Source: a virus. Taken from it: DNA of 41,859 nt. Shown one piece after another: positions 1 through 41,859 of this stretch (position 1 is the first letter of the stretch; each line of letters starts with the position of its first letter). Location: positions 1 through 41,859 of the IMG/VR virus record IMGVR_UViG_3300033142_000988. One strand, 5' to 3'. A model generated the notes under the pieces. It was not told where the DNA came from, made no database searches, and saw only the letters and a list, made by a program, of their open reading frames with translations. Made by a program: the position numbers and the translations under genes.

Positions 1-72
1 ACACCCAACGAGTCCGCGATTTGCGAAAATATAAAGAATTGTGAATTTTACCGTGAAGATAAGGTTAATTAA
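1..72 (+). CDS. 3' end of origin-spanning small cysteine-rich protein (copy 2)
   Basis: This open frame enters from the contig end. Joined at the 30-base terminal overlap, codons from 41707 continue here and stop with TAA at 70-72, giving a 64-residue protein. The part unique to this end adds a cysteine (KNCEF) and a short charged tail (REDKVN). The full product has a CPTC pair near residue 15 and later cysteines in CENIKNC, which suggests a small zinc-binding protein. No function is recognised. Copy 1 at 39265-39414 stops before the last cysteine. The join itself is inferred from the overlap. Confidence 0.6.
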   Translation, partial: TPNESAICENIKNCEFYREDKVN

Positions 73-78
73 TTTAGA

Positions 79-114
79 TTTAAGATTGATGATTGTATAA
101 TTCAATATAACAAA
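79..114 (+). repeat. 36-bp exact direct repeat carrying a promoter (copy A)
   Basis: These 36 bases are identical to 39410-39445. They contain the ATTGTATAAT promoter core (93-102) and the start of the leader, and precede the gene at 126 as the other copy precedes the IbrB-like gene at 39462. Both copies lie just downstream of a copy of the small cysteine-rich gene, so gene plus promoter appear to have been duplicated together. Confidence 0.85.
93..102 (+). promoter_or_regulatory. promoter core ATTGTATAAT
   Basis: A -10-like element followed by an A/T-rich leader and AAGGAGTTA before the ATG at 126. The same core and leader pattern stands before at least six other genes or gene pairs in this genome. 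No clear -35 box is visible. Confidence 0.6.
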
Positions 115-125
115 AGGAGTTATAG

Positions 126-221
126 ATGAAAGAAATAAGTTTAGATGAATTAAGAGAACTAATGCAAAACGATAGCGAAACAAAAGCAAGATGTGAGAAG
201 TTTTTAAGTGGGGAAAAGTAA
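126..221 (+). CDS. 31-aa hypothetical protein
   Basis: First gene behind the promoter at 93-102, with a good AAGGAG ribosome site at 114-119. The product is a small, charged, probably helical peptide with no recognised family. Its TAA stop overlaps the ATG of the next gene at 221, so the two are probably translationally coupled. The promoter, ribosome site and coupling support a real gene despite its size. Confidence 0.55.
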   Translation: MKEISLDELRELMQNDSETKARCEKFLSGEK

Positions 222-430
222 TGGAAGATTGTGCAAATACATCAGCATTAAACAAAATGTTAAATGAGCAAGAGTTTGACGAAAAAGCGAAAGAAAACTT
301 TTTAGAAGAAATTGATCCAATTATTAATGAACTTTCAGAAGCAATAGAAAAAATAAAAGAAATTGCAAAAGATTATCAAGGCTATAATTTTTCAGAAGAT
401 ATTAAAGAAATTGTATCGGAATTAGTATGA
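221..430 (+). CDS. hypothetical acidic helical protein (69 aa)
   Basis: Acidic (rich in Glu and Asp) and predicted by eye to be mostly alpha-helical, with a heptad-like stretch around residues 35-60. No family recognised. It starts inside the stop of the 31-residue gene and ends in an ATGA overlap with the gene at 427, which fits a tightly coupled early operon. A GGGGAA ribosome site precedes the ATG. Confidence 0.65.
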   Translation: MEDCANTSALNKMLNEQEFDEKAKENFLEEIDPIINELSEAIEKIKEIAKDYQGYNFSEDIKEIVSELV

Positions 431-972
431 GAAAAATATTAAAGCTTAAAACTGTTTGCTTTTTGGCTTATTGTCATAATATGATGATTGAAGCCGAAGA
501 ACAAGATAAACAGAATAAAGGAATTTTAGTAATCAAAGAAGAAGAACAATTAAAAGAAGCAAGAGTGCTTGGTAGAAAAATAATCGAATTCTTAGAAGAA
601 AATAATTGCACAAAAGACTTTTTATCATTTAAATTAAAACAAGAATTAAGAACAAGAGCAAAAAAATATTATGAAGATACAATTCGAGTTTATTATAAAT
701 ACTTTGGAGATAGAATAGTTCCTTTACTTTTCGCAATTACAGGGCTTGAATTATTATCGCAAAGAAACATTTTGTCAATAGAGGAGAGCTTGCAAGACAA
801 AGTAAAATCTTATTTTGTAAAGTCGGATTTTTTAGAAAAAGAGACGGTTAAATTTGGAAGCAAAACAAGAGTTAAAAGTGTCGAAGTTATTAAGTATAGT
901 GATTGTATAGAAGATATATTAAAGACATTAGACAACTCGAAACCACCTAAGAAAACAAAAAAGAGGAAATAA
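427..972 (+). CDS. hypothetical protein (181 aa)
   Basis: A basic, largely helical protein with a lysine-rich C-terminus (PPKKTKKRK), which may bind nucleic acid. The N-terminus is hydrophobic for about 15 residues but is not a clean signal peptide. No family recognised. The start overlaps the previous stop as ATGA. It is the largest gene in this first cluster of accessory genes. Confidence 0.65.
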   Translation: MRKILKLKTVCFLAYCHNMMIEAEEQDKQNKGILVIKEEEQLKEARVLGRKIIEFLEENNCTKDFLSFKLKQELRTRAKKYYEDTIRVYYKYFGDRIVPLLFAITGLELLSQRNILSIEESLQDKVKSYFVKSDFLEKETVKFGSKTRVKSVEVIKYSDCIEDILKTLDNSKPPKKTKKRK

Positions 973-973
973 A

Positions 974-1117
974 ATGGCACAAAAACAAATAAAATTCAAA
1001 CCAATTCAAATCGAATTGATAGATAAAATGACAAGTAAAAACCAAAGACGATGGAACAGATGCAAAATAAGCTATTTTAAAAAGGAAAAGATATGTTCGC
1101 AAATGAAGCTGAATTAA
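974..1117 (+). CDS. 47-aa basic hypothetical protein
   Basis: Starts one base after the preceding stop, with an AGAGGAAA ribosome site. The product is very basic (many Lys, Arg and Gln) and not recognised. Its 3' end overlaps the next small frame by about 25 bases. One of the two overlapping frames could be spurious, but each has its own ribosome site. Confidence 0.4.
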   Translation: MAQKQIKFKPIQIELIDKMTSKNQRRWNRCKISYFKKEKICSQMKLN

Positions 1118-1233
1118 AAAGACAAAGATTAAAGAAGAAATGGTGCTATTACGCGATTAAAAAAGGACTTCCAAAATTAGAGGTTAAGCCGAAGCCGACT
1201 GGCTTTATATATGAATCACAAAAGGGGAAATGA
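1093..1233 (+). CDS. 46-aa basic hypothetical protein
   Basis: Begins within the end of the previous frame, preceded by AAAGGA. It is strongly basic, with a WCYYAIKKGLP segment resembling a short helix-turn-helix edge, but it is too short to assign. It ends at TGA directly on the start of the gene at 1233. This overlap pattern is typical of compact phage early operons. Confidence 0.45.
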   Translation: MFANEAELKRQRLKKKWCYYAIKKGLPKLEVKPKPTGFIYESQKGK

Positions 1234-1427
1234 TGGTAATATTAGAAAACGCAACAATAAAAGACATTAATAAAATTATAACATTGGCAGAACAATTAAA
1301 ATTAGAAAATACAGAGCTAGAAAACAAATTAGCATTTTACGAAAAACTCAAACGAGAAACAGTTAAAAGAGATATAAGCGAAGTTATTAAAAATTTAGAA
1401 AAGATTAAAGAAACAGACGCTATTTAA
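1233..1427 (+). CDS. small coiled-coil hypothetical protein (64 aa)
   Basis: I chose the second of two adjacent ATGs (1230 and 1233) because it lies five bases from the GGGG core of the ribosome site at 1224-1227. Residues 14-60 form a continuous amphipathic helix with leucines at heptad spacing, so a coiled-coil dimer is likely. No family recognised. It is the last gene before a new promoter at 1447. Confidence 0.6.
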   Translation: MVILENATIKDINKIITLAEQLKLENTELENKLAFYEKLKRETVKRDISEVIKNLEKIKETDAI

Positions 1428-1446
1428 TAAGCAATTAAGATAATAA

Positions 1447-1456
1447 ATTGTACAAT
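1447..1456 (+). promoter_or_regulatory. palindromic promoter core ATTGTACAAT
   Basis: A perfect 10-base palindrome that also contains a -10-like TACAAT. It sits about 30 bases before the gene at 1485, followed by an A/T-rich leader and AAAGGAA. Identical palindromes stand before the genes at 6503, 15626 and 32974. Confidence 0.55.
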
Positions 1457-1484
1457 AATATATTAAAAAAATAAAGGAAACAGG

Positions 1485-1745
1485 ATGGAACTACCTACAA
1501 ATTTAAATGTAAAAGAAGCAAGCGAAACAACACAAACAATTAGAGAGGTTACAGTAACACTAACTTTTTCAGATGCAGATTTAGAGAATGAAGCAACAAA
1601 AGCTTTTTATGACATGATTAAACCACAAATTCCACCATCTACAGATGATTTATCTTTAGAAGATGAAACAGAATTAGGTGGTGCTATTGATTTAGCTGCT
1701 GGATTAAGCGATGATTTTCCAATAGACGAATTTGAACAAGTATAA
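1485..1745 (+). CDS. hypothetical acidic protein (86 aa)
   Basis: A strongly acidic protein (pI clearly low, with DDLSLEDETE and DDFPIDEFEQ runs). The first half looks like beta strands (REVTVTLTFS). It has its own promoter and ribosome site and is not overlapped by neighbours, so it may be expressed separately. Small acidic phage proteins are sometimes DNA mimics or host-takeover factors, but nothing here identifies which. Function unknown. Confidence 0.6.
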   Translation: MELPTNLNVKEASETTQTIREVTVTLTFSDADLENEATKAFYDMIKPQIPPSTDDLSLEDETELGGAIDLAAGLSDDFPIDEFEQV

Positions 1746-1819
1746 ACCCAAGGGATAGGAAACTATCTCTTTCATGTTCGCACATTGTGTAAATATTAAA
1801 GAGATTAAAGGGAGTTAAT

Positions 1820-2125
1820 ATGCTAAAGACAGAATTAGAAGAAAGAGTAAAAAAGCTAGAAGAGATTATCAAAAGTAAAAATAAGATAATCGAATCATTC
1901 AAGGATAGAAGTTCTGTTATTGAAAAGGCAACAAGAACTATAACTATACAAGATAATTGTCTAAAAGAAATAGAAGCTTTTTGCAAAATTGAGTATGAAA
2001 TAAATTTTAAACCACCCGTATATACTTATAATAAAGACGGTAGCACATATCAAGAAGAGCAAGAAAATCATAGTAGTATAATCGTGTATCGTGAAATTAT
2101 GACACTTATAGAAAAGTTGAAGTAA
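1820..2125 (+). CDS. hypothetical coiled-coil protein (101 aa)
   Basis: Preceded by a strong AGGGAG ribosome site. The first 55 residues form a charged coiled coil and the rest is mixed. No family recognised. The stop overlaps the next start (TAATG), placing it at the head of a coupled cluster running to about 4519. The 74-base gap before it holds a small GAAA-loop hairpin (1751-1770) but no clear promoter. Confidence 0.6.
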   Translation: MLKTELEERVKKLEEIIKSKNKIIESFKDRSSVIEKATRTITIQDNCLKEIEAFCKIEYEINFKPPVYTYNKDGSTYQEEQENHSSIIVYREIMTLIEKLK

Positions 2126-2268
2126 TGGCAAGAGGAATACCACAAAGAAAAGATAACGGCAAGTTTAAAAAGCAAGAAGAAAAAGAGCCGATGATGGTTA
2201 GAGAATTAGAACCAAGTGAAGTTAAGATGCAGAAAGAATTTAGAAAGATGAAAAGGAGAAAGAAATGA
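2125..2268 (+). CDS. 47-aa very basic hypothetical protein
   Basis: Starts within the preceding stop (TAATG) and ends in an overlap with the ATG at 2265. It is extremely rich in Lys, Arg, Glu and Met, with a basic C-terminal cluster (KMKRRKK). Probably a small nucleic-acid-associated or disordered protein. There is no strong ribosome site of its own, so translation would depend on coupling. Confidence 0.5.
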   Translation: MARGIPQRKDNGKFKKQEEKEPMMVRELEPSEVKMQKEFRKMKRRKK

Positions 2269-2465
2269 GTTATTTAGCAGTAGATAAAGATAATGAAGAG
2301 TGGATATATGACAATAAGCCATTACGAGACAATGAGTATTTAAGATTTCAACCACAAAATGAATTTGATGACAACTTTATTCATTTAAAAAAAGGTTCAA
2401 TAGAAAAACTAATAGGAAAAAAAATAACATGGCAAGATGAACCAGTGGAGTTGCCTGATGATTAG
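2265..2465 (+). CDS. small conserved-type phage protein (66 aa)
   Basis: Strong AAGGAG ribosome site. The pattern of an N-terminal SYLAVDKD segment, then KPLRD, and a C-terminal KGSIEKLIGKKITWQDEPVEL resembles a short protein family common in phages that has no known function. Recognition is by eye only. Its last codons overlap the zinc-ribbon gene that follows. Confidence 0.6.
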   Translation: MSYLAVDKDNEEWIYDNKPLRDNEYLRFQPQNEFDDNFIHLKKGSIEKLIGKKITWQDEPVELPDD

Positions 2466-2640
2466 TAATTGTTGTAAAGCACCAGTACGAGAAGAAACAG
2501 ATATTTGCGGTCAATGTTCGGAGCATAGCGAAACAGAATTAGAGATTATTCCTTTTATGGATTATGGGAACACTAAAGAGTACACAATAGGGGAATATCC
2601 AAAGTTAGTTCCAGTTAAAAAAGACAAAGTATCTAAATGA
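2458..2640 (+). CDS. small zinc-ribbon protein (60 aa)
   Basis: I place the start at 2458, seven bases after AGTGGAG, rather than at an upstream ATG at 2437 that lacks a ribosome site and overlaps more of the previous gene. The N-terminus has two cysteine pairs, CC at residues 5-6 and CGQC about 13 residues later, which fits a treble-clef or zinc-ribbon fold. Similar tiny zinc-ribbon proteins occur in many phages with unknown roles. The stop overlaps the lipoprotein start at 2637. Confidence 0.6.
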   Translation: MISNCCKAPVREETDICGQCSEHSETELEIIPFMDYGNTKEYTIGEYPKLVPVKKDKVSK

Positions 2641-3026
2641 AAACAATTATCTTAATAGCAACAGCCTTTTTATTCATAGGATGCACACAAGCAACAAAAG
2701 GATATATCAGCTATCAAGGTAAATTTTGTGAATGTGCAAATGATTCAAGCTCAATAACATTGTTTTTAAATAAGAATAATAGCTATGAATGTAAGTGTAA
2801 CAATAAGATAATAACCTCGACACCGAAAAGAATAGTTCCAATTGTCAAGCAGACTAAAATCAGAAAGTATACTTTTGATAAGCCGAGCTGGATAAACATA
2901 GCACCAATTAAAAAATGCGAAACTACAATAACAAATGTTTACAAAGACGGAGAAGTTAGATGTAAAGGCAAGATTTTAGAACCTTCACAAAAAACGAGAA
3001 TTGTTAGAATAAATAAAAAGAGTTAA
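2637..3026 (+). CDS. putative phage lipoprotein (129 aa)
   Basis: The N-terminus is a lipoprotein signal peptide: a basic start, a hydrophobic stretch and a lipobox ending LFIGC at about residue 16. After lipid attachment it would sit in the inner or outer membrane facing the periplasm. The mature part has four clustered cysteines (CEC and CKC) and basic segments. Phage lipoproteins of this kind can act in superinfection exclusion or as outer-membrane spanins. The early position, away from the lysis genes, favours the former, but this is inference. The start overlaps the previous stop as ATGA. Confidence 0.65.
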   Translation: MKTIILIATAFLFIGCTQATKGYISYQGKFCECANDSSSITLFLNKNNSYECKCNNKIITSTPKRIVPIVKQTKIRKYTFDKPSWINIAPIKKCETTITNVYKDGEVRCKGKILEPSQKTRIVRINKKS

Positions 3027-3028
3027 AG

Positions 3029-3157
3029 ATGAAGATATTAAAAAGTTTAGGGCATGAGTTATATCTAATATTAGGAACGATAACAATATTTATAGCAACA
3101 GTTGTATGCTTTATAGGTGCAATACTTTTAATAGGTGGATTAATTTCATGGATTTAA
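3029..3157 (+). CDS. small membrane protein (42 aa)
   Basis: Starts two bases after the lipoprotein stop. After about ten polar residues it is almost entirely hydrophobic (residues 11-42), forming one long or two short transmembrane helices. Function unknown. It overlaps the next membrane protein gene by ten bases. Confidence 0.5.
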   Translation: MKILKSLGHELYLILGTITIFIATVVCFIGAILLIGGLISWI

Positions 3158-3294
3158 ATAAGATATTAAACATGGCATCTTTAATCGTAACAGTATTTAT
3201 GTTTATTTCTGTATTAGTTTTTATAGGAGAAACTCAAAGAACTACATTTTCTCACAATGTGGGAATTTATCAAGAAAGTAAGGTAACACAATGA
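3148..3294 (+). CDS. small single-pass membrane protein (48 aa)
   Basis: The start at 3148 is preferred to an upstream in-frame ATG at 3106, which lies inside the previous gene and would add a cysteine-rich leader. An AGGTGG site precedes it. One transmembrane helix (about residues 9-28) is followed by a polar tail. Function unknown. Its last bases overlap the next start. Confidence 0.5.
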   Translation: MDLNKILNMASLIVTVFMFISVLVFIGETQRTTFSHNVGIYQESKVTQ

Positions 3295-3560
3295 AGAAAT
3301 TATTAGCACTTGCATTATTAGCGACATTTTCATATAGTAACGAATTTAGAATTAATCAAAAAATAGAAGAAATAAGCATTTACTATAAAGATATAAAATA
3401 TTTATGTATTGGTGGAACGCTGCAATTCATAAAAGATTCAACATATAAAAACACTTTAATTAAAAGCGTTGAGAATCCAAGAACTGGAAAAACTTATAAG
3501 TGTGAATTAAATATGAATGATATGTACACAGATAAAAGAATGATAGAGATAAAGGATTAA
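3291..3560 (+). CDS. putative secreted/periplasmic protein (89 aa)
   Basis: Begins with a typical Sec signal peptide (MKKLLALALLATFSYS), with likely cleavage after residue 15 or 16. The mature domain is about 73 residues with two cysteines that could form a disulfide. With the neighbouring lipoprotein and two small membrane proteins it forms an envelope-directed gene group (2637-3560). Possible roles are superinfection exclusion or envelope modification, with no direct evidence. Confidence 0.6.
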   Translation: MKKLLALALLATFSYSNEFRINQKIEEISIYYKDIKYLCIGGTLQFIKDSTYKNTLIKSVENPRTGKTYKCELNMNDMYTDKRMIEIKD

Positions 3561-3563
3561 AAG

Positions 3564-3884
3564 ATGAATAACAAGAAGATAGTCGTGACAAAACACGCTA
3601 TTAAAAGAGCTAGACAAAGATTAGGAATAAAAGCCTGTACAGTTAAGCGAATGTTTTTAAAAGCTATTGAACAAAATGCAACAATTTACAATGCAGGTGA
3701 TGGATCAAAAGTAATCTGTAAAGACAATACAAGCTTTATATACAAAGAATCAGAAAAGTCGATACTAATAATAACAGTAACGAACCTTAACAACATTCAA
3801 GAGCATAAAGAAAGTCAGACAGTACCTATTTATTTAAAAGGCACTAAAACAAAGCATACTATGAGAATTAGAGGGTGCAAATAA
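3564..3884 (+). CDS. hypothetical basic protein, possibly DUF4258/RelE-like (106 aa)
   Basis: The N-terminal pattern TKHAIKRARQRLGI, followed by a helix and then alternating beta strands ending in ILIITV, resembles the compact alpha/beta fold of DUF4258 or RelE-type proteins. The similarity is weak and by eye. No antitoxin-like partner is evident nearby. A good AAGGA site precedes it. It could equally be an unrelated small RNA-binding protein. Confidence 0.45.
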   Translation: MNNKKIVVTKHAIKRARQRLGIKACTVKRMFLKAIEQNATIYNAGDGSKVICKDNTSFIYKESEKSILIITVTNLNNIQEHKESQTVPIYLKGTKTKHTMRIRGCK

Positions 3885-4004
3885 ATGACTCCATTCGATA
3901 AAGCACTAATGGATTTAATAATAGCAGCATACACAATAGCATCAATAGGATTTATAATATTCTCGATGTTGTTTTGTGTGTTTGCAAGAGAAGAGGAGAT
4001 TTAA
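3885..4004 (+). CDS. small membrane protein (39 aa)
   Basis: Starts immediately after the previous stop (TAAATG), with GAGGGTG upstream. One transmembrane helix spans about residues 9-34, followed by an acidic tail (REEEI). Its tail codons carry the AGGAG ribosome site of the next gene. Function unknown. Confidence 0.45.
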   Translation: MTPFDKALMDLIIAAYTIASIGFIIFSMLFCVFAREEEI

Positions 4005-4006
4005 AG

Positions 4007-4243
4007 ATGAGAATTGTTAATTTTGGATACAAGATAGAATTAAAAACATATTCTAGGACTATTGATTTAAAAGAAGTTTCAAGCATGTTAATAATCACAG
4101 AGGCGGATGGATATGTAGAGTTGAATATAATATTTAAAAATGGTACTAACGATATGTATGTAATAGATAGTGAAACGGCAGAATGGATAGAAGAATGTTT
4201 TATCAAAGTATGCACAAAAAGATGGTGGATGATATGGAAGTAG
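4007..4243 (+). CDS. hypothetical protein (78 aa)
   Basis: I use the ATG at 4007, nine bases after AGGAG, rather than 4001-upstream in-frame starts inside the previous gene. The product looks mostly beta-stranded at first (RIVNFGYKIELKTYSR) and ends with a Trp-rich helix (TKRWWMIWK). No family recognised. It overlaps the next small frame. Confidence 0.5.
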   Translation: MRIVNFGYKIELKTYSRTIDLKEVSSMLIITEADGYVELNIIFKNGTNDMYVIDSETAEWIEECFIKVCTKRWWMIWK

Positions 4244-4332
4244 TAAGATATAAAGAACAGCAGCAATTCGTAGTAGTTCGAGATAGAAAGACTAAAGAAG
4301 TTAGAACAATGTTAATTAAGAAGAAAAGGTAA
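4234..4332 (+). CDS. 32-aa basic hypothetical protein
   Basis: Begins within the end of the previous gene, with GGTGGA upstream at 4224-4229. It is very basic, with an alternating strand-like pattern (QFVVVRDRKT) and a Lys/Arg end. It is short but positioned in a coupled run between two genes with only four bases to the next start. Function unknown. Confidence 0.4.
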   Translation: MEVVRYKEQQQFVVVRDRKTKEVRTMLIKKKR

Positions 4333-4336
4333 GTAA

Positions 4337-4519
4337 ATGTTTAAATACAGTTCAATATTCATAATAGTATATATAATAATGGTGTCAATACCAATGATAG
4401 AATTAATTATTAATAAAAAAGACATAGAAGATAATATTGTGGTCTTTATGTTTATATATATTACAGTTCCATTATTTGCTATGATGTTTGAATACATGAT
4501 AAATCAATGGATTAGATAA
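4337..4519 (+). CDS. two-helix membrane protein (60 aa)
   Basis: Two hydrophobic segments (about residues 5-25 and 33-53) are separated by a short charged loop (NKKDIED), giving a helical hairpin in the membrane. It lies directly upstream of the terminase genes, so it is probably the last early-type gene. A holin-like topology is possible, but the lysis genes are elsewhere. Function unknown. Confidence 0.5.
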   Translation: MFKYSSIFIIVYIIMVSIPMIELIINKKDIEDNIVVFMFIYITVPLFAMMFEYMINQWIR

Positions 4520-4520
4520 A

Positions 4521-5078
4521 ATGGCATATACTAAAGAACAATGGGATAAAGCTAAAGGATTCTACGAAGCAGGAATATCATTGTCTAATATAAAAGAGAA
4601 GACAAGCATAGCAAGAAATACAATATCACAGAGAGCTAAAAGGGAACAATGGGAACACGGCAAGAATGTAGATTATATCGAAGCCAAAGAACTTATTGCA
4701 GAAAAAAAGGGAACAATTTCGGACAAAAGGGAACAGGTGTTCCTAAATTGTGCAGATGAAGTAGCAGATGATAAGATAAGAAGAAAAGGTTTAGTATTTG
4801 GAGGAGTAGAAAAAGCACTAAAGAAAATGAACGATATTATAGAGCATGGTTATGTAGAAGAAAAGATAAATGTAGGCGATGGGATGCAAAAGTTTGAAGA
4901 TAGAAAGCTAAATGCTACTGATATAAAGAATGCCTTAGATGGATATGACAAAGCAAGTGTTACATTAGGAGTAAACGAGCGGTTTAGTTCAAGCCAAACG
5001 CAGATTAATAATAATAACAATCAACAGACTAATAATGAGATAAAAAGAGTTACTATAAAAAAAAGAAGTGAAGCATAA
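4521..5078 (+). CDS. terS: terminase small subunit
   Basis: DNA-recognition subunit of the packaging motor. The N-terminal YTKEQWDKAKGFYEAGISL segment and the following SIARNTISQRAKREQW form the helix-turn-helix pattern common in small terminases. A central helical oligomerisation region follows, then a low-complexity Asn/Gln linker (residues 160-172) and a basic tail. The 185-residue length is usual for the family. The stop overlaps the start of the large subunit (TAATG), as expected for the pair. Confidence 0.85.
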   Translation: MAYTKEQWDKAKGFYEAGISLSNIKEKTSIARNTISQRAKREQWEHGKNVDYIEAKELIAEKKGTISDKREQVFLNCADEVADDKIRRKGLVFGGVEKALKKMNDIIEHGYVEEKINVGDGMQKFEDRKLNATDIKNALDGYDKASVTLGVNERFSSSQTQINNNNNQQTNNEIKRVTIKKRSEA

Positions 5079-6445
5079 TGGAAGAGGAAGAAATATTATT
5101 GTCAGACCCACAATATGACTTCTTGACATCAAAGAAAAAGCATACTGGATTCGTAGCAGGGTTTGGTAGTGGAAAATCATTTATAGGTACTCTTAAATCA
5201 CTTTTAAAGATAATAGATAATGGAATAAAGAAAACCGCTTACTATTTACCTACATACGGAGATATCGAGGACATAGCCTTTGTAGGATTCCCCGAAGTAG
5301 CTGAAATGTTAGGATATGATTATGTTCTAAATAAATCAAGTAAATATTTTATATTATTAGATGAAAACGGAAAAGAATTAGGTAGAACTATATTTCGTAA
5401 TATGTCAAAGCCAGAGGGTATCGTAGGTTATCAAGTTGGTTATACACTAATAGATGAAACAGACATATTAAACTTAGATATTATGGATAAAGCTTTTAAA
5501 AAGATTCTCGGACGTAATCGTCTACTTTGTCCTGTAGGTGATAAAGAAACACTAGAAGAGTTTGAACTAACAGAAGTTCCACCACAAGGAACATACTTCC
5601 ATCAAAAGAAAAAGATACTTTGCTGGATTAATGGAATAGATGTTGCAGGAACTCCCGAGGGTTTTAAATGGTTTTATAAAAGATTCGTAAAAGAGTTCAA
5701 AGAAAAGACAGATTTATTAATCAAGGCTTCTACTTATTCTAATATGGATAACTTACCCGATGACTTTATTGAAACATTAAGAGCTGAATATCCACCGCAA
5801 TTATTTGAAGCTTATGTAAATGGAGACTTTGTAAACCTTACAAGTGGAACAGTATATAACTACTTTAATAGAAAAACACATCATACAGATGCTGAAATTG
5901 AAGACCACGGTTCTAGATACACAAATGAGATACTACATATTTCCCAAGATTTTAATATTGGAGGCTGTTGCGGTAGGGTAAATCTAATAAGACATGGTAA
6001 ACCTTTACTAGTAGAAGAATACAGCGTATATGATACACATCAAATCGTTAACCATCTAAAAGATAAGTATCCAAACTTTAGAATAATAATATATCCCGAT
6101 GCAAGTGGTAATCAAAGAGAAACTAACGCAAGTAAAACAGATATTCAAATATTAAGGGATGGTGGATATGAAATAGATGCACCGCCAAGTAATCCAAGAG
6201 TACAGGACAGAGTAAACGGATTAAATACAATGTTCTTTAAAAACGAATATTTAGTAAATACTTATAATTGCCCTGAATCAACACAAAGTTTAGAGCAGCA
6301 AACATATGATAAAAATGGAGTGCCTGAGAAGTTCGACGGTGCAAATACAGTAGATGATAGTAACGATTCTATAGGATATTTTATTGCACGTAAATTTGGT
6401 ATAGCTTCTAATAAAGTAACAAGCTACAGAAAGAAATCAATCTAA
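5078..6445 (+). CDS. terL: terminase large subunit
   Basis: ATPase-nuclease that cuts and pumps phage DNA into the prohead. The Walker A motif GFGSGKS is at residues 28-34, and a Walker B-like YTLIDETD is near residue 125. The C-terminal RNase H-like nuclease is marked by SQDFNIGG near residue 290 and the YPDASG block near 330. The 455-residue length is normal. It is coupled to the small subunit, and the portal follows after a two-gene cargo insertion (6503-7391). Confidence 0.93.
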   Translation: MEEEEILLSDPQYDFLTSKKKHTGFVAGFGSGKSFIGTLKSLLKIIDNGIKKTAYYLPTYGDIEDIAFVGFPEVAEMLGYDYVLNKSSKYFILLDENGKELGRTIFRNMSKPEGIVGYQVGYTLIDETDILNLDIMDKAFKKILGRNRLLCPVGDKETLEEFELTEVPPQGTYFHQKKKILCWINGIDVAGTPEGFKWFYKRFVKEFKEKTDLLIKASTYSNMDNLPDDFIETLRAEYPPQLFEAYVNGDFVNLTSGTVYNYFNRKTHHTDAEIEDHGSRYTNEILHISQDFNIGGCCGRVNLIRHGKPLLVEEYSVYDTHQIVNHLKDKYPNFRIIIYPDASGNQRETNASKTDIQILRDGGYEIDAPPSNPRVQDRVNGLNTMFFKNEYLVNTYNCPESTQSLEQQTYDKNGVPEKFDGANTVDDSNDSIGYFIARKFGIASNKVTSYRKKSI

Positions 6446-6468
6446 TTAATAAAACTCAAAGAATTAAC

Positions 6469-6478
6469 ATTGTACAAT
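6469..6478 (+). promoter_or_regulatory. palindromic promoter core ATTGTACAAT
   Basis: A perfect palindrome containing a -10-like TACAAT. It is followed by a leader and AAGGAGTTAAA before the ATG at 6503. It gives the inserted gene pair 6503-7391 its own transcription start within the structural operon. Confidence 0.6.
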
Positions 6479-6502
6479 TAGTGTATTAAAAGGAGTTAAA
6501 CA

Positions 6503-7006
6503 ATGAAAAATAAAAGTATAGAGTTAAGTAGTTCACAGATTAAAGCGTTTGAGAATGGGTCGACTATGGTTATATTTCCTATAGATGTAGCAATTATAGA
6601 AAGAGAGTCGGAAAAAGTGAATAATTTAAGATTGCCAGAAGAAGAGTTCATTAAAAAACACTCACCACTTCAGATAGGTGATAAAGATGTAAAAATCAGG
6701 TCTAACAAAGATATGATTAATTTCTTTCAGAATAGTTATCCATCGGTTAAGGAAATAATAGGAATTTTAGCTGAAATAATAGATGTAAAGCTTGTAAAAG
6801 TAGGAGATTTAGATGTAGTGGATATGCCAGATATATTTAAAGTTCAATGTAAAACATGTGGAAGTGGGGAATGTAGTAGAGATTGTGAATCATATAACTT
6901 TGTAGAAAGTTTTTCTAATAATTACAACACCCAACTAAAAGAACAAAACATAAACAGAACATACAACGATAACGATTACGTTTTTTTAATGGAATTTAAG
7001 AGATAA
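6503..7006 (+). CDS. cargo protein, possible ASCH-like domain (167 aa)
   Basis: Inserted between terminase and portal behind its own promoter. The layout (an N-terminal SSSQIKAFENGSTMVIFPI, then HSPLQIGDKDVKI, a central KVGDLDVVDM and a final DYVFLMEFKR strand) resembles phage ASCH-like proteins, a beta-barrel fold related to RNA- or modified-base-binding PUA domains. The assignment is by eye and uncertain. A cysteine cluster (CKTCGSGECSRDC, about residues 116-128) could bind zinc. A T7 run near 6981 and a G8 run right after the stop are notable. Confidence 0.5.
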   Translation: MKNKSIELSSSQIKAFENGSTMVIFPIDVAIIERESEKVNNLRLPEEEFIKKHSPLQIGDKDVKIRSNKDMINFFQNSYPSVKEIIGILAEIIDVKLVKVGDLDVVDMPDIFKVQCKTCGSGECSRDCESYNFVESFSNNYNTQLKEQNINRTYNDNDYVFLMEFKR

Positions 7007-7014
7007 GGGGGGGG
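7007..7014 (+). repeat. poly-G tract (G8)
   Basis: Eight consecutive G residues begin directly after the TAA stop of the 6503 gene. They form the G-rich core of the ribosome site for the ATG at 7020. Such runs are rare in AT-rich DNA, and in Campylobacter they are known slippage sites for phase variation. Confidence 0.9.
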
Positions 7015-7019
7015 AGAGG

Positions 7020-7391
7020 ATGAAAAAAGAAGACTTTATTGAAAGCTTAAATAGTAATTGTAAAATAGATAACGAGAACACTTGGAGTAATATAATGCCT
7101 GAGATAGATTTCTTGTTTGAAAGTTTTGAAAACAAATTGAAAGAATCTGAAAATATAATATTGAGTGCATTAAGTGATTTAAAAATAGATGGACATACAA
7201 AAAGAGGTGTATATAATGCGATTGCAGTTCTTGAAAAGTCAGCAAAAACACATGAAAATAGAGAATTATTAGCAGATGATATTGTTGATACATGGATAGA
7301 ACCGCTGGAAATAGAATCAAAAAACTTTAGTGCAACGCTTGAAAATACTCAAAACATAGTGGCACACGTACTTAATAAAATATACGGATAA
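7020..7391 (+). CDS. hypothetical helical protein (123 aa)
   Basis: An acidic, mostly helical protein with no recognised family. It is co-transcribed with the gene at 6503 and preceded by the G8 tract that acts as its ribosome site. Changes in tract length would alter translation strength rather than frame, because the tract lies between the stop and this start. The gene pair is a cargo insertion between terminase and portal. Confidence 0.6.
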   Translation: MKKEDFIESLNSNCKIDNENTWSNIMPEIDFLFESFENKLKESENIILSALSDLKIDGHTKRGVYNAIAVLEKSAKTHENRELLADDIVDTWIEPLEIESKNFSATLENTQNIVAHVLNKIYG

Positions 7392-7402
7392 TAAACATAA
7401 AA

Positions 7403-7434
7403 ACCTTTTTATGATATAATAAGAATAAAAAGGT
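7403..7434 (+). promoter_or_regulatory. late promoter with flanking inverted repeat
   Basis: A -10 box TATAAT at 7415-7420 in the context TATGATATAATA, shared with the late genes at 11506 and 19827. An inverted repeat, ACCTTTTT (7403-7410) and AAAAAGGT (7427-7434), flanks it. The second arm includes the ribosome site of the portal gene at 7440. Confidence 0.6.
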
Positions 7435-7439
7435 AAGTA

Positions 7440-8756
7440 ATGTCTGCTACTCCTAAATTCCAAGACCCTTCATATATTGACCATATCAATCAAATAACAA
7501 CAGTTAATTCTATCTATGACGGTGTGGATTCTGCAAAAGCTTTTATCTATAAATTCGGAGAGGAAGACACAAAAGACTACGAAGCAAGACAAGATATGTC
7601 TTCACTTGCAAACTACGTTAAAACAACAGTCGACACGATTTCAGATATTGTATTTAGAAAGCAAATAGATCAAGAGGGTGTTAGTAATGCTACTGTCAAG
7701 GAATGGCTTAAAACAATAGACTTAGTTAATGATATTGACTCATTTGGTCGTGACTTGCTTAAGAATCATTCAAAAGATGGACACACTTTTATACTTACAG
7801 ATTCAATGTTTTTTAATCCCGATGATGTTCCGACAAATGCTGCAGCCGATGGAATCAGACCATTTCTATTAAACATACTCAGAAAAGACATACCTAACTG
7901 GGAATGCGATTCAATGGGTAGATATTTACGTGCAACAATTAACAGAACCGTAACTGAACCAGTTGGGGATTACGGATTTAAATATATTCAACAGCAAAGA
8001 GTATTTTTGCGTGGTGGAATTGTTGAGATATGGGAAGATGATAAAAAGATTGACACTATCACGGATTTACCTTGGGACTATGTTCCGCTTACAAAAGTTG
8101 GAAATAGTTTAATACCTGAACTATACGATCAAGCGAAAATCAATATAAATCACTTTAACAGAAATTCGGAACTAGAAAATTACACTCGTGTTGGTGGGGC
8201 TCCTTTTCTTGCAGTATTTGGTAGTTTAAAACAAGAGGGCGACCAACCATCTACATTAGGGATTACTGACGGATTATCCTTTCAAGACTCGCAGAATTCA
8301 GATATTAAATGGGTAGAAATGTCGGGTGCAAATTACGACATGATAGCGAAGCACATTCTATTCCACAAAGAAGAAATGATTAGAATATCTGTAGAATTCG
8401 CAACAGAAAGAAGCAATGCCACAGCAACAGAAGTCGAAAAAGATAGCACCTCTAAAGAATCTAAGCTTAACTCATACGCTAATGAGATAGAAGACGGATT
8501 AAATAGTGCAATAGCTTTATTTCAAGTATACTGGCGAAGTTCACTTGGCGAAAACATAGTAATAGTAAACAAAGACTTTAGCTCGAATATATTAACAGAT
8601 AAACAAATCGAATTAGTAATTAACCTTTTAAATAGCGGGAACATGAGTTTTGAACGTGCAATGAATATACTAAGTAAAGGCGAAGTGCTTCCAATGATAA
8701 CAGAAAAAGAACTTGACGATGAAAAATCAAGACTAAGAAACCAAGGAGATATCTAA
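7440..8756 (+). CDS. portal protein (DUF4055-like)
   Basis: Dodecameric ring at the unique capsid vertex through which DNA passes. The 438-residue length, the position after terminase and before the minor head gene, and the composition fit siphovirus portals. The N-terminal region (SLANYVKTTVDTISDIVFRKQ) and a C-terminal helical segment (KQIELVINLLNSGNMSFERAMNIL) are typical of the DUF4055 portal group. It has its own late promoter. The exact family is a judgement by eye. Confidence 0.8.
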   Translation: MSATPKFQDPSYIDHINQITTVNSIYDGVDSAKAFIYKFGEEDTKDYEARQDMSSLANYVKTTVDTISDIVFRKQIDQEGVSNATVKEWLKTIDLVNDIDSFGRDLLKNHSKDGHTFILTDSMFFNPDDVPTNAAADGIRPFLLNILRKDIPNWECDSMGRYLRATINRTVTEPVGDYGFKYIQQQRVFLRGGIVEIWEDDKKIDTITDLPWDYVPLTKVGNSLIPELYDQAKININHFNRNSELENYTRVGGAPFLAVFGSLKQEGDQPSTLGITDGLSFQDSQNSDIKWVEMSGANYDMIAKHILFHKEEMIRISVEFATERSNATATEVEKDSTSKESKLNSYANEIEDGLNSAIALFQVYWRSSLGENIVIVNKDFSSNILTDKQIELVINLLNSGNMSFERAMNILSKGEVLPMITEKELDDEKSRLRNQGDI

Positions 8757-8782
8757 CTCTTAATCTTTATTGAAGTTTTATA

Positions 8783-8792
8783 ATTGTATAAT
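8783..8792 (+). promoter_or_regulatory. promoter core ATTGTATAAT
   Basis: A -10-like element followed by TCTTTATAACAAA and AAGGGGTTAAG before the ATG at 8820. The leader is closely similar to that of the genes at 126, 18948 and 39462. It serves the cargo group 8820-10199 between portal and minor head protein. Confidence 0.6.
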
Positions 8793-8819
8793 TCTTTATA
8801 ACAAATTAAAGGGGTTAAG

Positions 8820-9029
8820 ATGAAAGAATATTATAGAGTTTCGTGGTATGTAAAAGATAGGATTCCAAAACAAATAAATTCAGGAAAGTTTACTGAAGAC
8901 AAGGCAAATATAGACGCTTGGGTAAAAGCAATGAACAAAGAGTATCCATATTTGTATCACTGGACAGAAATGCGATACCTTACTGAAAAAGAGTTTGAAA
9001 ATGGCGAAGAAGGGAGGGTGTACAACTAA
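8820..9029 (+). CDS. hypothetical protein (69 aa)
   Basis: First gene of a cargo group inserted between portal and minor head genes. The product is rich in aromatic residues (YYRVSWYVKD at the start, YPYLYHWTEMRYL later), with the look of a small beta-alpha fold. No family recognised. It has its own promoter and an AAGGGG ribosome site. Confidence 0.6.
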   Translation: MKEYYRVSWYVKDRIPKQINSGKFTEDKANIDAWVKAMNKEYPYLYHWTEMRYLTEKEFENGEEGRVYN

Positions 9030-9030
9030 A

Positions 9031-9123
9031 ATGAAAACCTATAACTTCCCAAGCCCACCCATAGGCAAGATGTTATCAGCAATGTTAATACTAGTAGCAA
9101 TATTAGTATTCACAAAAGGCTAA
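9031..9123 (+). CDS. 30-aa single-pass membrane peptide
   Basis: Starts one base after the preceding stop, with an AGGGAGGG site 12 bases upstream. A polar proline-containing N-terminus (YNFPSPPIG) is followed by a hydrophobic helix (residues 13-27). Tiny membrane peptides are common in phage cargo operons. Function unknown. Confidence 0.4.
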   Translation: MKTYNFPSPPIGKMLSAMLILVAILVFTKG

Positions 9124-9126
9124 ATT

Positions 9127-9360
9127 ATGGAAAAGAACTATCAAACATTAGCACAAGAAATAGAGAAAAACGGATTCGAGTTATCTTCTGTTGCAATAAG
9201 CGGAAAGCATATCATGGCTTTGAATGAAGACGGCAAACATTATATTTGTCATTTAAACGAAACTATAAACGGATGGACGATGGACGGATGCAAGACTTAT
9301 GGAAAAGAAGACGCGATTAGAATTATGATGGATTTAATGAAACAAGAATTAAAGGATTAG
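9127..9360 (+). CDS. hypothetical protein (77 aa)
   Basis: A compact alpha/beta-looking protein with an N-terminal helix, a beta-hairpin region (HIMALNEDGKHYICHL) and a C-terminal helix. No family recognised. It lies in the 8820 cargo group, and its stop nearly abuts the next start at 9363. Confidence 0.6.
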   Translation: MEKNYQTLAQEIEKNGFELSSVAISGKHIMALNEDGKHYICHLNETINGWTMDGCKTYGKEDAIRIMMDLMKQELKD

Positions 9361-9362
9361 TG

Positions 9363-10199
9363 ATGAAAGAATTAAAAGCAGTAACAGATTTTAATAATAC
9401 TTGGTGTGATGCAACAAGTGAAAATTATAATGGATTAATGAACATTGGATTAAATATAAATAAAGATACAGTGTGTATTAAAAGTGCATTAAAATTTGAA
9501 GCTTATTACATGATTGAAAATAATGAAATAAGTTGGTCACATAATAAATCAATTGGCTTTATGAGTGGAAATCCATCAAATAAAGACATGAGAGAAATAA
9601 GAATAAAGAATAATATTTGGGAGTATGTAGAATTAAAACAACAATTCATAACAGTTCCAAATTCAGAGGTTAAGTTTTTAAAGCCTGATTTTGAAATAGA
9701 ATTAATAAAAGAGTTATTTATCGGTATAGTAGCAAGATTAGTCTTTGAACAAGAAGATGACAGTTATGTATTATACAGCAACAATGGAAAAATACTAAAG
9801 TCATTAGATGATAATGGGTACAGTAGCAATTTAAATCTAACTCCATACGAAAAGCCATTGCCTTGGTATGAAGATGAAAATAATTTCCCTAAAGCCATAA
9901 TAGTTGATGGACGAATTGAAGTGGTACATAAATACGAGAAAGATAGAAAAGTGTTAATAAACTATATCCATGACAGTGAGATAGAGATAGACGGAGATTT
10001 TAGACTAGCAACAAAAGAAGAAGTAAACTCATTGCATTATCAAGGAAAGGAAGAATCAAAAGAGTATGTGGAATGCACTATCTGTCGAAAGCCTATAGAG
10101 TGCAAACCTGATATTAAAGAAAGATTGATAAGAGAAAGAGTAATGTGTTCAGAATGTGCAGATAAACAGTTTAAAAATAATCCAGAACTAAGGAATTAA
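9363..10199 (+). CDS. hypothetical protein with C-terminal zinc ribbon (278 aa)
   Basis: The ATG at 9363 follows AAGGA with good spacing and is preferred to an overlapping GTG at 9360. The first 230 residues are unrecognised but contain repeated short beta-rich units of the type found in proteins that store user-interface-like phage sequences (YEKPLPWYEDENN, KAIIVDGRIEVV). The C-terminus has a four-cysteine zinc ribbon (CTIC near residue 237, CSEC near 263). It is the last gene of the cargo group. Role unknown. Confidence 0.6.
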   Translation: MKELKAVTDFNNTWCDATSENYNGLMNIGLNINKDTVCIKSALKFEAYYMIENNEISWSHNKSIGFMSGNPSNKDMREIRIKNNIWEYVELKQQFITVPNSEVKFLKPDFEIELIKELFIGIVARLVFEQEDDSYVLYSNNGKILKSLDDNGYSSNLNLTPYEKPLPWYEDENNFPKAIIVDGRIEVVHKYEKDRKVLINYIHDSEIEIDGDFRLATKEEVNSLHYQGKEESKEYVECTICRKPIECKPDIKERLIRERVMCSECADKQFKNNPELRN

Positions 10200-10202
10200 C
10201 CA

Positions 10203-11306
10203 ATGAGCCCAATGGATATAATCTTATCAGAAAGTACGCTTTATGAGTCCTATAAGTCACAAGGCTATGACGATTTAATCATAGCTTTAAAACTTGCAGA
10301 CGATAGAATAATAGCTTATATCGAAAAGACCAAAGGAGCGTGGACTAAAGCAAAACAAGCCGAATTAAGAAAGTATATCAATGATGAGATATTATCGTCT
10401 TACGGGGGCTTATTCGCATCTGTGCCAGTAGAAACTATTGAAAGTGCTACTATTGCTTACGGTGCTATGATTGGAGTTATAAAACCCGAATTACCAACTG
10501 CTGCAATTAAAGCTATCCTTGACCCGAAAAGAGAAATTCAAGGGCGAACACTAACTGACCTTTTTAAATTAGATAGTGAGAAACACGCTCGACAATTAGC
10601 AACGGAAATCGCGTCAAGTGTAGTTCGAGGTATTCCTGTATCAAAATTAATGCGTGAATTAGATATGACTGTATCTAAAAGAGAAATTGGAAAAGTTGAT
10701 AATAAAATCATTGCTACTAAAAAGAAAATGTTTAACACAAAAGTAATAAAAGAAAAAGAAGCATTAAAAATAATACTTAATGATTTAAGATTCCAAAGAA
10801 ACATTTTAGCTACTGATATTCGTTACAAGCAATATGCTAAACAGAATATTAGAACTTTAATAAGCGAAGCAAGAGCAGAAGCACGCTATGTAGCATTTAG
10901 ACAAATGGAAAAAAGAGGAACAGTTAAAGGCTATGAGTATGTATCTGTACTTGACGGAAGAACTACAGATTATTGTATTGAACATGATGGAAATATTTAC
11001 TATAAAGAGATAGACGAGATTAGTCATATCTGCAAAACCCATTACCAATGTAGAGCAGAATTTGTAGCATTCAATCAAAATCAACGCTCAGCAACTAGAG
11101 CATCCATATTAGGAGAAACACCAAACGGAAATTATGAAGATTGGTTTAAAAAAGTTCCCGACTCATTCAAAAAATCGGCTTTAACTAAAAAGCAATTTGA
11201 ATTATATAAAAAGAATCAATACAAAGTTACAACATTAGCGGATATTACAAAGTCTCAAACATTAGGAATGATTAAAACGGAAATGAATAATATCATACAA
11301 GGATAA
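10203..11306 (+). CDS. minor head protein (SPP1 gp7 / Mu F family)
   Basis: Minor capsid or head-morphogenesis protein that enters the prohead with the portal and helps DNA ejection. The C-terminal hallmark of the family is present: ARYVAFRQMEKRG, then YEYVSVLDGRTTDYC and CKTHYQCRAEF at about residues 222-290, with conserved Asp, Cys and His residues. The 367-residue length fits. Its place after the portal, apart from the cargo insertion, is standard. Confidence 0.85.
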   Translation: MSPMDIILSESTLYESYKSQGYDDLIIALKLADDRIIAYIEKTKGAWTKAKQAELRKYINDEILSSYGGLFASVPVETIESATIAYGAMIGVIKPELPTAAIKAILDPKREIQGRTLTDLFKLDSEKHARQLATEIASSVVRGIPVSKLMRELDMTVSKREIGKVDNKIIATKKKMFNTKVIKEKEALKIILNDLRFQRNILATDIRYKQYAKQNIRTLISEARAEARYVAFRQMEKRGTVKGYEYVSVLDGRTTDYCIEHDGNIYYKEIDEISHICKTHYQCRAEFVAFNQNQRSATRASILGETPNGNYEDWFKKVPDSFKKSALTKKQFELYKKNQYKVTTLADITKSQTLGMIKTEMNNIIQG

Positions 11307-11309
11307 AAA

Positions 11310-11438
11310 ATGAAATGTAAACACTGCAAAGACAAGTTAAGCGACTATAAAGAATTAAAGAAAAGAGGGTATTGCTATAAACAAGCGTGTAAAATAGCAA
11401 GAAAAGCAGAATTGAAAAGAATTAAAGAAGTTCGCTAA
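11310..11438 (+). CDS. small zinc-finger-like protein (42 aa)
   Basis: Starts three bases after the minor head gene, with AAGGA upstream. It has a CKHC pair at residues 3-6 and a CYKQAC pair at 22-27, with a very basic tail, suggesting a single zinc ribbon that binds nucleic acid. Function unknown. It sits between the minor head protein and scaffold, where small accessory genes are common. Confidence 0.5.
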   Translation: MKCKHCKDKLSDYKELKKRGYCYKQACKIARKAELKRIKEVR

Positions 11439-11467
11439 ATAATATAATACTTTCAATAAACTAAAAT

Positions 11468-11480
11468 TTATGATATAATA
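11468..11480 (+). promoter_or_regulatory. late promoter (TATGATATAATA)
   Basis: The -10 box TATAAT at 11474-11479, in the same extended context as the promoters before the portal and tape measure genes. It drives the scaffold and capsid genes. Confidence 0.55.
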
Positions 11481-11505
11481 ACCTAATTTTAATACGGAGT
11501 ATAGA

Positions 11506-12228
11506 ATGAATTTTGAAGAACTACAGACATTAGTCGGAGACAATGAAGAAGCTAAGGTATTTGTAAATAGTTTACAATCAACACAAAAAGATAATGTTAC
11601 TAGAATAAACACATTAGAAACACAAGTAACTGATATTACAACAACTAGAGATAAATATAAGAATGGAAACAAACTTATTAAAGATTCTTTCGGACTTGAA
11701 AATATCAATGAAGATTCTATTAGTGAATATCTATCGAATATGAAAAAAGGTAAAAATGATGAAGCTTTTACGAGTGAAATCACTAACCTTAAAAGCTTGT
11801 TGGAAACAGCTACAAATGAAAAGACAACATTAACTAATGATTATGAATCTAAGATACAAGACATAGGGATTACAAACTCATTACGTGATTTAGGTATAGA
11901 TAGTCTAGCAAGTTCAACACGAACAGCACAAGACATTCTAAGAGAGCTTAAAAGTGGGGCTATGGTAGAAAATGGCGAGATTGTTTATAAAAAAGACGGT
12001 CAAACTGAATATATCAACGGTAAAGTTGCAACACCTGCGGATAAGTTATCACAACTTAAATCAAGCGATGAATTTAAACCTTATTTTAAACCTGATGCTT
12101 TAAATGGTAGCGGTACTCAAAACAGTAATGGAAATGGAAATAAAAAACCAGCAGAATATACAGAATCAGAAAGAATAGATATGTCTAGAAACAATCCTAC
12201 TCTTTTTAAACAAATTTTTAACCAATAA
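11506..12228 (+). CDS. capsid scaffolding protein
   Basis: Internal scaffold that guides assembly of the major capsid protein and is then lost. The 240-residue protein has long coiled-coil stretches (residues 25-120) and is acidic, with a Gly/Asn-rich linker (GSGTQNSNGNGNKK) before a C-terminal helix that probably binds the capsid protein. It lies directly upstream of the major capsid gene, the normal position. It has a late promoter and a CGGAG ribosome site. Confidence 0.82.
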   Translation: MNFEELQTLVGDNEEAKVFVNSLQSTQKDNVTRINTLETQVTDITTTRDKYKNGNKLIKDSFGLENINEDSISEYLSNMKKGKNDEAFTSEITNLKSLLETATNEKTTLTNDYESKIQDIGITNSLRDLGIDSLASSTRTAQDILRELKSGAMVENGEIVYKKDGQTEYINGKVATPADKLSQLKSSDEFKPYFKPDALNGSGTQNSNGNGNKKPAEYTESERIDMSRNNPTLFKQIFNQ

Positions 12229-12240
12229 AAAGGAAAATAA

Positions 12241-13251
12241 ATGTCAACTACAAGATTAACGGATGTAATAATTCCAGAGGTTTACAATTCATACGAAGCG
12301 GTAAACAGTCCAGAGAAAACAGCATTTTTTGAAAGTGGTGTAATTGTAAGAAATGCCGTATTAGATAATGCTGCAAACAACGGTGGAGAAACAATCAATA
12401 TTCCATTTTGGAAAGATTTAGATTCTTCAGTAGAAGCAAACCTTTCAAGTTCTGATCCTGCAGTAGTTGCTACTGCTTTAAAAATCACTACTGGTAAACA
12501 GATTGCTAGAAAAGTTCTTTTAAATCAAGTTTACTCTAATGCGGACATTGCTTCTGAATTAGCAGGAAGTTCAGCGAATCAACACGTAAGAAATAGATTT
12601 GGAACTTATTGGATGAGACAATGGCAAAGAAAGTTAATTGCAGTTACTAATGGTGTACTTGCAGACAATGTTGCCAATGATAGTGGAGATATGGTTATTG
12701 ATGTAGCTGTTGAAATTATCGGAAGTCAAACAGCTTTAACTAAATGGTCTAGAGCAAACTTTACAAGTGCAATCTTTACAATGGGTGATGCTTCAGAGTC
12801 AATTATGGCAATCGGTGTACATTCAGCAGTATACAAACAGATGATTGACTTAGATGACATTGACTTTATTAAAGACTCGGCAGGGACTTTATCTATTCCA
12901 ACATTTATGGGTAAAAGAGTTATTGTTGATGATGGAATGACAGTAACAGCAGGTTCTACAAGTGGATTTAAATATACTACAGTTTTATACGGAAACGGTG
13001 CATTTGGTTATGGAGAGGGTTCTCCAGAAGTTCCAATGGAAACTAACAGAGAAACATTACAAGGTAATGGTGGTGGTGTAGAATATATCACAGAGAGAAA
13101 AACTTGGATGGTACATCCTTTTGGATTCCAAACTTTAACAATACCATCAGCAGAGGGTGGATTCACAAATGCAGAACTTGCAACAGCAGCAGTATGGGAT
13201 AGAATAGTAGATAGAAAATCTGTACCATTAGCTTTCTTAATTACTAACTAG
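12241..13251 (+). CDS. major capsid protein
   Basis: Forms the icosahedral shell, presumably with the HK97 fold. It is 336 residues long, follows the scaffold by 12 bases and has an AAAGGA ribosome site. Family-like features are the N-terminal arm (TDVIIPEVYNSYEA), the IPFWKDLD segment, the helix with RNRFGTYWMRQWQRKL (about residues 115-135), and a C-terminal domain with ERKTWMVHPFGFQ. Codon use and length are consistent with a highly expressed late gene. Confidence 0.88.
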   Translation: MSTTRLTDVIIPEVYNSYEAVNSPEKTAFFESGVIVRNAVLDNAANNGGETINIPFWKDLDSSVEANLSSSDPAVVATALKITTGKQIARKVLLNQVYSNADIASELAGSSANQHVRNRFGTYWMRQWQRKLIAVTNGVLADNVANDSGDMVIDVAVEIIGSQTALTKWSRANFTSAIFTMGDASESIMAIGVHSAVYKQMIDLDDIDFIKDSAGTLSIPTFMGKRVIVDDGMTVTAGSTSGFKYTTVLYGNGAFGYGEGSPEVPMETNRETLQGNGGGVEYITERKTWMVHPFGFQTLTIPSAEGGFTNAELATAAVWDRIVDRKSVPLAFLITN

Positions 13252-13260
13252 GAGTCTATT

Positions 13261-13530
13261 ATGACTCCTGCAGTACAAGAAAAGTTTAACGAAGCAAAAA
13301 TATTGTTTGAAGGGGGAGAGGTTACGCTTCTTCCTTTATTAAAAGCGATTCAAGGAAATGAGTCAATAACTGCAAACTCTACTGAATATAAGCAATTAGC
13401 AAAAACGATTGAAGATATTAAAAACGGTGTGGTTTCAAAGACTAAAAATAAAGATGGTTTTATTGCTGGTCAAGAAGTAAGCGAAAAAGATTATTTCAAA
13501 CACATAGCAAAAATGAGACAAAACAAATAA
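13261..13530 (+). CDS. hypothetical head-region protein (89 aa)
   Basis: Follows the capsid gene by nine bases with a good AGGAG site, and is mostly helical and charged. No family recognised. By position it could be a small head or head-completion protein. A perfect 10-bp hairpin with a GAAA loop lies just after its stop. Confidence 0.55.
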   Translation: MTPAVQEKFNEAKILFEGGEVTLLPLLKAIQGNESITANSTEYKQLAKTIEDIKNGVVSKTKNKDGFIAGQEVSEKDYFKHIAKMRQNK

Positions 13531-13538
13531 ATTTATCG

Positions 13539-13562
13539 GATAGTTAAAGAAATTTAACTATC
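13539..13562 (+). terminator. hairpin with GAAA tetraloop
   Basis: The arms GATAGTTAAA (13539-13548) and TTTAACTATC (13553-13562) pair perfectly around a GAAA loop. Only a weak T-rich stretch (TTATT) follows, so this could be a leaky terminator or an RNA processing or stability element that raises capsid messenger RNA levels relative to downstream genes. Confidence 0.6.
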
Positions 13563-13586
13563 TTATTAAGTTTATAAAGGTATCAA

Positions 13587-14435
13587 ATGGCAAAAACAAG
13601 TGGAATAGTAAACTCCTTAGTAACTACATACCGATTCTTAAGACAGCGTGGTTGGTTAATGGGTCAAAAAGGCTACCCGATACATACTACTCCAATTCTT
13701 CCAGCAGACCAACGCTCGGCACAAATCGAGGGAAATGTAAGAAATCAAACAGTAACCACAGCAGGATACGATGTATGGGAAGATGGCTTATCTGAAATAC
13801 CAAGACCATCGGCAGCAGGAGAAACTTTCGCAGTAGTCTCAGACGAAGTAGAAGACAATGCAACAGGTATAGGAATACAAGAAATTGGAATCGATTTAAT
13901 TCTAATTGATGGAACGGCAACAACAGTATATGTAGAAATGAACGGAAAGACAGAAGTAGTAATACCTGGTACTTACATATTTGTAAATGATATTTTTTCG
14001 TCAAGAAATTTTCTTAAAGCAAACGGAAATTATTCAACTGGTGCAGGAGAAATTAAAGTATATCAACAAGGCAATCCAACTTCAAGAAAATACGCACTAA
14101 TAAGACCGGGTGGAAATAAATCATTAACTTGTACTCGATACGTTCCTAAAGGCTTTAACTACTTAATTGAAATGGTTACGCCTTCGGGAGATACTAAAGG
14201 GGTAGAGGGTATCGTAAGAGCTACAAACACGGATACACAAGTACAAGTAAACGGATTCTTATTTAAAGTACCTTTCCAATTAGAAAAGTCGGGGATTCCA
14301 ATTATTTTCCCTACACCATTACAGATTATGGAACACTCGTTAGTTAAAGCAACTCTTTTTTCAATATCTGGAAATGTTCAAGGCGTAACAGTTTCAATAG
14401 TAATCGCTGGTCGACTTGTACCAATAAATCAATAA
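13587..14435 (+). CDS. putative virion structural protein (282 aa)
   Basis: Lies between the capsid and head-tail connector genes. It is rich in beta strands, Gly, Thr and Val (for example NVQGVTVSIVIAGRLV near the C-terminus), as expected for a capsid decoration, head fibre or tail-associated protein. No specific family recognised. AAAGG ribosome site. The context supports a structural role more than the sequence does. Confidence 0.6.
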   Translation: MAKTSGIVNSLVTTYRFLRQRGWLMGQKGYPIHTTPILPADQRSAQIEGNVRNQTVTTAGYDVWEDGLSEIPRPSAAGETFAVVSDEVEDNATGIGIQEIGIDLILIDGTATTVYVEMNGKTEVVIPGTYIFVNDIFSSRNFLKANGNYSTGAGEIKVYQQGNPTSRKYALIRPGGNKSLTCTRYVPKGFNYLIEMVTPSGDTKGVEGIVRATNTDTQVQVNGFLFKVPFQLEKSGIPIIFPTPLQIMEHSLVKATLFSISGNVQGVTVSIVIAGRLVPINQ

Positions 14436-14444
14436 GGAAATATA

Positions 14445-14867
14445 ATGTCAATGATAGAATATCCAACAGACACATGGGACACTTTCTGTTCTCTAGCAGA
14501 TGCAAACGCAATACTTTTAAATTTAGTACCAGATTTAACAAAATGGAACGATTTGACTGATCCCGTAAAAGAAGTATATTTACGTCAAGCAACACTATTA
14601 ATAAATCAAAGAATCGAAGAATTACCCGATACATTAGAAGATGACATGAAGACCGCTACAGCCTACTTAGCGAATCATTCTATCGGTGTAGATATGACGA
14701 ATGAAGATGGAACAGCACTTTTAAAAGAAAAAGATATTGCCGGAGCAATTAAGAAAGTTTGGTTTACTCCGAGAGAGGCATCTAATAGTCTGCCAGATGT
14801 GGTTGAATCGCTATTGTCTCAATACGATTTAAAATCATCGGGTGGATTCTCATTCAAAAGGTCATAA
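14445..14867 (+). CDS. head-tail connector (adaptor) protein
   Basis: A 140-residue, mainly helical protein of the size and position of the first head-tail adaptor (HK97 gp6/SPP1 gp15-like), which binds under the portal. The pattern of a conserved start (TWDTFCSLADANAILL), helices with YLRQATLLINQRIEEL, and KATAYLA-like segments with a C-terminal PREASNSLPDVVESLLSQYDL tail fits this group, which often carries a DnaT-like label in databases. The next gene starts two bases after its stop. Confidence 0.7.
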   Translation: MSMIEYPTDTWDTFCSLADANAILLNLVPDLTKWNDLTDPVKEVYLRQATLLINQRIEELPDTLEDDMKTATAYLANHSIGVDMTNEDGTALLKEKDIAGAIKKVWFTPREASNSLPDVVESLLSQYDLKSSGGFSFKRS

Positions 14868-14868
14868 C

Positions 14869-15240
14869 ATGAGTGCAGAATCATTAGAAACAATCCAAGA
14901 AATAAAAGCAGAGTTTAAAGTCGAGGGAGCAATAGTTCAAATCCTCACAACTCAAAGAACCGGAGAGCCAGACTTTGACAATCCATCTTATGAAGTAGCC
15001 TATGACAAAGTAGAACAATACGCATTAATTAGCACAGAAGCAAGTGAAAGACTTCAAAAGCTAGTCGATAGTGACAGTATGGGTGTATACGAATATGCTT
15101 TTATGTTACCAGCAGATATCTTAGTGACTAAAGTAAACAAGCTAGAATTCGAGGGTTCTACATACGAAATAGTTTTCGTTTCAATCGCGTCATATTGGCA
15201 ACAAGAAGCATTAATGTACGAAGTATTGGCAAGAAAATAA
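14869..15240 (+). CDS. putative head closure/head-tail joining protein (123 aa)
   Basis: I place the start at 14869, seven bases after AAAGG and just past the previous stop. The upstream in-frame ATG at 14842 overlaps the adaptor gene. The protein looks mostly beta-stranded (VEGAIVQILTTQRTG and later YEIVFVSIASYWQ), as in stoppers and head-closure proteins. It is placed between adaptor and the HK97 gp10-like gene, the usual slot for this role. It ends in a TAATG overlap. Confidence 0.6.
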   Translation: MSAESLETIQEIKAEFKVEGAIVQILTTQRTGEPDFDNPSYEVAYDKVEQYALISTEASERLQKLVDSDSMGVYEYAFMLPADILVTKVNKLEFEGSTYEIVFVSIASYWQQEALMYEVLARK

Positions 15241-15563
15241 TGTTACCATCCGAAGCACTCGCAAAAATGGATAAAGATATAATCCGAATTTTTGATGAAG
15301 TATCCCAAGGCTTATTATCCGAACTTCAAACAATCACACCAGTAGATACGGGACAATTAAGGGGAGCTTGGTTATTAACAGAAAAAACTCCATACATAAG
15401 AAGAATATCAAACAACATGGAATATGCTGATGTAATACTCCACGAAAGAAGAATTGTAGCTGGTAGATTATATGGTAGTTTACAATTCCCAAAAGGAATC
15501 GACCCCACTCTTGAAAAATGGAATGGAATACTACAAGACAAACTCGATAAACTTAAATACTAG
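15240..15563 (+). CDS. HK97 gp10-like tail completion protein (107 aa)
   Basis: The start at 15240 overlaps the previous stop (TAATG). An upstream in-frame start at 15195 would run inside the previous gene. The signature TPVDTGQLRGAW (about residues 36-47) followed by a beta-rich region with YADVILHERR is typical of HK97 gp10-family proteins, which complete the head-tail junction or tail. It precedes a cargo gene and then the tail terminator and tube genes. Confidence 0.78.
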   Translation: MLPSEALAKMDKDIIRIFDEVSQGLLSELQTITPVDTGQLRGAWLLTEKTPYIRRISNNMEYADVILHERRIVAGRLYGSLQFPKGIDPTLEKWNGILQDKLDKLKY

Positions 15564-15587
15564 ATTAATAAAGATTTAATAATTCTT

Positions 15588-15597
15588 ATTGTACAAT
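15588..15597 (+). promoter_or_regulatory. palindromic promoter core ATTGTACAAT
   Basis: A perfect palindrome with a -10-like TACAAT, followed by an A/T-rich leader and AAGGAG before the GTG at 15626. It drives the PAPS-reductase-like cargo gene within the tail operon. Confidence 0.6.
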
Positions 15598-15625
15598 TCC
15601 TTATATAAAAATTAAGGAGTTTATT

Positions 15626-16531
15626 GTGATAGCAAAAGAAAAACTTTTAGTTAGTTTTAGTGGTGGTCGAACTTCTGCTTATATGTGTTGGTGGCTCAAA
15701 GAAAAAATGAGTGATAAGTATGATTTTACTTTTGCTTTTATGAATACAGGTTGTGAGCATACTAAAACCCTAGATTTTGTAAATAATTGTGATTTATTCT
15801 TTAATTTGGATTTAATTTGGATTGAAGCAGTTATTAACAAAAAAGGGACTACATACAAGACAGTAGATTTTAAAACTGCTAACCGTGATGGAAAACCATT
15901 TGAATCAATGATTAAAAAATATGGAATACCAAATGTTTCTGCTCCTCACTGCAATAGAGAATTAAAAGTGCAACCAGTTAACAAGCTACATCGTGACCTA
16001 GGAATAACAAAAAGAGCTATAGGGATAAGAAGTGACGAATTTTCAAGAGCTGTAAAAACATTAAAAGAAAAAAACCCATCTTGGAATATGGATCAACTTT
16101 TAGAATACAAATACAATATAGAAGGAATTTACTATCCTTTAATTAAGGATGAGCCAGTAACAAAAGATACTATCTTGCATTGGTGGTCTAAAATGCCTTT
16201 TAACTTAGAGATAAAAGAACATGAGGGAAATTGTGTAACATGTTGGAAAAAATCAGAAAGGAAACTTTGGACTTTAGCAAAAGAAAATGAATCACATTTT
16301 GATTTCTTTAAAAATATGGAATCTAAATATGGAGATTATATACCTATCTCACATAAATCAAGAAGTGGGAAACAAGTATTTTTTAGAGGAAATAGAAGCA
16401 CTAAAGATATGATCCATGAATCAAAAACAAAAAGCTTTGAGATGTTTAAAGAAAACAAACACTATCAATTAGATTTATTTAATTGTGATATTGATGAAGA
16501 TTTTAGCTGTAATGAGTGTGGCACAATTTAA
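15626..16531 (+). CDS. PAPS reductase-like PP-loop protein (301 aa)
   Basis: Member of the adenine nucleotide alpha-hydrolase superfamily related to phosphoadenosine phosphosulfate reductase. The PP-loop SFSGGRTSAYM is at residues 10-20. Cysteine-bearing segments follow: PHCNRELK near residue 112, GNCVTCWKKS near 209, and a C-terminal CNEC pair. These phage proteins are not thought to do plain sulfate assimilation. Relatives such as DndC modify nucleic acids. It starts with GTG after AAGGAG (spacing six) and is inserted as cargo between tail-completion and tail-terminator genes with its own promoter. Substrate unknown. Confidence 0.75.
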   Translation: MIAKEKLLVSFSGGRTSAYMCWWLKEKMSDKYDFTFAFMNTGCEHTKTLDFVNNCDLFFNLDLIWIEAVINKKGTTYKTVDFKTANRDGKPFESMIKKYGIPNVSAPHCNRELKVQPVNKLHRDLGITKRAIGIRSDEFSRAVKTLKEKNPSWNMDQLLEYKYNIEGIYYPLIKDEPVTKDTILHWWSKMPFNLEIKEHEGNCVTCWKKSERKLWTLAKENESHFDFFKNMESKYGDYIPISHKSRSGKQVFFRGNRSTKDMIHESKTKSFEMFKENKHYQLDLFNCDIDEDFSCNECGTI

Positions 16532-16539
16532 AAATACGC

Positions 16540-16571
16540 TATAATACTCCTTAAAAGCAATAAGGAGTATT
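16540..16571 (+). promoter_or_regulatory. late promoter overlapped by an 11-bp inverted repeat
   Basis: The -10 box TATAAT (16540-16545) overlaps the first arm, AATACTCCTTA (16543-16553). The second arm, TAAGGAGTATT (16561-16571), contains the AAGGAG ribosome site of the gene at 16573. The dyad could be an operator, or a hairpin that hides the ribosome site if transcription starts early enough. Confidence 0.6.
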
Positions 16572-16572
16572 C

Positions 16573-17010
16573 ATGTCACAATTCGAACTACAAAACATCC
16601 CCGAAATCTATTTTAAAGATAATTTCCTAACTCTAGGACTACCAACAAATAATATGTTATTTCCCGATAAACCTATGTATATGAAAGACGGCACTTGGAA
16701 TTATGAACCCGACTATGCAAAAATTAACGAATGGATAGGGTTTAATTTCGCTTCAGTTGATACTAAAACTATAGGACAAGATGGCACAACAGTTGGAAGA
16801 GTTTCAAGGGTCGGACACTTTATAGTTTATTCATATTCGCGTAAAAAGAAAATCGCTGTTAAAAATGCTGATACAGTTCATAATTTTTTTAGTGGTGTCA
16901 ATTTAGATGAAGATATTCGCGTCGATGTTGGTAAGTATTCAGATGCTATTGATTTAGATAATGGATTCTATGAATTAAAGCTAACTTTCAAAGTTACGCA
17001 GTATAGTTAA
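16573..17010 (+). CDS. putative tail terminator protein (145 aa)
   Basis: By position (after the gp10-like gene, before the tail tube gene) and size, this is the likely tail terminator, which caps the tube and joins it to the head. The sequence has the helical start, Gly-rich middle (RVSRVGHFIVYSYSRKKK) and beta end (FYELKLTFKVTQYS) seen in such proteins. The similarity is moderate. It is controlled by the late promoter with the inverted repeat just upstream. Confidence 0.6.
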   Translation: MSQFELQNIPEIYFKDNFLTLGLPTNNMLFPDKPMYMKDGTWNYEPDYAKINEWIGFNFASVDTKTIGQDGTTVGRVSRVGHFIVYSYSRKKKIAVKNADTVHNFFSGVNLDEDIRVDVGKYSDAIDLDNGFYELKLTFKVTQYS

Positions 17011-17017
17011 AATATGT

Positions 17018-17023
17018 TATAAT
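17018..17023 (+). promoter_or_regulatory. late promoter -10 box TATAAT
   Basis: Occurs in ATGTTATAATGG, about 45 bases before the tail tube gene at 17068. It is a single visible element. A separate promoter fits the high demand for tail tube protein. Confidence 0.5.
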
Positions 17024-17067
17024 GGCGTATTGTTTTAGCTAAAGCAAATTATTAAAAAGGAAACAAA

Positions 17068-18033
17068 ATGGCAGATTTAGTAAATACGAAAAAGAATGTC
17101 CTACTTGTTGCGGTTGGTGCTGCACTACCTATTCCACCACTCGGATTCATAGAGACAACAGAAAAGCTATTGATTACACCAGTAATTAAAAGTGAAAGAT
17201 ACAAGCGTAATAACGGACAAGTAGGTTCGAATGATGCGTGGGCAGATACAGAAGATGCAACGGCCGAGGTTTCATTTACCCACATGATGAGAAGTCAAAA
17301 CAAAGCAGCAGATGCACTTGACACGTTACCCCCTTACAATCCATTAATGCTTATGGGTGGGTTTGAAGTTGCAGTTGATACAGGAACACCATCGCAAGAA
17401 ACTGTAATATACACAAGTTCACAAGTATTACAAAGAGGTTCGGGAATTTATCATTTAGACGGTAAAAAAACAACTATGACGGATAGTATTTCGTGTGCTT
17501 TAGACTTTGACTTTACTGTTAATGCTCCTGCAATGATTAACGCTACACTAAGTACTTTTTTAGACAATAAAGGTCTTACGACAGATGTTGCAAATCCTGC
17601 GACTACTTTACTAGATGAAGAAGCTTTAATGGTAACTGCAATCGATGTGACAACAGTTGGTGGTGCTACTGTAATTCCTAAATCAGTTAAAATTGATTTT
17701 GGTGCAGAAATTGCAAAGCGTTATGGAATGGGAATCGCTCAATTTGATATGACTGATTATGCTCCTACAGTATCTATTGAATATTATCAAGAAGATGCAG
17801 GGATCAATGACGCGGTAAATGGTTTAATCAATCAAGATTTAAAAGAGATTGTAATTAAATTAAATACAGTTGCAGGTGCTTTAACAAGTGGTAAATCTTT
17901 AGAAGTGAAGTTGACTAATTGTAAACAAGAAAACTTCAGTGATGCAGACGACGAGGACGCATTAGTTAGAACAATTCCTTATCTTATGACAGGTTCGGGA
18001 TTAATGACTTTAAAGATGGGATTTTTCGTATAG
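17068..18033 (+). CDS. major tail tube protein
   Basis: Forms the hollow tail tube. The 321-residue protein is beta-rich, starting ADLVNTKKNVLLVAV. The gene lies between the tail terminator and tail assembly chaperones, has its own promoter and strong AAAAAGGA site, and is followed by a clear terminator, as expected for the second most abundant virion protein. The specific family is not recognised, but the context is strong. Confidence 0.8.
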   Translation: MADLVNTKKNVLLVAVGAALPIPPLGFIETTEKLLITPVIKSERYKRNNGQVGSNDAWADTEDATAEVSFTHMMRSQNKAADALDTLPPYNPLMLMGGFEVAVDTGTPSQETVIYTSSQVLQRGSGIYHLDGKKTTMTDSISCALDFDFTVNAPAMINATLSTFLDNKGLTTDVANPATTLLDEEALMVTAIDVTTVGGATVIPKSVKIDFGAEIAKRYGMGIAQFDMTDYAPTVSIEYYQEDAGINDAVNGLINQDLKEIVIKLNTVAGALTSGKSLEVKLTNCKQENFSDADDEDALVRTIPYLMTGSGLMTLKMGFFV

Positions 18034-18038
18034 CAATA

Positions 18039-18075
18039 TGGTGGGTCTTGGTAGTTCTATTCCCACCACTTTTTC
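18039..18075 (+). terminator. rho-independent terminator after tail tube gene
   Basis: The stem TGGTGGG (18039-18045) pairs with CCCACCA (18062-18068) and is followed by CTTTTTC. The loop is 16 bases. It lies six bases after the tail tube stop and would separate high tube expression from the downstream chaperone and tape measure genes. Confidence 0.75.
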
Positions 18076-18112
18076 AAAACAAAGAACTATTTACTAAACA
18101 AAAGGAACTACT

Positions 18113-18568
18113 ATGAAATTAAAAATAAAACAACCATTTACAATTGAAATTGAGGGCGAAGACACTATAAAAGGTACTTTAGCACCATTCACAAAAAAAC
18201 AGAAAAAAGAATACGAAGACTTAATGAAGTCGGACATTGATAAAACAAAAGAGTTACAAAAGAAAGCAAAAGAGCTTGACCGAGTAAACGATAAAATTAA
18301 TATTTATAAAGATACTCCAAATAAAAAAACTTTAAATGAATTATATGAAAGAAAATATCCATTAGAAGATTCAATAAAATTAATTACAGAACAATTACAA
18401 GAAGAAAACACTCCTGAAAAAGCAGCAAAAGCAAGATATTCTAAATCAATAGAGTGTGTTTCTCCTGAATTAAAAGCAAGACTTGATGAACTTTGTGAGC
18501 AAATGTCTTATGCTTATATGCTGAATTTTATACAAGAGGATATAATCGAAAAAAAGGGAAACGTGTAA
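18113..18568 (+). CDS. tail assembly chaperone, short (zero-frame) product
   Basis: A 151-residue cytoplasmic chaperone (lambda gpG equivalent) that coats the tape measure protein during tail assembly. It has a short beta-rich start (KLKIKQPFTIEIEGEDTIKGTLAPF) and a long charged helical region. Near the 3' end the codons GAA AAA AAG GGA form an A-AAA-AAG slippery heptamer. The frame then stops at 18566-18568. Position between tube and tape measure genes and the frameshift signal support the call. Confidence 0.85.
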   Translation: MKLKIKQPFTIEIEGEDTIKGTLAPFTKKQKKEYEDLMKSDIDKTKELQKKAKELDRVNDKINIYKDTPNKKTLNELYERKYPLEDSIKLITEQLQEENTPEKAAKARYSKSIECVSPELKARLDELCEQMSYAYMLNFIQEDIIEKKGNV

Positions 18569-18879
18569 CTGCTCTTATATTATGGGCAGAACAACAAGCA
18601 ACGGGAAAAAATTCCGCTCTCTTTGATGAAAGGGACGCGGAGATTTTAGGCACTAGTAATATAGTAACCTTTGAAGATAAAGATATTGAAGCAAATATAA
18701 TTATGGGATTATTTAGGTCGGTACACTTCAAATATATGCCAATGGCAAACAAGCCAGTAGGCTATGAATACCAACCTTTAAAAGACATGGTAAAATGGAC
18801 GGGATTAAAACCATCTAATTATTTACCTCTACTTCATACAATGATTGCCAACTACATAACAAACTTACCCACTAAATAA
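18113..18879 (+). CDS. tail assembly chaperone fusion made by -1 frameshift (gpGT-like)
   Basis: If the ribosome slips back one base at 18550-18556, reading continues from 18556 for another 107 codons to TAA at 18877-18879, giving a fusion of about 255 residues. The extension begins GKRVTALILWAEQQ and ends with NYLPLLHTMIANYITN. It has no good start of its own, which argues against a separate gene. In many long-tailed phages the equivalent G and GT proteins are produced in a fixed ratio. The fusion binds the tube protein in lambda; here that role is inferred. Confidence 0.85.
18535..18589 (+). promoter_or_regulatory. programmed -1 frameshift signal
   Basis: The slippery heptamer A-AAA-AAG is at 18550-18556. 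Two stimulators known from other bacterial frameshift sites are visible: a Shine-Dalgarno-like AGAGGA (18535-18540) nine bases upstream, and a possible stem CTGCTC/GGGCAG (18569-18574 with 18584-18589, one G-U pair) 12 bases downstream. Confidence 0.85.
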
Positions 18880-18908
18880 CAAACCTTTATTTTAATTTAA
18901 GTAAAGGT

Positions 18909-18918
18909 ACTGTATAAT
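18909..18918 (+). promoter_or_regulatory. promoter core (ACTGTATAAT)
   Basis: Variant of the cargo promoter core, followed by TCTCATATCAAAA and AAGGGGTTAAG before the ATG at 18948. A 7-bp inverted repeat ACCTTTA/TAAAGGT (18883-18889, 18902-18908) lies just upstream and could be a weak terminator or operator. Confidence 0.55.
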
Positions 18919-18947
18919 TCTCATATCAAAACATTAAAGGGGTTAAG

Positions 18948-19769
18948 ATGAGAATAACAAAAGACATGGCAACATTAATAGACAAGAAAATGGCAACAAA
19001 ATTATTAGATATGAATACAAACAATAGAAAAATAAAGAAAAATAATTTGGATTTACTTGTATATGAGTTAGAAAACGGGATGTTTAAGTTTAATGGAGAG
19101 TCGATAATAGTATCAGAAAGCGGAGTTTTACTGGATGGACAACATAGACTATTAGCTGTTGAGAAGACAGGAGTTTCAATAAAGTCAATAATTGTTTGGG
19201 ATGTAGAAGACAATACTTTTGGAACGATTGATACAGGTTCTGCAAGAAGTGCATTTGATGTTCTTAATGTAAATAAAATAGAGGGATATGCACTAAAAGC
19301 AAAATTAATAAAGATGTATATACTATCGGTTAAAGGAAAAGGAATAACAAGAAGAGCAAAAGAATATAAGGTAACAAATGACGAGATTTTAGAATTTGCG
19401 AAAAGAAATGATGAGACACTTACGGACATAGCAAGAGTATCAATGAGATACTATCAAAAAAAGAGACTTCTTACCACTTCCGAAATTGGATTTTTCTGGC
19501 ATATCTTTGAAAGTGAAAACAGAAGGATGGCTGAGTTGTTTTTTGAATCTCTTTTTGGTGGCTTGTTCGCATCTCAAAAAGACCCTTGCTATGTTCTTAG
19601 AAATAAACTAGAAGATGATAAGCTTAATAAAAATCTAAAGCTAAAGACAGATATAAAACACAAATTAATAGTTAAGGCATGGAATAAATTTATTAATAAT
19701 GAACAAATATCTTTTTTGAGAGTTACCGAAAATGAGATAATAAGATTTCCAAAGGTTACCCTCAAATAA
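18948..19769 (+). CDS. ParB/DndB-type DGQHR-motif protein (273 aa)
   Basis: The motif SGVLLDGQHRLLA (residues 59-70, with DGQHR at 63-67) marks the ParB/sulfiredoxin-like fold shared by ParB nucleases, DndB-type DNA-sulfur regulators and a family of phage proteins. A helical C-terminal half follows (ITRRAKEYKVTNDEILEFAKRND and onward). It is inserted as cargo between the tail chaperones and tape measure gene with its own promoter and AAGGGG site. It may bind or process nucleic acid. A link to sulfur modification is suggested by the two PAPS-reductase-like genes elsewhere, but is inference. Confidence 0.65.
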   Translation: MRITKDMATLIDKKMATKLLDMNTNNRKIKKNNLDLLVYELENGMFKFNGESIIVSESGVLLDGQHRLLAVEKTGVSIKSIIVWDVEDNTFGTIDTGSARSAFDVLNVNKIEGYALKAKLIKMYILSVKGKGITRRAKEYKVTNDEILEFAKRNDETLTDIARVSMRYYQKKRLLTTSEIGFFWHIFESENRRMAELFFESLFGGLFASQKDPCYVLRNKLEDDKLNKNLKLKTDIKHKLIVKAWNKFINNEQISFLRVTENEIIRFPKVTLK

Positions 19770-19791
19770 ACATCTTTACCAATTAAATAAT

Positions 19792-19825
19792 TTATGATAT
19801 AATACCTCTAATAAAAAGGGGTATT
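19792..19825 (+). promoter_or_regulatory. late promoter with inverted repeat over the ribosome site
   Basis: The -10 box TATAAT (19798-19803) stands in TATGATATAATA. AATACCTCT (19801-19809) and AGGGGTATT (19817-19825) form an inverted repeat with one G-U-type pair. The second arm contains the ribosome site of the tape measure gene at 19827. The design is the same as at 16540-16571. Confidence 0.6.
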
Positions 19826-19826
19826 C

Positions 19827-22616
19827 ATGGCGGTTTTAGATATTAATATCGGAATTAATGGAGTTAATAAGGTTTCATCTCTTGAACAAAGATTTAACGC
19901 ACTTGAAAAACAAGCCAAAAAAACAACTAAATCAACTAATGGATTATCTTCTTCAATTAAAACTATAGCAATATCAGCACTAGCATATATCACAGTTGAT
20001 AAGTTAGTAAGTTCTGTAGCTAGTCTTGCATCTTCAGCAGTAATCACAACAGCAAAATTTGAACAATTCAACACGGTATTAAGAACTATCGAGGGAAGTT
20101 CAGAAAAAGCCGAGCAGTCAATGGCTTGGATTCAAGACTTCGCAAAAACTACACCTTTCGAACTAGACAAAGTTACACAATCTTTTGTATCATTACGAGC
20201 ATTTGGTTTAAATCCTACAGATGGATTATTAAGAACTCTTGGAGATACTGCAAGTGCTATGGGTAAAGATATCCAACAAGCAGTAGAAGCGATTGCAGAT
20301 GCCGTAGTTGGAGAAAACGAAAGACTTAAAGAGTTCGGAATAAGAGCGTCAAGAAGTGCAGAAGAAACTAGATTTTCATGGACTAACGCAAGTGGACAAG
20401 CAAGAGAAGCAATAGTTGCAAACAATAGTGAAGTAATAGAGTCTACTTTAGAAGCGATATTTAATTCTAAGTATGAGGGGGCAATGGCTCAACAATCTAA
20501 AACTTGGAATGGAATGATATCTAACATGAAAGATAGCTGGACTATATTTACTACTGAGATATTAGATGCTGGATTATTCGATTATTTAAAAGCAATAGTT
20601 TCAGCATTTAGTGAAAGCTTAACGACTGCTTTTGATGATGCCAAAAACGGAGCAGAAGATTTCGCAAAAAGTACAATCGAAGTAATTAAATCTGTGATTG
20701 GAGGAGTTGGTTATCTATACGATTCTATTGAGGCTTTTGGGGATGAATTAACGATAGTTAAAAACTTAGGGGAGGTTGCATTTTATGGACTTTCAGAGGT
20801 TGTGACAAGCTTCGCATCTTCTTCGGTAAAAGCATTTGAGTCGGTTTTTAACATAATAGGGAATGGTTTTAAGGATGTTACAAATGACGCAATTTCGTGG
20901 ATAAATAAAGCTATTGAGTTAGCAAATAGACTTCCAAATGTAAATATAGGAACGATAGATACTAAAATAACTTTTACAGATAAAGATTTTTCTAGCACTG
21001 TTGCTAAAATTGACGCGTTAAATAAAGAAGCAGAGAAGCAAAAAGATAAAAATATTCAGGAGTTAAAAGAAGCAACAACCGACTTGTTTACAATTGGGGG
21101 CGGTCAAAAATTCACAGATAAGCTACTAAAAGATATTGAGTCTAAATATTCAGACATTTTAAACAGTGTAGATGATTCGGTTGCTAAAACAGACTTTGGA
21201 AATGCTTTTGGTGGTACTGACGATACTTTTAATTTACAAGATGAAATACAAAAACAAGCCGACTTCACACAATCTGTACTAGATAACTATTACAAAGTAG
21301 ATGATGCAATTCAAGACACATCGGATTCAATAAGCGATTTTAACGATGTGTTATTTAAAGATGATGATTCGACAAATGACAACATTACAAATATAACTGA
21401 TTCTTTTAATGATTTTAATGAAAGTGCAAATAATGTAGATTATTCAACAAATCAAGCAACAAAAGCACTTGATAAATTTATCTTTAGATTCGAAAACAAC
21501 TTTATAAATTCACTAAGTAATAATATAAGTTCTTTAGAATCAATCGTATCTGCAGGAGCAGGAAGAACAAAATCATATCAAGAAGCTTTAAGTGATGTTT
21601 TAGCAGTACAAGACGAGTTAAAAGATAACCCGTTAAGTGTTTCTATTGGTAACGAGTTTAAAAGTGCTTACGATGCTTTTATCGGTTCATCTACAGACTT
21701 TCTTCAAACTTCAAACTTTTCAAGTGCAAGAGATTTAGAATTCGCACAAAGTACATTTAACAGACAATCATCGGGTTTTGAAACAACAGCAGGGCAAACT
21801 GTGAGCGTTCTTGATAGTATGAATAACTTTTTACAATCAATTAACCAAGCTTTCGCGGATGGAATATTAAGTGATGAAGAAAAAGCAACCATTGCAGGAG
21901 TTGCAACAGATGTAAATGCAAAAAATGAAATGCTACTAGGAGCAGGGCAAACTAACTCGGTATCTACTAATTTAATGAACATGATGGGAACAGATGGTGG
22001 AATTAGCTTAAATAGTATCGGAAATGCACTAGGAAGCCTACAAGTTGCAACTGGTTTAGATGGAAATATTTCCAACCTTGCTATATCAAATATTGGCATA
22101 GAGTCTAAAACAGCAAAAAATTCCACTACAAATAGACAAGGATACGGAGTAACAGGAGAAACAGCACAATATAGTACTATCCCCTATACCACATTAAATT
22201 CAATAGGTTCTCCTGTTACCTCATTTGTAAGAAGTTTTGCAGGGGTAACGCACAGTTACGGGAAAATAGATTTGACTGGTTCGGATACAGGATTCGCAGC
22301 AGGTGGATTTACTGGAAACGGTCAAGGTCAAAAAGACTCTAGCGGATTTAAACAAGCTGGAATCGTTCACGAGGGCGAATACGTTGCACCAAAATGGATG
22401 GTGGATAGTCAACCTCAAATATTTAACGCTTTAGAATCTGCAAGAAAAAGCAAAGGTTTCGCACAAGGTGGGTATACTAGCACAACGAAAACATCTAATA
22501 ATAATGGAATGGAGCAAGTAATGAGTCAAGTTTTAAAAGAACAACAAAATCTATATTCTTTATTTAGTAGACTCACTCAAAAAGGTACAATTATGCCCGT
22601 AGAGTTGGTAGCATAA
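19827..22616 (+). CDS. tail tape measure protein
   Basis: Sets tail length and probably helps DNA pass into the host. At 929 residues it is the largest protein here. The N-terminal region (FEQFNTVLRTIEGSSEKAEQ and TTPFELDKVTQSFVSLRAFG, about residues 75-130) matches the TP901-type tape measure domain. Coiled coils fill the middle, with a hydrophobic stretch near residue 50. The C-terminus is Gly/Ser-rich with FAAGGFTGNGQGQKDSSGF and HEGEYVAPKWMV, common at tape measure ends. The stop overlaps the next start. Confidence 0.92.
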   Translation: MAVLDINIGINGVNKVSSLEQRFNALEKQAKKTTKSTNGLSSSIKTIAISALAYITVDKLVSSVASLASSAVITTAKFEQFNTVLRTIEGSSEKAEQSMAWIQDFAKTTPFELDKVTQSFVSLRAFGLNPTDGLLRTLGDTASAMGKDIQQAVEAIADAVVGENERLKEFGIRASRSAEETRFSWTNASGQAREAIVANNSEVIESTLEAIFNSKYEGAMAQQSKTWNGMISNMKDSWTIFTTEILDAGLFDYLKAIVSAFSESLTTAFDDAKNGAEDFAKSTIEVIKSVIGGVGYLYDSIEAFGDELTIVKNLGEVAFYGLSEVVTSFASSSVKAFESVFNIIGNGFKDVTNDAISWINKAIELANRLPNVNIGTIDTKITFTDKDFSSTVAKIDALNKEAEKQKDKNIQELKEATTDLFTIGGGQKFTDKLLKDIESKYSDILNSVDDSVAKTDFGNAFGGTDDTFNLQDEIQKQADFTQSVLDNYYKVDDAIQDTSDSISDFNDVLFKDDDSTNDNITNITDSFNDFNESANNVDYSTNQATKALDKFIFRFENNFINSLSNNISSLESIVSAGAGRTKSYQEALSDVLAVQDELKDNPLSVSIGNEFKSAYDAFIGSSTDFLQTSNFSSARDLEFAQSTFNRQSSGFETTAGQTVSVLDSMNNFLQSINQAFADGILSDEEKATIAGVATDVNAKNEMLLGAGQTNSVSTNLMNMMGTDGGISLNSIGNALGSLQVATGLDGNISNLAISNIGIESKTAKNSTTNRQGYGVTGETAQYSTIPYTTLNSIGSPVTSFVRSFAGVTHSYGKIDLTGSDTGFAAGGFTGNGQGQKDSSGFKQAGIVHEGEYVAPKWMVDSQPQIFNALESARKSKGFAQGGYTSTTKTSNNNGMEQVMSQVLKEQQNLYSLFSRLTQKGTIMPVELVA

Positions 22617-23518
22617 TGGCTAAAATATGCCCTAACGAAATAACCGACTATTTAACTGCTAACTTTACAGAAGATGAAACAGAATGGTTAGTTGGTTCAG
22701 TTTTTAATTATGGAGACGAGATAAGAGACGGTCACTATATTTATAAATATGCAGGAGATAATGGCACTAACACAACAGACAGACCATCTATTGAAGCAGA
22801 TACGCAATTTGCGGATTGGACTCTATGGGATCCAACAAATTATTATGCGATGCTTGATGGAGAAACAGGGACACAAACTTTAAATACAGATAGTATAGAA
22901 ATTACTATAGATAGCTTAAACTATAATACTATTTCGCTTTTAGAAGTAATCGGAACAGAAGTAATCTTAGAGCTTACATCAGGCGGAATACCAGTATATA
23001 ATGTAACTATAAATCTAATTGATGCCCGTGATGTTTCCGGAGAAACTTCGTACTGGTTCGAACCTTTCTCTTTTAAACCATCAATATACCTTGAAAACTT
23101 ACCTTTTGTGCCAAACGGAATTTTAAGCATAACAATAAATAATACTGGAGGAAATGCAGGTTGTGGGAGGTTAATACATGGAAGAAACTACACAATCGGA
23201 GAAACATTATATAATAGTAGTCTTGGATTAGAATCTTATAGTAGAAAATCTACAGATGAATTCGGGAAAGATACATTAGTGCAAGTGGATAGTGTAAACT
23301 TAGATACTCACGAGGTTTTAATAGCAACTAACTTTATTCCAGAACTAAGACGAAAAATGCAGGAATTAGACGCAATACCAATACTTTTCATTATGGACGA
23401 ATCTTCAACGTCTAATACGGAAAATCTTTTAAATTTCGGATTTTGGGAAACTTTCAACATAGGCTTAAGTAATCCATCTAAATCAGTAATAAACTTAACA
23501 ATAAAAGGAATTTTATAA
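22616..23518 (+). CDS. putative distal tail / carbohydrate-binding tail protein (300 aa)
   Basis: The first gene after the tape measure, where distal tail proteins are found. Residues 25-75 (WLVGSVFNYGDEIRDGHYIYKYAGDNG) look like a carbohydrate-binding module seen in phage tail proteins. The rest is beta-rich, with a CGRLIHGRNY segment and a C-terminal half typical of baseplate-hub or tail-tip proteins. It starts and ends in TAATG overlaps with its neighbours. It probably sits at the tail tip and contacts the cell surface. Confidence 0.65.
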   Translation: MAKICPNEITDYLTANFTEDETEWLVGSVFNYGDEIRDGHYIYKYAGDNGTNTTDRPSIEADTQFADWTLWDPTNYYAMLDGETGTQTLNTDSIEITIDSLNYNTISLLEVIGTEVILELTSGGIPVYNVTINLIDARDVSGETSYWFEPFSFKPSIYLENLPFVPNGILSITINNTGGNAGCGRLIHGRNYTIGETLYNSSLGLESYSRKSTDEFGKDTLVQVDSVNLDTHEVLIATNFIPELRRKMQELDAIPILFIMDESSTSNTENLLNFGFWETFNIGLSNPSKSVINLTIKGIL

Positions 23519-24822
23519 TGCTAGCAGAACAGATAACCACGGTAATAAGCGAACCATCGGTAACTCCGAATAGTGTCACGAGTCCAGCAACTTTTGACAG
23601 CGATAGAAATACTTACTTATCAGAAGAGCAAGCGATAATCGGTCAAAGAAATGATGTATCAATCGAAACTAATACCGTATCAGAACAAATAAACACCTCT
23701 TCAATACAAGTAGAAGAGAACAGGATAGTTGCTGAAGATTCGGCACTTATTGCAAATGGAGCAGCAAACAATAAAGGATTATGGAGTAATTTAACAGGTG
23801 CTTTAAATATTCCTTCAAGTGTTAATCATAACGGTTCAATATGGACGTTAAATGTAAACTTAGCAGATGTTACACTTTCAGAGCCATCCTTGACTAATTC
23901 TGACTGGTTGGAATCTTTAGGGTATACGAAAACAGAAATAGACAATATGTCAAGTGGTGCAGTAAATTATCTTTTTAATGGAGTGCCTAAAATATGGCGA
24001 AGAGGTGAAAGCTTTGATGAAAGTGGAGTAGTAAATAATTACCTAGCAGATAGATGGCGAAGTGAAGGATTTGCACAGACAGCAGTAACCGTTACAAGAA
24101 CTACATTAGGTTTCAAAGATGCTATGTCTGTTAATATAGGAACGTCAGCAAATAATGGAGTTTATTCAATAGTGCAAAGAATAGAGAATACTAAAGCATT
24201 AGCTGGAAAAACAGTAGTTTTTTCTTTTAAAATACAGAGTGATGGTGTGTTTTCAATAAATACAGACATTGGGTCTAATTCTGTAGTGAGAAACCTTGAT
24301 GCCACTATTCAAGAATTGTCTCAAACAGCAACATTTGGAGACATTTCGGCAGACCCTTTTACTACGGTAAGATTTAAATTTCCTCAAAATACAACTGGTA
24401 CAATAGTATTTACAGATGTAAAGCTAGGAGACGGTGCAGTAGCAAACCCATTAGAAGAAAGAGAGGATGCTTTAGAACTGATATTATGTAAAAGATATTT
24501 ACCATATATAAGTAAGATAGGAATAGCTGAACTAGAACATGGTAGTGGATATGCACTTAATACTACAGCCTGTCAAATAAAGCTTAATACAAATGTTGAT
24601 GCAAGGATAATACCAACATCAGTAAGTTCAATAGGAAACTTTTCATTAATAGGAAATGGTAGTTCAATTGATGTAACTGCAATTTCTTTTAGTGGACGTT
24701 CCTCAACGTCTACAATAATGGTATCTGTGACTGTTGCTAGTGGACTAATAGCGGATGAAATCTACGTTCTTAAAAACAAAACTGACGCAACAGCACAAAT
24801 TGAAATAGAGACGGAGTTATAA
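23518..24822 (+). CDS. tail fibre / receptor-binding protein (434 aa)
   Basis: The N-terminal 80 residues form a helical attachment region. From about residue 155 the pattern IWRRGESFDESGVVNNYLADRWR is a module often found in phage tail fibres and spikes, in a beta-sandwich that may bind sugars. The C-terminus, with NPLEEREDALELILCKRYLPY, is a recurrent end of this module. It is the best candidate for the host-range determinant. A possible fibre-assembly partner follows at 24824. Confidence 0.75.
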   Translation: MLAEQITTVISEPSVTPNSVTSPATFDSDRNTYLSEEQAIIGQRNDVSIETNTVSEQINTSSIQVEENRIVAEDSALIANGAANNKGLWSNLTGALNIPSSVNHNGSIWTLNVNLADVTLSEPSLTNSDWLESLGYTKTEIDNMSSGAVNYLFNGVPKIWRRGESFDESGVVNNYLADRWRSEGFAQTAVTVTRTTLGFKDAMSVNIGTSANNGVYSIVQRIENTKALAGKTVVFSFKIQSDGVFSINTDIGSNSVVRNLDATIQELSQTATFGDISADPFTTVRFKFPQNTTGTIVFTDVKLGDGAVANPLEEREDALELILCKRYLPYISKIGIAELEHGSGYALNTTACQIKLNTNVDARIIPTSVSSIGNFSLIGNGSSIDVTAISFSGRSSTSTIMVSVTVASGLIADEIYVLKNKTDATAQIEIETEL

Positions 24823-24823
24823 G

Positions 24824-25252
24824 ATGATTAAGAATATAAAACTACAAAAAAATGGATATACAATTAACCACGAAAATGGTAAAAACGTATCTATCAATGG
24901 TGTCTTAACAGACAATAAAAATGAAAATGTTCAAGAGTGGTTAAAAAATAACACTCCTGAACCTGAGTGCATAGAAGAAGAAACAAAAAGAAATATAATA
25001 GAAGCTTTTGAAAATCACACAGAATCTTTATTTAAAAAGAATTCTAACGAATGGGGCTATGTTTCAATAGAAAGAGCAATTTCTTACAAAGACTCACTAA
25101 ATACAGAGTGGAACAACGAAGCGGTGATGTTTATTAATTGGCGAGATTCTGTAGTTCAATATTTTATAGACGAAACAAAAAAGCCAACACTACCAACAAA
25201 GGAAGAATTTTTATTAAATATTCCAAAAGTTGAAACATTCATAATAGCATAG
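24824..25252 (+). CDS. putative tail fibre assembly/accessory protein (142 aa)
   Basis: Starts one base after the fibre gene with CGGAG upstream. The C-terminal half (AISYKDSLNTEWNNEAVMFINWRDSVVQYFIDE) resembles the conserved helical part of tail fibre assembly chaperones or the small proteins that follow fibre genes. It could also be a minor fibre component. The assignment rests mainly on position. Confidence 0.5.
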   Translation: MIKNIKLQKNGYTINHENGKNVSINGVLTDNKNENVQEWLKNNTPEPECIEEETKRNIIEAFENHTESLFKKNSNEWGYVSIERAISYKDSLNTEWNNEAVMFINWRDSVVQYFIDETKKPTLPTKEEFLLNIPKVETFIIA

Positions 25253-25260
25253 GAGAAAAA

Positions 25261-25776
25261 ATGCCACCTTTAAAAGATTTAGAAAAAATAGGAAATAAAG
25301 AACTACAAGTACAAACAAAAGATGTAATTATCGAGCCTTTGGAAACGATAGAAAAGATAATAGAAGAAGATGTCGAGGATTTGGTATCTAACGACTTAGA
25401 AGATATTGTCGATGAAGAAATCGAAAAAGTCAAAGAAAAAGAAGCTATTGAAGAAATTCAAAGGGAAAACGAAGAGGATAAGATTATTGATAATAATATT
25501 AATGACTCCATAAAAGCATCTTTAGAAATCGTATTATTAGGTAAAGAAATATTAAAAAATGATATTGATTACGTTACAAAATTTACTAAAGTTTCCGAAC
25601 AAAATATAAAAGTGATGAATTCACACTATGAGCTTAATTCTAAAGTAGATAAGCAAACTCTTTATTATAAAGGTTACTGGATTGCAATTGGTGTAATTGG
25701 TACTTTAATATTTCCCGAAGTTGTTCCTTATTTAGAAGAGGGTTACAAGTGGCTCAAAGAATTGAGAGGTAAATAG
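25261..25776 (+). CDS. acidic coiled-coil membrane-anchored protein (171 aa)
   Basis: The first 75 residues are extremely acidic and repetitive in Glu, Asp, Ile and Val, probably disordered or coiled coil. A hydrophobic segment near residues 142-160 (GYWIAIGVIGTLIFPEVVPYL) could be one transmembrane helix. It lies between tail fibre and holin-like genes and ends two bases before the next start, so it may be part of the lysis module. Function unknown. Confidence 0.55.
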   Translation: MPPLKDLEKIGNKELQVQTKDVIIEPLETIEKIIEEDVEDLVSNDLEDIVDEEIEKVKEKEAIEEIQRENEEDKIIDNNINDSIKASLEIVLLGKEILKNDIDYVTKFTKVSEQNIKVMNSHYELNSKVDKQTLYYKGYWIAIGVIGTLIFPEVVPYLEEGYKWLKELRGK

Positions 25777-25778
25777 TT

Positions 25779-26288
25779 ATGATAGCAACATTATTAGCAA
25801 CAGCAGGGATTGAAATATTCAAAGATTTAATTTCAAACAATGGAGAAGACCTGGTTAAAAAAGGAATTGAAAAAGTAACCGGACTTAAATTAGATGGTAA
25901 AAAAGCCTTAACAATTGAAGAAGTTCAATTAATAAATGATTCTAAAATAGAGATATTAAAGCTTGATTTTGAAATGTTAAAACTAGAGCAAGAGAAATTT
26001 AAAACTTCTCACGAAACTTATAGACAATCGCATACAATGGCTGACAAAATAGCATCCAGCGTGATTAAATGGAATTTACCTATTATATTTTTATTAGTAA
26101 TAAGTAATCTTTTTATAATTGATTTATTTAAAGATAATGCCCCCTTAATGGCAATAGCGAGTAATATTATAGGAATCGCAATAGGAAAGCTTTTTACAGA
26201 GAGACAAGCAGTTATAAACTTTTTCTTTGGTAGCTCCATAGGATCAAAAGACAAAGATGTACATATCCAACAAATGAAAGGAAAGTGA
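25779..26288 (+). CDS. holin-like membrane protein (169 aa)
   Basis: Probably forms the inner-membrane pores that time lysis. After an amphipathic helical N-terminal half with a coiled coil, residues 100-140 contain two clear transmembrane helices (LPIIFLLVISNLFIIDLF and MAIASNIIGIAIGKLF), similar to the 3TM holin group. Its stop nearly touches the endolysin start. The length is somewhat greater than many holins, but the context is strong. Confidence 0.7.
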   Translation: MIATLLATAGIEIFKDLISNNGEDLVKKGIEKVTGLKLDGKKALTIEEVQLINDSKIEILKLDFEMLKLEQEKFKTSHETYRQSHTMADKIASSVIKWNLPIIFLLVISNLFIIDLFKDNAPLMAIASNIIGIAIGKLFTERQAVINFFFGSSIGSKDKDVHIQQMKGK

Positions 26289-26846
26289 ATGCCTAGTTTT
26301 GAAGAAGCATATAAACTATTAGTGAAAGCAGAATATTCTAACAATCCTAACAACTTCTTGCATATAAACAAAGAAGAGGACGGATTTACCCTTGGAGGAA
26401 TATATTCTAAATGGCATCCTAAGGCGATTGATTGGTCGTTCATTACTCGCGTTTACGAAATGAATAGAAGAGATATTAAAAAAACTTCACAATGTTTATA
26501 CTGGGACGTTCCAACACAAAGCCAAGTATTCACAGCTTTTAAACAAAAGTATTGGATTAAACACAAACTAGGTCAAATTCATTCACAAGCTATCGCAAAC
26601 AAACTTTTATTAGCGATTGTAAATGTAGACATTGATGCGGTTAAATACATACAAAGAATCGTAGGAGAAGATGATGACGGAATTATCGGACAAATAACAC
26701 TAGACGCTATCAATTCAGAAAGTGAATATTTTGTATTAAAAGAATTTAACGATGCTATGTTAAAACATTATGATGAAGTAATTGAAAATAATCCTAAGTT
26801 AGCTTTTAATAAGAACGGATGGGAAGCAAGGTTAGAAATATGTTAG
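26289..26846 (+). CDS. endolysin (GH108-like muramidase with peptidoglycan-binding end)
   Basis: Degrades the cell wall at the end of infection. The N-terminal region resembles glycoside hydrolase 108: VKAEYSNNPNNFLHINKEEDGFTLGGIY, with Glu15 a candidate catalytic residue. The C-terminal half (VKYIQRIVGEDDDGIIGQITLDAIN) matches the peptidoglycan-binding domain that accompanies this family. There is no signal peptide, so export depends on the holin. The 185-residue length is typical. AAAGGAAAG ribosome site. Confidence 0.82.
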   Translation: MPSFEEAYKLLVKAEYSNNPNNFLHINKEEDGFTLGGIYSKWHPKAIDWSFITRVYEMNRRDIKKTSQCLYWDVPTQSQVFTAFKQKYWIKHKLGQIHSQAIANKLLLAIVNVDIDAVKYIQRIVGEDDDGIIGQITLDAINSESEYFVLKEFNDAMLKHYDEVIENNPKLAFNKNGWEARLEIC

Positions 26847-26998
26847 AAAAGTTTAAAAAACATTTAGTTACATTTCTTTTAATAGTGATAGTTGTATTAA
26901 TAGGATATATCGCGTATATAAGCGAACACATAGCCTTTATTAATCAAAATGGTACAATCGGCTTAGTCTACGATAAAAAAGCCTACATAGGGCAATAA
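26840..26998 (+). CDS. small membrane protein in lysis module (52 aa)
   Basis: Overlaps the endolysin stop by seven bases. One transmembrane helix (residues 9-27) is followed by a short polar domain probably on the periplasmic side (SEHIAFINQNGTIGLVYDKKAYIGQ). It could be an anti-holin, a second holin or a spanin-like partner, but no family is recognised. It ends directly before the block terminator. Confidence 0.55.
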   Translation: MLEKFKKHLVTFLLIVIVVLIGYIAYISEHIAFINQNGTIGLVYDKKAYIGQ

Positions 26999-27028
26999 AA
27001 AAGGGAAGATATATTTATCTTCCCTTTT
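26999..27028. terminator. bidirectional terminator between convergent blocks
   Basis: A near-perfect 13-bp stem: AAAAGGGAAGATA (26999-27011) and TATCTTCCCTTTT (27016-27028) around a four-base loop. A/T runs at both edges let it stop both the plus-strand late operon and the minus-strand genes. Confidence 0.9.
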
Positions 27029-27070
27029 CAACTTTGTGGCACACGTTAAATTCCATGTGATAATTATAGC

Positions 27071-27592
27071 CTATTCTTTCTTTTTAACTACTATAAACTT
27101 TTCTTTATTACCAAAAGCCATTTTATTATAATTTAATTTATCTTTAGGCTCACATATAGAAATATAATATTGTGTAGTTCCCTTTGATGATGGAATTAAA
27201 TCACGCTTAACGCAAACTAATTGTTCTTTTGTAAAATATCCCGTAACCTCTTTGACTGTTTTTAAATTAAAGTTGTTTAAATCAATCACAAGCAAATTCA
27301 TAGTTTTAGCAAGTTGACTATCGCTTAACACGATTTTAGCTTGTTGTGGACTACATGAACTCGTTTTAGAGGTATTAATATCTAATACTTTAGGCACAAG
27401 TTTATCACTAATATTATTATCAAGTTTATCTAACTCAACTTTTAACTCGCCACTTACAACCTCTTGTTTTGGTTCAATTTTCACAATATTAAAAAATTGT
27501 GTTACTGAAAAACTTAGTATCAAAATTAACACTATCATTGAAACAACTGGATTTTTATTAATCCAATCGTAAGCACCTTTTAATTCTCTCAT
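27071..27592 (-). CDS. single-pass membrane protein (173 aa)
   Basis: One N-terminal transmembrane helix (about residues 17-36), with a basic cytoplasmic start (MRELKGAYDWINKN) and a soluble 135-residue domain beyond. The domain has three cysteines and looks alpha/beta. No family recognised. It has its own promoter box (27623-27628) and AAAGGA ribosome site. A spanin-like role is possible given its size and its place next to the lysis genes on the opposite strand, but it is unproven. Confidence 0.55.
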   Translation of the reverse strand: MRELKGAYDWINKNPVVSMIVLILILSFSVTQFFNIVKIEPKQEVVSGELKVELDKLDNNISDKLVPKVLDINTSKTSSCSPQQAKIVLSDSQLAKTMNLLVIDLNNFNLKTVKEVTGYFTKEQLVCVKRDLIPSSKGTTQYYISICEPKDKLNYNKMAFGNKEKFIVVKKKE

Positions 27593-27622
27593 TCTTTTCC
27601 TTTGTTTTGATATATCGTTTGT

Positions 27623-27628
27623 ATTATA
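27623..27628 (-). promoter_or_regulatory. minus-strand -10 box TATAAT
   Basis: On the minus strand it reads GCTATAATAC, about 30 bases before the ATG at 27592. It could start a short transcript for the membrane protein gene alone. Confidence 0.45.
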
Positions 27629-27630
27629 GC

Positions 27631-28020
27631 CTATAAGTCGTAATATTTCTTTGTAATTTTAAGTTTACTGTGTAAAAGAAATGTTGTTGAATTCTCACAT
27701 TTGAATTCACAAGGCACTCCACCTTTCCATTCAATACTAAATAGTCTTAAATCATTAATAAAATATTTTATTTGACCAACAAATGAAAATCTAAGCATTT
27801 CTATAAGTGCTTCATTTGAATTTGCATTAAAAGTTTTTTCAAAAATCAAACTTTCAAATTCCGTCATTCTAACCCATGTACTGAATTCATTTGATTCAAA
27901 AGAGTAAAAAGGATTATGCGACGAATTCGTTTCGTCCTCCCCAGCATATCGATATTCACAACACCCGAATGTCACGTTATCTTTATAGCTGTATAAACTT
28001 TCTTTGTTCCATTCATTCAT
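27631..28020 (-). CDS. hypothetical protein (129 aa)
   Basis: Follows the regulator-like gene by two bases, with AAAGGGG upstream. It begins with a polar, aromatic-rich region containing an adjacent cysteine pair (GCCEYRYAGE), followed by helices. No family recognised. It probably shares the transcript that starts before 28760. Confidence 0.55.
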   Translation of the reverse strand: MNEWNKESLYSYKDNVTFGCCEYRYAGEDETNSSHNPFYSFESNEFSTWVRMTEFESLIFEKTFNANSNEALIEMLRFSFVGQIKYFINDLRLFSIEWKGGVPCEFKCENSTTFLLHSKLKITKKYYDL

Positions 28021-28022
28021 CC

Positions 28023-28760
28023 CTAAACCCCTTTCGCCAAAACATAAGCTTTGTTAAATTTAACCGCATCTTTGCTAAGTTCTACAATAGTAACCGCTGA
28101 AATATCTTTATCAATATTTGATAAGCATCTAGCCACGATAATTAAATTCTTTTTAGCTTTGTCAAGTTTAGTTTCTTTTTTATTAGCAACTAGACTTCCC
28201 TCAAAAGCAATTTTCAGCTTTTTTTCTAATCCATCCGCTGCAGTTTTAAATCTCAATGCTTCTTTTCCAAGAACAACGATATTTGAAGTCGTAACCTTTT
28301 CGCCAATATCTGCAAATTTGATTGCAACATTCATTAAATTATCATTTGATTTTTCAAAGTTTTCTAAATCTTTATTAAGCAATCTTTCGTTTTTAGCTTT
28401 ATGAATTCCATTGTTTGATTTTAACAATTCAAATTCTTTTCTTAATCCAGTTTCTGCTAAGTCACTTAATGAAACACCTGTAAACTCTTTTAAATATTCG
28501 CTCACTTCTTTTTTCAATGTTTTATCTAAGCAAATATTTGTTTGAGCATAAATAAAATCATCATTTCTAAGAGATTTAAAAGAACCTAAATTAGCTTTTA
28601 ACTCTTTAAATTCTTTTTCTAATCCATCCGCAGCTAACATACTCAAAGAAATACCTTTTATCCCTTTGAGATAATCGGTAACTTCTTTTTTAAACTTTTT
28701 GTCTATTCCTATGTTGAACGTAATTAACGGTTCAACTTCTTTATTTTCCTTATCTTTCAT
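28023..28760 (-). CDS. possible tandem ribbon-helix-helix regulator (245 aa)
   Basis: Residues about 12-60 and 71-119 are two copies of the same unit: a strand (ITFNIGIDKK or TNICLDKT), then KKEVxxYLKxxxGxSLSxLA, then GLxKEFxxLK. This strand-helix-helix plan is that of ribbon-helix-helix DNA-binding domains. A C-terminal helical part (residues 130-245) has another internal similarity (VTTSNIVVLGKEALRF with ISAVTIVELSKDAVKF). A protein of this shape could regulate phage promoters by binding palindromes. This is inferred from pattern only. It has its own promoter at 28788-28797. Confidence 0.5.
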   Translation of the reverse strand: MKDKENKEVEPLITFNIGIDKKFKKEVTDYLKGIKGISLSMLAADGLEKEFKELKANLGSFKSLRNDDFIYAQTNICLDKTLKKEVSEYLKEFTGVSLSDLAETGLRKEFELLKSNNGIHKAKNERLLNKDLENFEKSNDNLMNVAIKFADIGEKVTTSNIVVLGKEALRFKTAADGLEKKLKIAFEGSLVANKKETKLDKAKKNLIIVARCLSNIDKDISAVTIVELSKDAVKFNKAYVLAKGV

Positions 28761-28787
28761 TTTATACCTTTTTATTTTATTAGTTCA

Positions 28788-28797
28788 ATTATACAAT
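28788..28797 (-). promoter_or_regulatory. minus-strand promoter core ATTGTATAAT
   Basis: Same core as the cargo promoters, here facing the minus-strand regulator-like gene at 28760. It lies downstream of the SSB gene, so the 27631-28760 genes can be transcribed separately from the recombination operon. Confidence 0.55.
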
Positions 28798-28815
28798 TTT
28801 AATTCTTAATTTATG

Positions 28816-28869
28816 TTAAAAAGGTATCTCGTTGGGGTCAATATCAATTACTGGTATATCGTCAGGCAT
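28816..28869 (-). pseudogene. ssb: out-of-frame acidic tip of SSB
   Basis: In the +1 frame relative to the SSB gene, the codons from ATG (28869-28867) to TAA (28818-28816) read MPDDIPVIDIDPNEIPF. This is exactly the acidic, Pro-Phe-ended tip that SSB proteins use to recruit partners. Removing one A from the four-A run at 28869-28872 (minus strand) would fuse it in frame to the SSB linker. It may reflect a sequencing or assembly indel, a real frameshift mutation, or recoding. Confidence 0.8.
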
Positions 28870-29389
28870 TTTGATGATTATTATAACCACCGCTATTCTG
28901 TTGCTGTTGTTGCTGATTTGGTTGGTTATATTGTTGCTGTTGTTGATTGTTATTATAATTTTGTTGTTGCTGTTGTGGCTGATTATAATTATTACCGCCT
29001 TGATTTTGTTGTTGTTGTGGAGCGTTATAGTTTTGCTGTTGTTGACTATCTTGCTGATTATCTTGTTTCTTATCTATAAAAGTAAAGTTTTGTAATTTGA
29101 TTATTACTCTGCTTCTATTTTCTCCGCTATCTGTTTTCCATTGTTGCTGCTCAAGCTCCCCACTAATTCCAATCATCGAACCCTTATTAAAAAAAGTGTT
29201 TACATTTTCAGCCGTATTTCCAAATGCTGTTACATCGAACCATGAAGTCTTTTCAACTTTCTCATTTGTGTTTTTATCTTTGTAATCTTGGTTAACTGCA
29301 ATACTGAAATTTGCAACTGCTGAACCACTTGCAAGATATTTCAACTCTATTTCTTTTCCAATTCTACCTATAATATTTAAACTATTCAC
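28862..29389 (-). CDS. ssb: single-stranded DNA-binding protein
   Basis: Coats single-stranded DNA in replication and recombination. The N-terminal 110 residues are a normal OB-fold SSB domain (NSLNIIGRIGKEIELKYL at the start, KTSWFDVTAFGNTAENV near 50-65, then a conserved SMIGISGELEQQQW). A linker of about 60 residues is almost only Gln, Asn, Tyr and Gly, encoded by CAA/CAG/AAT repeats. As read, it ends NNHQNA without the acidic tip, which lies just downstream in another frame. The start overlaps the end of the NinG-like gene. Confidence 0.92.
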   Translation of the reverse strand: MNSLNIIGRIGKEIELKYLASGSAVANFSIAVNQDYKDKNTNEKVEKTSWFDVTAFGNTAENVNTFFNKGSMIGISGELEQQQWKTDSGENRSRVIIKLQNFTFIDKKQDNQQDSQQQQNYNAPQQQQNQGGNNYNQPQQQQQNYNNNQQQQQYNQPNQQQQQQNSGGYNNHQNA

Positions 29390-30008
29390 TTTCTAATTCC
29401 TTTATTTTTAAATTGTAAGTATGGATTATATTTTTATAATCTTCTACACTATATTTTTTTGGCTCTTTACTTTTAGAAAGTAGTTCCAACTCCTCGACCT
29501 TTTCTAAACCTATCTTATTAATCAATCTAGGACGATATTCGACTAAATTTCCCGATAGATGTGTATTGCATTGCTGACAACTTTTATGTACGTTATCTTC
29601 ATTAAAGCGTAATCCTTTAGCTTTCCCTACACTCATAAAATGTGAAGCGTGAGCTTGTCTTTGATGATTATTTTCATTCCAAATATAATCACATGATATA
29701 CAAGGTTCGTTTATATCTCTTAATCTAACAAATTTATTAAATACTTGTTGAGCTTTACCCATTTGAAAAGACTTATCTTTATCTTTAAAATCTTTTAGCT
29801 TTTTATTTTGTTCTTTTATTGTTCTCTTTTTGCCATCATTAACTAAAGTATCTAAGTTCTTATCAATATACATAACTTCACACGCATAATCGCAACATGG
29901 TTGCATCTCTCGAGTAGGTACGAAAAGTTGACCGCATTCTTTACACTTTTTTCTACGTGGCTCTTTATTCTTTTTCGTTTGGTCTGCTTTGCTTATTCCT
30001 AAACTCAT
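29382..30008 (-). CDS. ninG: NinG/Rap-like recombination protein (208 aa)
   Basis: Lambda NinG (Rap) resolves recombination intermediates. The N-terminal zinc-ribbon (KKCKECGQLFVPTREMQPCCDYAC) and the C-terminal HNH-like region (CISCDYIWNEN, AHASHFMSVG, HKSCQQCNTHLSGN) match this family well. I prefer the ATG at 30008, which overlaps the stop of a tiny upstream gene (ATGA). An in-frame start at 30059 with AAAAGG upstream would add 17 residues. It belongs to the recombination operon with SSB and the annealing protein. Confidence 0.85.
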   Translation of the reverse strand: MSLGISKADQTKKNKEPRRKKCKECGQLFVPTREMQPCCDYACEVMYIDKNLDTLVNDGKKRTIKEQNKKLKDFKDKDKSFQMGKAQQVFNKFVRLRDINEPCISCDYIWNENNHQRQAHASHFMSVGKAKGLRFNEDNVHKSCQQCNTHLSGNLVEYRPRLINKIGLEKVEELELLSKSKEPKKYSVEDYKNIIHTYNLKIKELESE

Positions 30009-30085
30009 TTTAAAACTTCTATTAAAACTTCCACAACGTGAAACCCTACGATAAACCATAACGCGACCTTTTCATAATTATTCAT
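30005..30085 (-). CDS. 26-aa hydrophobic peptide
   Basis: Preceded by a very good AAAGGAG ribosome site. The peptide (NNYEKVALWFIVGFHVVEVLIEVLK) looks like one short transmembrane or amphipathic helix. Its TGA overlaps the preferred NinG start. It may exist mainly to couple translation. It is too small to be certain. Confidence 0.4.
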   Translation of the reverse strand: MNNYEKVALWFIVGFHVVEVLIEVLK

Positions 30086-30095
30086 CTTCTCTCCT

Positions 30096-30191
30096 TTAAT
30101 CAAAAACCTTGATTTTATACATTCCTGATTCCCCTCGTAGTTTGAAATACTTGAGGAACTCGTAACTATTTTTTGTTATTTTTTCAATCAT
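30096..30191 (-). CDS. 31-aa basic peptide
   Basis: Starts within the stop region of the gene at 30503 (ATG at 30191). It is basic, with no recognised family. Its position in an otherwise unassigned gap of the minus-strand operon suggests a real but tiny gene. Confidence 0.35.
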   Translation of the reverse strand: MIEKITKNSYEFLKYFKLRGESGMYKIKVFD

Positions 30192-30503
30192 CTACCAAAC
30201 ACATATTTCATTTATCCATTTAATAGTTATGTCTTCAAACATATCTTTTTTTAACTCTAGCATCTGCTTAAATCTGGCTAGTCTTCCATCTTCATTAAGA
30301 GGGTCTTCGACTAATATAACATATTCTATATTTCCACTAAAATGATTCCCCGTAGAAGCATATCCCTCTGAGCCTACTAAATCGTATAAAAAATCTTCCA
30401 TATCATCTTCGTTTTTATTTTCTAAAATTTCTATAGCTTTATCTGTTAAATTTCCACTAACCTTAATTCCATAACCTGCTACACTATTATAATCTACGCT
30501 CAT
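30192..30503 (-). CDS. hypothetical protein (103 aa)
   Basis: An acidic alpha/beta protein with AAAGGA upstream. The start (SVDYNSVAGYGIKV) and the later NHFSGNIEYVILVEDP look like two beta strands of a small fold. No family recognised. It is co-transcribed with the DUF1367-like and NinG-like genes. Confidence 0.6.
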   Translation of the reverse strand: MSVDYNSVAGYGIKVSGNLTDKAIEILENKNEDDMEDFLYDLVGSEGYASTGNHFSGNIEYVILVEDPLNEDGRLARFKQMLELKKDMFEDITIKWINEICVW

Positions 30504-30514
30504 AATCTAATCCT

Positions 30515-30928
30515 TTAACTAAATCTTACTATTTCCATTTGTAACTGCTCATTAGATACAGATACAAAGTCCCTTAATGCTACATCGATAAACTTTTGAT
30601 AAATATCTTCAAATTCTATAGCATCCATTGTTGAAAAATCCATACTTTTCGGTATATAGATAATTCCTTGTTTTTGTGTTATATGCTCAGAATACCAACC
30701 ACATTTTAACTTTAATTCTGTTCTTAAATCTTCCATATTGCTGTACTTGTCTTGATTCTGATATACAACTTTCAACATTGCAAACATCTTTTTATGAAAC
30801 TGATAATTTCTTTTAGGCTTGTATTCCATTAAGAAGCTATCATTATTCGCAATCTTTTTTAGTTTCTTTTTGGCTTCATCATCAGGCTCTAATAAACCAT
30901 TAGGAAGCATTTTAAAACCTAAGAGCAT
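30515..30928 (-). CDS. DUF1367-like phage protein (137 aa)
   Basis: The middle and C-terminal pattern (KPKRNYQFHKKMFAMLKVVYQNQDKY, then LKLKCGWY and PKSMDFSTMDAIEFEDIYQKFIDV) fits DUF1367, a family found near recombination genes of lambdoid and other phages. Its role is unknown but probably linked to DNA recombination. It overlaps the previous gene by ten bases. The ribosome site is weak, consistent with coupling. Confidence 0.7.
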   Translation of the reverse strand: MLLGFKMLPNGLLEPDDEAKKKLKKIANNDSFLMEYKPKRNYQFHKKMFAMLKVVYQNQDKYSNMEDLRTELKLKCGWYSEHITQKQGIIYIPKSMDFSTMDAIEFEDIYQKFIDVALRDFVSVSNEQLQMEIVRFS

Positions 30929-31137
30929 TTCTTTTCTTCTATCTTTCTATCAATTTCTTTTACTAAAGCAATAGGATCAATATTTTTTAATATTTTTTCA
31001 ATGCTTACATTGTCAAGTATTTCGTCTATTAATTCATCTTCATCGATTCCAGCAAGTGCAATTTTCAATCTTGCGTCTATTTTATCAACCGATGATATTG
31101 AAGCATCACATTTAAATTCTAGGACTAGCATATTCAT
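30919..31137 (-). CDS. hypothetical acidic protein (72 aa)
   Basis: Preceded by CGGAG and overlapping the DUF1351-like stop by one base. Acidic and helical, with repeats of Ile, Asp and Glu (DEDELIDEILDNVSIEKILKN). No family recognised. It overlaps the DUF1367-like gene by ten bases. Confidence 0.55.
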   Translation of the reverse strand: MNMLVLEFKCDASISSVDKIDARLKIALAGIDEDELIDEILDNVSIEKILKNIDPIALVKEIDRKIEEKKCS

Positions 31138-32183
31138 TATCTTATCTCCGATTCTTGAAAAGTTTTTGAAAATTCTTGCATCTTTGAATCATATTTATTT
31201 TTAATTGCTTCGTTAGTTGTCGTTAATGGTACTTCCATTTCAAAAGTTGCGATATATTTAACAATTCTAACACCGGTTTCTTTTTCAATAGCTTGTACTT
31301 TTTCAACTTCTTTGATTTCTATTTGTGCTTGTTTTTCTAACTCTTCAAGTTCTTCTTGCTCGATTCTTCGTACTTCGATTTCTTTTTGTTGTTTTTCAAA
31401 TTCTTCTTTTCTAATTCTTTCTTGCTCGATACCTTTTTCTATTTGTGCTTGTTTTTCTAACTCTCTATTTATAATATTTGTAAGTTGTTCATTATATTTT
31501 AAATCACTTTCAAGTATGAAGTGTGAAACATCACTTTCTTTTAATAGAACTTTTAAACCTGCTTTTAAACATTCATTTTCTAACATAACTAATCGCATCT
31601 TTTTATTAGTTTGTAGTGATAATTGAATATTAACTCTTGATTCGATTGTATCTTTTGCTTTTTTTGTAAGTTTCATTGATGGATTAATATTTGAAGCAAT
31701 AAAAATATCTGAAATGTTTAAAGTTTGAAACTCTTCATTAACTTCTTTTTCTTCATATTTTAAAACAAGTAGTTTGTTGCATTCTAATTCACAAATTTTC
31801 ACTAACTCGTCATTGAATACTTTTACTTGGTCTAATATAAATAATCTTCCTTTTTTTGCAGTATCTTCAAGGTCATTCATTTTAACTTCAAAATCTGTAA
31901 TAGGTGCTAACATTTCTTTTTTATTATCTATTCTAGCTCTTTTGATTGAGCTTCCTAATTTATTAAGCTTTGTAGCCATCTTATTAGCTTCTTTAATGTT
32001 GTCATAGGTAACTTCTATTTTATAAGCTTCTAGTCCATTTGTCATAACTTCTTTTAGTGTTTCATAATTAAAGTCTATCTCAATAGGATTATAATTTACT
32101 ACTGGTTCGATATTAATATCTGCTGGTAAATTTTCCTCTACAACTTCTACTTCTATAAACTCGCCTGTTTCTAAATTTATCAT
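31137..32183 (-). CDS. DUF1351-like protein (348 aa)
   Basis: The region at residues 40-125 (YETLKEVMTNGLEAYKIEVTYDNIKEANKMATKLNKL then KKEMLAPITDFEVKMNDLEDTA) fits DUF1351, which in many phages lies next to recombinases. The C-terminal third is a long highly charged coiled coil (EQERIRKEEFEKQQKEIEV). It probably assists DNA recombination, but the mechanism is unknown. It starts one base before the annealing-protein stop, with AAGGGG upstream. Confidence 0.75.
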   Translation of the reverse strand: MINLETGEFIEVEVVEENLPADINIEPVVNYNPIEIDFNYETLKEVMTNGLEAYKIEVTYDNIKEANKMATKLNKLGSSIKRARIDNKKEMLAPITDFEVKMNDLEDTAKKGRLFILDQVKVFNDELVKICELECNKLLVLKYEEKEVNEEFQTLNISDIFIASNINPSMKLTKKAKDTIESRVNIQLSLQTNKKMRLVMLENECLKAGLKVLLKESDVSHFILESDLKYNEQLTNIINRELEKQAQIEKGIEQERIRKEEFEKQQKEIEVRRIEQEELEELEKQAQIEIKEVEKVQAIEKETGVRIVKYIATFEMEVPLTTTNEAIKNKYDSKMQEFSKTFQESEIR

Positions 32184-32804
32184 CTAATGCCCCTTAATTT
32201 CGTTATATTGTGATTCTGTTAATTGTCCTAAGTGATTTACTCTATATTGTGTAACAACTGTTTGTACTGCTATACCTTGCTTTTTAAGATGCACCATAAG
32301 TTCAGATATTTTTTCTGTATCTATTATTGCACCGCTTACTTCTGCATGAATATAATTTAATTCTTGTACATAGTCGTTATCTTCAAATTTACCCATAAAA
32401 ACATCTGCATTAAACCCAAGTTTTGAAAGTGCTTTTGAGATAGTATTTGTTTCTATCTTTTTCGCCCAGTCTTCATCGGCTTTCATATACCCCTCTTTAC
32501 CTTTAAATCCATTTGTTTTATATACTGCCTTTACGCTGTTTATAATTTCAAAAGTTCCGCTTGGATAAAAGAAAGTTGCTTTTAAATTTGCAAGAGTATC
32601 ATTACCAACTGTTAAAAAGCTAGTTTCTATATTCTTTAAACCCCAAGTGCTACCATAGCTACCAAATTCTTTAGTAGCTGTTTCCATTTGATAATAAGCA
32701 TCAATAGCCGAATAGTTACGACCACCGCTCTTTACATTTTTAAGAAACTTAGGGTCGGTTACTTTAACTTTATCCCATAGCTTCAAATTATCTTCATTAC
32801 TCAT
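32184..32804 (-). CDS. putative single-strand annealing protein (206 aa)
   Basis: The pattern TDPKFLKNVKSGGRNYSAIDAYYQMETATKEFGSYGSTWG, followed by a beta-rich region and NTISKALSKLGFNADVFMGKFEDNDYV, resembles phage Rad52/Erf-type annealing proteins, which pair complementary strands. It is the first gene of the minus-strand recombination operon, behind the promoter at 32834-32843 and AAGGAG. Neighbours SSB, NinG-like and DUF1351-like proteins support the role. The exact family is uncertain. Confidence 0.6.
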   Translation of the reverse strand: MSNEDNLKLWDKVKVTDPKFLKNVKSGGRNYSAIDAYYQMETATKEFGSYGSTWGLKNIETSFLTVGNDTLANLKATFFYPSGTFEIINSVKAVYKTNGFKGKEGYMKADEDWAKKIETNTISKALSKLGFNADVFMGKFEDNDYVQELNYIHAEVSGAIIDTEKISELMVHLKKQGIAVQTVVTQYRVNHLGQLTESQYNEIKGH

Positions 32805-32833
32805 ATAGTTCTCCTTAACTTTTAAAGTTCCTA

Positions 32834-32843
32834 ATTGTACAAG
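32834..32843 (-). promoter_or_regulatory. minus-strand promoter core (TTGTACAAT)
   Basis: On the minus strand it reads CCTTGTACAATTAG, about 30 bases before the ATG at 32804. It drives the recombination operon and lies back-to-back with the plus-strand promoter at 32937-32946. Confidence 0.6.
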
Positions 32844-32873
32844 GATTAAACTTAAAACAAGATAAACTAACGA

Positions 32874-32926
32874 AAAGAATCGAATAAACTATATTATTGT
32901 TATATTATATCTGTTTATTATTCTTT
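32874..32926. promoter_or_regulatory. inverted repeat in divergent control region (possible operator)
   Basis: AAAGAATCGAATAAAC (32874-32889) and GTTTATTATTCTTT (32913-32926) are inverted copies apart from two extra bases in the first arm. They are separated by a very A/T-rich 23-base centre. The repeat lies between the two divergent promoters, a typical place for an early control site. Confidence 0.55.
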
Positions 32927-32936
32927 AAGGAATACT

Positions 32937-32946
32937 ATTGTACAAT
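32937..32946 (+). promoter_or_regulatory. palindromic promoter core ATTGTACAAT
   Basis: Plus-strand promoter, followed by an A/T-rich leader and AAGGAGTTAAAG before the ATG at 32974. It starts the early plus-strand operon. Confidence 0.6.
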
Positions 32947-32973
32947 TCTAATATAAATAAAAAGGAGTTAAAG

Positions 32974-33324
32974 ATGGTAGAGATAATCAGTAAAGAGTTA
33001 TTCGCAGAGGTAATGGGTAAAGAAGTATATATATTAGGTGCAACTAAATGTAAGCCTAACGAGATTGTATATAAGAATAGTGAGGGTACTGGTTCATATA
33101 TTAATGTTTATGAGTTGGCTTTTGAAAAGAGCGTGGATTACGCTAAAAGAAATGGTTACGAGTTATTTATAAAGTTTGACGAGGGCGGATGCTCTGCCAA
33201 TATTAGTAAGGATGATATCTCTATTTATGGAACAAGAAGCCGTGAGGACATAAGAGCCGTGTTTGAAGTGTGTCAATATATGCTAGAAGAAATAGAAAGG
33301 TTAAACACTCACAAAGAAAGTTAA
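32974..33324 (+). CDS. hypothetical early protein (116 aa)
   Basis: The ATG at 32974 has AAGGAG at proper spacing. An in-frame ATG at 32938 lies inside the promoter core and is not credible. It is an alpha/beta protein with no recognised family, first in the early plus-strand operon opposite the recombination genes. It may be a regulator or host-takeover factor by position. Confidence 0.6.
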   Translation: MVEIISKELFAEVMGKEVYILGATKCKPNEIVYKNSEGTGSYINVYELAFEKSVDYAKRNGYELFIKFDEGGCSANISKDDISIYGTRSREDIRAVFEVCQYMLEEIERLNTHKES

Positions 33325-33430
33325 GGAGTTAAGTTGAGAGTGTTTATTTTGAAAGATAGATAAATTAGCAACTAAATAAATTAGTGTTGAGAATTATACA
33401 CTAAAAAAATTAAAATGTAAAGAGTGTAAA

Positions 33431-34090
33431 ATGATTTATAAAAAAGAAGATATCCCAAGTTTGAAATTGTCGCAACTTGATAGAACAATTTTTAATCAAG
33501 TATGTGCAAAATATAATATTAAATTAGAGAAAGTAACTTTTAAAGCTTATGCAGGAAGCTGCTACCCTATAAAGACAAATATTATTACTATTGAGAAAGT
33601 AGACGAAGCAATAAAAGAAGTAAACAAAGATGCGAACACTTGTGGGAATAGAAGAATAAACACTTTAAATGATTTAAAAGAAAAGCTTTTAGGAACTTAC
33701 AAAGAGAAAGTTAAAATTAATTGGAGAAGAGAATCCCAAAAGGTAGGTAAAAATAATAATTTCTTTTCTTTAATGAAGTGTCAGGACAGTCAAAAAGAAT
33801 TATTTAGACTATGTATGATTTTAGGTAAAGGCACACCGTCAAAAGGTTTTATGAAGTATGAACAGTATTATTTTAAATTATTAGAAAGTGTTATTAAATA
33901 TGTAAAAGATTACGATGATAGAGTTGAATTAATAAAAGAATTGTGTATATTGACAGATAATAGTTATGGAAATATGTCTTCTTATATTGACAATTTAGGC
34001 GGTAATTATAATGTGAATTACAAAAAATATAAAAACATTAGAAACATTTATAAACAATTAAAAAGGAAACAAAATGCAAGTCAGAAATAA
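33431..34090 (+). CDS. hypothetical basic protein (219 aa)
   Basis: A basic, helical protein with no recognised family. Scattered cysteines (positions about 25, 44, 75 and 117) and many Lys residues suggest nucleic-acid association, without proof. The ribosome site is weak. A 13-base sequence just before it, TGTAAAGAGTGTA (33416-33428), recurs exactly at 35078-35090 at the base of a structured RNA. It overlaps the next gene by 17 bases. Confidence 0.6.
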   Translation: MIYKKEDIPSLKLSQLDRTIFNQVCAKYNIKLEKVTFKAYAGSCYPIKTNIITIEKVDEAIKEVNKDANTCGNRRINTLNDLKEKLLGTYKEKVKINWRRESQKVGKNNNFFSLMKCQDSQKELFRLCMILGKGTPSKGFMKYEQYYFKLLESVIKYVKDYDDRVELIKELCILTDNSYGNMSSYIDNLGGNYNVNYKKYKNIRNIYKQLKRKQNASQK

Positions 34091-34394
34091 ACCAAGACAT
34101 ATAATCGAGCAAGAGAACCAAGAAGCTAAAAAGATTTTAAGAAGTAGAATCAAGGTAACAAATCGGCTTAGGAGATATTGGAAGAACGAAATACAATTAG
34201 CCGAGGAATTATCAAACATACATTTAATTCCATTCTCTACAGGACAATTTAAAGCGTATGAGTTTATGACGAAAGAATTAATTTGCGATTATAAAAGAAT
34301 TGGATCAACTAAAAAAGAACTAAAAGGACATAATTCAAGTTTTGAACATTCGATAAGCTCGGTAATATTAAAGAAAGGGGATATTTTAGAATGA
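34074..34394 (+). CDS. hypothetical basic protein (106 aa)
   Basis: Preceded by AAGGA and overlapping the previous gene. A strongly basic helical N-terminus (RNKPRHIIEQENQEAKKILRS) is followed by a mixed region. No family recognised. The next start overlaps its end. Confidence 0.55.
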   Translation: MQVRNKPRHIIEQENQEAKKILRSRIKVTNRLRRYWKNEIQLAEELSNIHLIPFSTGQFKAYEFMTKELICDYKRIGSTKKELKGHNSSFEHSISSVILKKGDILE

Positions 34395-34504
34395 CTTACA
34401 GCGACTTTAAAATAAAGGAACAAACTAAAATGTATAACGATTACTTAGCTTACAATTCGCGGTTATCGTTTCAACAATTTCAAGAATTAAGAGGCGTAAA
34501 ATGA
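34391..34504 (+). CDS. 37-aa hypothetical protein
   Basis: AAGGGG upstream, and ATGA-type overlaps at both ends with neighbouring genes, which supports translation. It is polar and Tyr/Gln-rich (YNDYLAYNSRLSFQQFQELRG). No family recognised. Confidence 0.45.
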   Translation: MTYSDFKIKEQTKMYNDYLAYNSRLSFQQFQELRGVK

Positions 34505-34764
34505 ATTTAAAATTAAATAGCAAAGACAGTTTAAGAATAACAGGCGACCACAAAGGGAATAATTTTATAGATGTAGGAAGCGTAGGATATGAATCTTTAG
34601 CAGTTGATTTATTCGGACACTTTCATTATATAGAAATTAGAAAAAAAGAAGACAAAATTAGAGTATTTACATTTCCTAAAAAGTCTTATAAAAAAGAATG
34701 TGATTTCGGATGGTGGGAAGATGCAGAAGTAGTATATGCTTTAAATGAAGTGAGACAAAAATGA
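34501..34764 (+). CDS. hypothetical protein (87 aa)
   Basis: Beta-rich, with Gly turns (TGDHKGNNFIDVGSVGYESLAVDLFGHFHY) and a Trp-containing end (DFGWWEDAEVVYAL). No family recognised. It is coupled by overlaps to both neighbours. Confidence 0.55.
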   Translation: MNLKLNSKDSLRITGDHKGNNFIDVGSVGYESLAVDLFGHFHYIEIRKKEDKIRVFTFPKKSYKKECDFGWWEDAEVVYALNEVRQK

Positions 34765-34982
34765 CACCACAAAGTAAGCGATTATTAGAACATTTAAAAG
34801 CTAAAGGCAAGATAGCACCATTAGAAGCACTTAACGACTTAGGTATATATCGACTAGCCGACACAGTATATAAACTTCGTGCATTAGGCTATGACATTAA
34901 AACAAAGCAAACAAAATCTTTTAACCGATTTAAAGAGCGTGTGCAATTCGCAACTTATATTTATACAAAAAAGATACAATAA
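34761..34982 (+). CDS. winged-helix DNA-binding protein (73 aa)
   Basis: The pattern QSKRLLEHLKAKGKIAPLEALNDLGIYRLADTVYKLRALGYDIKT is a small winged helix-turn-helix found in many phages near replication genes. The recognition helix is probably around GIYRLADTVYKL. It may regulate transcription or assist replication. The ATGA overlap with the previous gene shows coupling. It is the last gene before the long non-coding RNA region. Confidence 0.75.
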   Translation: MTPQSKRLLEHLKAKGKIAPLEALNDLGIYRLADTVYKLRALGYDIKTKQTKSFNRFKERVQFATYIYTKKIQ

Positions 34983-35004
34983 TTAACTTTAAATTAATAT
35001 AAAG

Positions 35005-35014
35005 ATTGTATAAT
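35005..35014 (+). promoter_or_regulatory. promoter core ATTGTATAAT
   Basis: Same core as the cargo promoters, but no ribosome site or reading frame follows. The likely product is the structured RNA at 35081-35174 and the downstream leader. Confidence 0.55.
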
Positions 35015-35080
35015 ACAACATAGCAAAAGACAGTTTTATTAAGTTTAGTATTTTGGGTGTGTCTTTTGTTATAAAATTGT

Positions 35081-35174
35081 AAAGAGTGTATATAGCCTTA
35101 GCATAAAATGCACCCGTGTGTTAACGAGGGAGATATTGGTTTGAGTCCAATAGGTTAAAAAGTATACATTCTTT
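35081..35174 (+). ncRNA. tRNA-like structured RNA
   Basis: AAAGAGTGTATA (35081-35092) pairs with TATACATTCTTT (35163-35174), 12 bp with one G-U. Inside lies a cloverleaf-like order: stem TAGCCT/AGGTTA (35093-35098, 35152-35157), TA linker, short arm GCAT/ATGC (35101-35111), an anticodon-like loop GTGTTAA (35118-35124, central GTT as in tRNA-Asn), a five-base variable loop, and a perfect T-arm ATTGG-TTTGAGT-CCAAT (35135-35151). The D-loop is too short, the anticodon stem is poorly paired and no CCA follows, so this is not a normal tRNA. It may be a decayed tRNA or a tRNA mimic. Confidence 0.5.
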
Positions 35175-35205
35175 AGAGTTTTAACTCAACCATTATTTAT
35201 TATGG

Positions 35206-35211
35206 TATAAT
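35206..35211 (+). promoter_or_regulatory. -10 box TATAAT before structured leader
   Basis: In the context TTATGGTATAATTTT. Transcription from here would start near 35218 and carry the entire competing-hairpin leader to the gene at 35380. Confidence 0.45.
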
Positions 35212-35252
35212 TTTATTGTTAAAAAGATTTAAAGTTATTGAAATTAAATCTA

Positions 35253-35349
35253 CTTAAACGAGTGTTCAGCTCCCCGAAAGTTCTAGTTACTTAATTAGAA
35301 CATTCGTTTAAGGATAACAACGATTAGGGAAGCTGAACACAATCTAATC
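35253..35349 (+). promoter_or_regulatory. leader with mutually exclusive long hairpins
   Basis: CTTAAACGAGTGTTC (35253-35267) can pair with GAACATTCGTTTAAG (35298-35312), 15 bp with one G-U. GTGTTCAGCT (35262-35271), extended by CCC, can instead pair with AGCTGAACAC (35331-35340), extended by GGG. The two use the same GTGTTC and cannot form together. Smaller stems GTTCTA/TAGAAC (35280-35301) and GATTAG/CTAATC (35322-35349) fit the alternatives. The design resembles a riboregulator or an origin structure. Confidence 0.65.
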
Positions 35350-35379
35350 AACCTTAAAACCTATTGTTCGAAAGAAATT

Positions 35380-35622
35380 ATGAGAATACATAAAGATGAT
35401 ATTTCTCCATGGCTATTTGAAGTAATAATTGATGGAGTAATTATAGTTAAGCCTTTAATTAAAATATATGACCCTATAGAAGAAATGATAAATCAGAGAG
35501 AGTATATGGAAAAGTTAATATTAACTATGTGCAAACATGAAGAATATCCAAGACTTTATTTAAATGAGGAATCAAAAAACAGAAGCTATGGAAACAAATA
35601 CATAAAGAGGAGATTCAGATAA
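35380..35622 (+). CDS. hypothetical protein (80 aa)
   Basis: First gene after the structured leader, with only a weak ribosome site (AAAGAAA), which suggests controlled or leader-dependent translation. It is an alpha/beta protein with a basic C-terminus (NKYIKRRFR). No family recognised. Its stop overlaps the replication initiator start. Confidence 0.55.
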   Translation: MRIHKDDISPWLFEVIIDGVIIVKPLIKIYDPIEEMINQREYMEKLILTMCKHEEYPRLYLNEESKNRSYGNKYIKRRFR

Positions 35623-36299
35623 TGAGAAGTCAATTCGCATTTTATAAGTCTTTTGATGATGTATATCAAGACTTAAACGATAAACAAAAATTAGAATTTA
35701 TGAACAATATTTTAGATGTTCAATTTCTTAGAATAAAAATAGAAGATGTTGTATTTAAAGATATGATACTTAAACATATATGGAATGCACAAAAACATTC
35801 TATTGAAAAATCTGTTAAAGGATATTTAGAAAGTCAAAAGAATACTAAAGTAAAAGAACCCTTTTATGGTGTTTATGATGACAACTTTATACCCTTACCG
35901 ACACCCTCCGAGGGTAACCACAAGGAAGAAGAAGAGAAAGAAGAAGAGAAAGAACAAGTAAAAAAGGAATCTTCTTTAAAAGAAGCCTTTGATATTGTAA
36001 AAGAAATAATTAACTATTTAAATTTAAAAGCAAGTACAAAGTATAGATTTAGTTCTAAGGAAACAAAGAAGTTAATAAAAGCAAGATTGAATGAAAAATT
36101 TACAATAGAAGATTTTAAAAAAGTAATAGATAATAAATGCAATGACTGGTTAAATACTGAGCATAAGATTTACATAAGACCTGAAACTTTATTTGGTAAT
36201 AAATTCGAAGGATATTTAAATCAAATTGTTTCTATAAATAATTTAAAAGATAATCAATTTGTAAAAGATGGGCAATTATTTTCAGAGGTATCTTACTAA
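35622..36299 (+). CDS. replication initiator-like protein (DUF6291/TIGR02220-type, 225 aa)
   Basis: The N-terminal 60 residues (FAFYKSFDDVYQDLNDKQKLEFMNNILDVQF) fit DUF6291, and the C-terminal 75 residues (EIINYLNLKASTKYRFSSKETKKLIKARL then DWLNTEHKIYIRPETLFGNKFEGYLNQ) fit the TIGR02220 domain common in phage replication organisers. An acidic linker separates them. It probably recognises the origin or loads the helicase. AGGAG ribosome site. The downstream genes include the helicase. Confidence 0.8.
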   Translation: MRSQFAFYKSFDDVYQDLNDKQKLEFMNNILDVQFLRIKIEDVVFKDMILKHIWNAQKHSIEKSVKGYLESQKNTKVKEPFYGVYDDNFIPLPTPSEGNHKEEEEKEEEKEQVKKESSLKEAFDIVKEIINYLNLKASTKYRFSSKETKKLIKARLNEKFTIEDFKKVIDNKCNDWLNTEHKIYIRPETLFGNKFEGYLNQIVSINNLKDNQFVKDGQLFSEVSY

Positions 36300-36652
36300 T
36301 GATACTTCAACACATAGACACTTACAAAATAGAATGCACAGTACTTGGAACATTTCTAAATACTCCAGAACTCATAGGATTCAATACAGAGCCTTTTAAG
36401 ATGGAATCTAAGTATTTCGCTAATGATTTTAATAAATTGATTTGTGAGCGACTTATGAAAGAATTAGAGCATAGCGGAAGCCCTAGCTTATTAGAAATAA
36501 AATTAAGTGCATGGGTACGAGATGTTAAAATAAAATATCAACAAGCTTATTCAAATATTACAACATCAAAACCAATACCAATGAGCGTTGCAAAAAAATA
36601 TTATGAAGAAATGAAAATACAATACATGGAAAGGTTAGCAAATGGAAGATAG
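36299..36652 (+). CDS. possible DnaB N-terminal-like replication protein (117 aa)
   Basis: Begins with a helical pattern (YKIECTVLGTFLNTPELIGF) that recalls the N-terminal domain of DnaB-type helicases, which contacts primase. It lies between initiator and helicase genes, overlapping both neighbours. No ATPase motifs are present. It may be a helicase loader or a split helicase domain. Weak assignment. Confidence 0.45.
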   Translation: MILQHIDTYKIECTVLGTFLNTPELIGFNTEPFKMESKYFANDFNKLICERLMKELEHSGSPSLLEIKLSAWVRDVKIKYQQAYSNITTSKPIPMSVAKKYYEEMKIQYMERLANGR

Positions 36653-37172
36653 AGATTATGTAGGAATAAATAGAGAAAACAATATATATGCAGTCATTGG
36701 AAGAGAAGAGATTCAATCAGAGCCATGGAATAAAAAAATAGAACATGACTATGTGAACACATTCCCAAAAGAATTAGCATTTATATCTATAAGCGACCCG
36801 AAAAAGCCTTTTATTAAAACTAATAATCATTTTGATAGTGAATTATTTATGAAGTTTTGGGACGTGGAAGAAGAAGATGGAAAATATTGTCCTATTCATA
36901 TTACTCAAGCAAAAGAGATATATGATTTTATATATAAAAATAGAAACAAAGAGTTTCTTGTTAATTGCGAAGCTGGAGTAAGTAGAAGTGCTGGAATAGG
37001 AATGGCAATAGAGTTTTTACTAAGAGATAAAAAAGAGTTTCCTAAATGGTCTCACTTCCCAAGTAAGATAATACAACATTGGAGATACTCCCCAAATATG
37101 AATGTTTTTAATTCAATTATTAGTTTTGAAACAACAGAAAAGTATTTTGCATCAAAAGGAGGGTGGAGTTAA
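36642..37172 (+). CDS. CX5R protein phosphatase-like protein (176 aa)
   Basis: The active-site loop NCEAGVSRSAG (Cys109, Arg115) is the CX5R signature of tyrosine and dual-specificity phosphatases, preceded by a strand (KEFLV) and followed by a helix as in the family. Asp74 (KFWDVEEED) could be the general acid. Such proteins remove phosphate from proteins, RNA 5' ends or lipids. The substrate here is unknown. It is embedded between replication genes. The start overlaps the previous gene by 11 bases, with AAAGG upstream. Confidence 0.7.
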   Translation: MEDRDYVGINRENNIYAVIGREEIQSEPWNKKIEHDYVNTFPKELAFISISDPKKPFIKTNNHFDSELFMKFWDVEEEDGKYCPIHITQAKEIYDFIYKNRNKEFLVNCEAGVSRSAGIGMAIEFLLRDKKEFPKWSHFPSKIIQHWRYSPNMNVFNSIISFETTEKYFASKGGWS

Positions 37173-38179
37173 TGGAAAATAGAAAACAAATACTAATAGA
37201 CAAATTAGAAAGCGATATAAAAGAAAAGAAAACCATTTTAAAAGAAATTCAAGGAGAATATAAAACTACTAAATTATTCGCACCTAAAAACATTAGAGAG
37301 ATTAAAGGCTTGAATCTTGAAGTAGTAGGACTTAATTATATACCTTTCATCAAAGGAGCATATAACATTCTAACTGGGCGAGGTGGTTCGGGAAAATCTG
37401 CAATTGCTTTAAAAAGTATGATTATGTATTTATCAGTTAATCCTAACAAAACAGGATTAGCTTTTTTTACAGAAGATGGAAAAGACGATATTACTTCACG
37501 ATTAGAAATGATTTGTCGAGGGGAAAATATAGACAGCAACGATATTATAAACCGTGTACATTTCATAACAGTTGAAAATGACGACCGTATCAAGTGGGCG
37601 AAAACTTCAAGAGATGGCTATCAAGTAGAAAATATTTATATAAATGAAGTAATAGAATTCTCAAAAAGTCAAAACGTAGGATTTATTATTATTGATCCTC
37701 TAAAAAGATTTCATTCATTAAGTGAAAATTCAAATGATGATATGGACGTTTTAGTAAGAGATGTATTCGTAGATATGGCAGTTAAAACAGAAGCGGTTTT
37801 ATTAGTATTACATCATAGTTCAAAGAGTGGAGAAAGTGGAGCATCAAGGGGAGCTTCAACAATTAGTGATAGTGCAAGATTAGGTTGGAGTATCGGAAAG
37901 TATTATATTAGAAATGAAAAGTCTGGGGAAGTTGTTATTGATGAATCAAAAAGAAATAAAATTAAGTTATCGATTATAAAAGATAATCAAGGATTAGAGG
38001 GCAAATGTGCGATTCGTGATGTATCTGACAATTCAATACCTAATCCTTTAAGCGGTTTTATTGGTGGGTATAATAGCAATAAAGAACCAGAAAAAACTAC
38101 ATATAACTATGTAGAAAACACAAATAATATAATAGATGATGCACCGGTAAAAGATGTAGATATACCGGATATATTTTAA
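37172..38179 (+). CDS. RepA/RecA-like replicative helicase (AAA_25 type, 335 aa)
   Basis: Hexameric helicase-type ATPase. Walker A GRGGSGKS is at residues 69-76, Walker B is FIIIDP near residue 172, and the conserved LHHSSKSGESGASRGASTISDSARLGW block (about 210-237) is typical of RepA-like helicases. I use the ATG at 37172 (TAATG overlap, AGGGTGGAG upstream) rather than a GTG at 37163. It completes the replication module. Confidence 0.85.
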   Translation: MENRKQILIDKLESDIKEKKTILKEIQGEYKTTKLFAPKNIREIKGLNLEVVGLNYIPFIKGAYNILTGRGGSGKSAIALKSMIMYLSVNPNKTGLAFFTEDGKDDITSRLEMICRGENIDSNDIINRVHFITVENDDRIKWAKTSRDGYQVENIYINEVIEFSKSQNVGFIIIDPLKRFHSLSENSNDDMDVLVRDVFVDMAVKTEAVLLVLHHSSKSGESGASRGASTISDSARLGWSIGKYYIRNEKSGEVVIDESKRNKIKLSIIKDNQGLEGKCAIRDVSDNSIPNPLSGFIGGYNSNKEPEKTTYNYVENTNNIIDDAPVKDVDIPDIF

Positions 38180-38191
38180 GGAGATAGAGAA

Positions 38192-39265
38192 ATGGAATTT
38201 AATTACAAATGGAATTTAAAAGATTTAGAAAAAGTTGAGAAAAATGGATATAAAGTATTTAGTTGTTTTGCAGGTGGTGGAGGAAGTAGTCAAGGTTACA
38301 AAATGGCTGGTTATGATGTAATTGGTAATAATGAAATTGATCCAAGACAAATGGAAATATATCAACATAATTTAAAGCCTAAGTTTAGTTATTTAGAAGA
38401 TATTAGAACTTTTAGGACCAGGGAAGATTTACCAAAAGAATTATTTGAGTTAGATATTTTAGATGCTTCGTTTCCTTGTAGTTTGTTTTCAACTTCTAAT
38501 GCAAAAGCTGATGATAAAAAAGGTAAAGAGGTAAAATTTAGAGAGGGTCAAGCAAAACAAACCTTAGATGATTTAGCTTTTGAAACTATTGCTTTAGTTG
38601 ACAAAATAAAACCTAAAATTTGTGTATTTGAAAATGTAAAAGGTTTACTACAAGAAAAGAACAAATGGTATGTAGAACAAATATACTCACAGTTTGACAA
38701 AATAGGCTATAGAATATGTCATCAATTAATAAATTGTGCTGACTTAGGAGTGCCACAGAGAAGAAAGAGAGTGTTTTTCTTTGCAGTAAGAAATGACATA
38801 GATGTACCGACTGCTGATATTTTTGGAACTGAACCTATGATAAAAATAGGGATAGACTCAAATCATATCCCGTTTAAAAATATTGAAGATTTAAGCGATA
38901 AAATAGGAATAGTTAAAAACCACAAAGCAGAATACAAATATTGGCAAAACTCAAAGCCGGGAGAATATTTCAGCAAGGCAACGTATAGAATGGACGGAGT
39001 AAAAAAGTTCTTCGATTACTATAAAATTAATAAAGAAAAAGTTTTAGGAACAATAACGGCACATATAAGAGGTGGTGGAGGAGCATATCATTACGAAGAA
39101 TACAGATGCTTAAATAGGCTAGAAGTTCTTAGAGGTAGTTCTTGGAGTTTAGACTATGACTTTTTAGAACAAAACCCTAAATATGTATGTGGAATGAGTG
39201 TACCACCTTTAGCAATGTATCGAATAAGTAAAGAAATCCAAACTCAATGGTTAGATAAAATCTAA
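38192..39265 (+). CDS. C5 cytosine DNA methyltransferase
   Basis: Transfers a methyl group from S-adenosylmethionine to cytosine C5 in DNA. Motif I FSCFAGGGGSS is at residues 23-33. The catalytic motif has FPCS with Cys96, where many enzymes have PPC. Motif VI FENV is at 146-149, and motif VIII VPQRRKRVFF at 187-196. A lysine-rich stretch follows the catalytic Cys. No cognate restriction enzyme is nearby, so it probably protects phage DNA or acts in regulation. The stop overlaps the small cysteine-rich gene (TAATG). Confidence 0.92.
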   Translation: MEFNYKWNLKDLEKVEKNGYKVFSCFAGGGGSSQGYKMAGYDVIGNNEIDPRQMEIYQHNLKPKFSYLEDIRTFRTREDLPKELFELDILDASFPCSLFSTSNAKADDKKGKEVKFREGQAKQTLDDLAFETIALVDKIKPKICVFENVKGLLQEKNKWYVEQIYSQFDKIGYRICHQLINCADLGVPQRRKRVFFFAVRNDIDVPTADIFGTEPMIKIGIDSNHIPFKNIEDLSDKIGIVKNHKAEYKYWQNSKPGEYFSKATYRMDGVKKFFDYYKINKEKVLGTITAHIRGGGGAYHYEEYRCLNRLEVLRGSSWSLDYDFLEQNPKYVCGMSVPPLAMYRISKEIQTQWLDKI

Positions 39266-39414
39266 TGGCAAAAGAAAAACCAAAAAAGTATTATAACTGC
39301 CCCACCTGCACCGAGAAAACCAACTTTCTCGGAACAGACCTATGCAGCTTACGAGTCCAGTCAATCGATGACCTGCAAACACCCAACGAGTCCGCGATTT
39401 GCGAAAATATTTAA
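39265..39414 (+). CDS. small cysteine-rich protein, copy 1 (49 aa)
   Basis: Overlaps the methyltransferase stop. It has a CPTC pair at residues 12-15 and single cysteines at 27 and 46, suggesting a zinc-binding fold. The DNA is clearly more GC-rich than its surroundings. 138 bases (39271-39408) recur at 41722-41859 with only two differences, both silent. This copy ends ENI, before the last cysteine of copy 2. No family recognised. The phage Mu Com zinc-finger regulator is a loose analogy only. Confidence 0.6.
   Translation: MAKEKPKKYYNCPTCTEKTNFLGTDLCSLRVQSIDDLQTPNESAICENI
39271..39408 (+). repeat. 138-bp direct repeat, copy 1
   Basis: Matches 41722-41859 at 136 of 138 positions. It is GC-richer than the rest of the genome and contains a perfect hairpin, CCGAGAAA/TTTCTCGG (39311-39332). 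It is followed by a 36-base promoter repeat also found at 79-114. The two copies bracket the IbrB-IbrA-like cassette. Confidence 0.95.
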
Positions 39415-39445
39415 GATTGATGATTGTATAATTCAATATAACAAA
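39410..39445 (+). repeat. 36-bp exact direct repeat carrying a promoter (copy B)
   Basis: Identical to 79-114. It contains the ATTGTATAAT core at 39423-39432 and the start of the leader, and is followed by AGGGAGTTAAG and the ATG of the IbrB-like gene at 39462. Confidence 0.85.
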
Positions 39446-39461
39446 TCAAAAGGGAGTTAAG

Positions 39462-40130
39462 ATGATAGAGACGTTAAGAATACAAGTAAAAGCAATGGTT
39501 AAGGTAATGGAGAGAGCAGAGCTTGATGAAAAGATAGACTGTATAAATATGATAAGAGAAGCAATACATGAAATTAGTCCATTTAAAAGTGAACCAGTAG
39601 ACTATGTAAAATGGGTTAAGAATGATACTGTAGGGGCAAACGAATACAATCCAAATAGTGTAGCACCTCCAGAAATGGAACTATTAAGACATTCAATTGC
39701 TAGTGATGGATTTACACAACCAATTGTAACTTGGTCACATTCGGACGTTGTAGAAAATGAAGTTATTGATGGATTCCATCGCCATAGAGTAGGAAAAGAA
39801 TGTTTAGATATTCAATCGCGAATACATGGTTATTTACCAATAGTTGCACTTCTTGAAGATAGAGAAGGCAAAAATGATAGAGTAGCATCTACAATTAGAC
39901 ACAATAGAGCAAGAGGAAAACATAGAGTTGAAGCAATGGCTGATATTGTTATGGATTTACATAAGCGTAATTGGAGTGATAAAAAAATAGCTAAAGAGTT
40001 AGGAATGGATCAAGATGAAGTATTAAGACTTTCACAAATTACAGGACTCTTGGAAGCATTTCAAGATTCAGAGTTTACAGAAGCGTGGGAAGCAGAAACT
40101 TTTGAAGAAGAACCGGAAAATGAAAATTAA
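39462..40130 (+). CDS. IbrB-like ParB-fold protein (222 aa)
   Basis: The motif VIDGFHRHRVGKE (residues 101-113) and RHNRARGKHRVEAMADIV (146-163), with a downstream helix-turn-helix (WSDKKIAKELGMDQDEVLRL), match the ParB-like IbrB family found beside IbrA in phages and genomic islands. IbrB and IbrA were named as regulators of immunoglobulin-binding proteins, but their biochemistry is not established. It lies behind its own promoter and AGGGAG site, and heads the three-gene cassette between the two 138-bp repeats. Confidence 0.8.
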   Translation: MIETLRIQVKAMVKVMERAELDEKIDCINMIREAIHEISPFKSEPVDYVKWVKNDTVGANEYNPNSVAPPEMELLRHSIASDGFTQPIVTWSHSDVVENEVIDGFHRHRVGKECLDIQSRIHGYLPIVALLEDREGKNDRVASTIRHNRARGKHRVEAMADIVMDLHKRNWSDKKIAKELGMDQDEVLRLSQITGLLEAFQDSEFTEAWEAETFEEEPENEN

Positions 40131-40518
40131 TCAAATATTCCACCACTTTAGCAAGTGGGAGGATTATAAATACGGATTTTATGACCTAAGCTGCATTGAT
40201 AGCAAAGAACATATAGAAAAAAGTGTAGAGTTACTCTCTAATCAAGAAGAATTTTATAAATATGCTAAAAAAGTAGTGCGTGAATGGGTTTATAGTTGTG
40301 AGCAAAATTTAACAGATAATTCAATAAATAAAATTGCTTATATAGGTCAAAGTGCTTGCTGTATGGCAAATAAAACACCAGCTTTTGTTACGCGTAACGC
40401 TTGGTGGTTTGTAGATGATGTAGATAAAGAGTTAGCAAACGAAACAGCAAGAAGAGTTTTAAAAGAGTGGAGAGCCACTCAAATAATGAAGGGGTCATTA
40501 TGGGAAAAATATTTATAG
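40120..40518 (+). CDS. hypothetical IbrAB-associated protein (132 aa)
   Basis: The ATG at 40120 overlaps the IbrB-like stop. A TTG-started longer form from 40102 is less likely. It contains IGQSACCMANKTPAFVTRNAWW (about residues 81-102), a conspicuous Cys- and Trp-containing segment, followed by a helical end. I do not recognise a named family. Its place between IbrB- and IbrA-like genes, with overlaps on both sides, argues that it works with them. Confidence 0.65.
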   Translation: MKINQIFHHFSKWEDYKYGFYDLSCIDSKEHIEKSVELLSNQEEFYKYAKKVVREWVYSCEQNLTDNSINKIAYIGQSACCMANKTPAFVTRNAWWFVDDVDKELANETARRVLKEWRATQIMKGSLWEKYL

Positions 40519-41714
40519 GCAAGAACGTAAACGAAGCAGCAGAAGAAAGAGTTAATTGGACTTTTGATAATTTCGAAAAAATATATTTAAGTTTTAGTGC
40601 TGGAAAAGATAGTACAGTAATGCTACATATGGTAGCACTTGAAGCAAGACGAAGAAATAGAAAAATTGGTTTATTATTAGTGGATTTAGAAGGTCAATAC
40701 AAATTAACAATAAATCACGCTGAAGAAATGATGGAAATATACAAAGATGTTTTAGAGGTTCATTGGGTGTGTCTTCCTTTGAGTCTTAGAAATGCAGTAT
40801 CAGTATATGAGCCACAATGGACTTGTTGGGATGAAAAGAAAAAAGACGATTGGATAAGAGAACCATATAAAAATGCAATCACAGACATTAATTTTTTTCC
40901 ATTCTTTAAATATAACATGGAGTTTGAAGATTTTGTTCCTTTATTTGGCGAATGGTATGCAGAAGGAAAAGAGTGTGCGTGCTTAGTTGGAATCCGAACA
41001 GATGAAAGCCTGAACAGATTTAGAACTATTGCCAGCACAAGCAAAGTTAAAAAAGATGATAAGCAATATACAACAAAAGTAACGGACACGGTTTATAATG
41101 TTTACCCTATCTATGATTTTAAAGTACAAGATATTTGGACTTATCACGCTAAAAATAGAGATTTAAGATATAACGAATTATACGAGCTTATGAATAAAGC
41201 TGGATTAAGTTTGTCATTACAGAGAATTTGTCAACCTTATGGAGACGATCAAAGAAGAGGGTTGTGGCTGTTTCATTTAATCGAGCCAAATACATGGGCG
41301 AAAGTAGTAGCAAGAGTAAGCGGTGCAAATAGTGGTAGTTTATATGTGCAAGAAAGCGGAAATATAAACGGATATAATAAAATAAAAAGACCTCCACATT
41401 TAACATGGAAGGAATTTGCAGAATTACTAATTGAATCAATGCCCCCACAAACAAAAGACCATTACAAAGTTAAAATAGGTACGTTTATTAAGTGGTGGAT
41501 TGAAAGAGGATATCCAGGGGGAATACCAGACGAAGCAGAACTAAGTCTAGAAATGAATAAGAAAGTGCCTTCATGGCGTAGAATCTGTAAAAGCTTATTA
41601 AGAAATGATTATTGGATGAAAGGGTTAAGTTTTACTCAACACAAAACAGATGCTTATAAAAAATATTTAGCCATGAAAAAAGAAAAACAATTTGATAAGG
41701 GTCTCTTTGATTAA
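40500..41714 (+). CDS. IbrA-like PAPS reductase-family protein with DUF3440 (404 aa)
   Basis: The PP-loop SFSAGKDSTVM (residues 31-41) is that of PAPS reductase-like enzymes, which activate or transfer sulfur via adenylylated intermediates. The C-terminal half (SLQRICQPYGDDQRRGLWLFHLIEPNTWAKVVARVSGANSG) matches DUF3440, the mark of IbrA. I place the start at 40500 after GAAGGGG. An in-frame start at 40467 would overlap the previous gene further. Together with the IbrB-like protein it may modify nucleic acid, but this is inference. Confidence 0.82.
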   Translation: MGKIFIGKNVNEAAEERVNWTFDNFEKIYLSFSAGKDSTVMLHMVALEARRRNRKIGLLLVDLEGQYKLTINHAEEMMEIYKDVLEVHWVCLPLSLRNAVSVYEPQWTCWDEKKKDDWIREPYKNAITDINFFPFFKYNMEFEDFVPLFGEWYAEGKECACLVGIRTDESLNRFRTIASTSKVKKDDKQYTTKVTDTVYNVYPIYDFKVQDIWTYHAKNRDLRYNELYELMNKAGLSLSLQRICQPYGDDQRRGLWLFHLIEPNTWAKVVARVSGANSGSLYVQESGNINGYNKIKRPPHLTWKEFAELLIESMPPQTKDHYKVKIGTFIKWWIERGYPGGIPDEAELSLEMNKKVPSWRRICKSLLRNDYWMKGLSFTQHKTDAYKKYLAMKKEKQFDKGLFD

Positions 41715-41859
41715 GAAGCCCAAAGAAAAACCAAAAAAATATTACAACTGCCCCACCTGCACCGAGAAAACCAACTTTCTCGGAACAGACCTATGCAGCT
41801 TACGAGTCCAGTCAATCGATGACCTGCAAACACCCAACGAGTCCGCGATTTGCGAAAAT
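41707..41859 (+). CDS. small cysteine-rich protein, copy 2 (5' part, continues at 31-72)
   Basis: Starts with TTG inside the end of the IbrA-like gene and reads to the contig end. If the ends are joined, it continues at position 31 to the stop at 72, giving 64 residues with cysteines at 15, 18, 30, 49 and 55. The shared part is nearly identical to copy 1 at 39265. Like copy 1, it is translationally coupled to an upstream modification-type gene. The TTG start is inferred. Confidence 0.55.
   Translation, partial: MIKKPKEKPKKYYNCPTCTEKTNFLGTDLCSLRVQSIDDLQTPNESAICEN
41722..41859 (+). repeat. 138-bp direct repeat, copy 2
   Basis: Second copy of 39271-39408 (two silent differences). It ends exactly at the contig end. 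Its last 30 bases are the terminal overlap repeated at 1-30. The hairpin CCGAGAAA/TTTCTCGG is at 41762-41783. Confidence 0.95.
41830..41859. other. 30-bp terminal overlap with 1-30
   Basis: The last 30 bases equal the first 30, as expected when a circular or circularly permuted genome is assembled as a linear contig. The overlap lies within the 138-bp repeat, so it does not by itself prove which repeat copy position 31 belongs to. Confidence 0.85.

Follow-up and report, generated by a model that had tools for sequence, protein, structure and literature searches.

A known source of mosaicism in phage genomes is relaxed homologous recombination by phage recombinases, which act on diverged homologies (PMC3945230, PMC2327257). 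Modification-type genes of phages include orphan C5-cytosine methyltransferases (phrog_116) and the IbrA/IbrB pair, a PAPS reductase-DUF3440 protein and a ParB-domain protein found together in many phages; a search of the literature on IbrA/IbrB found no tested biochemical role in phages. Small cysteine-rich proteins of unknown function are also encoded by phages.

The locus described here lies in a virus record of 41,859 nt (IMGVR_UViG_3300033142_000988), the whole of which was analysed and is referred to as the window. In it, the gene for a small cysteine protein (CP) and the promoter behind it (P) are present twice, on either side of a block made up of ibrB, an open reading frame (orf) and ibrA. 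This locus is best explained, with moderate confidence, as a recombination scar in the modular early region of a tailed phage, the result of ordinary phage mosaicism beside replication genes.

Genes of the locus

The features of the locus are as follows, in window coordinates.

37163-38179, plus strand: replicative helicase of the RepA/DnaB type, which anchors the variable site (Pfam AAA_25, 7.5e-16)
38192-39265, plus strand: C5-cytosine DNA methyltransferase, 357 aa (Pfam DNA_methylase, 2e-46; TIGR00675 above cut-off)
39265-39414, plus strand: CP1, truncated small cysteine protein, 49 aa, without the C-terminal C-x-[FWY] (ORF reading, alignment)
39271-39445, plus strand: first copy of the repeated unit, made up of the CP gene body and the promoter and shorter than copy 2 by a 47-nt deletion (alignment, direct repeats)
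39409-39445, plus strand: promoter copy P1, now before ibrB (identical to 78-114)
39462-40130, plus strand: IbrB-like ParB-domain protein, 222 aa (phrog_2159, 1.9e-66; Pfam ParB_N below cut-off)
40120-40518, plus strand: 132-aa protein, kept between ibrB and ibrA in relatives
40500-41714, plus strand: IbrA-like protein with PAPS-reductase domain and DUF3440, 404 aa (PF11922, 1.9e-30; PF01507, 6.3e-14; phrog_2302, 2.8e-83)
41707-41859, plus strand: 5' part of CP2, with a TTG start within the end of ibrA, continuing at 31-72 (alignment)
1-72, plus strand: 3' part of CP2; 1-30 repeat 41830-41859, and 31-72 are the C-terminus absent from CP1
78-114, plus strand: promoter copy P2, before the next operon (identical to 39409-39445)
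221-430, plus strand: downstream gene, with weak homologues after the CP gene in relatives L112 and L125 (tblastn, E 6e-4 and 8e-5)

The helicase has relatives at 83-88% identity in L008, L112 and L114; a search of GTDB genomes with it for prophages or hosts returned distant fragments only. A dual-specificity-phosphatase-like gene (36642-37172) lies between a DnaB N-domain-like gene and the helicase, and is missing at that position in L008. On the minus strand the window encodes NinG/Rap and NinB/Orf homologues (29382-30059 and 30515-30928), a lambda nin-like recombination set, and an exonuclease-like protein is encoded in the window as well.

The methyltransferase contains a full-length DNA_methylase domain (PF00145, 159 bits against a cut-off of 22; TIGR00675, 119 against 101) and is 71% identical to its counterpart in L008, which is trailed by a single CP gene. 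IbrA is assigned by both of its domains (PF11922, 106 against 25 bits; PF01507, 52.8 against 22.5), and IbrB by its PHROG match together with its position upstream of ibrA, the Pfam ParB_N score being 20.1 against a cut-off of 26.3. From these domains, it is inferred that the methyltransferase and IbrBA would act in DNA modification. The 132-aa protein has no match among PHROG families and none in Pfam that exceeds the cut-off; it is 47-79% identical in L005 and L033-L038, separates ibrB from ibrA in all close relatives that were checked, and may be a third component of the IbrB/IbrA system.

Assignment of IbrA as a DndC-type phosphorothioation enzyme was rejected (21 bits to DndC against a cut-off of 290), and PADLOC gave only partial hits, with no other dnd proteins among the five proteins tested. 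Because the match of IbrA to DndC is weak and partial, no phosphorothioation system is claimed. A transposon or integron cassette was likewise rejected, since there is no recombinase and the genes between the repeats are those for IbrB, the 132-aa protein and IbrA; the repeat that flanks this block is itself a protein gene with its promoter. The IbrB-orf-IbrA block is found without CP in L004 and L005, and would therefore appear to move separately from CP; in L005 it adjoins capsid-type genes, as judged by eye.

The duplicated CP-promoter unit

The two copies form a direct repeat of 138 nt (39271-39408 and 41722-41859) that is 99% identical and by far the longest in a search that covered direct repeats of the window, the next repeat families being of at most 50 nt with the longest at 84%. 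Two differences separate the copies, at 39288 (AAG/AAA) and 39294 (TAT/TAC), and the 116 nt after the second difference (39295-39410) are identical. The first-pass annotation had described just such a segment with two silent differences, each copy starting in the stop of a modification-type gene, and direct repeat search and alignment confirm both points: the ATG of CP1 lies in the methyltransferase stop (TAATG), and CP2 overlaps ibrA by 8 nt.

The same annotation had taken the small-protein gene to be duplicated and to be followed each time by the same 36-base promoter. P1 and P2 are indeed identical over 36-37 nt, but they are not a separate repeat: CP gene and downstream promoter align as a single duplicated unit, from which copy 1 lacks 47 nt (window 31-77). 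Promoter identity was dropped as independent evidence of modularity, because the promoter belongs to the same duplicated unit as CP. The repeat is real, but CP1 is a truncated gene rather than a second full copy. More specifically, the missing 47 nt encode the CP C-terminus and their deletion, at whose join there are 2 nt of microhomology, truncates CP1, which reaches its own stop at 39412-39414 without the C-terminus and the fourth conserved cysteine. CP1 retains the family N-terminus MAKEKPKK (compare MAKQKEKPKK in L008 and MAKEKPQK in L035), whereas CP2 has the family C-terminus and an altered N-terminus.

The 22-nt core of the promoter is a phage promoter consensus, TTGTATAATTCNNTATAACAAA, which is located at 93, 8784, 15589, 35006 and 39424 (up to 3 mismatches; 0.11 copies expected); among these five copies, identity over a long stretch is restricted to P1 and P2.

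The repeat was also said to be GC-richer than the genome, and it is, at 45% against 31% for the window, a value reached by about 0.4% of other 138-nt windows. GC3 is about 0.5 in the CP copies and about 0.2 in adjacent genes. The high GC content is, on comparison with relatives, a property of this CP allele, since CP has 30% GC in L008 and 22% in L006 (38% in L035), and it suggests that the allele came in from elsewhere, either ahead of the duplication or along with it.

Complete CP2 (64 aa) is read from TTG at 41707 across the record ends to the stop at 70-72, assuming that the circle is right. The last 30 nt of the record (41830-41859) equal the first 30 (1-30), which is weak evidence for a circle; because this overlap falls within the CP repeat, both circularity and the linkage of the repeats rest on assembly. 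Two coexisting phages, one with methyltransferase-CP-P and the other with P-ibrBA-CP, might thus have been joined by the assembler at their shared CP, so that the tandem would not exist on one molecule. That the record begins and ends within the repeat with an overlap of just 30 nt would fit such an artefact, as would the 116 identical nt, which are in reach of short-read k-mers. However, the copies differ in their flanks on both sides, at two silent sites and by 47 nt in length, the contig is continuous through P1-ibrB and ibrA-CP2, and both joins are natural ones, the methyltransferase-CP join occurring in L008 and the IbrA-CP join in L035. An origin in assembly is accordingly judged quite unlikely.

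The small cysteine protein family

CP homologues were found, one each, in six IMG/VR relatives (L006, L008, L035, L112, L115 and L125/G010), and in all six, as in CP1 and CP2, the gene overlaps the stop of the gene upstream. All members share three cysteines, and all except CP1 also have a fourth, located in C-x-[FWY] close to the C-terminus. The four-cysteine family as defined here (CxxC - C - C-x-[FWY], with overlap of the upstream stop) comprises the six relatives and CP2. CP probably binds zinc. Searches of phages (tblastn with four members), plasmids, IMG/VR and GTDB genomes revealed no CP beyond the related phages, and comparisons of the family with Pfam, PHROG and solved structures (PDB) gave chance-level matches only. 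Structure prediction (mean pLDDT 51, pTM 0.25) was too poor for a fold search.

The small protein had been proposed as a shared partner or regulator of DNA-modifying enzymes, which in its strict form would mean one copy per modification gene. CP does come after a C5 methyltransferase in L008 and after IbrA in L035, and in the window it comes after each of them; other small CxxC proteins overlap a methyltransferase stop in L020 and an IbrA stop in L033. Unrelated genes precede CP in the other four relatives (L006, L112, L115 and L125/G010), however, and the overlap with the upstream stop is universal; CP does not directly follow IbrA in L005 and L034 or the methyltransferase in L006, L017 and L018, and CP1 has lost its fourth conserved cysteine. 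This proposal was not supported by the comparison, and a functional partnership is now very improbable. Since a modification gene precedes CP in L008, L035 and the window and in none of the others, CP appears instead to be a resident small gene of the early region, which ends an early operon here and in several relatives.

The proteins of L020 (6068-6247) and L033 (6215-6400) are of a different kind, with two cysteine pairs, and a protein resembling them is encoded in L114 (8755-8943).

Downstream of CP there is a promoter-like non-coding region in L008, L112, L125 and the window, and another gene immediately in L006, L035 and L115. Synteny beyond this point is weakly indicated, its basis being the weak homology of the gene at 221-430.

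The variable site in related phages

In L008 (helicase 83%, methyltransferase 71% identical) the methyltransferase is followed by a single 54-aa CP, again with TAATG as the overlap, and then by a promoter-like region; IbrBA is absent from this methyltransferase-CP locus. L035 (helicase 58%, IbrA 78%) has the order helicase - ibrB - orf - ibrA - CP - second methyltransferase, with a CP of 53 aa that overlaps the ibrA stop as TAATGGC. The window thus contains the L008 and L035 arrangements in tandem.

More broadly, the helicase is adjoined by a C5 methyltransferase in L008 and L006, by IbrB-orf-IbrA in L035 and L033, by a 218-aa methyltransferase in L112 and by a 211-aa methyltransferase in L114. 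In L115 a 207-aa methyltransferase-like gene, assigned by its likeness to the 211-aa one of L114, lies upstream of the helicase. The modular locus suggested by the first-pass annotation is borne out by this variation among L008, L035, L112, L114 and L115. Because the neighbours of the helicase vary in this phage group, comparison argues for a site at which modification genes may be swapped.

Origin of the arrangement

The recombination scar would have begun with an ancestor of the order helicase - C5 methyltransferase - CP - P - next operon, which L008 retains. Recombination in CP/P with a relative that carried promoter - ibrB - orf - ibrA - CP, the order of L035, would then have joined the two orders, giving helicase - methyltransferase - CP1 - P1 - ibrB - orf - ibrA - CP2 - P2; on this proposal the CP-P unit is present twice around the block because of that recombination. 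The 47-nt deletion that removed the C-terminus of CP1 would have arisen when the join formed or shortly thereafter. Homologous recombination between the repeats would remove the block again and give back the L008 order. We infer both the event and its direction from such comparisons.

Several observations support this history. Aligned over CP and promoter, the copies show just one gap, of 47 nt, and the family N-terminus is kept in CP1 and the C-terminus in CP2. L008 may be seen as holding the methyltransferase-CP half and L035 the IbrA-CP half, and the finding of two CP genes in none of the CP-bearing relatives checked is consistent with a scar. Of the 138 nt, the opening 24 contain both differences between the copies (a chance of about 3% for two random sites, by a simple calculation), as expected from recombination or conversion within the gene. 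The recombination genes of the window (NinB/Orf and NinG/Rap homologues and the exonuclease-like protein) would fit as well. Against it, the exact parental sequence was not recovered from any phage, and the CPs of L008 and L035 share only about 50% and 33% identity with CP2; the record ends inside the repeat, so that the arrangement depends in part on how the assembler linked the copies; and a tandem duplication of CP-P with independent insertion of IbrBA would look much alike.

In the latter case, CP-P would have been duplicated within one genome, and illegitimate recombination would then have placed IbrB-orf-IbrA between the copies without a donor of the IbrA-CP order. The copies are near-identical in CP and P, as within-genome duplication would give, and the block is known without CP from L004 and L005. 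Yet CP stands at the ibrA stop independently in L035, which makes a donor with the IbrA-CP order likely, and insertion exactly between the ibrA stop and the first CP codons would be fortuitous. This course of events is considered unlikely.

Read as a recombination scar, the locus is a snapshot of a phage gaining a second modification-type gene set, in which a block was added beside an existing one, the shared gene was doubled and one copy is decaying. It marks the site next to the replicative helicase as a place of modification-gene turnover in this phage group. Phages within a population would differ in how their DNA is modified if recombination between the repeats continues. A further idea, which is speculative and rather improbable, is that the CP-promoter unit serves as a standing homology anchor for swapping DNA-modification blocks, such that a population holds methyltransferase, IbrBA or both and changes its modification quickly.

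Comparison with described systems

The mosaicism is ordinary, and the small CP protein family is without a name. As in phage mosaicism by relaxed homologous recombination (PMC3945230; PMC2327257), blocks appear to have been exchanged at short shared stretches, and the phage has recombination genes of its own; in contrast to it, a shared gene and promoter are left twice here, one copy being truncated. The IbrA/IbrB pair agrees with that of many phages in its domains and in the order ibrB to ibrA, and the proteins are 45-59% identical to the best phage proteins, one of which is annotated IbrA | IbrB, whereas here a conserved 132-aa gene lacking any family match lies in the middle of the block, and CP comes after the block. 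The methyltransferase resembles phage orphan C5 methyltransferases (phrog_116) in its complete C5 domain and is 45% identical to Flavobacterium phage methyltransferases, but it is trailed by the remnant of a CP gene. CP itself, with a CxxC and two more conserved cysteines in 53-64 aa, resembles other small phage proteins that are rich in cysteine and of unknown function, and differs from them in that searches of Pfam, PHROGs, PDB and collections of phages, plasmids and genomes gave no match.
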